Of a DNA stretch of 41,777 nt, positions 1 to 41,777 are shown in pieces. Source of the DNA: Actinomycetes bacterium. Lineage in GTDB: Bacteria > Actinomycetota > Acidimicrobiia > Acidimicrobiales > JABEUL01. The notes below the pieces were generated by a model that was given only the letters and a program-made list of their open reading frames with translations, ran no database searches and had not been told where the DNA came from. How positions within the stretch are numbered: the stretch's first letter is position 1; every line of letters begins with the position of its first letter. The stretch is from positions 1 through 41,777 of the forward strand of contig JAJYDO010000015.1 of the NCBI GenBank assembly GCA_021777355.1, written 5' to 3'. A program made the translations under genes and the position numbers.

Positions 1-59
1 GGCTACTTTAGTGCGCTACTCATAACGGGGAAATTCAACGAATATGGATCAGTTCACCA

Positions 60-1403
60 TTGATTTTAGTTGCCGGTGGGATGCGCAGGGAGGTGAATGG
101 TTACGTTACAAGTGTCCATGCCTTTCAAGTTGCTGTCGCCTACCCTCCAACCATACCTTCTCCGAGCTCTCCAACCCCAGTAAGTGCTCCTTCAACGCCT
201 GCCGCAAAAGCATTTGTGACAAATGCCGGCAGCGGAACATTTACGCCAGTTAATACCCAGTCTGGGGTTTCAGGCACGCCGATTAGCGTAGGAAGTGCGC
301 CGGTTCCGGTAGTAATTACTCCCGGAGACAATCAATTATTTGTTGCCAACGCACTATCTAATACAGTTACTCCCTACATACTAAGCACCGGCACTTCCCT
401 TGCTCCAATTGCGGTGGGTAAGTATCCCATTTCAATGGCAGTGACCCCGGATGGCAGTCGAGTTTATGTTGCAAACTACTTTGATCACTCAGTCACTCCG
501 ATAGATACTTCAACCGATACTGCCTTGCCACCTATCACTGTTGGAGAATCGTGTGCTCCTCGGGCGATTGCAATCTCGCCGGACGGAACGAAATTATACG
601 TAGCTAACCATTCGTGGACCAACCAAGGATACATCACTGTAATCTCGTTACCCACTGGCGTGATCACAAGTCACATCTATGTTGGTGGCGGACTAGATGC
701 GCTGGCTATATCACCAAATGGATCAACACTATACGCAGCAGATGGATTAAATGCCGAAGTTTATTCAATTAACTTGAGCACTTTGGCTGTTACAAATATT
801 TCAGTTGGCCAGTCTCCTGACAGCCTCGCCTTAACCAGCGATGGTTCCACATTGTTAGTTACGAACTGGGCCTCGGGTACTGTTTCTGAGATCGCAACTT
901 CGTCCAATACGGTAAGTGCTACATATACAGTCGGACCACAGCTTTCCACCATAGCTATTGAGCCTGGGAACATAACTGCTTTAGTAGGTGTCGGTGGATC
1001 AGGTGAAGTTGTGCCTTTCAATATCTCAACAGGGGTTATAGGCGCCCCAATTGAACGTGGCTCGGCACCGTCTGGAATTGCCATCGAAAGCGACCCGTCC
1101 CCAGTTGCAAGTTTTAGCGAGTCGGGCACGGTACACGGTTCGCCTACTTTATTTGATGCAAGTGGATCTACATCTGCTTTAGGCACAATAGTAAACTACT
1201 CTTGGAATTTCGGTGACGGAAATACTGCGAACACTTCAACGGCGAGTATCTCGCACACTTATGCTTCAGCAGGGAGTTACACAGTGAAGTTAACCGTTAC
1301 TGATAGCGCTGGCACTTCAACCAGCGTCACCTACACAGGCCAGGTTGTATTAAATAACGGTAGCTCACTTGCATCAACTCAAACAGTAGTTCCAATATCT
1401 TGA
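60..1403 (+). CDS. YVTN/YncE-like seven-bladed beta-propeller protein with C-terminal PKD domain (N-terminus uncertain)
   Basis: Repeated blade motif (I.VG..P..+A++PDG..LYVAN...+.V..I) and a PKD domain (FDASGSTS...YSWNFGDGN...HTYASAGSYTVKLTVTD). TTG start at 60; in-frame TAG at 9-11; no obvious signal peptide. Confidence 0.8.
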   Translation: MILVAGGMRREVNGYVTSVHAFQVAVAYPPTIPSPSSPTPVSAPSTPAAKAFVTNAGSGTFTPVNTQSGVSGTPISVGSAPVPVVITPGDNQLFVANALSNTVTPYILSTGTSLAPIAVGKYPISMAVTPDGSRVYVANYFDHSVTPIDTSTDTALPPITVGESCAPRAIAISPDGTKLYVANHSWTNQGYITVISLPTGVITSHIYVGGGLDALAISPNGSTLYAADGLNAEVYSINLSTLAVTNISVGQSPDSLALTSDGSTLLVTNWASGTVSEIATSSNTVSATYTVGPQLSTIAIEPGNITALVGVGGSGEVVPFNISTGVIGAPIERGSAPSGIAIESDPSPVASFSESGTVHGSPTLFDASGSTSALGTIVNYSWNFGDGNTANTSTASISHTYASAGSYTVKLTVTDSAGTSTSVTYTGQVVLNNGSSLASTQTVVPIS

Positions 1404-1764
1404 TAATTTAAAAGTTCTTATCGGCACCTTTAAAAGACTTCTTTTAGTCAACTTGCAATGCTTACATTTCCAAGGCTTTAATCGATACTTTCGCAAAATG
1501 AATTGCTAAAGTTTTGATGTCTTCAATTTTGTCCCCGCCTTAAGTATCTTCAAACTTACAGAACATGCCAAATTCTAATCTTTAATTGCCAGTGGCTGGA
1601 AGCCATTATTTTAGATAGGTTTGGCATTCACCGGTGAAACGTTTCTCTCGGAAAGTTGGCGCAAAAACAACTGAATTAGATTCCCCAAAGTTATGAGCGG
1701 CATGCCGTCATTATGTCGGTGGCCCGACCGAACCGAACAGCACACCGCCACTTTTATTATCGGG

Positions 1765-2505
1765 CTAATTCAAAGTCTCTTTAAAAGCATTCACTATTTG
1801 TGAATATATTTTTTCACTTGCCATCCTGGGATCGGCAGATTTTGTAATTGGTCTGCCCACAACAAGTATTGATGCGCCGGAATTAATTGCCTCGCCTGGC
1901 GTCATAATGCGGGCTTGATCGTCAGGTAAATCGTCGGCATCTCTAATACCTGGAACAACTTTCACCAAGTCAGACACAGCATTTTCAACAATTTTCAAGT
2001 CGAGACCAGAACAAACAATTCCCTTGCATCCGCTCTGTCTTGCTAGGTTTGCCCTGTATAAAAGTTCTGACTCGCCTGCATTTTTATCACTGGTCAGAAC
2101 GGTCACTCCAAGTGGGAAAACTTCGTCATTACCGGCTACTATCGAGCCTTCAAGAAGACCTTCCACGCCTGCTTGTAGCATCTCAAGACCACCTACTGTA
2201 TGTAAAGTGGTATAACTTATGCCCATTTTCCCAATTACTTTGGCAGCTTTGTTCACCGTTGTTGGGATGTCATGCAGTTTCAGATCCAGGAACACTTTGA
2301 ATCCATGGTCTAAAAGTTCAAAGACTATTGACGGACCAAGCGAGGAAAATAGCTCCAATCCTACTTTGGCAATCCCTACAAATTCGCTGATCTCCTTGGC
2401 CAAATTAAGTGCGCTCTCCCTGCTATCTATATCAAAGGCAACAGCGAGCATATTCCTAAATTTCTCATTGGTATCCATAAAGTTAGAGCCTTCACTTTTC
2501 ATCAA
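1765..2505 (-). CDS. pyrF: Orotidine-5'-phosphate decarboxylase
   Basis: LAVAFDIDSRESAL..., KVGLELF, VFLDLKLHDIPTTV motif, VPGIR, VVGRPIT. Confidence 0.95.
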   Translation of the reverse strand: MMKSEGSNFMDTNEKFRNMLAVAFDIDSRESALNLAKEISEFVGIAKVGLELFSSLGPSIVFELLDHGFKVFLDLKLHDIPTTVNKAAKVIGKMGISYTTLHTVGGLEMLQAGVEGLLEGSIVAGNDEVFPLGVTVLTSDKNAGESELLYRANLARQSGCKGIVCSGLDLKIVENAVSDLVKVVPGIRDADDLPDDQARIMTPGEAINSGASILVVGRPITKSADPRMASEKIYSQIVNAFKETLN

Positions 2506-3424
2506 TTAAATTCAAGTCCTTAATGTGTTGGATTTGTTTATCTTCGCAGTATGAGACCATGCCGTTTAAGATCTTCCAAGGAGCCCTTGGATTTTTAAAT
2601 AAAGCTGTCCCAATTCCAACTGCGTTTGCTCCGGCCATCATAAATTCAATAGCATCTTTGGCATCAAATACTCCCCCAACACCGACTATTCCAACTTTGG
2701 GGAATTCTAATCGGCATTCATTTACTGCCCTAACTGCTACCGAATGAAGGGCGTGACCTGATACTCCCCCGTATTTATTTCCCAAAACCGGTTTTCCCGA
2801 ATCGGTATCAATCGCAAATCCAACCAATGTGTTGGTTAATACCAAAACTTCAGCTCCGCGCTCGACTGCAGCGCCTCCAATGTCTACGATATCTGGAGTA
2901 TTAGGCGAAAGCTTTATCCACACCGGCAAGTAACCTGATCTGCTTTTCACTTCACTAACCAGTTCTTTGGTTACTTCTTTGTCATGGGAAAAAATGCGCT
3001 TCCGGTTTTCGAGATTAGGACAACTTGCATTAACCTCTATCGCAATAATTGATTCTGAATCCTCGGCAATATTGCTTACTTCCATGGCAGCTTCTCTGAA
3101 CTCAGATATATTCCTCCCCCAAATTGACACTACAGCTTTAGCCCCACACTTCTCTATCCCGGGAAGGTATTTCTCGGACCAAGTTTTAATTGAAGGTCCT
3201 TGAAGACCAACACTGTTAATCATGTCGCGCCCAATTGGCGCTACTCTAACCGGTCTATTTCCGCTCCAGGGAAAAACTGCCAAAGACTTCACAGTAATTG
3301 CGCCCAACTTCCCCAAGTCTCCAAAAGCTCCCAATTCCGCACCATGACCGGAAGTTCCAGCCGCAGTCAAAATTGGAGACTTAAGGCTTGTCTGGCCTAT
3401 TTTTACTTCTAAATCAACCTTCAA
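2492..3424 (-). CDS. pyrD: Dihydroorotate dehydrogenase, class 1 (1B-like)
   Basis: MINSVGLQGPS, IEVNASCPNLENRK, KLSPNTPDI, AIDTDSGKPVLGNKYGGVSG, GVGGVFDAKDAIEFMMAGANAVGIGTAL. TTG start; overlaps pyrF by 14 bp. Confidence 0.92.
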   Translation of the reverse strand: MKVDLEVKIGQTSLKSPILTAAGTSGHGAELGAFGDLGKLGAITVKSLAVFPWSGNRPVRVAPIGRDMINSVGLQGPSIKTWSEKYLPGIEKCGAKAVVSIWGRNISEFREAAMEVSNIAEDSESIIAIEVNASCPNLENRKRIFSHDKEVTKELVSEVKSRSGYLPVWIKLSPNTPDIVDIGGAAVERGAEVLVLTNTLVGFAIDTDSGKPVLGNKYGGVSGHALHSVAVRAVNECRLEFPKVGIVGVGGVFDAKDAIEFMMAGANAVGIGTALFKNPRAPWKILNGMVSYCEDKQIQHIKDLNLIDEK

Positions 3425-3780
3425 GTTAGTAACCTGGAATTTTCCCTGTCAAAGATTCCACCCAAAGCGATTTTTTCCAATTGAGATCATTAAAACTTAG
3501 ATTTTAACAGAAAAAACTACTGCTTATAATGGTTAAGCGCTTGAAAAGGGCAATGTTCAAAGCCGAGCCTAGTAGTTGCAAAGTTAAACAGAATACATCG
3601 GTTGTCCATAGAAAGGAATTCTCGGCACTTACCTCATATGAATTAATGAAGCTTTTTCTCCACCCGCTCGGGTTCCAGCCTTGTCCCGATCTATAGGATT
3701 CCTAAAATGGAAATTCTCAATTTTGAAACGTGTTTGGCATTCATTTTGAACACTAGTTACGCCCACCAATTTCCAGAAAT

Positions 3781-3957
3781 TTAAAATGGCCCGGATCCCA
3801 CTTCATGGTACGCCGGTAATAAAGAATCGTTTGGCGCTTCAATTGACTTGGTTGCAGAAAAAAAAGCCATAGAAATACCTCGACCTTGCATGAAAACTCT
3901 CGATCCATATTTAATGGCAATAATTTCATAACTCGAAGTTTTATTCAATTGTTTCAT
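3781..3957 (-). CDS. Short ORF of unknown function, about 58 aa from an internal Met
   Basis: MKQLNKTSSYEIIAIKYGSRVFMQGRGISMAFFSATKSIEAPNDSLLPAYHEVGSGPF; the ATG lies just after the ABC gene stop. No family assigned with confidence. Confidence 0.25.
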   Translation of the reverse strand: MKQLNKTSSYEIIAIKYGSRVFMQGRGISMAFFSATKSIEAPNDSLLPAYHEVGSGPF

Positions 3958-3959
3958 GT

Positions 3960-5747
3960 TTAGCTTCCAAATGTGGCAATATTGGCCTCCCAAGAGGCAA
4001 ATAAATCAGCATATACGCCCTTTTGGGCAAGTAGCTCTTCATGAGTGCCAATTTCGGCCAATGTTCCATCTGCAATTACGGCAATCCGGTCAGCACGCAT
4101 GGCAGTGGAAAGTCTATGGGCAATAACTACTACAGTGCGGCCCACCGACAAAGCTGACATGGCATCTTCCACGCTCGACTCGGTACCGGGGTCCAGATTG
4201 GAAGTAGCTTCGTCCAGAATCAGTATTGATGGTTTCAAAAGCGCGGCTCTGGCAAGTGAAACAAGCTGCCGTTCACCTGCACTTAGCTGCGATCCTCTCT
4301 CATAAACTTCGGTTTGAAGCCCCTCGGGAAGATTTTCAATAATATCAAGCGCCCCAATTGAGATTAAAGCGTTTCGCACCTCTTCATCTGTAGCTTCTGG
4401 TTTGGCAAGCTTTATATTCTCAGCAACAGTGCCGGCAAACAAAAACCCTTCCTGAGGAACTGCTATTAAATTTGAGTGCAAGTCATGACTAGTAAAATCT
4501 TTTAGCTCAATTCCGCCGAAAGTGATAATGCCTTCACTTTGGACATGGAATCTTGCCATAAGCTTGGCTAGCGTAGTTTTTCCCGCCCCAGTTGGGCCCA
4601 CTAAAGCTAATCGCTCGCCATACTTAAGCCTGAGCGACACGTCCTTAAGGGCGTAGGGAAGATCATCTCTGTAGCGAAAAGAAACATGGTCAAGCACAAA
4701 ATCTCCTTCTTTAGGCATAGTCTTTGGACGTAATGGCTCAGGAGTATCAGTTGGAGTATCGATTATTGCAAATATCTTTGATAGGGCGGCACCAGATGAC
4801 TGCACTTGGCTGAATAATTGGCTCATCTGTTGAATTGGATCATAAAGAGCATTTAGGTAAAGAATAAATGCCACGACAGTCCCTAAATTAACTACATGGT
4901 GATGAACCAGCAACCCGCCAACGCCTAATAGTGCAGCAGTAGTAACTACTCCGGTGGATTCTAAAACCGGAAAATATTTTATAGATATTGAAACTGCTTT
5001 TAAGTTAGCGGCCAGCTGAGCATCATTTTGACGCTCAAACAGCTCTACCGTCTCATCTTCTTTTCCAAAGGCTTGAATTACTTTGACTCCGGCCAATCCC
5101 TCTTGGAGTGTAGTCAGAGTCTTTCCGATCCTGTCTCGAACCTTTAAATATGCCAGACGGGACTCACGTTGAAACCACTTTGACAAAAAGATCAGTGGAG
5201 GAAGCGTGATGAAACTTAGTGCAAACAATGGAAGTGAAAGATAGGCCAGTATTATCAAAGCAATAAAGAAAAGCAGCCCATTAGTGATAAAAACAATTAG
5301 TCCCTGCTGCACCAAATCTTCAATTGCATCAAAGTCACTGGTCATTCTTGCTACTAAACGCCCAGTGGCCTCACGATCAAAAAAACTAAGTGAAAGCTTC
5401 ATCAAGTGGTCAAACAGCCTTAATCTTAAATCCCTTAAGGTTGTCTCCCCAATTTTTGCAACCATGCGAATTTGAATCCGATTCAATAAGGTCGTAACAA
5501 TTATCGTCGTGACAAAAATAGCTCCCGCTATATTGAGAACCTTCCTGTTCTTGGCATCTATTCCATGATTAATTGCATATCCGATAATCTCAGGTCCTGC
5601 CAATGTGGTTATTGCCGCGAGAACCAAAACAACTCCGGCCAATAAAAGCGACTTTTTATCTTGAGCCATCCTATAAAGTCGCTTTACAACTTCAGTCGTG
5701 CCCGAAAGCCCCAGTGAAACTTCCTCTTCGTCGCCTTCGATTGTCAA
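3960..5747 (-). CDS. ABC transporter, fused transmembrane and ATPase domains (second subunit of heterodimer)
   Basis: Walker A GPTGAGKTT, Walker B ILILDEATS, unusual signature LSAGERQ, H-loop AHRLST, N-terminal transmembrane domain. Confidence 0.93.
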   Translation of the reverse strand: MTIEGDEEEVSLGLSGTTEVVKRLYRMAQDKKSLLLAGVVLVLAAITTLAGPEIIGYAINHGIDAKNRKVLNIAGAIFVTTIIVTTLLNRIQIRMVAKIGETTLRDLRLRLFDHLMKLSLSFFDREATGRLVARMTSDFDAIEDLVQQGLIVFITNGLLFFIALIILAYLSLPLFALSFITLPPLIFLSKWFQRESRLAYLKVRDRIGKTLTTLQEGLAGVKVIQAFGKEDETVELFERQNDAQLAANLKAVSISIKYFPVLESTGVVTTAALLGVGGLLVHHHVVNLGTVVAFILYLNALYDPIQQMSQLFSQVQSSGAALSKIFAIIDTPTDTPEPLRPKTMPKEGDFVLDHVSFRYRDDLPYALKDVSLRLKYGERLALVGPTGAGKTTLAKLMARFHVQSEGIITFGGIELKDFTSHDLHSNLIAVPQEGFLFAGTVAENIKLAKPEATDEEVRNALISIGALDIIENLPEGLQTEVYERGSQLSAGERQLVSLARAALLKPSILILDEATSNLDPGTESSVEDAMSALSVGRTVVVIAHRLSTAMRADRIAVIADGTLAEIGTHEELLAQKGVYADLFASWEANIATFGS

Positions 5748-7558
5748 AGAATCTTCTCCCCTGAAATTACGTCTTGGCCGCCTGAGATATCGTCTTTTTC
5801 CGACTCAAGCTTAGCCATGAGGTGACGGTACTCAGCCGAAAAATCAAGCAGTTCGGCATGGGCACCAAAGGCCATTACCTTGCCATCATGGAGAAAAGCT
5901 ACTTTATCAGCCAGCGAAATTGTCGATGGCCTGTGAGCAATCATAATTGTTGTTCTTCCCTGCATGACAGTGGCCATTGCTTCAACAATTTCGTGTTCTT
6001 TCGAAGGATCCACAGCCGATGTAGCATCGTCAAGAACTAAAATCGGAGGATCCCCAAGTATGGCTCGGGCCAAGGCAATTCGCTGTCTCTGGCCTCCTGA
6101 CAAGGTAACTCCTCTTTCTCCAAGAAGTGTAGAGTAGCCGCTGGGGAGATTATTTATGAACTCATCTGCACCTGACAAAGCGGCAGCTCGCCTTATGTCA
6201 TCCATCTCGGCATTGGGGAGAGCAAATGCAATATTTGCAGCTACGGTGTCTGTGAATAAAAATGTGTCTTCAAATACCAATCCGACCAGTTTTCTCAGGT
6301 CGGTAAGTCTTATTTCTTTGACATCAAGATCGTTTATTTTAAGTGAACCACTGTTGACATCATAAAACCTTGGGATGAGTTTGATAACCGTGGATTTGCC
6401 AGACGCGGTTGCTCCCACTAGTGCAATGGAGGTTCCAGGTTCAACTTTGAGGTTGAAATTCTTAAGAACGGGTTCTTCACGGCCATCATAGGAAAATGTC
6501 ACGTCAATAAATTCAACTCCGACAGAACTTTCTCGCCATTTCTGAACATCTACGTGTCTGGCTCCCGGCAGATCTTTTATCACCGGTGAGAGCGAGAGTA
6601 TCTCATTGACACGGCTTGCGGCCGATCTGGATCTTGGAAGAAGCGTAATAAAAAAACCCACCATTCTTAAAGGCGTAATGAGCATTGCAACATATGATAA
6701 AAATGCCACTAGAGCACCAGGAGTAAGTTTGCCGTCAATAACTTGATATCCCCCATACCAAAGCACGGCAACAGGCGCCATTGCCGGCAAAAGATATAGC
6801 AAAGGCATTCTTGAGGCATTAAAATAGGCAAATTGCAGAGCCTTCTTTAATATTCCATCCGCTCTCTCTTTAGCTCGATCTTGAATTACCTCTTGAGCGC
6901 CAAAACCTTTAACTGCTCTGATTCCAACTACGCTTTCTTCGACTAAAGTTGCCATCTTTCCCAGCTCCTGCTGGAGTTCCAAGGTAACCGGTCCAATCTT
7001 TTTCGTATAAAACCTTGCCATCAGAAGGAAAAAAGGAAGCGTTCCAAGAGTGAGTAGGGCTAAAATTGGATTGATAATCACCAATATCACTGCGGTGACG
7101 ACAACAATTACCGCCGAAGAGACAGTTATGGGAAAGTTTAGGCAAAGATTTGAAACCTGCTCGAGGTCAGATGCGGCTCTCGACATAAGTTGTCCGGTTT
7201 GAGCTTGGTCATGGAAAGCCATATGCAGCCTCTGAAGGTGCGCAAAGAGTCGCTGGCGGAGGTCAGTTTCAACGTGGAATGCCATGGAAAACGCGTTGTA
7301 GCGCCTTAACCCTGAAGCTGCACCTTGGACCAATCCGGCTACTGCAACAGCGCCCGACCAGAAAAACAGCTGACTCAACGAACCCTTTACGACCCCTTTA
7401 TTTATTACGGATTCAATTAACAAAGGCACGCCGGTTTTTGATACAGTCCAGATAAGTCCAGCTAAAAGAGCAGTAAAAGTAAGCTTTTTCTGTCTGTAGA
7501 TGGAAGCAAGTATCAGGCGAGTTCCTCGCTTGGCCTCCTTGGAATTCTCACCCTGCAT
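5744..7558 (-). CDS. ABC transporter, fused transmembrane and ATPase domains (first subunit of heterodimer)
   Basis: Walker A GATASGKST, signature LSGGQRQRIALARA, Walker B ILVLDDATS (Asp where Glu is usual), AHRPST. 4-bp overlap with the downstream ABC gene. Confidence 0.93.
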   Translation of the reverse strand: MQGENSKEAKRGTRLILASIYRQKKLTFTALLAGLIWTVSKTGVPLLIESVINKGVVKGSLSQLFFWSGAVAVAGLVQGAASGLRRYNAFSMAFHVETDLRQRLFAHLQRLHMAFHDQAQTGQLMSRAASDLEQVSNLCLNFPITVSSAVIVVVTAVILVIINPILALLTLGTLPFFLLMARFYTKKIGPVTLELQQELGKMATLVEESVVGIRAVKGFGAQEVIQDRAKERADGILKKALQFAYFNASRMPLLYLLPAMAPVAVLWYGGYQVIDGKLTPGALVAFLSYVAMLITPLRMVGFFITLLPRSRSAASRVNEILSLSPVIKDLPGARHVDVQKWRESSVGVEFIDVTFSYDGREEPVLKNFNLKVEPGTSIALVGATASGKSTVIKLIPRFYDVNSGSLKINDLDVKEIRLTDLRKLVGLVFEDTFLFTDTVAANIAFALPNAEMDDIRRAAALSGADEFINNLPSGYSTLLGERGVTLSGGQRQRIALARAILGDPPILVLDDATSAVDPSKEHEIVEAMATVMQGRTTIMIAHRPSTISLADKVAFLHDGKVMAFGAHAELLDFSAEYRHLMAKLESEKDDISGGQDVISGEKIL

Positions 7559-7598
7559 GCATATAGTTTATGTGATCTTGAGAGGTTCAAGAAACTAC

Positions 7599-7626
7599 AA
7601 GAAACCGACCTTTCGGTCGGTTTCTT
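7599..7626 (-). terminator. Perfect 12-bp stem with TTTC loop between the membrane-protein gene and the ABC operon
   Basis: AAGAAACCGACC-TTTC-GGTCGGTTTCTT; the stem carries its own A/T tracts; it lies 37 bp past the stop of the 7663..8211 gene. Confidence 0.8.
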
Positions 7627-7662
7627 GCTCTTTTGGAGCGGTCGGGGTTTAATAACTGCTCT

Positions 7663-8211
7663 TCAGATTTCAGCTTTCTCACTTACTCTTCTTAGGTGAA
7701 ATTCACCCAATATTGAAAGAATGAGCATGAGTCCAGCTCCCACGAAGGCTGCAATTGAGGCATACAGGGCAATCTGGCCAATCTGCCAAAATGCATATGC
7801 TTCAAGAAGCAAACCTCTTAAAGTTGTGCCTTGAAAAGATGTTTGCTCAAGCGCCTTAAGTTGGGCGTTGGTTGGATCTTTCATGGCTTGAGCGCTTATT
7901 GTCGAATACACTCCGTTGTACTGCATCTCAGAAAGGTGCACTGCAATGAAATGATTGGCGTAAGCTTCAGCTTGCGGGCCAGTTAGGACCTCTTGCCCGG
8001 CATACTGATTGAGGTATGGACCAATCTTTGGACTGGCTAGAGCTTTACTTCCAAGGGGCGGGAAGTAAATTTGCTGCTGACTTAGTTGGTCATGAACATT
8101 CGAGTTGGCAAATGAATAACCCCACATTAGGAGACTCCCTGCTGCTACCAGCACAACTGTCATCAAAAACCCAACCGCACTAAGTATTCTGTCAAATGTC
8201 CTTCTACGCAT
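7663..8211 (-). CDS. Predicted membrane protein with two TM helices flanking an extracytoplasmic region
   Basis: Hydrophobic segments ILSAVGFLMTVVLVAAGSLLMWG and IGQIALYASIAAFVGAGLMLILSIL around a polar middle region. Confidence 0.75.
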   Translation of the reverse strand: MRRRTFDRILSAVGFLMTVVLVAAGSLLMWGYSFANSNVHDQLSQQQIYFPPLGSKALASPKIGPYLNQYAGQEVLTGPQAEAYANHFIAVHLSEMQYNGVYSTISAQAMKDPTNAQLKALEQTSFQGTTLRGLLLEAYAFWQIGQIALYASIAAFVGAGLMLILSILGEFHLRRVSEKAEI

Positions 8212-8358
8212 GACATTCTCCTTCCACTCTTGATATCAATCTTTAATATCACTTTTTATTATAGGTATGCGCCTTAACTATCACAAGAGCAGAAAGTCCA
8301 TTATAATTGAGGATTTTTTGGGAATAATCTCGTTTGAGATATTGTTTTTGTTCCTTAA

Positions 8359-9486
8359 TCAGATCAAATACTGGCTGACTAGGCTCGAAAGGACTCTTCC
8401 TTTAACGGTCAAAATTGCGGTTCCGGAATCAACCTCGATAAGGCCCTCGCTAGCTAGGAGATCAGCTTTTTGAAATGCATCAAGTGGTACTCCATCTGGT
8501 TTTCGAAGCAGCAGCCAGTTTTTCTCAAATGCCCTTGAATTCATATCTAAAACTTCCTCACGCGCTTTTGCACTTTTCCTTTCGGAGATATGAGAGATAT
8601 ATTTTTCAACTGAAACAGTATTTGACCACCGGGTGCCATCTAGGTGCGAATGAGCACCTGCGCCAACGCCTATATAGTTCCCTTGGCTCCAGTAGTTTTC
8701 ATTATGTATGCATTGGTGGCCCGGAATCGACCAATTTGAAATTTCATTCCATTCGTATCCCAACCCAGTCAAAACACTGTCAAGATCAAAATATCTTTTA
8801 AATAGCGTTTCTTCTATTGGGTAGCGATCCTTGTCGAGATAAAGCGGGGTACCGTTTTCAACTGTAAGCAAATAACCGCTCACATGGGGTGAAGGATTTT
8901 CCAAGAACCTTTCTAAATTGGTTCGCCACGCTAAATCGCTTTCGCTTCTTGCTCCCAAGATAAGATCGACGCTCCAAGACTTAAATTCCGCCTCTTTAAT
9001 TTCATAGCTAAGTTTTTCATAGCTTTTTGTATGAGGTGTTCTGCCTAGAGAAGCTACCACCAGCTCGTCTACGCTCTGCAAACCAAGTGAAATTCGACTT
9101 ACTCCACTTGACTTTAAGTTCTTCAGAACTCTATTGCCAATATGATTGGGGTGAAATTCAACCGAAACTTCAACTGTTTCAGACAAATCTAAAACAGCTA
9201 AAATCTCCATAATCCTTTCTTCACCAATGAATGATGGAGTACCCCCACCAAAATAGACACTATGAAACTTATGGTCTTTTAAAGTTTGGATCTCTCGTTT
9301 CAAACACTCGACATATTTGTCTATGTGTTGTGTCTTATTTGAAAAGGTCACAAAATTACAGAAGTCGCAGATCTCATGGCAAAAGGGAACGTGTATATAA
9401 AGCGAAACGCTCGCCAAATCAAATACCAAGAATTGGCGCGAGCCCCATTGTGAGGCCGGGTCTTTTGGAAACAGCCTTAATGGCAA
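8359..9486 (-). CDS. hemW: HemW-like radical SAM protein (start probably near 9429 because the ORF overlaps dapB)
   Basis: SLYIHVPFCHEICDFCNF (CxxxCxxC), VYFGGGTPSFI, SLGLQS, GVGAGAHS. Confidence 0.88.
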   Translation of the reverse strand: MPLRLFPKDPASQWGSRQFLVFDLASVSLYIHVPFCHEICDFCNFVTFSNKTQHIDKYVECLKREIQTLKDHKFHSVYFGGGTPSFIGEERIMEILAVLDLSETVEVSVEFHPNHIGNRVLKNLKSSGVSRISLGLQSVDELVVASLGRTPHTKSYEKLSYEIKEAEFKSWSVDLILGARSESDLAWRTNLERFLENPSPHVSGYLLTVENGTPLYLDKDRYPIEETLFKRYFDLDSVLTGLGYEWNEISNWSIPGHQCIHNENYWSQGNYIGVGAGAHSHLDGTRWSNTVSVEKYISHISERKSAKAREEVLDMNSRAFEKNWLLLRKPDGVPLDAFQKADLLASEGLIEVDSGTAILTVKGRVLSSLVSQYLI

Positions 9487-10231
9487 TTAGTACGCCGGGC
9501 ATAAATGAAGTGCGGTCAAAGGAGTCGTGCCGCAAAGTCAAGGTCTGCCCGTTGGTCCCAAAGATTATCTCTTGATGGGCTACCAACCCACGCAGCCTCA
9601 CCGAGTGAATCGATATGTCTCCCGGTCCCTTTGCTCCTCGCGCTCCATCAATAACAAATCTCTCCGTAGGATCTTCACCAAAATTGGCAAGGCCGCTTTG
9701 CTCTCTGGAGTTTTTAATTATCTGGGCAGTAGCTACTGCAGTGCCTGAAGGCGCGTCTACCTTTGCGTCGTGATGCATTTCAATTATTTCAACCCCTTCA
9801 AAATAAGGAGCGGCCAACTTGGCAAAGGACATCATTAAAACAGCTCCTACGGCAAAATTTGCAGCAATTACAGCATTTGGCCCATCGGAATTCCCGAACC
9901 ACTTCCCTACCTCGACCAGATCTTCATCGGAGATTCCGGTGGAGCCGCAAACCGCGTGAAAGCCGCCTTCAGCTAGGAATTTAAGGTTCGCAAAAGCTGC
10001 CCGAGCATTTGTAAAATCCACCACCACTTCAGGTTTCGAGTGCAAGAGAGACTCTATTGATCCTTCAATATGAAGCCCGTTTCCGTCCACTTTGGCAACT
10101 TGCCTTATGTCAATTCCCGATAATGCCGGATCCACTGCGGCAACAAGCTCCAGTTCGTCGTCAGCTATTACTGCTCTTATTACCTCGGTGCCCATCTTCC
10201 CGCCGGCTCCGAGAACTCCAACTCTTATCAT
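9419..10231 (-). CDS. dapB: 4-hydroxy-tetrahydrodipicolinate reductase
   Basis: VGVLGAGGKMG, VDFTNARA, CGSTGIS, EIIEMHHDAKVDAPSGTA. Confidence 0.96.
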   Translation of the reverse strand: MIRVGVLGAGGKMGTEVIRAVIADDELELVAAVDPALSGIDIRQVAKVDGNGLHIEGSIESLLHSKPEVVVDFTNARAAFANLKFLAEGGFHAVCGSTGISDEDLVEVGKWFGNSDGPNAVIAANFAVGAVLMMSFAKLAAPYFEGVEIIEMHHDAKVDAPSGTAVATAQIIKNSREQSGLANFGEDPTERFVIDGARGAKGPGDISIHSVRLRGLVAHQEIIFGTNGQTLTLRHDSFDRTSFMPGVLIAIKAVSKRPGLTMGLAPILGI

Positions 10232-10267
10232 CAGATCAAAATTACTACCTAATTCGAGGCAGCGTTA

Positions 10268-11398
10268 TCAAAGTGCAACCGCGGTATTTTTTGAGGGAAC
10301 TCTAGCAGGACTATTCTCTTTGCTGGCCCCGTATGGGAGCCATTTGCCCTGCTCAAAATCGTATAGCTTGCATGTGTGGGCAGATTTGAAGTATCTGACT
10401 AATGAGAATTTCTCGTCAACCACTGTTCCCGGGAAGGCAGCTTCAATGGCATCTGCTGCCCTTGGGAGTTCATACCAAGGGATTCTCATATCCACATGAT
10501 GTGGAACGTGGATAAAAATATTGTGAAATATCTGGTTGGCCAGCCATGGAAAGCGCATAATGGTGGTTGATTCCATCTGACCTCTGAATCTAGTCCACTC
10601 ATTCTTTTTCCACCACCTGATATCAGGGCCAACATGGTGAACATAGACAGTCCAGCCAATTACTTGGTTGAAAATAAAGAACGGCCCCACGACTAGCTTG
10701 AACCACATCCAAATAGTTCCGGCGACGCTTCCGTAATCGAAGAATCCCCCGACTAAAGAAGCAACTGTGGCAAAAATTGCCCATCCCGCAACCAGCCACC
10801 AATCACGCCAAATTGCCTTTGCCCACTTCTCCGGAGGGCGGAAGGTAATCATTTTATTCCACCAAACTTCGCGCAGATAATATAACCCTGCCCCAAAAGG
10901 TGACCACTCAATTCGATGGCGAAGTTTCTTGAATAAATTGTACTGCTGATACTCTTCGACAGTCACGGGGTGCCACACAAAGTCCATACCTTGCCTTGCC
11001 GTGAAACCATGGTGGACCCTGTTGTGACCTAACACCCATGACTCTTGAACATGAAGTGAAGGAAGCATAAGAAGTCTCGCACTTACCCCGTTTATCTTTT
11101 TAGAGTCAGTTAAAGCGCCGTGGGCGCCATCATGTCCCAAAATGAACAACCCGCCTACAACAACTCCAGTCAACAAAATCAAGGGAATATCAAAATACCA
11201 CTGCTTGACCAGGACCATTGCGGCAATCAATGCGGCATATATCGCAAAATCACGCACGACATATATCATCGACTTTTTAGTCGACCTGTTATAGCAAAAG
11301 TCGGGAATTGATCTCCTGACAGCTGCGAGCGTATCTAAATCCGCAGCAGGCGGGACTGCAAGGTTTCTAGATTCATTGTCGGAAATCGTTGTTGACAT
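10268..11398 (-). CDS. Membrane fatty acid desaturase
   Basis: Histidine boxes HDGAH, HNRVHH and HVPHHVD; multiple TM segments. Confidence 0.93.
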   Translation of the reverse strand: MSTTISDNESRNLAVPPAADLDTLAAVRRSIPDFCYNRSTKKSMIYVVRDFAIYAALIAAMVLVKQWYFDIPLILLTGVVVGGLFILGHDGAHGALTDSKKINGVSARLLMLPSLHVQESWVLGHNRVHHGFTARQGMDFVWHPVTVEEYQQYNLFKKLRHRIEWSPFGAGLYYLREVWWNKMITFRPPEKWAKAIWRDWWLVAGWAIFATVASLVGGFFDYGSVAGTIWMWFKLVVGPFFIFNQVIGWTVYVHHVGPDIRWWKKNEWTRFRGQMESTTIMRFPWLANQIFHNIFIHVPHHVDMRIPWYELPRAADAIEAAFPGTVVDEKFSLVRYFKSAHTCKLYDFEQGKWLPYGASKENSPARVPSKNTAVAL

Positions 11399-11417
11399 AG
11401 ATGACAGTATACACGCT

Positions 11418-11439
11418 ACCTACCTACTAGTCGGTAGGT
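11418..11439. promoter_or_regulatory. 22-bp near-perfect palindrome, TetR-family-like operator upstream of the desaturase
   Basis: ACCTACCTACTAGTCGGTAGGT; 20 of 22 positions match its reverse complement; centred on CTAG, 19 bp before the ATG. Confidence 0.65.
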
Positions 11440-11440
11440 T

Positions 11441-12661
11441 TTAAGATTTTTCGGGACCGACAATTGAAACAATTTGAGGCCCAGCGAAGATATCTGCAGC
11501 TAAAGCGCTAATATCATCGAGGCTGACAGCGAGCATTTTTTCCAAAACTTGGTCTATTTCCAGAACCTGGCCTTGATAAAGGGTTGAATTTGCCAGCCTA
11601 ACCATTCTCGAACCAGAGTCTTCGTATGCCAGCAAGGTCTCTGCTTTCAAATTCGCTCTAGCCAATTCGAGTTCCCGAGAAGTAATCCCTGACTCGGATA
11701 TTCTCTTGTACTGCTCATTAACAAGATCTATTACTGTGTCAACTTTGTCGGGCGATGTGCCAAAAGAAGTTGATATCAATCCCGCGTCGCTAAAACCACT
11801 CCAGTCGCAACCGATCGAATACACCAAACCTCTGTTTTCGCGAATCTCTTGGAACAATCGGCTCGAAAGTCCTCCCCCCAATACATGATTTAATAATGCC
11901 AATGCCCAGCGCCGCTCATCTCTTCTGCCAAAAGCCGGCATCGCCATGACAACATTGGCTTGCTCAATAGGTCGGTGAGTCCACAATCTGCACGCCGCAA
12001 AATCTCCAGGAGCGATGCGCTCCGGTGGTTTTACGTTTGGGAGAGTCATTCGTTTTTGAACTCCCTCGACAATTCTTTCGTGATCAATATTGCCTGCCGC
12101 GGCCACAACTATGTTTTCATATCCATAATGATTACTCCAGAATGATCTAATGGAGTCTTTAGTCATCGCAGAAACTGTATCGGCACTTCCTTGAACGTCC
12201 CGACCCAATGAATGATCCCTGTAACATGCCTGGAAACATTTCTCCCAAGCCAATTCAGCAGGCTCATCTGCGTGCATAAATATCTCTTCTAAAATTACTT
12301 GCCGCTCTAGCTCCACATCGTCTTCTCTAAGCGCCGGATCGCAAAGTATGTCACAGAGAATATCAAGCCCAAGCTCAATGTCATCTGCGAGCAGCCTCAC
12401 ATAAAAAGCAGTGTGTTCTCTCGAGGTGAAAGCGTTGGAATCGCCTCCTACGCTGTCTAGATCTTCTGCGATTTGCTTTGAAGATCTCGTGGAGGTTCCT
12501 TTGAAAAGCAAGTGTTCTAAAAAGTGAGAGGCGCCGCCAAGTTCTTTTGGCTCCTCTCTTGATCCGGTACCTACCCAAATTCCAACACTTGCAGATTTCA
12601 CAGCGGGCATTGCTTCAGTGACGACGCTGAGCCCGCTATTTAACCTCTCAATGTTGATCAA
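11441..12661 (-). CDS. M16-family zinc peptidase (insulinase-like)
   Basis: HFLEH zinc motif, LFKGT, SREHTAFYVRL, GGGLSSRLFQEIRENRGLVYSI. Confidence 0.95.
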   Translation of the reverse strand: MINIERLNSGLSVVTEAMPAVKSASVGIWVGTGSREEPKELGGASHFLEHLLFKGTSTRSSKQIAEDLDSVGGDSNAFTSREHTAFYVRLLADDIELGLDILCDILCDPALREDDVELERQVILEEIFMHADEPAELAWEKCFQACYRDHSLGRDVQGSADTVSAMTKDSIRSFWSNHYGYENIVVAAAGNIDHERIVEGVQKRMTLPNVKPPERIAPGDFAACRLWTHRPIEQANVVMAMPAFGRRDERRWALALLNHVLGGGLSSRLFQEIRENRGLVYSIGCDWSGFSDAGLISTSFGTSPDKVDTVIDLVNEQYKRISESGITSRELELARANLKAETLLAYEDSGSRMVRLANSTLYQGQVLEIDQVLEKMLAVSLDDISALAADIFAGPQIVSIVGPEKS

Positions 12662-15042
12662 TCTCGATCGTCCGCTTTCAGGTTTGCTTCGAATGCATCT
12701 TCAAAAGATACTCGTTCGATCGACCCGCCGGAATGATTCCTCTCACGGCCGCCATTTCGGTCGCCCCTGTCACCGCGATCACCTCTGTCACCACGATCTC
12801 CGCGGTGGGTTCTTTCACGCGGACCTCTCGAACTGCGCTCAGAAGACCTCTCTCGTCTTGCAGATGGATCTTCAACCGGCTGATCGGGATATGAAAGTGA
12901 GATCTTTCCGGCAGAGTCAATGTCGTCAACTCTGACCTCAACTTCTTGGCCGACATCAAGAACATCTTCTACTCTAGAAACTCTCTCGCCTCGACCTAAC
13001 TTAGATATGTGCAAAAGTCCGTCTCTGCCCGGAAGAATATTTATGAATGCACCAAATTTGGTAGTACTTACAACTTTGCCGACGTAAATCTCTCCAACTT
13101 CAGCCGAGGGTGGATCAAGAATCACGGCGATCTGGGATCTTGCATCTTCCACGGCGGATGAATCTTTGCCACCTATCGTCACAATTCCTTCGTTTCCGTT
13201 ATCGTCAATTGTGATATCCACGCCGGTAGTCTGCTGCAACGTATTGATAGTTTTGCCCTTAGGACCGATTACTTCACCGATCTTATCGGCCGGGATCTTA
13301 AAGGTGATTATCTTAGGAGCTCCTGCCCTAACATTATCTCTTGGGGAATCGATAGCTGTTTTCATGACTTCTAATATTGTCAATCTGGCATCCTTGGCTT
13401 GGGATAATGCTTTAGCTAATACTTCTGCGGGAAGGCCGTCAATTTTTGTGTCGAGCTGAAGAGCCGTAACGACATCTGCAGTTCCGGCTACTTTGAAATC
13501 CATATCTCCGAAGGCATCTTCATCACCTAGAATGTCCGTCAAGGTCACATATTTGCCCTCAGCGTAGACAAGTCCCATTGCAATACCTGCAACAGGTTCC
13601 TTTATTGGAACTCCTGCATCCATTAAAGATAGTGTGGAGCCACAAACCGAAGCCATAGAGGTAGATCCATTTGATGCCAATACGTCTGAAACTAATCGAA
13701 GAGTATAAGGAAATTCTTCCACGGATGGAATGACAGGAAGAAGTGCCCTCTCGGCAAGTAGTCCGTGGCCAATCTCTCTCCTTTTAGGTCCGCGCATGAA
13801 TCCTGTTTCACCGGTTGAAAATGGTGGAAAGTTGTAGTGATGCATGTAGCGCTTAGAATCCTCGGTGGTAATTGAGTCAAGCAGTTGATTCATGCGAGGC
13901 ATTCCTAAAGTGGTGACGTTGAGAACCTGAGTCTCTCCTCTTTGGAAAAGCGCTGAGCCGTGAGCGGTTGGAATGAGACCAACTTCGGCGCTAAGGGGCC
14001 TTATGTCGGTTACTCCTCTCCCGTCGATTCTCTGGCCTTGTTCAACAATGCGTTTCCTGACAAGTTTTTTGGTTAGAGACTTTACGGCGGCTTTTATCTC
14101 GTTTTCTCTGTCGCTAAAACTCTCGCTTAGTTGATCCATTACTTTTGATCCGGCAGATTCGAGAGCTTCTTTACGCTCTGATTTTGAGACGATGGATATT
14201 GCAGAATTTATAAGTTCACTTCCAATGGATTCGACTTCAGCCAAAATGTCGTCTCCGTAGTCCTTGGCCAGGGGAAACTCACCTTGTACTTTTCTTCCGG
14301 CTTTTTGCACCAACTGATGTTGCAGGTCAATGGACTCTAATATCCATTTTTTTGCCTCTTCCAGTCCATTTGCAATAACTTCTTCAGTTACTTTTGGAGC
14401 ACCGGCGGCAAATAGGTCGAAGGCCTTCTCAGTGCCACCTGCCTCAACCATCATTATGGCCACGTCGCTTGGTCCATCTCCCACTTGGCGTCCTGCTACA
14501 ACCATTTCAAAAGTTGATTCATCTCCTTCTTGGAAGGTTGGGTGTGGAATCCATTTGCCTTCTTTGGAGAAAGCTACTCGAACAGCTCCCACTGGACTTT
14601 CAAAGGGAATTCCAGAAACCATAAGTGCAGCCGATGCCGTATTTATCGCAAGTACGTCATGAGGGTTTTCTTGGTCCGCTCCAAAAATGGTTCCAACGAT
14701 ATGAACTTCATTTCTAAATCCATCAGGGAAGGAAGGTCGAAGTGGTCGATCTATGAGACGGCAAGTCAATATCGCCTGATCTGTGGCTCTTCCTTCACGC
14801 CTGAAAAAAGAACCCGGAATTTTGCCGGCAGCATACATTCTTTCTTCAATGTCAACCGTAAGTGGGAAAAAATCCGTACCTTCTTTAACGGTCTTAGCCG
14901 CTGTTGCAGTGACGAGAATAACAGTGTCGCCTATTCGACCCAGAACAGCACCGTCGGCAAGTAATGCTAGCTTTCCTGTCTCAAAAGACAACGTGTGGTT
15001 TGTGCCTGAAATAGGCGCTGTGACATTTATGGCATCTGCCAT
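12658..15042 (-). CDS. pnp: Polyribonucleotide nucleotidyltransferase (PNPase)
   Basis: Two RNase PH cores (FFRREGR, IDRPLRP, RIDGRGVTDIRPL), KH domain (IGEVIGPKGKTI), S1 domain (GEIYVGKVVSTTKFGAFINILPGRDGLLHIS). Confidence 0.98.
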   Translation of the reverse strand: MADAINVTAPISGTNHTLSFETGKLALLADGAVLGRIGDTVILVTATAAKTVKEGTDFFPLTVDIEERMYAAGKIPGSFFRREGRATDQAILTCRLIDRPLRPSFPDGFRNEVHIVGTIFGADQENPHDVLAINTASAALMVSGIPFESPVGAVRVAFSKEGKWIPHPTFQEGDESTFEMVVAGRQVGDGPSDVAIMMVEAGGTEKAFDLFAAGAPKVTEEVIANGLEEAKKWILESIDLQHQLVQKAGRKVQGEFPLAKDYGDDILAEVESIGSELINSAISIVSKSERKEALESAGSKVMDQLSESFSDRENEIKAAVKSLTKKLVRKRIVEQGQRIDGRGVTDIRPLSAEVGLIPTAHGSALFQRGETQVLNVTTLGMPRMNQLLDSITTEDSKRYMHHYNFPPFSTGETGFMRGPKRREIGHGLLAERALLPVIPSVEEFPYTLRLVSDVLASNGSTSMASVCGSTLSLMDAGVPIKEPVAGIAMGLVYAEGKYVTLTDILGDEDAFGDMDFKVAGTADVVTALQLDTKIDGLPAEVLAKALSQAKDARLTILEVMKTAIDSPRDNVRAGAPKIITFKIPADKIGEVIGPKGKTINTLQQTTGVDITIDDNGNEGIVTIGGKDSSAVEDARSQIAVILDPPSAEVGEIYVGKVVSTTKFGAFINILPGRDGLLHISKLGRGERVSRVEDVLDVGQEVEVRVDDIDSAGKISLSYPDQPVEDPSARRERSSERSSRGPRERTHRGDRGDRGDRGDRGDRNGGRERNHSGGSIERVSFEDAFEANLKADDRD
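12758..12806 (-). repeat. Short in-frame tandem repeat encoding (RGD)n in the PNPase C-terminal tail
   Basis: THRGDRGDRGDRGDRGDRNGG; approximate 9-nt units in the DNA. Confidence 0.75.
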
Positions 15043-15069
15043 GAGAGATTTCCTCCGTCCGTATTCACA

Positions 15070-15096
15070 CCGCCTCGACGACCCCGTCGAGTGCGG
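15070..15096 (-). promoter_or_regulatory. GC-rich hairpin in the rpsO-pnp intergenic region
   Basis: CCGC-CTCGACG-ACCC-CGTCGAG-(T)-GCGG: 11 bp with one bulge, no T-run after it. Confidence 0.75.
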
Positions 15097-15103
15097 GCAC
15101 AGA

Positions 15104-15361
15104 TCAGCGGCGTATACCCAACCGGGCTATTATTTCCCGGTATCGCGCAATATCGTTATCGCGCAGGTAATCAAGTAATCGCCGCCGCTTCCCAATGAGT
15201 TTCATAAGGCCGCGACGAGTATGGTGATCTCCTTTATGCACCTTCAAATGCTCGGTGAGGTAGTTTATCCGATTAGATAAAATCGCAATTTGCACCTCAG
15301 GAGAGCCCGTATCGGTTTCATGGAGTCTGTATTGAGCGATGGTCGCCGTTTTGTCTGTCAT
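15104..15361 (-). CDS. rpsO: 30S ribosomal protein S15
   Basis: [35 protein letters not shown]...[10 protein letters not shown]. Confidence 0.98.
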
Positions 15362-15406
15362 GTGCGTTCAAAACTGTATCAGAAATTCACGACAAGCGGG
15401 AACATT

Positions 15407-16099
15407 TCAGGTTTTTACTATGCCCACAATAGCTTGGCGCTCTGTGGTCATGTCCCTTCGCCACGAGAATAAGTCCTGGTCACAAGCGGTACATCGTTCC
15501 GACTTATAGGTTATTTCTATGAAAGCCCTGGACATCTGTATTTCAATGGCTTTTTTTAAATCAAGTGAGATTTTCCCTTGCCGGGTTTCTCCGGCAACCT
15601 CGGCATTTATTTGATTCTCAATACGTTTTAGGTCATCTGATGAAAACTCATAGCAACATCTTCCAATGGCGTGGCCAATGATTCCATAAATATCGGTTGC
15701 TCCAAGCAACCGCATAGATTTTGCAGTATTGCCCACAATGTTTTCCTCTAGCCCTCGCCATCCACAGTGTGCGACGCCATAAATCCCCTCCTTGCTTGCA
15801 AAACCCAAAGTCCCGCAATCGGCTCCAAAAACCGCAATTGGATTGAAAGGCCCTCCGCAAATAATGCCGTCGGCGCTAACAAGATCAAGCTGGCTTTTTG
15901 GGAACGTATTGAGTTGCTTTGGATCCACCGAGTAGATGGTCCCGCCATGAACCTGATTAACAGTGATCCAGGGTGATTCTGTCAATTTTTTTCTGGCTTT
16001 CAGGCCTTTTTGGCCGGAATTGTGGCCTAAGTCGCCATCTTTTGAATCAGTAAGTATGAAACAAATATCCGTTTTATTAACGTGTACCCACTCGGCCAA
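15407..16099 (-). CDS. pgeF: PgeF/YfiH family protein (purine nucleoside phosphorylase / laccase-domain)
   Basis: VNQVHGG, ADGIICGG, FGADCGTLGF, GVAHCGWRG, IGHAIGRCCYEF. Confidence 0.9.
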   Translation of the reverse strand: MAEWVHVNKTDICFILTDSKDGDLGHNSGQKGLKARKKLTESPWITVNQVHGGTIYSVDPKQLNTFPKSQLDLVSADGIICGGPFNPIAVFGADCGTLGFASKEGIYGVAHCGWRGLEENIVGNTAKSMRLLGATDIYGIIGHAIGRCCYEFSSDDLKRIENQINAEVAGETRQGKISLDLKKAIEIQMSRAFIEITYKSERCTACDQDLFSWRRDMTTERQAIVGIVKT

Positions 16100-16120
16100 A
16101 GTAATACTGAATTATCCGGA

Positions 16121-17224
16121 CTACTTCAAAAACGAAGGTACGTCGAAGTCGTCATCACCTAAGTCAATCTCATCAGAGGTGGTGTGCAAAATCCCGTCTT
16201 GACCTTCTTGATCGCCAAGCCCGTCAAAAAGCCCCAATCCAGATGTTGGAGCGACTTTAGGCTTTGGGTCTTCCCAACGGTCGAATCCAGCCGCGATCAC
16301 GGTAATTCTGACTCTGTCACCTAGCTCGGGGTCGATGACGTTGCCAAAGATGATATTGGCATCCGGGTGTGCCACGCTTTGGATTACCTGAGCAGCCTCA
16401 GTTAGTTCTAACAAACCGAGATCCGAACTTCCCGCAATATTGAGAAGGACTCCTTTGGCGCCTTCAATCGAGGCTTCAAGAAGGGGTGAGGTAATTGCAT
16501 GCCTTGCAGCATTGACCGCTCTACCTTCTCCACTTGCTACTCCAATGCCCATTATTGCTGTCCCTGCATTAGCCATAATCGCTCGTATGTCGGCAAAGTC
16601 AGTATTCACAAGCCCTGGCACAGTAATTAGATCACTTATTCCCTGAACTCCTTGGAGGAGAATCTCGTCTGCCATCTTGAAAGCTTCTTCAACCGTGGTC
16701 TGCGCGGTTGACACGCCCAGAAGTCTTTCGTTTGGAATGACAATTAAAGTGTCGACTTTCTCCTTGAGCTTTTGAATACCGGTTTCTGCCTGTACTGCTC
16801 TCCTTCGCCCTTCAAAAGCAAAAGGACGGGTTACCACGCCAATTGTTAAAGCGCCCACCTCTCTGGCAATCTCTGCGACCACGGGAGCAGCCCCAGTTCC
16901 GGTCCCACCTCCCTCTCCGGCAGTTACAAAAACTAAATCAGTTCCCCTTAGGAGATCTTTAAGTTCCTCAACGTGTTCTTCGGCTGCCTGACGACCAACT
17001 TCCGGATCGCTTCCGGCTCCCAGTCCTCTGGTTAGTTTCCGGCCAATGTCTAACTTGACATCCGCGTCGCTCATTAGAAGTGCTTGTGCATCAGTATTTA
17101 CCCCAATGAACTCGACGCCGGAGAGTGTAGCGCCAATCATACGATTGACCGCGTTTACTCCTCCTCCGCCCACTCCTACTACTTTAATTACTGCAATGAA
17201 ATTTTGTGACCCGGTCATGGCCAT
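16121..17224 (-). CDS. ftsZ: Cell division protein FtsZ
   Basis: [27 protein letters not shown] tubulin signature, C-terminal [11 protein letters not shown]. Confidence 0.98.
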
Positions 17225-17275
17225 CGCTTTTAAGGCCTCCTATTACCAGCTACACCGCCGACTTCGCTTATTAAC

Positions 17276-18223
17276 TTAGCCGACATTGGTGGAGGTGTTT
17301 TTATTATTCCCTGAAGATATTACGGGAGATTCCGGTACCGATACATCGACCGTTTGACCCGCCGTCAGGGGCACCTGCGAAACTATCGCAGCCGCAGTAG
17401 CAATCTTACTGCCTAAATCCGACCCCGTGCCAAGATCTATCGAACCAAAGGGATTTAGTGCAATTATTATGTCGCCAGATCCATCTATCTGGACATATTT
17501 GGTCATATTCTTGATGGAGGCTGGAATCAGGGTGATCGCGTCCAGGGCGCCAAGAGATGACGAAGTGAGAAAACTTCCCGGGGGCCCAATTTTGCCTTGC
17601 AATAAAAGCTCCACAAGGTTTCCGGGTCTAGATGTGCTTACTTCCAATACTCTTCCGTTGGAGTCGACTTCCGCGTAACTTCCCTTCGTTGAACTTATGG
17701 AAATGTAAGCTACGGGATCTCTTTCGACAACCGTCACATTTATGGAATCCGGCCAAACTTTTTCCACCTGAGCAGTTTCCACCCAAGGAAGAGCTTCAAT
17801 TTCTTTAGCTAAGGTGTCAGAATTAATGGAGATTAGCTGCGGCTTTGAATAAAGACCCGTCACGGATAGTATCTGAGACTTAGTTTCGTGCAAGTTTCCG
17901 CTAATATTTACTGAATTTGCTGAAGTAATAGGAGAAAAAAAGATTGCGGATAACAAGCCAATGAATGCAAAAATGGCCAGCAAAATGCTAAGTCGTCGTA
18001 ATCTCATCCTCCCCTGATCTCTTATTACCTCTATCCTTCGCTCTTTGATCTTTGGATGTATCGCGACCCTTGATCGAGTTGAAGTCATAAGTTTGCGCGG
18101 AACCGTATTTGATGTCTTCTTCAAATTTCTGTGGCTGGGCTTAACCTTGGCCTTTTTTGGTTTTAATTTTTCAAACAAAAGTGCTTTGTCGCTCTTCTTG
18201 GGTTTAGCTGTTACAGGTGACAA
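17276..18223 (-). CDS. ftsQ: Cell division protein FtsQ (POTRA domain); start moved from ORF-track 18313 to TTG at 18223
   Basis: Position between murB and ftsZ; single TM helix; POTRA-like NSVNISGNLHETKSQILSVTGL, LPWVETAQVEKVWPDSINVTVVERDPVAY. AGGAGG precedes the TTG, avoiding an 80-bp overlap with murB. Confidence 0.85.
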   Translation of the reverse strand: MSPVTAKPKKSDKALLFEKLKPKKAKVKPSHRNLKKTSNTVPRKLMTSTRSRVAIHPKIKERRIEVIRDQGRMRLRRLSILLAIFAFIGLLSAIFFSPITSANSVNISGNLHETKSQILSVTGLYSKPQLISINSDTLAKEIEALPWVETAQVEKVWPDSINVTVVERDPVAYISISSTKGSYAEVDSNGRVLEVSTSRPGNLVELLLQGKIGPPGSFLTSSSLGALDAITLIPASIKNMTKYVQIDGSGDIIIALNPFGSIDLGTGSDLGSKIATAAAIVSQVPLTAGQTVDVSVPESPVISSGNNKNTSTNVG

Positions 18224-18233
18224 AATATTCCTC

Positions 18234-19211
18234 CTAATTGCCCTTAAAGCCAAGCAGGCGAAGCTCTGGTTTAAGCTCAATTCCAAATTTAAGCAAAACC
18301 CTTTCTTTGACAAATTCGATTAAGGAAAAAACATCATTTGCCTTCCCCCGGGGGTCAGACTGAATGAAGTTGGCATGTTTGGTCGAGACTTGCGCGCCTC
18401 CAAGCCGGAAACCCTTTAAATTGCACTCCTCTATCAACCGCCCTGCCGAGTCGCCGGGGGGGTTCACGAAAACTGATCCGGCATTTTGGCCCCCGGGCTG
18501 ATGAGCTCTGCGCCATTTGACTATCTCTGATATCAAATTTGCACTTTCCCTTGGATCGCCGGTCGAAACTTTATGGGTTACTTCGGTTACAACTTCACAA
18601 CTGGTTAATGCCGAGCTTCTATAACCCAGTTTTAACTCCTGGGCTGCGACATTGCTTTTTAGATGTTTTTTAAAATCAAAAACATGGGCTTCGACTAGGG
18701 TATCCAAAGTAGAAGCTCCGTGTCCGCCGGCATTTGTCGAAATAGCGCCTCCACAAGTTCCCGGCACCCCAACTGCCCATTCAAGACCGCTCCAACCTGC
18801 GGCCGAACTTTTCCTGGCAAGAACCGGTAGCGGCGTAGCTCCGCCGCTTTTAATTAATCCCGGCTCGCTGAAATCAACGTATGAAAACGGAGATCCTAGA
18901 GAAATCACTACTCCCTTGAATCCTTGATCCGAGACAAGTGTATTGGAACCGGCTCCTAATACAAAGGGCGGCAATTCAGACTCACTTAGGAATTCGTCCA
19001 CCAAAAAAAGGTCATCTTCGCGGTGAGGCTCGACCATCAAAATACATCTGCCTCCCGCCCTATATGTTGTTTTACCTCCAATCGGCTCAAGTGCTTTCAA
19101 CCTCACGCCGTGAGATATTAAATTCTTATATGAATCCAGAAGCTCAACTTCTTTGGCCAAAACTTCCAAATCACTGGATTTGCTGGAAACTTCCAGGTTC
19201 CCGAACATCAT
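18234..19211 (-). CDS. murB: UDP-N-acetylenolpyruvoylglucosamine reductase
   Basis: TYRAGGRCILMVEP, VLGAGSNTLVSDQGFKGVVI, GVPGTCGGAISTNAGGHG, NAGSVFVNPPGDSAGRLIE. Confidence 0.96.
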   Translation of the reverse strand: MMFGNLEVSSKSSDLEVLAKEVELLDSYKNLISHGVRLKALEPIGGKTTYRAGGRCILMVEPHREDDLFLVDEFLSESELPPFVLGAGSNTLVSDQGFKGVVISLGSPFSYVDFSEPGLIKSGGATPLPVLARKSSAAGWSGLEWAVGVPGTCGGAISTNAGGHGASTLDTLVEAHVFDFKKHLKSNVAAQELKLGYRSSALTSCEVVTEVTHKVSTGDPRESANLISEIVKWRRAHQPGGQNAGSVFVNPPGDSAGRLIEECNLKGFRLGGAQVSTKHANFIQSDPRGKANDVFSLIEFVKERVLLKFGIELKPELRLLGFKGN

Positions 19212-20629
19212 TTCTGATTCCGTCCCAATGAGGTTGTTTGGATCATGGTTTTTATTTGATCCGGAAGCGACGTTAGATCTCCTGCTCCAAGTGTGATCAG
19301 AATATCTCCGCTTCTCAAGAGTCCGGATAGTTTCTCAACTAGCTGGTCGCGCGAAGGTTCATAATATACTTCAAAATTTGGGTTGTTTTCTTTAATTGCC
19401 TGGACGACCATCGATGCGTTTACTCCGTGAAGAATCCTCTCGCCTGCAGAATAGATATCTGTGACATATAACATGTCGGCATCGCAAAACGCATCTGCAA
19501 ATTCCGAAGCCAAGTCACGAGTTCTTGTAAAGCGATGTGGCTGAAAAACTGCAACCAATCTCTCAGGATTGAATAATCTTGCTGTCTCAAGAGTAGGTTT
19601 TACTTCGCCCGGGAGATGCGCATAGTCATCAATAAAACCAATTCCGTTGACTGATCCTCTGGATTCAAACCTTCTTGGAACTCCTCCAAAGCGACCAAGA
19701 GCAGAAAGAAGCGATTCTTCATCGGCACCTGCCATTTTAGCCCCAACAAAAGCAATCGCTAAGTTCTTAACATTATGCATACCTAACAGTGGGGAGTGAA
19801 TATCAAAAGATTTTCCATCTGACTGGACTAAACTAAATCTTGAATAGTTTTTATTTAGTTCGATGTTTTCGATCCTAAAATCAGATTTCTTGTTCACGCC
19901 AACTGTAATAGCAGAATGCTTCGAGCCTAAATGAAACGCACATGGGTCATCACTTCCAACTATCTTTATACTTGCACTGCCGAGAAACTCGCCAAATGCG
20001 TCTTGAAGCTTTTCGTAACTTCCATAATATTCGACATGATCTCTCTCAACGCTGGAAACTATCGCTATCTCACTTTTCAAATGCAAGAAGGTTCCGTCGC
20101 TTTCATCGGCCTCGATGACAAGCCAAGCTCCTTCGTCCCAAGACGCAGCTGCCCCAACTTCATTTACTTCGCTTCCTAAGACAAATGACGGCCTTAACTT
20201 GGCATCTGAAAGTGCAAGAGAAATAAGTGCAGAAGTTGTAGTTTTCCCATGAGTTCCAGCAATAGAAATACTCTTTTTTATTCGAGTCAACCCGGCAAGG
20301 ACTTCGCTCCGATGCAATACTTCGGCACCCGCTGCTTTAGCAGCCAAGAGTTCGATATTATCCACGGGAATCGCAGTGGAGTATGCGACGATTTCTGCAT
20401 CTGCAATTTGTGACTCACGGTGGCCTAAATAGATCGTGATTCCCAGAGACCTGAGTCTTTCTAATATTTGAGTCTCTTTGATTTCGCTCCCTGAAACCAA
20501 ATGTCCACTTCCAACAAGAACTTCACCAAGAGCTGACATGCCGCTTCCACCGATGCCAACAATATGAATTTTTCTTGGATAAGTTAGATTGGCAATCTTA
20601 GCCATTTCCAAATTTGGAGATCCTCTCAT
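19208..20629 (-). CDS. murC: UDP-N-acetylmuramate-L-alanine ligase
   Basis: IHIVGIGGSGMSALGEVL, AGTHGKTTTSALIS, EADESDGTF, DDYAHLPGEV, FQPHRFTRT. Confidence 0.97.
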   Translation of the reverse strand: MRGSPNLEMAKIANLTYPRKIHIVGIGGSGMSALGEVLVGSGHLVSGSEIKETQILERLRSLGITIYLGHRESQIADAEIVAYSTAIPVDNIELLAAKAAGAEVLHRSEVLAGLTRIKKSISIAGTHGKTTTSALISLALSDAKLRPSFVLGSEVNEVGAAASWDEGAWLVIEADESDGTFLHLKSEIAIVSSVERDHVEYYGSYEKLQDAFGEFLGSASIKIVGSDDPCAFHLGSKHSAITVGVNKKSDFRIENIELNKNYSRFSLVQSDGKSFDIHSPLLGMHNVKNLAIAFVGAKMAGADEESLLSALGRFGGVPRRFESRGSVNGIGFIDDYAHLPGEVKPTLETARLFNPERLVAVFQPHRFTRTRDLASEFADAFCDADMLYVTDIYSAGERILHGVNASMVVQAIKENNPNFEVYYEPSRDQLVEKLSGLLRSGDILITLGAGDLTSLPDQIKTMIQTTSLGRNQK

Positions 20630-21810
20630 TTCTCAGCTCCAACTAATTCAACTCCTATTACGCTTAATACCGAGGAGGCAATTTTTTCTGCTCCATTTCT
20701 AGGCATCAAGGAATCCAACGACTCACTCATCTTTATTAGCCTCTTTGGATCATTTAGAAGCGATATCACCAATTCCGACAGTTTTCCTTCTTGGACTTCA
20801 GAGTTGTTCATTATAATTGCTCCTCCAACCATTTGAAGCTTCTCTGCATTTCTTCTTTGATGGTCTCTCGGGGCGTTGGGAAGAGGAACAAGAATGGAAG
20901 GCACTCCCATCACGGCAATCTCGCTAACCGTTAGGGCACCTGATCTAGAGACAACTAACGCTGCAACTTCCAATAATAGATTCATCCTCTTTTCAAATTC
21001 ACGAACAACATAATTTGAAAGCTCGACGTTGGCCCCGCTAAGCTCACTGAAACCTCTTTTCCCGGCCAAGTGAACTACGGTCGCGTTAATACCACGCTCT
21101 AATAGTGCTTTGGCTACATTAGGCGCAGCGTCATTTAGGGTTTTGGCTCCAAGTGAGCCCCCGAAAATAACAACTATTGGCTTGTCCTTTTCAAGGGATA
21201 GAGTTTCTCTTGCTTGAGATATGGTCTTATCATCCATTGCTTTACGAATGGTCGCAGAGTTTAAGATTTCATTTCTAATGGGAGTGCCCACAACGATCTG
21301 CCTAGGCAGCCCCTCGCCTCCAAAGGAAGTAAATGAAAACTTCGCAAAACGAGCCAGCAATCGATTTGCAGCTCCGGGCGCGGCGTCAACGTTCACCACC
21401 ACTACTGGGACTCGACACAATAGGCTGGCTATCGCTCCCGGAATACTTGCATAACCGCCAACCGATATGGTTATCCGCGGTTTATGTTTCAATATTAGAG
21501 TGATTGACCTTACAATGCTTGCTGAAATTAGGACGACCGCCCAAGCTGCTTTGAAGTTAACTTTGCGAACGATTCCTTTGGCAGCCAGGCAGTAAATTTC
21601 GTAGCCGCTTTCCCTTACAAGTTGGGCCTCCTGGCCATGCTTTGAACCTATAAACAAAATTGACTCTCGACTAACACCTAATGTTGAAAGTGCGTCGGCC
21701 ACCGCCAAGGCGGGATACACATGCCCTGCAGTCCCTCCTCCGGCAATTACCACCTTGTACTTAGCCCTGCCAATTTCTTCGAATCTCTTTCTACAAGCGG
21801 CCGCTTTCAT
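20626..21810 (-). CDS. murG: UDP-GlcNAc:undecaprenyl-pyrophosphoryl-MurNAc-pentapeptide GlcNAc transferase
   Basis: VVIAGGGTAGHVYPALAVADAL, SVGGYASIPG, FGGSLGAKTLN, VSRSGALTVSEIAVMGVPSILVPLP. Confidence 0.96.
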   Translation of the reverse strand: MKAAACRKRFEEIGRAKYKVVIAGGGTAGHVYPALAVADALSTLGVSRESILFIGSKHGQEAQLVRESGYEIYCLAAKGIVRKVNFKAAWAVVLISASIVRSITLILKHKPRITISVGGYASIPGAIASLLCRVPVVVVNVDAAPGAANRLLARFAKFSFTSFGGEGLPRQIVVGTPIRNEILNSATIRKAMDDKTISQARETLSLEKDKPIVVIFGGSLGAKTLNDAAPNVAKALLERGINATVVHLAGKRGFSELSGANVELSNYVVREFEKRMNLLLEVAALVVSRSGALTVSEIAVMGVPSILVPLPNAPRDHQRRNAEKLQMVGGAIIMNNSEVQEGKLSELVISLLNDPKRLIKMSESLDSLMPRNGAEKIASSVLSVIGVELVGAEK

Positions 21811-22979
21811 TTTTGGCTACTAACTAATTTCGGCTTTGCCTTGGATCTCGAATTCTTGGCTTGATCTCGATTCGTATTATTTTTGGCAATTGCCACCAAA
21901 ATTCCAAGTGCAGCCATATCGCCAACTAACGATGAACCGCCAAATGAGACTAGTGGAAGCGGGATTCCCGTCACCGGAAGTCCGCCAATTACTGCTCCAA
22001 TATTAATAAATGCCTGAGAAAGGATCCAAGTAGTTATTCCAATTGCTACTAGGTGAGAAAATTCGTCCTGAGACTCTTTGGCAATAGTAAATCCAATGTA
22101 ACCGAATGCCCCAAATAAAGCCAGAACAAATAAAGATCCAACGAGGCCAAGTTCTTGTCCAATTACGGCAAATATAAAATCGGTGTGATCATTTGGCAAA
22201 AATCCCCATTTAACCGTGGACGCGCCTAAGCCAACACCAAACAGGTGGCCCGAGCCCATGCCAACCAAGGACTGCACGACTTGATAGCCACCTTGCGTCT
22301 GGCTGGCCAAAGGGTGCACGAATGAGAGGAGGCGTTCTCGCCTATAAGTGGAGTGAAGGGCAAGAAAGCTGCCCACAACACCTCCGGAAACTCCGAGCAA
22401 AACCATCACTCGCCCCGGTGCACATGCTGCAAAGAGCAATGAAAAGAATATGCAACCGATAACAATTGATGTTCCCATGTCAGGTTGAAGCATTATGAGA
22501 GTAATGGCGGCACCCGAAACAATAACAAGTGGCCGTGTCGTACTTTTCCAGTCCTCGATTTGATTCTTTCTTCTAGATAAAAGAGAGGCACCGAATAGAA
22601 CAATTGCCAATTTCATTAACTCCGATGGCTGCACTTTGAAGATACCTACTCCAATCCAACGAGTTGATCCAGCTGAGTAAACCCCTAAGCCCGGAACCAA
22701 AACTGCAAGTAAACCAATGAAGCAAATAACTAAGAACGGAGACGATATCCATTGAAGATTTTTCATCGATATCTTTGTAGCTGCAAAGACCATTGCACTA
22801 GCTCCAACTAGCATCCACATAACTTGCTTGGAAAATATGGCCCAAGGCGAACCGTAGAGTTGGAGCGCGTCAATTGACGAAGCCGACAGTACCATGGCCA
22901 GGCCTAATACCGACAGCATTACAACAATGGCAATTAAGGGACCCGCCAATGGCCGCGTATTTTGGTCTTTCCTGTTCAT
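21807..22979 (-). CDS. ftsW: SEDS-family peptidoglycan glycosyltransferase FtsW
   Basis: Polytopic protein; WIGVGIFKVQPSELMKLA, LQPDMGTSIV, HTDFIFAVIGQELGLVG, GIPLPLVSFGGSSLV. Confidence 0.95.
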   Translation of the reverse strand: MNRKDQNTRPLAGPLIAIVVMLSVLGLAMVLSASSIDALQLYGSPWAIFSKQVMWMLVGASAMVFAATKISMKNLQWISSPFLVICFIGLLAVLVPGLGVYSAGSTRWIGVGIFKVQPSELMKLAIVLFGASLLSRRKNQIEDWKSTTRPLVIVSGAAITLIMLQPDMGTSIVIGCIFFSLLFAACAPGRVMVLLGVSGGVVGSFLALHSTYRRERLLSFVHPLASQTQGGYQVVQSLVGMGSGHLFGVGLGASTVKWGFLPNDHTDFIFAVIGQELGLVGSLFVLALFGAFGYIGFTIAKESQDEFSHLVAIGITTWILSQAFINIGAVIGGLPVTGIPLPLVSFGGSSLVGDMAALGILVAIAKNNTNRDQAKNSRSKAKPKLVSSQK

Positions 22980-24340
22980 GATTCCTGCTCACTGAGATGA
23001 AGCACGCATTTTTTGAAGTCATCCCCGCGCTCTGCATAATTGGAATACCAATCGAATGAAGCCGTACCGGGCGAGAGCAAAATTGTCATTCCAGGCGACG
23101 AAATCCTGTATGCCTTCGTTACTGCTTCTTCCATTGAGTCCGCTTTGTCAACTACGACGTTTAACCCAAGGAACGCGTCAACAATCTGATCCTGGCTTTC
23201 TCCAATTGCAATGACCCCGTGAATCGAAGAGCAACCTTCTCTTAGCAAGGATAAGTCCAATCCTTTATTGCGCCCGCCGGCAATAAGTATGACTTGGCTT
23301 CGACCCTTAAGTGCGGCCAAGACTGCAGAAGGGGTGGTGGCCTTAGAGTCGTCGATCCACTCGATACCTCCAAAATTACTAATTTGCTCGACACGGTGAC
23401 TTAGGCCCGTAAATTCTTCCAATACTTTCTTGCAGCTCTCAATTTTGCCGCCCGCCTCAAGAGAAATTGCACATGCCGCCAAGGCATTTGAAACATCTAT
23501 TACCGAACGTCTCTTCAATTCGTAGGTATTTATTATTACTTCATTAAAGGGAGTCATTAGTTCTTGATTTACAACTTTGTAGTCCTTGCTTTTATACCCA
23601 TAAGTCAATGTCTTACATTCTTTTTTTAGCATCGCAAGCGACTCAAGTACCAGTGGGTCATCAGCATTAGCGATTGCAATATCGCTCTCATCAAGATTTT
23701 CCCATATTTTGGCCTTTGAATTTCTATAGTGATCAAAGTCAGGGTGCCAATCCAGATGATCTTCTCCAAGATTGCACCAAAGTCCGATATGGGGATGGAA
23801 AGTCTTAGTTAAGGCCAGTTGAAAACTTGAAACTTCAGCTATCAAGGTCTGAGTATCTTCAGCTTTGGCCGCTTTGGCTGCACTAACCAGAGGTCTTCCA
23901 ATGTTTCCGCAAGCTACAGTTCGGATACCCGAGTCATTCAGCATTCTAGATACTAAAGTAGTAATAGTTGTTTTGCCATTAGTTCCCGTGATGGCGACGA
24001 TAGGTACTTCACTTATCTCGCCAGCCAATTCAATTTCACTTACAATATCTATTTCCATCTTGGCCGACATAGTGAATACCGGGTGAGAAGCGGGGATTCC
24101 CGGACTCACTATTGTGCGCTCAACACTTGAAAGTAATTCGCGCCATTTATCTTCATCCTCGACTTCAGGAGAAAGAAATACGTCAAAGCCCAGGTGCCTG
24201 AATTTCTCTTCCATTTCCAGTGTTGGCCTGTCGTCTATTACATCTAAGTCCATGCCTGATTCACAGTAAAGCTCAGCTACGGCGGCTCCGGTTATTCCTC
24301 CTCCAACCATCAATATCGGCGATAATAATCTCCCTTCCAT
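22976..24340 (-). CDS. murD: UDP-N-acetylmuramoyl-L-alanine-D-glutamate ligase; start moved from ORF-track 24454 to ATG at 24340
   Basis: ITGTNGKTTITTLVSRML, NLGEDHLDWHPDFDHY, DDSKATTPSAVLAAL. ATG at 24340 overlaps the mraY stop (TGATG). Confidence 0.95.
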   Translation of the reverse strand: MEGRLLSPILMVGGGITGAAVAELYCESGMDLDVIDDRPTLEMEEKFRHLGFDVFLSPEVEDEDKWRELLSSVERTIVSPGIPASHPVFTMSAKMEIDIVSEIELAGEISEVPIVAITGTNGKTTITTLVSRMLNDSGIRTVACGNIGRPLVSAAKAAKAEDTQTLIAEVSSFQLALTKTFHPHIGLWCNLGEDHLDWHPDFDHYRNSKAKIWENLDESDIAIANADDPLVLESLAMLKKECKTLTYGYKSKDYKVVNQELMTPFNEVIINTYELKRRSVIDVSNALAACAISLEAGGKIESCKKVLEEFTGLSHRVEQISNFGGIEWIDDSKATTPSAVLAALKGRSQVILIAGGRNKGLDLSLLREGCSSIHGVIAIGESQDQIVDAFLGLNVVVDKADSMEEAVTKAYRISSPGMTILLSPGTASFDWYSNYAERGDDFKKCVLHLSEQES

Positions 24341-25377
24341 CAGTGACCCGCCGCGTGAGATGCAATGAAATCGGCGTAGAATATTCCAACTCCAAAAGAA
24401 CTGCATAAGGCAGAAAGGATCCAAAATCTTACTATCACTGTTGATTCCGGCCATCCCTTAAGCTCGAAATGATGATGAATTGGAGCCATTCGGAATACTC
24501 TGCGTTTGAATAGGTGAAAACTTGCTACTTGGATCACCACGCTTAAAGTCTCAATGACAAATAGGCCTCCAATAATTGGAAGTAGCAAAGCAATATTCAT
24601 TTGCAGGCATATGGCGGCTAAGCCGGCCCCAATAGCCAATGCCCCAGTATCACCCATAAAAATTTTTGCGGGTCCCGCATTCCACCACAAGAATCCTGTG
24701 CAAGCGCCGGCGAGAGCAAGCGAGACAACTGCCAGATCTAGAGCAGGAACCAGCCTGTAATCAGCGGGGTGCCTGAACTGCCAGTAAGCAAGAACTGCCA
24801 AACATACAAATGCAAACGATGAAGATCCGGCAGCAAGTCCATCCAGCCCGTCGGTAAAATTTACGGCATTTGAGGTTCCCACTATTACCAGCACTGCAAA
24901 AGCGGCCCATCCCCAGTGCCCTAAATTTATGCCCGGCAAATTGTATCTCGTGAAAGTGAGGTTTAAATTTACTCCTGCCCACTGTTCGGCCAAAAGGGCA
25001 AACAAAAGAGCAAGAGCTAGCTGAAGTCCAAATTTCGCTCGTTTATTCAGTCCCTGATTGTGCTTTCTGCGAAGTTTTAGCCAGTCGTCTAAAAAACCAA
25101 CAAGCCCGGCCCCCACAACTGCCAAAAGCACAAGCGGCGCCGCTCTTGTCCTGATTCCACGAATTACTATGTGCTCAACTACGAAAGCTATCACTGCAGC
25201 AAAAATTATTGCAATCCCGCCTAAAGTTGGCGTACCTGATTTTATGGCATGACCTTTGGGTCCCGCTTCCCTTACTTGATGCCCAAGGCTACGTCTTTCC
25301 ATAAATTTAATCAAAACCGGAGTTGAAAAAATTGCAAGGAAAAAAGAGAGGCCGCCTGCTATAGCCAATGAAATCAT
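24340..25377 (-). CDS. mraY: Phospho-N-acetylmuramoyl-pentapeptide transferase
   Basis: GTPTLGGIAII, FLDDWLKLRRKHNQGL, NAVNFTDGLDGLA, FMGDTGALAIG, MAPIHHHFELKGW. Confidence 0.98.
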   Translation of the reverse strand: MISLAIAGGLSFFLAIFSTPVLIKFMERRSLGHQVREAGPKGHAIKSGTPTLGGIAIIFAAVIAFVVEHIVIRGIRTRAAPLVLLAVVGAGLVGFLDDWLKLRRKHNQGLNKRAKFGLQLALALLFALLAEQWAGVNLNLTFTRYNLPGINLGHWGWAAFAVLVIVGTSNAVNFTDGLDGLAAGSSSFAFVCLAVLAYWQFRHPADYRLVPALDLAVVSLALAGACTGFLWWNAGPAKIFMGDTGALAIGAGLAAICLQMNIALLLPIIGGLFVIETLSVVIQVASFHLFKRRVFRMAPIHHHFELKGWPESTVIVRFWILSALCSSFGVGIFYADFIASHAAGH

Positions 25378-26870
25378 GGCCCAACTTCTTTCTTATCCGC
25401 TATATTGCCAGATGAGCTATAGATGTACTTTCTGGCTATTTCGCGATCATCGAAATGATTTGTCGAGTCTTTAAATGTTTGGGTAGTTTCATGCCCTTTC
25501 CCGGCTACCACTACTACATCTCCCGGTCGGGCCATCTCAATAGCCCTTTTTATTGCCAACTCTCTGTCAAGTTCCACTGCAAGGAAGGTTTCCTCGTGAT
25601 CGATACCTTCGGTAATTTCATTTGCAATACTTTCCGGGTCCTCTGATCTCGGATTGTCTGATGTGACAATTACAACATCTGCCAATTCAGAAGCAACCGA
25701 TCCCATCATTGGGCGTTTCGATCGATCCCTATCGCCACCGCAGCCAAAAACCACTATTACTTCGCCTTCTGCACATGCCCTTGCCGATCTGAGCGAGGCC
25801 GAAAGCGCTGCAGGAGTGTGGGCAAAGTCAACAACAACAAGAGGTTTGCTCTTATCACTGCCGGTTACCAGTTCAAATCTCCCCGGCACTGGCCTAGCCA
25901 CCTGCAAGCCCTCTACTATATTGTCTTCACCAATGCCTAGGGAATCCGCGATTGCAGCTGCCATTAAAGCATTGTCGACTCCTACCGCTCCTCCCCACTG
26001 AAGCGTAATCTCATGCCCGCGCCACAGAAAATGTGCGCCGCCGCCTACAGACTTTATGTTCTCGGCCTCATCTCTTGAAACAGTTACCAGGAAAACTGAC
26101 CGGTCCTCCTTTATCATGTCTGCAAGCCTCTGGCCCCATCTGTCTCCTATATGCACCACTGCCGTCGTAGCCCGGCCCGGCTCGAATAGTGTCGCTTTTG
26201 CAGCAAAGTACTGCTCCATATCTATATGGAAATCTAAGTGATCCTGAGAAAGGTTGGTAAAGGCAACCACGTCGAAAGGAATCTCATCTACCCTATGTTG
26301 AGCCAAGGCATGTGACGACACTTCCATAGCTACAGCCCGATCTCCTCGGTCCCTGGCATTAGCCATTAGACGATGAAGTATGGGTGCCTCAGGTGTTGTC
26401 CTAGCTCCTCCAAGAGTACCTACTACCGATACTCCCCAACCATGTACCGACAAAATTGATCTTGCAAGATTAGTTACAGAGGTTTTGCCGTTAGTTCCAG
26501 TCACGCCAATTGTAATTAGATCTTTGGCAGGGTGTCCATAAAATAAGGAGGAAATTTTTGCGAGGCTCTTCCTGGATGCCTCATTGGAAATCAAAACGGG
26601 CACGTCTTCTCCCAAATTTAAGGCTCTCTCAGACACGATTGCAACCGCACCTTTTTGAGCTGCAGCCGATGCGAAGTCATGACCGTCAAAGTTTCGCCCA
26701 GTTAGGCAAACGTAAAGCATTTTGCCTAATACGTCGCGACTGTCGTAAGAAATGCCTTCAATGACCTGGTCTAGTTTTGGCTCTGATATTTCGGTTTCGG
26801 CCACCAAAAATGGAACTTCGGCAAGGATTTGCCTAAGTGACATAGAGTAGCTCTTTGCTTCCAAAGTCAT
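25374..26870 (-). CDS. murE: UDP-N-acetylmuramoyl-tripeptide synthetase, meso-DAP-adding type
   Basis: GVTGTNGKTSVTNL, EVSSHALAQHRV, NLSQDHLDFH, DNPRSEDP motif typical of DAP specificity, GKGHETTQ. Confidence 0.96.
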   Translation of the reverse strand: MTLEAKSYSMSLRQILAEVPFLVAETEISEPKLDQVIEGISYDSRDVLGKMLYVCLTGRNFDGHDFASAAAQKGAVAIVSERALNLGEDVPVLISNEASRKSLAKISSLFYGHPAKDLITIGVTGTNGKTSVTNLARSILSVHGWGVSVVGTLGGARTTPEAPILHRLMANARDRGDRAVAMEVSSHALAQHRVDEIPFDVVAFTNLSQDHLDFHIDMEQYFAAKATLFEPGRATTAVVHIGDRWGQRLADMIKEDRSVFLVTVSRDEAENIKSVGGGAHFLWRGHEITLQWGGAVGVDNALMAAAIADSLGIGEDNIVEGLQVARPVPGRFELVTGSDKSKPLVVVDFAHTPAALSASLRSARACAEGEVIVVFGCGGDRDRSKRPMMGSVASELADVVIVTSDNPRSEDPESIANEITEGIDHEETFLAVELDRELAIKRAIEMARPGDVVVVAGKGHETTQTFKDSTNHFDDREIARKYIYSSSGNIADKKEVGP

Positions 26871-28738
26871 GGCGCTCCCGGTGGAGCTATGTGGTAGAGA
26901 TGTAGTGCATACTGCATAATCTGAGAAAAAACCGGCCCGGCCTCACTCCCTCCATAGTATCCATTAGGGCTGTCAATTACGACAATAGCGCTTAGTGCAG
27001 GGTTTTGTGCCGGGGCAAAGCCTACAAAAGTTGCCATGAACTTTCCCGGAAGATAGCCCGGACCTTGCGGGTTCGGAATCTGAGCGGTACCTGTTTTCCC
27101 GGCTACCGTATAGTTTGGAACGGCGGCTAAAGGAGCAGTTCCATTTGGACCAACTACTCCTTGGAGCATTCCTATAAGTTGCGAATCAACAGAAGGCGTG
27201 ATGACTCTGTGGCTTCCATGTATTGGCAAAGAAGTGACATTCCCACTTCCGTCGACGGTCCCGGCCACTATGCTGGGTGGCACAAACATGCCACCGTTTG
27301 CAATTGTGTTGTATGCATCTAGGACCTGAAGCGGAGTCACTGCAATGTCTTGGCCAATTGGCATTGAACCAATTGCTGTACCGGACCATAAGTTTAAAGG
27401 TTTGAGGAGTCCGCCTGACTCTCCGGCAAAACCGAGGTGCGTATTTTGGTCAAAACCAAATTTAAGAAGGTAATTATACAGTTTGGGAGCCCCAATTTTC
27501 TGAGCGGTTTCTATTGTGCCAATATTTGAAGACTGAGCAAGAACTTGACTCGCCGTTAAAGTCTCGTCGCCATGGGCTTCTGCGTCATGGAAGACACTTC
27601 CATCAATTAAGAGTTGAGAAGGAACATTAATTAATGTTGAAGGTGTGATTACACCCTCATTGAGGGCCGCGGAGAAAGTAGCAATTTTCATTACGGAACC
27701 TGGCTCGTAAGTAAATGTCACCGCCATTGGATTTGTCGAGTCAATTACCTCGCCCATAGTGTTTTTTGCTAAAGGAGTTATTTGTGAATTAGCTGGAAGA
27801 GTGGGGACCGTGACCACACTAACCATTGCCAATATTTGGCCGGTGTGCGTATCCATCACTATGGCGGTGCCGTTTAACGAATCGGTTGCCCCGACTTGCC
27901 TTGCCAAATCTTGTTCAACTTGAAATTGAAGCGACTGGTCTATTGACAGTACCAACCCTTTGCCTTGGACGGGCGGTTTTATTATGTGAATTCCACCCGG
28001 GAGAACCCCTCCGGGTGATTGGTCTTCTTGCTCGCTTCCGTTTTGGCCGCTTAACAAAGAGTTCCAAATACTTTCAACACCTGAAATTGGGCTTCCTGCG
28101 CCAGTCATTACTCCAACTATGGACTCGGTTAAAATCCCATCCGGATCAACTCGAGAAGACGAATCCTGTACGGTTATCCCGCTAATTCCAAGGGCTAGGA
28201 CTTTGGTAGCTTCTGCGTCGGAAACATTTTTGGCAACATAGGCAAATCCGGTTTTGACAGATAAAGTTGAAGCGATAGTGGCCTCTGGTATTCCAAGTAT
28301 CGGCGAAAGCTTCGATGCAACTGCTTGAGGACTTGTGATTAGGAGATTGTCGGAAATAATATCTTTATTTGGAAGTGACATGGCTAACACATGACCATTG
28401 CGATCATAGATGTCACCTCTTAGGGCCGGGAGTGAGATAATCCTGTAGATTTCAGAGTTCCCGTATGCGGCGTATGCAGATGCACTAATGGCCTGCACGT
28501 AAAAAATCCGGCCGGCCAATGCTAAAATGCAGGCCGAAAGAATCAGCTTAAATGCCCTTAGCCTTCGAGGCTTGCTTCCTTTTTTTCCCTTTGCAACAAA
28601 GTCCTGGAATCCATCAACTAATCCAGACTGCCTGGATTTGTGGGTGGAATTGCCAGTTTTTCCATAGGCATTTGCAGCTGGGCGCGATTTATTCGCCGGC
28701 CTCTTAAAATTATTATTGATAAATTCATCTCTACTCAC
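26867..28738 (-). CDS. ftsI: Peptidoglycan D,D-transpeptidase (class B PBP, FtsI/PBP3)
   Basis: RGDIYDRNG, EPGSVMK (SxxK), SSN, KTGTAQ; single N-terminal TM helix; no PASTA domain. Confidence 0.96.
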   Translation of the reverse strand: MSRDEFINNNFKRPANKSRPAANAYGKTGNSTHKSRQSGLVDGFQDFVAKGKKGSKPRRLRAFKLILSACILALAGRIFYVQAISASAYAAYGNSEIYRIISLPALRGDIYDRNGHVLAMSLPNKDIISDNLLITSPQAVASKLSPILGIPEATIASTLSVKTGFAYVAKNVSDAEATKVLALGISGITVQDSSSRVDPDGILTESIVGVMTGAGSPISGVESIWNSLLSGQNGSEQEDQSPGGVLPGGIHIIKPPVQGKGLVLSIDQSLQFQVEQDLARQVGATDSLNGTAIVMDTHTGQILAMVSVVTVPTLPANSQITPLAKNTMGEVIDSTNPMAVTFTYEPGSVMKIATFSAALNEGVITPSTLINVPSQLLIDGSVFHDAEAHGDETLTASQVLAQSSNIGTIETAQKIGAPKLYNYLLKFGFDQNTHLGFAGESGGLLKPLNLWSGTAIGSMPIGQDIAVTPLQVLDAYNTIANGGMFVPPSIVAGTVDGSGNVTSLPIHGSHRVITPSVDSQLIGMLQGVVGPNGTAPLAAVPNYTVAGKTGTAQIPNPQGPGYLPGKFMATFVGFAPAQNPALSAIVVIDSPNGYYGGSEAGPVFSQIMQYALHLYHIAPPGAP

Positions 28739-29160
28739 TTGTTGGGCGAAGTGGTGGTAGAAGCGGATGCATTTGAATTTGCCGGATGTAAGTATGTGAC
28801 ATTGCTTGGCGTGGTCATTCCCAAATTGTTTTCGGCACTATTTACAATTCGACTCGGGGATTCGAGATTGGCAAGTTTTGAATCTAATTTTTGATGCTGA
28901 GCTTGTTCAGCGCTTAGTTGTGTGCTGAGTTTATCAAGCTGCAACTGACGTTCCGCTAAAACGCCTCTCGCTCCAATCGTTCCAAAGATCGCCGCTGCCG
29001 CCAAGAATCCGGCGAATACGAGAGTCCGTCGAACTCGTTTTCTCGCGGCTCGTCTAACAAGTTCAGTCTGCCTTACAACTCTAAGCGGCGGTGTCCTGGT
29101 TGGTTTTTGGCGAGCCGGTTCTCGCCTTTGCCTTACTTTGTCAGACTGAGTCATTGCCAT
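28735..29160 (-). CDS. ftsL: FtsL-like septum formation protein (single TM plus coiled coil)
   Basis: Position between mraW and ftsI; TM segment followed by LDKLSTQLSAEQAQHQKLDSKLANLESPSRI. Confidence 0.75.
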   Translation of the reverse strand: MAMTQSDKVRQRREPARQKPTRTPPLRVVRQTELVRRAARKRVRRTLVFAGFLAAAAIFGTIGARGVLAERQLQLDKLSTQLSAEQAQHQKLDSKLANLESPSRIVNSAENNLGMTTPSNVTYLHPANSNASASTTTSPNK

Positions 29161-30154
29161 CGCTGGTCTCCTTTTTCCTAATTGCCCTTAGGCGACAGCT
29201 GGCAGATCGGTGATTTCTGTTAACTTCTTCAAGGCTTGGCCGCAATCCACGTCTGGGTGTAACATGTTCAAAATTTTTCACCGCACCGCACACGCATGGA
29301 AGATCCACAGGGCAAGTACAACCTCCAAAGCAAGCCTGGTCAAAAACTCTTTTGACCAATTGGTCTTCGCCGGAGTGATAAGTAAGTGCTGCAATTATTC
29401 CACCCGAATTAATGATTCCAATAGCAGCTTTAAGACCTTTTTCAAGCGAATATATTTCAGAGTTCACTTCCATCCTGATAGCCTGAAATGTCCGAGTTGC
29501 AGGGTGTCCGCCGTGCCTCCTGGTCGCGGCAGGAATGGCATTTTTTACAATTTCTGCAAGTTCCACTGTTGAACCAACTGGGCGAGCAGATACTATCGCA
29601 TTGGCAATACGGCGCGAGTATTTCTCGTCACCATAAGTTCGAATTATCTCTTCGAGTCGCTCTGCACTATAAGTGTTGATTATCTCGTAGGCACTCGCAT
29701 CTTTTGAAGTATCCATGCGCATATCAAGAGGGCCGTCATTTCTGTAGGAGAAACCTCGAAGCGGATTATCAAGCTGCATCGAACTTACGCCAAGATCCAT
29801 GAGAACTCCGCCAATTTGTCCGTTTAGTCCAAATGAAGCGACAATCTCGTCAAGTTCCACAAAGGAACCTAGAACAAGTTGATACCGATCTTTAAATTGG
29901 CTCACTATCCCTTCGGCAATTGCTAAAGCAGTTGCATCCCTGTCAATTCCAAGAACTTTTAACCCGCGTCGACCTGAAGTCTTCGCACTATCTAATAGTG
30001 CGAATGAGTGTCCGCCTGCGCCCAGTGTGGCGTCAACTATTACTCCGGTCTCGATTCGACTAAATAGGTCGACTACTTCTGCCAACATCACAGGTTGATG
30101 GGCAGCATTTTTTAGCGGTGTTGAATCGTAATTGAGTTTTTCTTTTCGGACCAT
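29141..30154 (-). CDS. rsmH: 16S rRNA (cytosine(1402)-N(4))-methyltransferase; probable start at ATG 30154
   Basis: HQPVMLAEVVDLF, VDATLGAGGHSFALL, GVLMDLGVSSMQLD, GFSYRNDGPLDMRMD, ALTYHSGEDQLVK. The ORF track extends to 30319 with no stop, so a longer form is possible. Confidence 0.93.
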   Translation of the reverse strand: MVRKEKLNYDSTPLKNAAHQPVMLAEVVDLFSRIETGVIVDATLGAGGHSFALLDSAKTSGRRGLKVLGIDRDATALAIAEGIVSQFKDRYQLVLGSFVELDEIVASFGLNGQIGGVLMDLGVSSMQLDNPLRGFSYRNDGPLDMRMDTSKDASAYEIINTYSAERLEEIIRTYGDEKYSRRIANAIVSARPVGSTVELAEIVKNAIPAATRRHGGHPATRTFQAIRMEVNSEIYSLEKGLKAAIGIINSGGIIAALTYHSGEDQLVKRVFDQACFGGCTCPVDLPCVCGAVKNFEHVTPRRGLRPSLEEVNRNHRSASCRLRAIRKKETSDGNDSV

Positions 30155-30253
30155 GCATAGCCCCTTGGCCAGCGAGCAAGGAAAGTTCCTCGACAAAGCG
30201 AGATGGAAGTGGGCGGGAGAGGAGGCTTCCATCAAAGCCAAGGGGCTATGCAT
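30153..30253 (-). promoter_or_regulatory. Candidate structured RNA element in the mraZ-rsmH spacer, closed by a perfect 17-bp inverted repeat
   Basis: ATGCATAGCCCCTTGGC (30153-30169) pairs 17/17 with GCCAAGGGGCTATGCAT (30237-30253). Inner hairpin GATGGAAG/CTTCCATC (30202-30209 / 30226-30233). In the mRNA the 3' arm holds AAGGGG and the first bases of the rsmH start codon. Confidence 0.7.
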
Positions 30254-30264
30254 AATACGACTAG

Positions 30265-30669
30265 TCATGACTCGTCCAAGGGCTGATCCTCCACGGAGGC
30301 CCAGCGAGTCGGGCTCCAAAATTCGATCCGATTCATGTTTCCGTTTACAATTACCTCACTTTCTAAACCGGCAAATTCCCGCAAGTAGCTGGGAATGGCT
30401 ATTCGTCCTTGAGCGTCAACTTTGACCTCCTGGACATTGGCAGCCCAAAACCTGGCCTTATTTCGATCGCTTTTTGACTCGCTATTACCCATTTCTCGAA
30501 ATTTGGCAGCTTGTTCGTTAAATTCATTGTCCGTCCACAGTGCCAAGCAGCCGTCTTCATGGTGCGAGATGTAACTTTCTGAGCGAAAAATGTCGCGAAA
30601 CTTCTTGGGAAGTATTACTCTTCCCTTCTCATCAAGCGAATGCTCAAATCTCCCAATAAACCAGTTCAA
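30265..30669 (-). CDS. mraZ: Transcriptional regulator MraZ
   Basis: FIGRFEHSLDEKGRVILPKKFRD and VDAQGRIAIPSYLREFAGL (two AbrB-like halves). Confidence 0.96.
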   Translation of the reverse strand: MNWFIGRFEHSLDEKGRVILPKKFRDIFRSESYISHHEDGCLALWTDNEFNEQAAKFREMGNSESKSDRNKARFWAANVQEVKVDAQGRIAIPSYLREFAGLESEVIVNGNMNRIEFWSPTRWASVEDQPLDES

Positions 30670-30710
30670 CGCTTAAGTCTCCCGATTTGGCCTATTAAGG
30701 CACCGAAATC

Positions 30711-30755
30711 TCCCTTTTCTGCCACAATCATCCACTTTACGCCCTTTTACCCCAC
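30711..30755 (-). promoter_or_regulatory. Five-unit MraZ-box-like direct repeat array with exact 10-bp period
   Basis: Minus strand: GTGGG-GTAAA-AGGGC-GTAAA-GTGGA-TGATT-GTGGC-AGAAA-AGGGA. Plus-strand unit starts 30711, 30721, 30731, 30741, 30751. Confidence 0.75.
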
Positions 30756-30762
30756 TCGTCAA
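30734..30762 (-). promoter_or_regulatory. Predicted sigma70-type mraZ promoter overlapping the repeat array
   Basis: TTGACG - 17 nt - TAAAGT on the minus strand. Confidence 0.5.
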
Positions 30763-30814
30763 CTACTTTTCCTCAAATAACTCTGTTACGGGGAGAAATC
30801 GTGGCACCACGGAG

Positions 30815-30873
30815 AGAGGTTATTGAAAGCACGCGATTATCCCTTTGGCCGGCAAGGCGCGCGACAAACCTCT
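30815..30873 (-). other. Nested inverted-repeat structure downstream of amtB
   Basis: AGAGGTT (30815-30821) / AACCTCT (30867-30873), with shorter nested CGCG and CCTT/AAGG arms. Confidence 0.35.
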
Positions 30874-30910
30874 GGAAATGACAAATTTAAAATAATGGCT
30901 GAGTTAACCG

Positions 30911-32167
30911 TTAAGTTCTGTTGTCGCTTGAATAAGCTCTTTCAGAGTGCTGGGAGGTGTCCAAACCCTCGTCTTCGCTTGCAGGCGATACCCTTAGTCC
31001 TATTGTTTTATGCACCCCAAATGCCAGCAGATAAGAAACTCCAAATGCCCATGCGGCAGATGCAATGATGCCTAGAACCTGAATTGACATGAGATGCAGC
31101 CCGCCTCCATAGAAAAGTCCATTTGAACTCGACTTATTAATTGCATTTGTTGCAAAAAGTCCCAGCAAAAACATGCCGATAACTCCGCCTACGCCGTGAA
31201 TCCCAAGAACATCCAAAGAATCATCGAAGCCGAACTTAAACTTAATCTTTACTGCCAATGCACAGATTGCTCCGGCTAAGGTCCCAATTACAATCGCAGG
31301 GAAAGTAGTTACAAAACCCGCACACGGAGTAATTGCTACCATTCCTGCAACTGCTCCGGATGTGGCCCCAAGTGTTGTGTAGTGGCCGCCAAAAATCCTC
31401 TCGATAATAATCCAACCCAATAGCCCCATGGCTGCGGCAATCTGAGTTGTCAAAAAAGCCTCCGAAGCCACGGAATTTGCCCCCAGTGCGGATCCCGCAT
31501 TAAAACCGAACCAACCAAACCACAGTATTCCGGCTCCCACCACAGTTAGAGGAACCGAATGAGGAAGCATTGGTTCTCTGGGCCAGCCTTTCCTTTTCCC
31601 AATTACTAAAACAACTGCAAGAGTTGAAAATCCGGAATTAATTTCAACCACTGTTCCACCTGCGAAATCAAGCATTCCCCTGTGTGCAAGCCAGCCGAAA
31701 GGAGAAAATGCCCAGTGCGCAAGTGGACAGTAGACAAAGATTACCCAAAGCACAACAAAGATGGCGAAGCCGGTGAATTTCAATCTGTCCGCTGTTCCTC
31801 CGGCAATCAGTGCTGCGGTAATAATTGCAAACATCATCTGAAATGATGCATATGCGCTGAGTGGGATATGAAGTGAAGAAAATCCCGGCACGGCACCGTT
31901 CATGTTGCCTAACCCAACTAGTCCAAAGTTGCCGATTATTCCACCATATGCATCTTTTCCAAATGCAAGAGAAAATCCAATCGTTACCCAGACTAAAGTT
32001 ACAACTCCTATACACATGAATACCTGGATCATGATGGCCAAAACGCTCTTCGCCCTAACCATGCCCCCATAAAATAAAGCCAGCCCCGGTGTCATAAACA
32101 ACACCAAGGCGGCCGAAGCTAAGACCCAGGCGGTATCGCCAGAATTAATTTGAGGCATGGCACTCAA
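30911..32167 (-). CDS. amtB: Ammonium transporter, Amt family
   Basis: DTAWVLASAALVLFMTPGLALFYGGMVRAKSVL, DFAGGTVVEINSGFSTL, WFGWFGFNAGSAL, DDSLDVLGIHGVGGVIG. Confidence 0.97.
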   Translation of the reverse strand: MSAMPQINSGDTAWVLASAALVLFMTPGLALFYGGMVRAKSVLAIMIQVFMCIGVVTLVWVTIGFSLAFGKDAYGGIIGNFGLVGLGNMNGAVPGFSSLHIPLSAYASFQMMFAIITAALIAGGTADRLKFTGFAIFVVLWVIFVYCPLAHWAFSPFGWLAHRGMLDFAGGTVVEINSGFSTLAVVLVIGKRKGWPREPMLPHSVPLTVVGAGILWFGWFGFNAGSALGANSVASEAFLTTQIAAAMGLLGWIIIERIFGGHYTTLGATSGAVAGMVAITPCAGFVTTFPAIVIGTLAGAICALAVKIKFKFGFDDSLDVLGIHGVGGVIGMFLLGLFATNAINKSSSNGLFYGGGLHLMSIQVLGIIASAAWAFGVSYLLAFGVHKTIGLRVSPASEDEGLDTSQHSERAYSSDNRT

Positions 32168-32183
32168 TCATAGATAACAAAAG

Positions 32184-32345
32184 CTAGGCAAGTCTAGTAT
32201 TGATCAAATTAATCATTGTTATCTCGCCAACGTAGTTGGACAAACCAATCAGGAAGAATGTTTCTCTAATCCCGCTCAAATCTTGCATATCACCCAAAAT
32301 CGGATCTAAAAGAATTGAAATATCTCTCAACCAATGCCATTTCAC
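32184..32345 (-). CDS. Possible 53-aa small ORF between carB and amtB (below the ORF-track cut-off)
   Basis: GTG start; VKWHWLRDISILLDPILGDMQDLSGIRETFFLIGLSNYVGEITMINLINTRLA-stop; weak Shine-Dalgarno. Confidence 0.2.
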   Translation of the reverse strand: MKWHWLRDISILLDPILGDMQDLSGIRETFFLIGLSNYVGEITMINLINTRLA

Positions 32346-32387
32346 CCACAAAAGCTCGTCGCAAGTTAATTTTCAATATGGCTTAGT

Positions 32388-35300
32388 TCAAGAAATTCCT
32401 TGGGCGTGAATATCCTGTAATGCCCGTACGCTAAGGCCGTGTTCTCTCCAAGAATTTATTCCATCACATGCAGCCAACGCCGCAGAAACTGTGGTTAAAC
32501 AAGGAACTCCGTGAAGCGACGCAGCATGTCTTATATAGGCTCCGTCAGCCATGGCTCCGCGACCCCTAGGGGTGTTGACAATCAAGGAAATTTTTCCCGT
32601 TGAGATCAATGAAATTGCGTCGGTCAAGTTGTCGCTTTCTAGGGAATCCAAGGAGTTCTCAGGCACAGTTCTTTTTTTCACCACTATTTCGATGGGAAGT
32701 TTGGCTTCCATGCACGCATTTGCCGTCCCACTGGTAGCGGCTAACTTAAATCCCATACCTACCAATTTTGTGGCTGCCACTATTCCAGCTTTTTTGTCCC
32801 TGTCTGCAAGTGAAAGAAATATCATTCCAGTATCTGGAAGCGGTGATCCTGCACCTGACTGGCTTTTAGCAAAGGCCAGGCCGAAGGTTGAGTCAATTCC
32901 CATTACCTCACCTGTTGATCTCATCTCTGGACCTAAAAGTGAGTCGACTTCAGGAAATCTGCTGAAAGGCAAAACCGCCTCTTTAACCGATACATAGTCA
33001 AGTCCCTCCGCCAAATCAGGAACACCTCCTGGCCCGATTGCAATATCTTTAGGCAAAAGACCTTCTTCCACAAGTTCTCCAAAAGTTGATCCCGTCATCA
33101 ATCGAGCTGCCACTTTGGCTAGCGAACACCCAATGGCCTTCGAGACAAATGGCATAGTTCTAGAAGCCCTCGGATTAGCTTCCAAAACATACGCCTCGCC
33201 GTCTTTAACCGCAAACTGGACATTAATAGGTCCAACTACCTCAAGTGCGTCAGCAATTGCAACCACTCGCTCTTGGATTAATGCAACCACTTCTCTTGAT
33301 AGTGTCTGCACGGGAATAGCGCATGCTGAATCTCCGGAATGGACCCCAGCTTGTTCCACATGTTCCATTACTCCCCCGATTATTGATTCTCCTTGATTGT
33401 CCCTTAACGCATCCACGTCCACCTCGACTGCATCTTCTAAAAATCTATCGATGAGAACAGGACGATCATATGCAAGACTTCCCTCCCTTTGAAGCGATCC
33501 ACTCGAATTAATTTCACTCCAAGCTCGTTCTAAATCGTCATCAGAAAAAACAATCTCCATTGCACGCCCGCCAAGTACATAACTGGGCCTGATCAGTACC
33601 GGATAACCAATCTCTCCTGCTATTTCTATTGCTTTTTCGATATTCGTTGCTGTTCCACCAGGTGCCTGAGGTATTTCCAGCACTTGACACAATTTATTCC
33701 ACTGCTCTCTATCTTCGGCTAAATCAATAGAACGAGGGGAGGTCCCAAGTACTAATTCAGGATCGATGCTATTAGCCAGCTTAAGAGGTGTCTGGCCACC
33801 AAGAGAGACAATGACTCCATAAATTTTTCCCTCTCCAGTGCAACTAAGACTTTCAGCTCGCAATATATGGCCTAAATCCTCAGGAGTTAGAGGTTCAAAA
33901 TAAAGGCGGTCGGAAGTGTCATAATCCGTCGAGACTGTTTCTGGGTTGCAATTAACCATAATGGCTTCAAAACCTGCCTCCTTGACAGCCTTGGCTGCGT
34001 GAACACAACAGTAATCAAATTCAATTCCCTGGCCTATTCGATTGGGGCCGGAACCCAATATAATTACCTTTTGCTTGCTCGAACGCGCTACTTCACTCTC
34101 ATCTTCAAATGTCGCATAATAATATGGCGTATCGGCTTTAAACTCCCCGGCACAGGTGTCTACAGTTTTGTAAACCGGAAATACTCCAAGGTCTTCACGC
34201 TTTGCCTTAAGAATGGTTTCCGGAATATTTAGGAAGTAAGCCAACTGCGAATCAGAAAAACCCATCTTCTTCGCAGTAACAAAGTCTTTTTTAGTCACTT
34301 CTTCAACCGCATTTTTCCCAGACTTTGCTCTTTCTTCCCACCATTTTCTTTCGCAAGTTATCTCTTCAATCCTTTGCAAAAACCACGGATCAATAAATGT
34401 ATTGGCAAAGATTTCTTCAAGGCTGATTCCGCGTCTGATGGCTGCTTCCACTGCAAAAATTCGGCCAGGCTTGTTTTCGCCACAAAGTTCCAACAACTCA
34501 CCATTTCCTAACCCATCAAGTTCTAACTCCTTCGGGTCACCGTTAAGGCCATTTCTACCTTCTTCCAGTGATCGAATAGCTTTTTGGAGAGATTCTGGGA
34601 AAGTTCGTCCAATAGCCATTACCTCGCCCACGGATTGCATCCTTGTACCTAACAGGCCTTTTGAACCGGGAAGTTTTTCAAATGCCCATCTCGGAATTTT
34701 AGTAACTACATAATCGATGGTTGGTTCAAATGACGCCGGAGTAACTTTGGTGATGTCGTTTTGAATTTCATCCAAGCAGTATCCTACGGCTAGTTTGGCC
34801 GCAATTTTGGCTATTGGGAAACCTGTAGCTTTGGAGGCAAGAGCTGATGACCTAGATACTCTTGGGTTCATCTCGATTACTATCATGCGCCCATCGTCAG
34901 GATTAATTGCAAATTGGATATTTGAACCTCCGGTTTCAACGCCTACTCTTCTAATGCAAGCAAACGCAGCGTCGCGCATTTTCTGATATTCAAAATCAGT
35001 TAATGTCTGCGCGGGAGCTACCGTGATGGAATCTCCGGTATGAATTCCCATAGGATCTAAGTTTTCAATCGAGCAAATCACAACGCAGTTATCTGCACGA
35101 TCTCGCATAACTTCGAGTTCATACTCTTTCCACCCGGCAATTGATTTTTCAATCAAAATTTCAGTTGCAGGAGATGTCTCGAGTCCTTCTCTTGCGAGTA
35201 TTTCAAGTTCATCCCTGTCTTTGGCAATTCCCGTTCCTGCTCCTCCTAAAATATAAGAGGGCCTTACAATCACCGGGTAGCCGATGGAATCTCCGTGAGA

Positions 35301-35768
35301 CAGGGCTACTTCCAGCGAATGTGCAATAGCAGAAGGAGCAACTTCTAAGCCAATTTCAACCATGGCCTCTTTAAACCTTTCACGGTTTTCAGCAGTTTCT
35401 ATAGACTTGGCAGACGCACCTATTAGCTGCACTCCAAACTCATCCAATATTCCAGCCGAATGGGCCTGCATTGCCAAATTAAGTGCGGTTTGACCGCCAA
35501 GAGTTGGCAGGATAGCATCAGGCCTCTCTTTTTCAATAACTGCTTTCAATACTTCTAAATTAAGCGGCTCAATATAGGTTCTATCAGCTAATGCCGGATC
35601 AGTCATAATTGTGGCCGGATTGGAGTTAACAAGGATTACTTTGAAACCTTCGCTTTTTAAAACAGAACAGGCTTGAGTTCCAGAGTAATCAAACTCGCAG
35701 GCTTGCCCTATGACTATTGGTCCGGACCCAATTACAAGAATGGATTGAATGTCGTTTCTTTTTGGCAT
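32388..35768 (-). CDS. carB: Carbamoyl-phosphate synthase large subunit
   Basis: [24 protein letters not shown], two ATP-grasp halves, [37 protein letters not shown]-terminal MGS domain. Confidence 0.98.
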
Positions 35769-36899
35769 CTATTTGACCTTCTTGTCGCCCGAACACTTCT
35801 CAATTAGCTCTTTAAACTGATCGAAAAGATAGTGTGCATCATGAGGCCCAGGACCTGCTTCTGGATGATACTGGACGGAAAATGCAGGCGCATCGTTAAG
35901 TTCAATTCCTTCTACTACCCCGTCATTCAAGTTGACGTGAGTGACAACTGCATTTGCCAAACTATCTTGATCTATTGCATATGAGTGGTTTTGGCTTGTA
36001 ATTTCAATATTTTGGCTGGATAGATTCTTCACCGGGTGATTCCCCCCATGGTGGCCAAAGGGAAGCTTAATAGTTTTAGCTCCAATTGAACGAGCGAGAA
36101 GTTGGTGGCCTAAGCAAATGCCAAATATTGGAACTCTTCCCAAAAGCCCAGAGACAGTATCTACCGCATAATCAACTACTCCCGGATCTCCGGGACCGTT
36201 TGAGAGAAATACACCGTTTGCTTTTCTTTTGAAAACATCTCCCGAAAGTATCTCATCGGCTTTAGTTGTGGCCGGAACGACAGTGACTGTGGCAAATCCG
36301 GCCAAGTTCCTCAGTATTGTTGTTTTTATCCCGTAGTCAATTGCAATTATGTTAATCGGGCCATTACCCAACGTATATGGACGGTCACAGGTGACGCCTC
36401 TAACTAAATCCTTCCCGTCGGTTGGACCATCTTTTTTGGCCAACTCGGTCAAAGATTTTACATCGGAGCTCTCAATTGGTCCAAAGGCGCATCCCAATGC
36501 TCCAAGATCTCTGATGTGGCGAGTTAACTTACGGGTATCAACGCCCGTGATCATTGGTATCTTATTGTTGATTAGCCATTCCTCGATGTTGAGCTGGCTG
36601 CGCCAATTGCTTGCAATTTCTGTCACATCTCTTACAACAACTCCAGAACATCTGGGCATTTTGGACTCATTGTCAAAGTCGTTTGTGCCGTAATTGCCAA
36701 AATGAGGATAGGTAAACGTAATTACTTGGCCTGCGTAACTTGGGTCTGAAACTATCTCTTGATATCCGCTTAGAGAAGTATTAAATACAATCTCTCCCAC
36801 GCACACCCCTTCGTCGGGAACATATCCTCCTACAAGGCCTTCAAAAACTGAACCGTCGGATAATACCAGGACGGCCTCTCTTCGATCTCTGTCTCTCAC
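35769..36899 (-). CDS. carA: Carbamoyl-phosphate synthase small subunit
   Basis: FNTSLSGYQEIVSDPSYAGQVITFTYPHFGNYG, FGICLGHQLLARSIGAKTIKLPFGHHGGNHPV, SVQYHPEAGPGPHD. Confidence 0.98.
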   Translation of the reverse strand: MRDRDRREAVLVLSDGSVFEGLVGGYVPDEGVCVGEIVFNTSLSGYQEIVSDPSYAGQVITFTYPHFGNYGTNDFDNESKMPRCSGVVVRDVTEIASNWRSQLNIEEWLINNKIPMITGVDTRKLTRHIRDLGALGCAFGPIESSDVKSLTELAKKDGPTDGKDLVRGVTCDRPYTLGNGPINIIAIDYGIKTTILRNLAGFATVTVVPATTKADEILSGDVFKRKANGVFLSNGPGDPGVVDYAVDTVSGLLGRVPIFGICLGHQLLARSIGAKTIKLPFGHHGGNHPVKNLSSQNIEITSQNHSYAIDQDSLANAVVTHVNLNDGVVEGIELNDAPAFSVQYHPEAGPGPHDAHYLFDQFKELIEKCSGDKKVK

Positions 36900-38200
36900 C
36901 AGTTGCCTACTCCATTCTCTACTACAACTTTTCCCCCACAGATCGTATAAATCACTTTGCCGAAAAAGTTCAACCCCCCATAAGGGCTTATTCTCTCTTT
37001 GGCAACTTCTTTTTTTTCATCGAGTGAAAAAATTGCGAGATCTCCCCTTGCCCCAACGCTAAGCAAACTTGTCTGCCTACTTTTAGAAATTATGTTTCTG
37101 GGTCTTGTAGTTAAAGCATCAATGACTCTTACGAACTTGCCGGCATCAATTTGATCTTTGATGTCTAGGCCGAACGTTTTTAAAATAATTCCCAAGGCTA
37201 TATCCAAGCTTTCTATTCCACATGGTGCTTCAGAAAATGATTTCTCTTTGGCCTCTAGCGTATGGGGGGCATGATCAGTAGCAATTGCATCGATGGTGCC
37301 TTCTAGAAGTCCTCTTCGCATTTCATTTATGTCCATAGTTCCTCGAAGAGGAGGATTGACTTTGTAAATAGGATTGAATTTCTCGACTAGAGAGTCGTCG
37401 AGAAACAGGTGGTGCGGAGTTACCTCACAGGTAAACTTTAAACCTCTTTGCTTTGCAATTTCTATTATTTCCAACGAACCGGAAGTCGAAATATGTTGAG
37501 CATGGTATTTGGCATTCCTATTTTTTAAGAGAATTAGATCTCTGGCCAGCATGATTTCTTCACTCGAAGCCGGGATTCCCGGAATTCCAAGACGTTGAGA
37601 AATTGGGCCAAGATTTGCCAAACCCCCTGTAGAGATTGAATTGGTTTCGAGATGTTGGGCTACTACCACGCCTAGTTCGCCAGCGTAACTTAAAGCTTTA
37701 TCCATTATGGAACTGTCCTGCACTCCATTGCCGTCATCTGTGAACATCACAACCCCAAGATCGGCCATTGCTTTCATGTTTACGAGGCCTTCCCCTTTCC
37801 TCTCCAAGGTAATGGCAGAGGCAATCTCAACATTGATTACGGCTAACTTTGCCAAGGCCCTAATCTCATGCACCATAGAGGTGCAGTCAATACTGGGACT
37901 TGTATTGGGCATAGCAACTACGGTTGTAAAGCCTCCCAGTGCTGCTTTTCTTGTCCCGCTAACAATAGTCTCGGCTTCGCTATTGCCTGGTTCGCGAAGA
38001 TGGGTATGCAAATCAACGAAACCCGGGGAGATGTAAAGTCCTGATGCGTCGATCACCCTTTGGTCGGAAGAAATTTCAATATCGTTTTCACATTGAGTAA
38101 TTAATCCCTCTGGTGATATTGCAATATCGCTCCTTCCAAGGCCGTGATTGTCAATTACGTACCCACCCTTGATCACAAGTGGCGCATCATTCATTTTCAT
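36896..38200 (-). CDS. pyrC: Dihydroorotase, class I
   Basis: PGFVDLHTHLREPG, TTVVAMPNTSPS, CEVTPHHLFLDD, IATDHAPHTLEAKE. Confidence 0.97.
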   Translation of the reverse strand: MKMNDAPLVIKGGYVIDNHGLGRSDIAISPEGLITQCENDIEISSDQRVIDASGLYISPGFVDLHTHLREPGNSEAETIVSGTRKAALGGFTTVVAMPNTSPSIDCTSMVHEIRALAKLAVINVEIASAITLERKGEGLVNMKAMADLGVVMFTDDGNGVQDSSIMDKALSYAGELGVVVAQHLETNSISTGGLANLGPISQRLGIPGIPASSEEIMLARDLILLKNRNAKYHAQHISTSGSLEIIEIAKQRGLKFTCEVTPHHLFLDDSLVEKFNPIYKVNPPLRGTMDINEMRRGLLEGTIDAIATDHAPHTLEAKEKSFSEAPCGIESLDIALGIILKTFGLDIKDQIDAGKFVRVIDALTTRPRNIISKSRQTSLLSVGARGDLAIFSLDEKKEVAKERISPYGGLNFFGKVIYTICGGKVVVENGVGNW

Positions 38201-39140
38201 AATCTCTTTTAAGACAGTGTTCGAGTATCGCCATTCTTGTAGGCACCCCGACTCTCACTTGAAAGTTAACCAATGCTCTAGGGTCATTTGGAACAAGCGA
38301 GTCAATCTCCACTCCTCTATTCATTGGACCAGGATGTAGGATTAAAGCGCTATCTTTAATCTTTTCTACCCTGTCCGTTGTCAGTCCATAGCGATGCCTG
38401 AATTCGCTTAAGGAGGGAATAAAACCTCCGCTGGCTCTCTCTAGCTGCAATCTAAGAGGCATTACCAAATCGAATTCTGAAATAACTGAATCTAAATCAG
38501 TAACCATCTGGAACTCTTGCCAAAAGTTAGGTAGCAATGTGGGAGGTCCGCATAGAATAACCTCGCCTCCCAGTTTGGAAAATGCTCTTGCGACAGATCT
38601 CGCAACTCTTGAGTGCAAGATATCTCCAACAATGCCTATTTTCAATCCCGAAAAGTCATCCGGATCTTTTCTTGAAAAACTGCCTATATTTGGTATTTCC
38701 CCCTTAATTGCTGATCTAAAAGCAACAATATCTAAAAGAGCCTGGCTGGGATGGGAGTGGGCTCCATCCCCCGCGTTTATTACTGCCAAGTCCGTCCATT
38801 CGGAAATTTGCTTGGGCACTCCGGCACTTGAGTGCCTGACGATCAGCGCGTTCACCCCAAAAGATTCAAAAGTAGCAATGGTGTCACGAAGCGACTCTCC
38901 TTTTGTCATTGAAGATGTGCTTTTTGAAAATGTGAGGACTCCCAAGCTTAGCTTTCGTGCAGCCATTTCAAAGGACATTCTTGTTCTCGTAGATTCTTCA
39001 AAAAACAAAGTAACTACGGTAGAACCCTCCAGAGAACCTGTTACTTTCAGCTCATTTTTGATATGGACTTCGGCTCGCTTGACTATTGAAAGTATTTCAC
39101 TTTTATTTAAATCGTCTATCGCGATTAGGTTTTTCATCAA
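38187..39140 (-). CDS. pyrB: Aspartate carbamoyltransferase catalytic subunit
   Basis: FFEESTRTRMSFEMAARKL, STSSMTKGESLRDT, VINAGDGAHSHPSQALLDI, LHPGPMNRGVEID. Confidence 0.97.
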   Translation of the reverse strand: MMKNLIAIDDLNKSEILSIVKRAEVHIKNELKVTGSLEGSTVVTLFFEESTRTRMSFEMAARKLSLGVLTFSKSTSSMTKGESLRDTIATFESFGVNALIVRHSSAGVPKQISEWTDLAVINAGDGAHSHPSQALLDIVAFRSAIKGEIPNIGSFSRKDPDDFSGLKIGIVGDILHSRVARSVARAFSKLGGEVILCGPPTLLPNFWQEFQMVTDLDSVISEFDLVMPLRLQLERASGGFIPSLSEFRHRYGLTTDRVEKIKDSALILHPGPMNRGVEIDSLVPNDPRALVNFQVRVGVPTRMAILEHCLKRDYENE

Positions 39141-39685
39141 AGACCTTTCGCCAAATAGATCCCGTCATCTCTGACGACTACCTTTTCAGCCTTTGACGTG
39201 GGAAGATTTTTTCCAACATAGTCCGGTCGGATTGGAATTTCACGATGTCCCCTGTCAACCATAACGGCCAACTGAATTAGGCCGGGTCTTCCCATTTCAC
39301 TCAGTGCATTAAATGAAGCTTTAACTGTGCGACCAGTGTATAAGACATCATCGACCAAGACAACTTTTTTCCCGTCAAGAATGGGAATTTCAGCAACTTC
39401 GTATCCAATGAATGAAATCTCTTTGACATTCAAGTCATCCCTAAATTTAGTTACATCCAACACGCCAAAGGGCACTTTAGAATTTTCAATCTGCGAGAGG
39501 TTGGAAGCTATTTGCCGACCAATACTGATTCCCCCGTTTGCCAAACCCAGAACTACGAGATCTTCTGGTCCGCCATTTCTCTCCAATATCTCATGAGAAA
39601 TCCGAGTAATAGCTCGCCTTAGTCCATCGGATTCCATCACCTGGTGCCAATCTGACTCCTTCTCGCTTCGCCAGTCGCGAAACAC
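39137..39685 (-). CDS. pyrR: PyrR pyrimidine regulatory protein / uracil phosphoribosyltransferase
   Basis: ITRISHEILERNGG, LVLGLANGGISIGRQIA, VVLVDDVLYTGRTVKASFNAL, RGHREIPIRPDYVGKNLPTS. GTG start with AGGAGG. Confidence 0.96.
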   Translation of the reverse strand: MFRDWRSEKESDWHQVMESDGLRRAITRISHEILERNGGPEDLVVLGLANGGISIGRQIASNLSQIENSKVPFGVLDVTKFRDDLNVKEISFIGYEVAEIPILDGKKVVLVDDVLYTGRTVKASFNALSEMGRPGLIQLAVMVDRGHREIPIRPDYVGKNLPTSKAEKVVVRDDGIYLAKGL

Positions 39686-39702
39686 TTATTTTTCCTCCTG
39701 TT

Positions 39703-39731
39703 CGTACGAGCCTCACCGGACTCGTTTCACG
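39703..39731 (-). promoter_or_regulatory. PyrR-binding-loop hairpin upstream of the pyrR ribosome-binding site
   Basis: Minus strand CGTGAAACGAGTCCGGTGAGGCTCGTACG contains AGUCCGGUGAGGCU (39709-39722), an exact match to ARUCCNGNGAGGYU; CGAG/CTCG upper stem and CGT/ACG lower stem. Confidence 0.85.
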
Positions 39732-39757
39732 CACAGCCAATCTAACAAGGAGATTAA

Positions 39758-40213
39758 CTAGCTTATGGCCATACTATCAGAACTATCTGGACCTGCGTGA
39801 TCATTTTTTATCCCGGCGTTATCCAGTTCTTGCACAACTGAGGCCATTATCCCGTTGATAAACCTGCTGGAGCTTTCTGTGGAGTAAATAGAAGCAAGTT
39901 CGACTGCTTCTGAAATAATTACTGCTTTGGGAGTGTCGGAACTGCTTAACAGCTCTCCGATTTCCATTCTCAAAATTGCCCTATCTATGATCGGCATTCT
40001 GCCAATTGCCCAGCCTTGGGCGGAACTCCCAATAATTGAATCTATCTTTTCAGCCGACTCGCTGAAGGAATTAATTAGTTCAGCCGAAAACTTCGAAACT
40101 GCTTCTTCTTGAGAAAGTACCTCATTTGGAGAAATCTCTAAAATATCCGCTTTATAAAATATCGCCAGCGCACGTTCTCTGTCCAGCCTCTTTTTAGCTA
40201 TGCCTTCATTCAC
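39758..40213 (-). CDS. nusB: Transcription antitermination factor NusB
   Basis: KRLDRERALAIFYKADI, MPIIDRAILRMEIGELL, KAVIISEAVELASIYSTESSSRFINGIMASV. Confidence 0.93.
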   Translation of the reverse strand: MNEGIAKKRLDRERALAIFYKADILEISPNEVLSQEEAVSKFSAELINSFSESAEKIDSIIGSSAQGWAIGRMPIIDRAILRMEIGELLSSSDTPKAVIISEAVELASIYSTESSSRFINGIMASVVQELDNAGIKNDHAGPDSSDSMAIS

Positions 40214-40225
40214 CTAGTTAAACCA

Positions 40226-40789
40226 TCAAGCCCGAGTGATGTACTCACCCGTTCTGGTGTCAATCTTTATCTTGTCACCTGGGTTCACAAATAAAGGCAC
40301 CTGCACTACCAACCCAGTTTCTAAAGTCGCAGGCTTTCTGGCTCCTGAAACCCTGTCACCTTGCACTCCGGGTTCAGTTTCTGCGATGGTTAGCTCAACT
40401 GCTGCCGGCAGTTCTACTCCGACAACCTCGGTGCCATACCTCTGTAAAAGCGCCGAATCGCCTTCTCTCAAATAAGAGATTGCCTCGCCTAGGGATTCAA
40501 CTTCAACATTTATCTGGTCATAATTTTGATTATCCATCATCACTATTGCGTTGCCATCCCTGTAAAGGTACTGCATTTCAGATTTGTCGATAATTGCCTG
40601 CTCCACTTTTTCATCGGCTCTAAAGGTCTTTTCCAAGACAGACTTCGTCCTCATATTGCGAAGTTTGGTGCGTACAAATGCGCCACCTTTGCCGGGTTTT
40701 ACATGTTGAAATTCAATAATGGTATAAAGGCCTTCCGGCAGTTCAATTGCCATGCCGTTTTTAAAATCATTCGTAGATATCGCACTCAC
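40226..40789 (-). CDS. efp: Elongation factor P
   Basis: NGMAIELPEGLYTIIEFQHVKPGKGGAFVRTKLRN, FRADEKVEQA, QVPLFVNPGDKIKIDTRTGEYITRA. Confidence 0.98.
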   Translation of the reverse strand: MSAISTNDFKNGMAIELPEGLYTIIEFQHVKPGKGGAFVRTKLRNMRTKSVLEKTFRADEKVEQAIIDKSEMQYLYRDGNAIVMMDNQNYDQINVEVESLGEAISYLREGDSALLQRYGTEVVGVELPAAVELTIAETEPGVQGDRVSGARKPATLETGLVVQVPLFVNPGDKIKIDTRTGEYITRA

Positions 40790-41777
40790 GCGACTAGCTC
40801 CTTACTAGCTAATGTCAAAGGTTGACAGCCATTTTCAGTAACTACCACCGTGTCTTCGATCCTGACCCCACCTAAACCCTCAAGATATATTCCCGGCTCA
40901 ACAGTTACTACCATGCCTGTTTTCAGCGTAGATGCCATTTTAGAGGCTACATAGGGCTCTTCATGAACATCTAAGCCCACGCCATGGCCAGTCGAGTGAT
41001 TAAAGAATTTCCCATAGCCCGAATTATCTATATAAACCCTGCATGCACGATCTACGGAGGTAGTTCTGACACCGGCTCTGACGCTTTGAACCCCCAGTTC
41101 TTGAGATTTTCTAACTAGCTTTTCGATTTTTTTTAGCTCTTTATTCCTAAAATCACCTATAAGAACAGTTCTCGTCATATCGGAGCAGTATCCATCTACA
41201 ACCGCTCCAAAATCACATACAACCAAATCTCCAATCTCCAACTTTCTCTCTGAAGGCTGTGCATGGGGCAGCGCGCCATTTGGCCCTGAAGCTAAAATAG
41301 TCGGGAAGGAGTTGCCCGCCGCGCCAAACTTTCGAATCTCACTATCTAATAGACGAGCAATTTCTCGCTCCGTGGCGCCGGGAATCATTTTGTGCCTAAC
41401 TTTTGCAAATGCCAGATCAGCGCAGTTGGCAGCAGCTCTCATGCGTGATATTTCACCCACATCTTTGATCTTTCTCAAACCTTCGACAATATTGCTGGTC
41501 GGAACAAGTTCCTTACCCGCAAAAATCTTCTCAAATAAAGGGATCGAACCCCACTTAATTTGATTTGCCTCCAGCCCTACCCGCTTTGCCTTAGCCAGGT
41601 GCCTGGACAGATAATTTAGCTGAGACAAAGGTTTCCCCACGAAAACTTTGGCCTTCACCCCATGAAGTTCGAGTTCCTCTTTAATTTGAATCTCATATCG
41701 CCCGTCTGTAGTTACCGCCATTTGGCCGTCGCTTGATCTAACAGAGACAATCCCTGCCGAGCCTGAAAATCCTGATA
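40786..41777 (-). CDS. Xaa-Pro aminopeptidase (M24B); 5' end truncated by the window edge
   Basis: [57 protein letters not shown]. The frame stays open past 41721 ([30 protein letters not shown]), matching the family N-terminal domain. Confidence 0.93.

Follow-up and report, generated by a model that had tools for sequence, protein, structure and literature searches.

Why rsmH, which encodes a ribosome-modifying enzyme, stands at the head of a cluster of division genes is an old puzzle. The locus described here raises the related question of what is done by the large inverted repeat that directly precedes rsmH. It was found in an Acidimicrobiia genome listed as Actinomycetes bacterium (GCA_021777355.1, contig JAJYDO010000015.1), and the window is the whole stretch of 41,777 nt that was analysed. 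The gap between mraZ and rsmH on the minus strand contains a perfect 17-bp inverted repeat around 67 nt, and an 8-bp hairpin lies within the enclosed sequence together with a third, weaker one. The 5′ arm of the repeat begins 11 nt past the mraZ stop codon. Downstream, rsmH, an ftsL-like gene, a penicillin-binding protein (PBP) gene and murE follow as consecutive ORFs. The coordinates of all features are given in Table 1.

Table 1. Genes and element parts at the mraZ-rsmH locus (positions in the window)
Feature	Position	Strand	Sequence or basis
mraZ	30265..30669	(-)	Pfam PF02381; stop codon 30267-30265
Full element	30145..30262	(-)	covariance model R1, 76.9 bits, E = 5e-16
P1 5′ arm	30237..30253	(-)	ATGCATAGCCCCTTGGC (as RNA AUGCAUAGCCCCUUGGC); weaker pairs extend the helix outward
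P2 hairpin	30202..30233	(-)	stem GATGGAAG (30233-30226) / CTTCCATC (30209-30202)
P2 loop	30225-30210	(-)	CCUCCUCUCCCGCCCA in the window; class consensus CCCUACUCCGCCC
P3, weaker third branch of the junction	30172..30199	(-)	fold and covariation; missing in some lineages, weak in the window's family
P1 3′ arm	30153..30169	(-)	GCCAAGGGGCTATGCAT (as RNA GCCAAGGGGCUAUGCAU)
Shine-Dalgarno-like AAGGGG of rsmH	30161..30166	(-)	paired within P1 (sequence and fold)
rsmH AUG at the conserved position	30152..30154	(-)	in frame; reads MVRKEKLNYDSTPLKNAAHQPVML
rsmH (mraW)	29141..30154	(-)	Pfam PF01795, 324.8 bits
ftsL-like gene	28735-29160		ORF overlap
PBP gene	26867-28738		ORF overlap
murE	25374-26870		ORF overlap

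The two arms of the 17-bp repeat pair to form P1, the outer helix of a three-way junction in the RNA. The fold of the RNA from 30140-30270 had an energy of -58.4 kcal/mol (z = -6.65), and 0 of 200 shuffled sequences folded as well. The A and U of the rsmH AUG lie within the 17-bp arm, and its G lies within the extended helix. The sequence-only reading had described the repeat with its inner hairpin and multi-branched fold, and had placed AAGGGG and the first bases of the AUG (30154) in the 3′ arm, where a branched RNA would hide the ribosome-binding site of rsmH. Both the sequence and the fold confirmed this description. An intrinsic terminator was also sought in the element, and just a weak match at chance level was obtained.

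How widely the element occurs was assessed by several searches. In a sister species, whose RsmH is 80% identical, the element is the same at 100 of 101 bases, and an identical run of 127 nt (30171-30297) contrasts with the flanking DNA, where identity is mostly 75-90% in each 100 bases. In other families, fragments of the element turned up directly upstream of rsmH when the class was searched at the DNA level, and most of the rsmH upstream regions followed a common plan of a long P1, the P2 hairpin GAUGGAAGGC-CCCUACUCCGCCC-GCUUCCCAUC, P3 and the return arm. The P3 hairpin of the relatives is centred on CGGGGAGAMAUCCCG, and the return arm often holds the start codon. A covariance model (R1) was built from the 19 sequences of alignment A1, made with MAFFT and without structure. 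R1 matched in 312 of 395 Acidimicrobiia genomes (the window at E = 7e-15), which is a lower bound: the filters were strict in both genome-wide searches, and R1 missed or barely found some divergent copies (L011, L082). Wherever the flank was checked, the element adjoined rsmH.

Across 84,980 named species genomes, a pattern search with the loop region matched 81 stretches. Most of these come from records labelled Acidimicrobiales or Acidimicrobiia, with Candidatus Microthrix among the matches; the few oddly named MAG records with the pattern (e.g., 'Bifidobacterium breve') are taken to be mislabelled. All 15 R1 matches in a phylum-wide sample of 297 genomes fell inside Acidimicrobiia, and the strict filters left no match in about 280 actinobacterial genomes outside the class. 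With the filters off, R1 was also run on 40 upstream regions of rsmH taken from other families of actinobacteria, where its best hit had E = 0.49. Judging from these genome comparisons, the element is an ancient, strongly conserved RNA of the class Acidimicrobiia. A small mobile palindromic insertion, which had also been considered for the repeat, was rejected, because the 101-bp element is present in a single copy in the genome assembly and represents one vertically kept locus across the class.

Covariation provided the strongest result of this work, and at the level of aligned sequences we would call it overwhelming. In alignment A3, which comprises 87 sense elements and was fitted to the structure, 91.5% of the cells were paired versus 35-49% with the partners slid by 1-3 columns. 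Each of the 46 pairs had undergone changes on both sides, and double changes filled 690 cells, compared with 182 in shuffles. The structure-independent alignment A1 contained double changes in 26 of the 37 predicted pairs. Within the window's own family (aligned with MAFFT), 97% of the P1 cells were paired, and double changes occurred in 10 of 19 P1 pairs, including those beside the AUG. Compensatory changes of the kind that mark a conserved structured RNA are present in the relatives and bear out the fold first read from the window. The pattern of substitution shows a three-way junction selected as RNA, in which P1 carries the ribosome-binding region, P2 carries a nearly invariant C-rich loop and P3 is optional.

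The P2 loop is CUCCGCCC, with each position 89-100% conserved in the 87 elements, although these values were computed with the loop anchored on itself, which favours conservation somewhat. The window's family has diverged from this loop sequence and reads CUCUCCCGCCCA, and two relatives in this family have CUCUCCCAACCA and CUCUCCAGCUCA, with CCGCCC lost. It should be noted that GGAG, the complement of the invariant loop CUCC, was found in 56 of 74 P3 segments (A3, between P2 and the P1 3′ arm) versus 16 expected. A kissing contact between the two is possible, and the invariant CUCC gives covariation nothing to read; moreover, 13 of the 87 elements lack a P3 segment and still keep the loop.

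The position of the start codon is less uniform. In 55 of the 87 elements, an ATG or GTG occupies the identical point of the P1 3′ arm, and for 37 of those 55 the codon is open and in frame with rsmH. The other 32 have neither codon at this point, which places their rsmH start at some other site close by. Start-codon burial, which holds in the window, is thus common without being universal. In elements such as L004, L020, L031 and L137, the P1 codon opens a short upstream frame of 6-19 aa, and the stop of this frame overlaps with the start of rsmH (ATGA or TGATG), which suggests leader-peptide coupling in those lineages.

We suggest, as the likely function, that the element serves rsmH as a structured mRNA leader acting in cis, which would repress initiation until a factor or an event involving the loop opens P1. 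Read from sequence and comparison, it is most likely a translational regulator of rsmH. With P1 formed, the Shine-Dalgarno sequence and the AUG would be paired, and initiation at rsmH would be low. The constancy of the P2 loop points to a trans-acting partner, either a protein or a ribosomal component, for which the loop would be the docking site; binding there would shift the balance between the closed and open leader. The most economical candidate for this factor would be RsmH itself, acting by feedback. No alternative helix freeing the Shine-Dalgarno sequence is obvious in the sequence, and so P1 should depend for its opening on a bound factor, on a helicase or nuclease (RNase), or on an upstream ribosome. 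As to the last of these, coupling to mraZ had been proposed from the proximity of its stop codon. In the window, a terminating ribosome would indeed come close enough to disturb the base of P1, but coupling does not hold as a general rule or common mechanism, because the distance between mraZ and the element varies too widely in the relatives. The leader might also act as a ligand-responsive switch, an alternative to coupling that the sequence-only reading had named; as a riboswitch, it would have to bind a small ligand directly.

The leader probably controls the amount of RsmH and perhaps also the division genes behind it. Altered initiation at rsmH could spread to the ftsL-like, PBP and murE genes by translational coupling, because these four reading frames overlap end to start. 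For the puzzle of rsmH at the head of the division cluster, a leader with a constant loop offers a concrete handle through whatever binds the loop. Counted against the leader model are the start codons outside the conserved point, the drift of the loop in the window's family and the lineages that have no element.

A regulatory RNA is already known at this position in other actinobacteria. The mraW RNA motif (Rfam RF01746) precedes mraW in Actinomycetales (Weinberg et al. 2010, PMC2864571), and the element could be its divergent homologue, with the same factor recognising both. We regard this kinship as possible, though on balance doubtful. Both RNAs occur in the same mraZ-rsmH gap before the same gene, both are presumed cis-regulators, and the true RF01746 members examined, which are long hairpins, likewise have a long outer helix and a C-rich loop, in their case the constant apical loop ACUUCCCC. 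Furthermore, R1 aligns this loop with the P2 loop in two mraW RNAs (L104 and L106) on the sense strand. However, the similarity of the loops has p = 0.16, and the bit scores of R1 on mraW RNAs (10-24) fall short of the 29 bits that an unrelated long hairpin reached in the same set. The location upstream of rsmH/mraW agrees with membership in RF01746, whereas the apical loop of the element (CCUCCUCUCCCGCCCA in the window, CCCUACUCCGCCC in the class) is not ACUUCCCC and bears only a partial likeness to it.

That the element might be a divergent mraW motif had been left open by the sequence-only reading, and the Rfam model did not bear it out. RF01746 (gathering threshold 50 bits) gave no match in the window and none at the leader up to E = 10, found nothing at the rsmH leader of the window genome or 16 relatives and was above the cut-off in 0 of 59 genomes, with the weak matches lying away from the rsmH leader. 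The two RNAs also differ in architecture and distribution: the element is a three-way junction with the loop CUCCGCCC, its outer helix reaches the Shine-Dalgarno sequence and the AUG in the window, whereas mraW RNAs stop well short of the start codon, and it belongs to Acidimicrobiia instead of Actinomycetales. The element was not recognised by Rfam 15 (including RF01746), and the literature search found no paper describing it. The RNA class is real and, as far as Rfam 15 and the literature searched show, previously uncatalogued. It also raises the possibility that the actinomycete mraW RNA is one member of a larger group of leaders that precede rsmH.

Some ribosomal-protein mRNAs, e.g., those of S15 and S8, have leaders that imitate rRNA. 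Like them, the element is a structured leader that lies close to a start codon, belongs to a gene for a ribosome-related protein and has a loop similar to an rRNA site; the gene here encodes an rRNA methyltransferase, however, and the resemblance is short and statistically marginal. A rather unlikely explanation of the leader is autogenous control of this type, in which RsmH would bind, and perhaps methylate, a P2 loop that copies the 16S target around C1402, shutting off its own mRNA. RsmH methylates C1402, and the regulated gene would be exactly the enzyme for this site. With E. coli 16S as a stand-in (the class's own 16S was masked with N or missing), the class loop ACUCCGCCCG agrees with positions 1396-1405 (ACACCGCCCG) at 9 of 10; nowhere else does 16S match so well, and neither does any stretch of 23S. 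On the other hand, composition-preserving shuffles gave p = 0.004 for this hand-chosen 10-mer and 0.02 to 0.16 for other segments, including those set by conservation, and the fully invariant loop U faces A1398 of 16S.

The window's own loop matches less well, and the two relatives in its family that have no CCGCCC also speak against mimicry. METTL15, the human relative of RsmH, binds RNA without sequence specificity in vitro (PMC10828496). Feedback by RsmH through a loop resembling C1402 would be attractive, but it is weakly supported and statistically marginal. We give slightly less credence again to the full scenario, in which the methyltransferase controls its own mRNA through a leader loop that imitates, and perhaps shares the methylation of, its 16S target, tuning RsmH and the coupled division genes to the supply of unmethylated small subunits. 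If true, such feedback would connect ribosome maturation directly with cell division.

MraW methylation of C1402 is reported to aid the translation of mRNAs with a conserved stem-loop (PMC13317604, 2026 preprint). By analogy with these cmpA-type mRNAs of B. subtilis, the structure at the start site might make translation of rsmH dependent on ribosomes methylated at C1402, giving positive feedback. A stable mRNA structure that hampers translation and a connection to MraW are common to both cases, and the rsmH start in the window sits in a very stable stem. In our case, however, the gene is rsmH itself, and the fold is a conserved multi-branch one with a constant loop. We find this dependence improbable, as it leaves the nearly invariant P2 loop and the starts outside P1 unexplained. 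An equally unlikely role is that of an RNase III processing site, which would separate mraZ from the rest of the operon and free the start codon. P1 would suit this enzyme, being a perfect 17-bp duplex in the window and longer in relatives, but loop conservation is again left unexplained.

Translation of RsmH might instead begin where an ATGA overlaps mraZ and add an N-terminal extension in frame, and the frame is indeed open in the window and in 33 of the 38 elements starting at the conserved point. Such an extension is highly improbable and was rejected as the source of conservation, as open frames are common at high G+C, in-frame stops occur inside 5 of the 38, and the paired changes keep the helix and not a peptide. 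Moreover, identical loop nucleotides are read in different frames by different species (VEDPYSARFH, GRPLLRPLP and WKAPTPPA), and therefore the loop is conserved as RNA and not as peptide.

Several minor observations concern the surroundings of rsmH. In two class members that have no element (L006 and L092), rsmH overlaps the mraZ stop directly, as if translational coupling had replaced the leader in these lineages. A genome from another family of the phylum (G429, locus L298) has, upstream of rsmH, a 16-bp stem (GCCGGCTGAGAG...CTCTCAGCCGGC) that encloses about 80 nt and does not carry the CUCCGCCC loop; this is possibly another, unrelated rsmH leader. In the window, three GGGAGA repeats flank the mraZ start on the minus strand (30714-30709, 30683-30678 and 30654-30649; window positions 30649-30714). 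Their spacing is 31 and 29 nt, they lie largely within stretches identical in the sister species, and they are possible candidates for MraZ-binding boxes.
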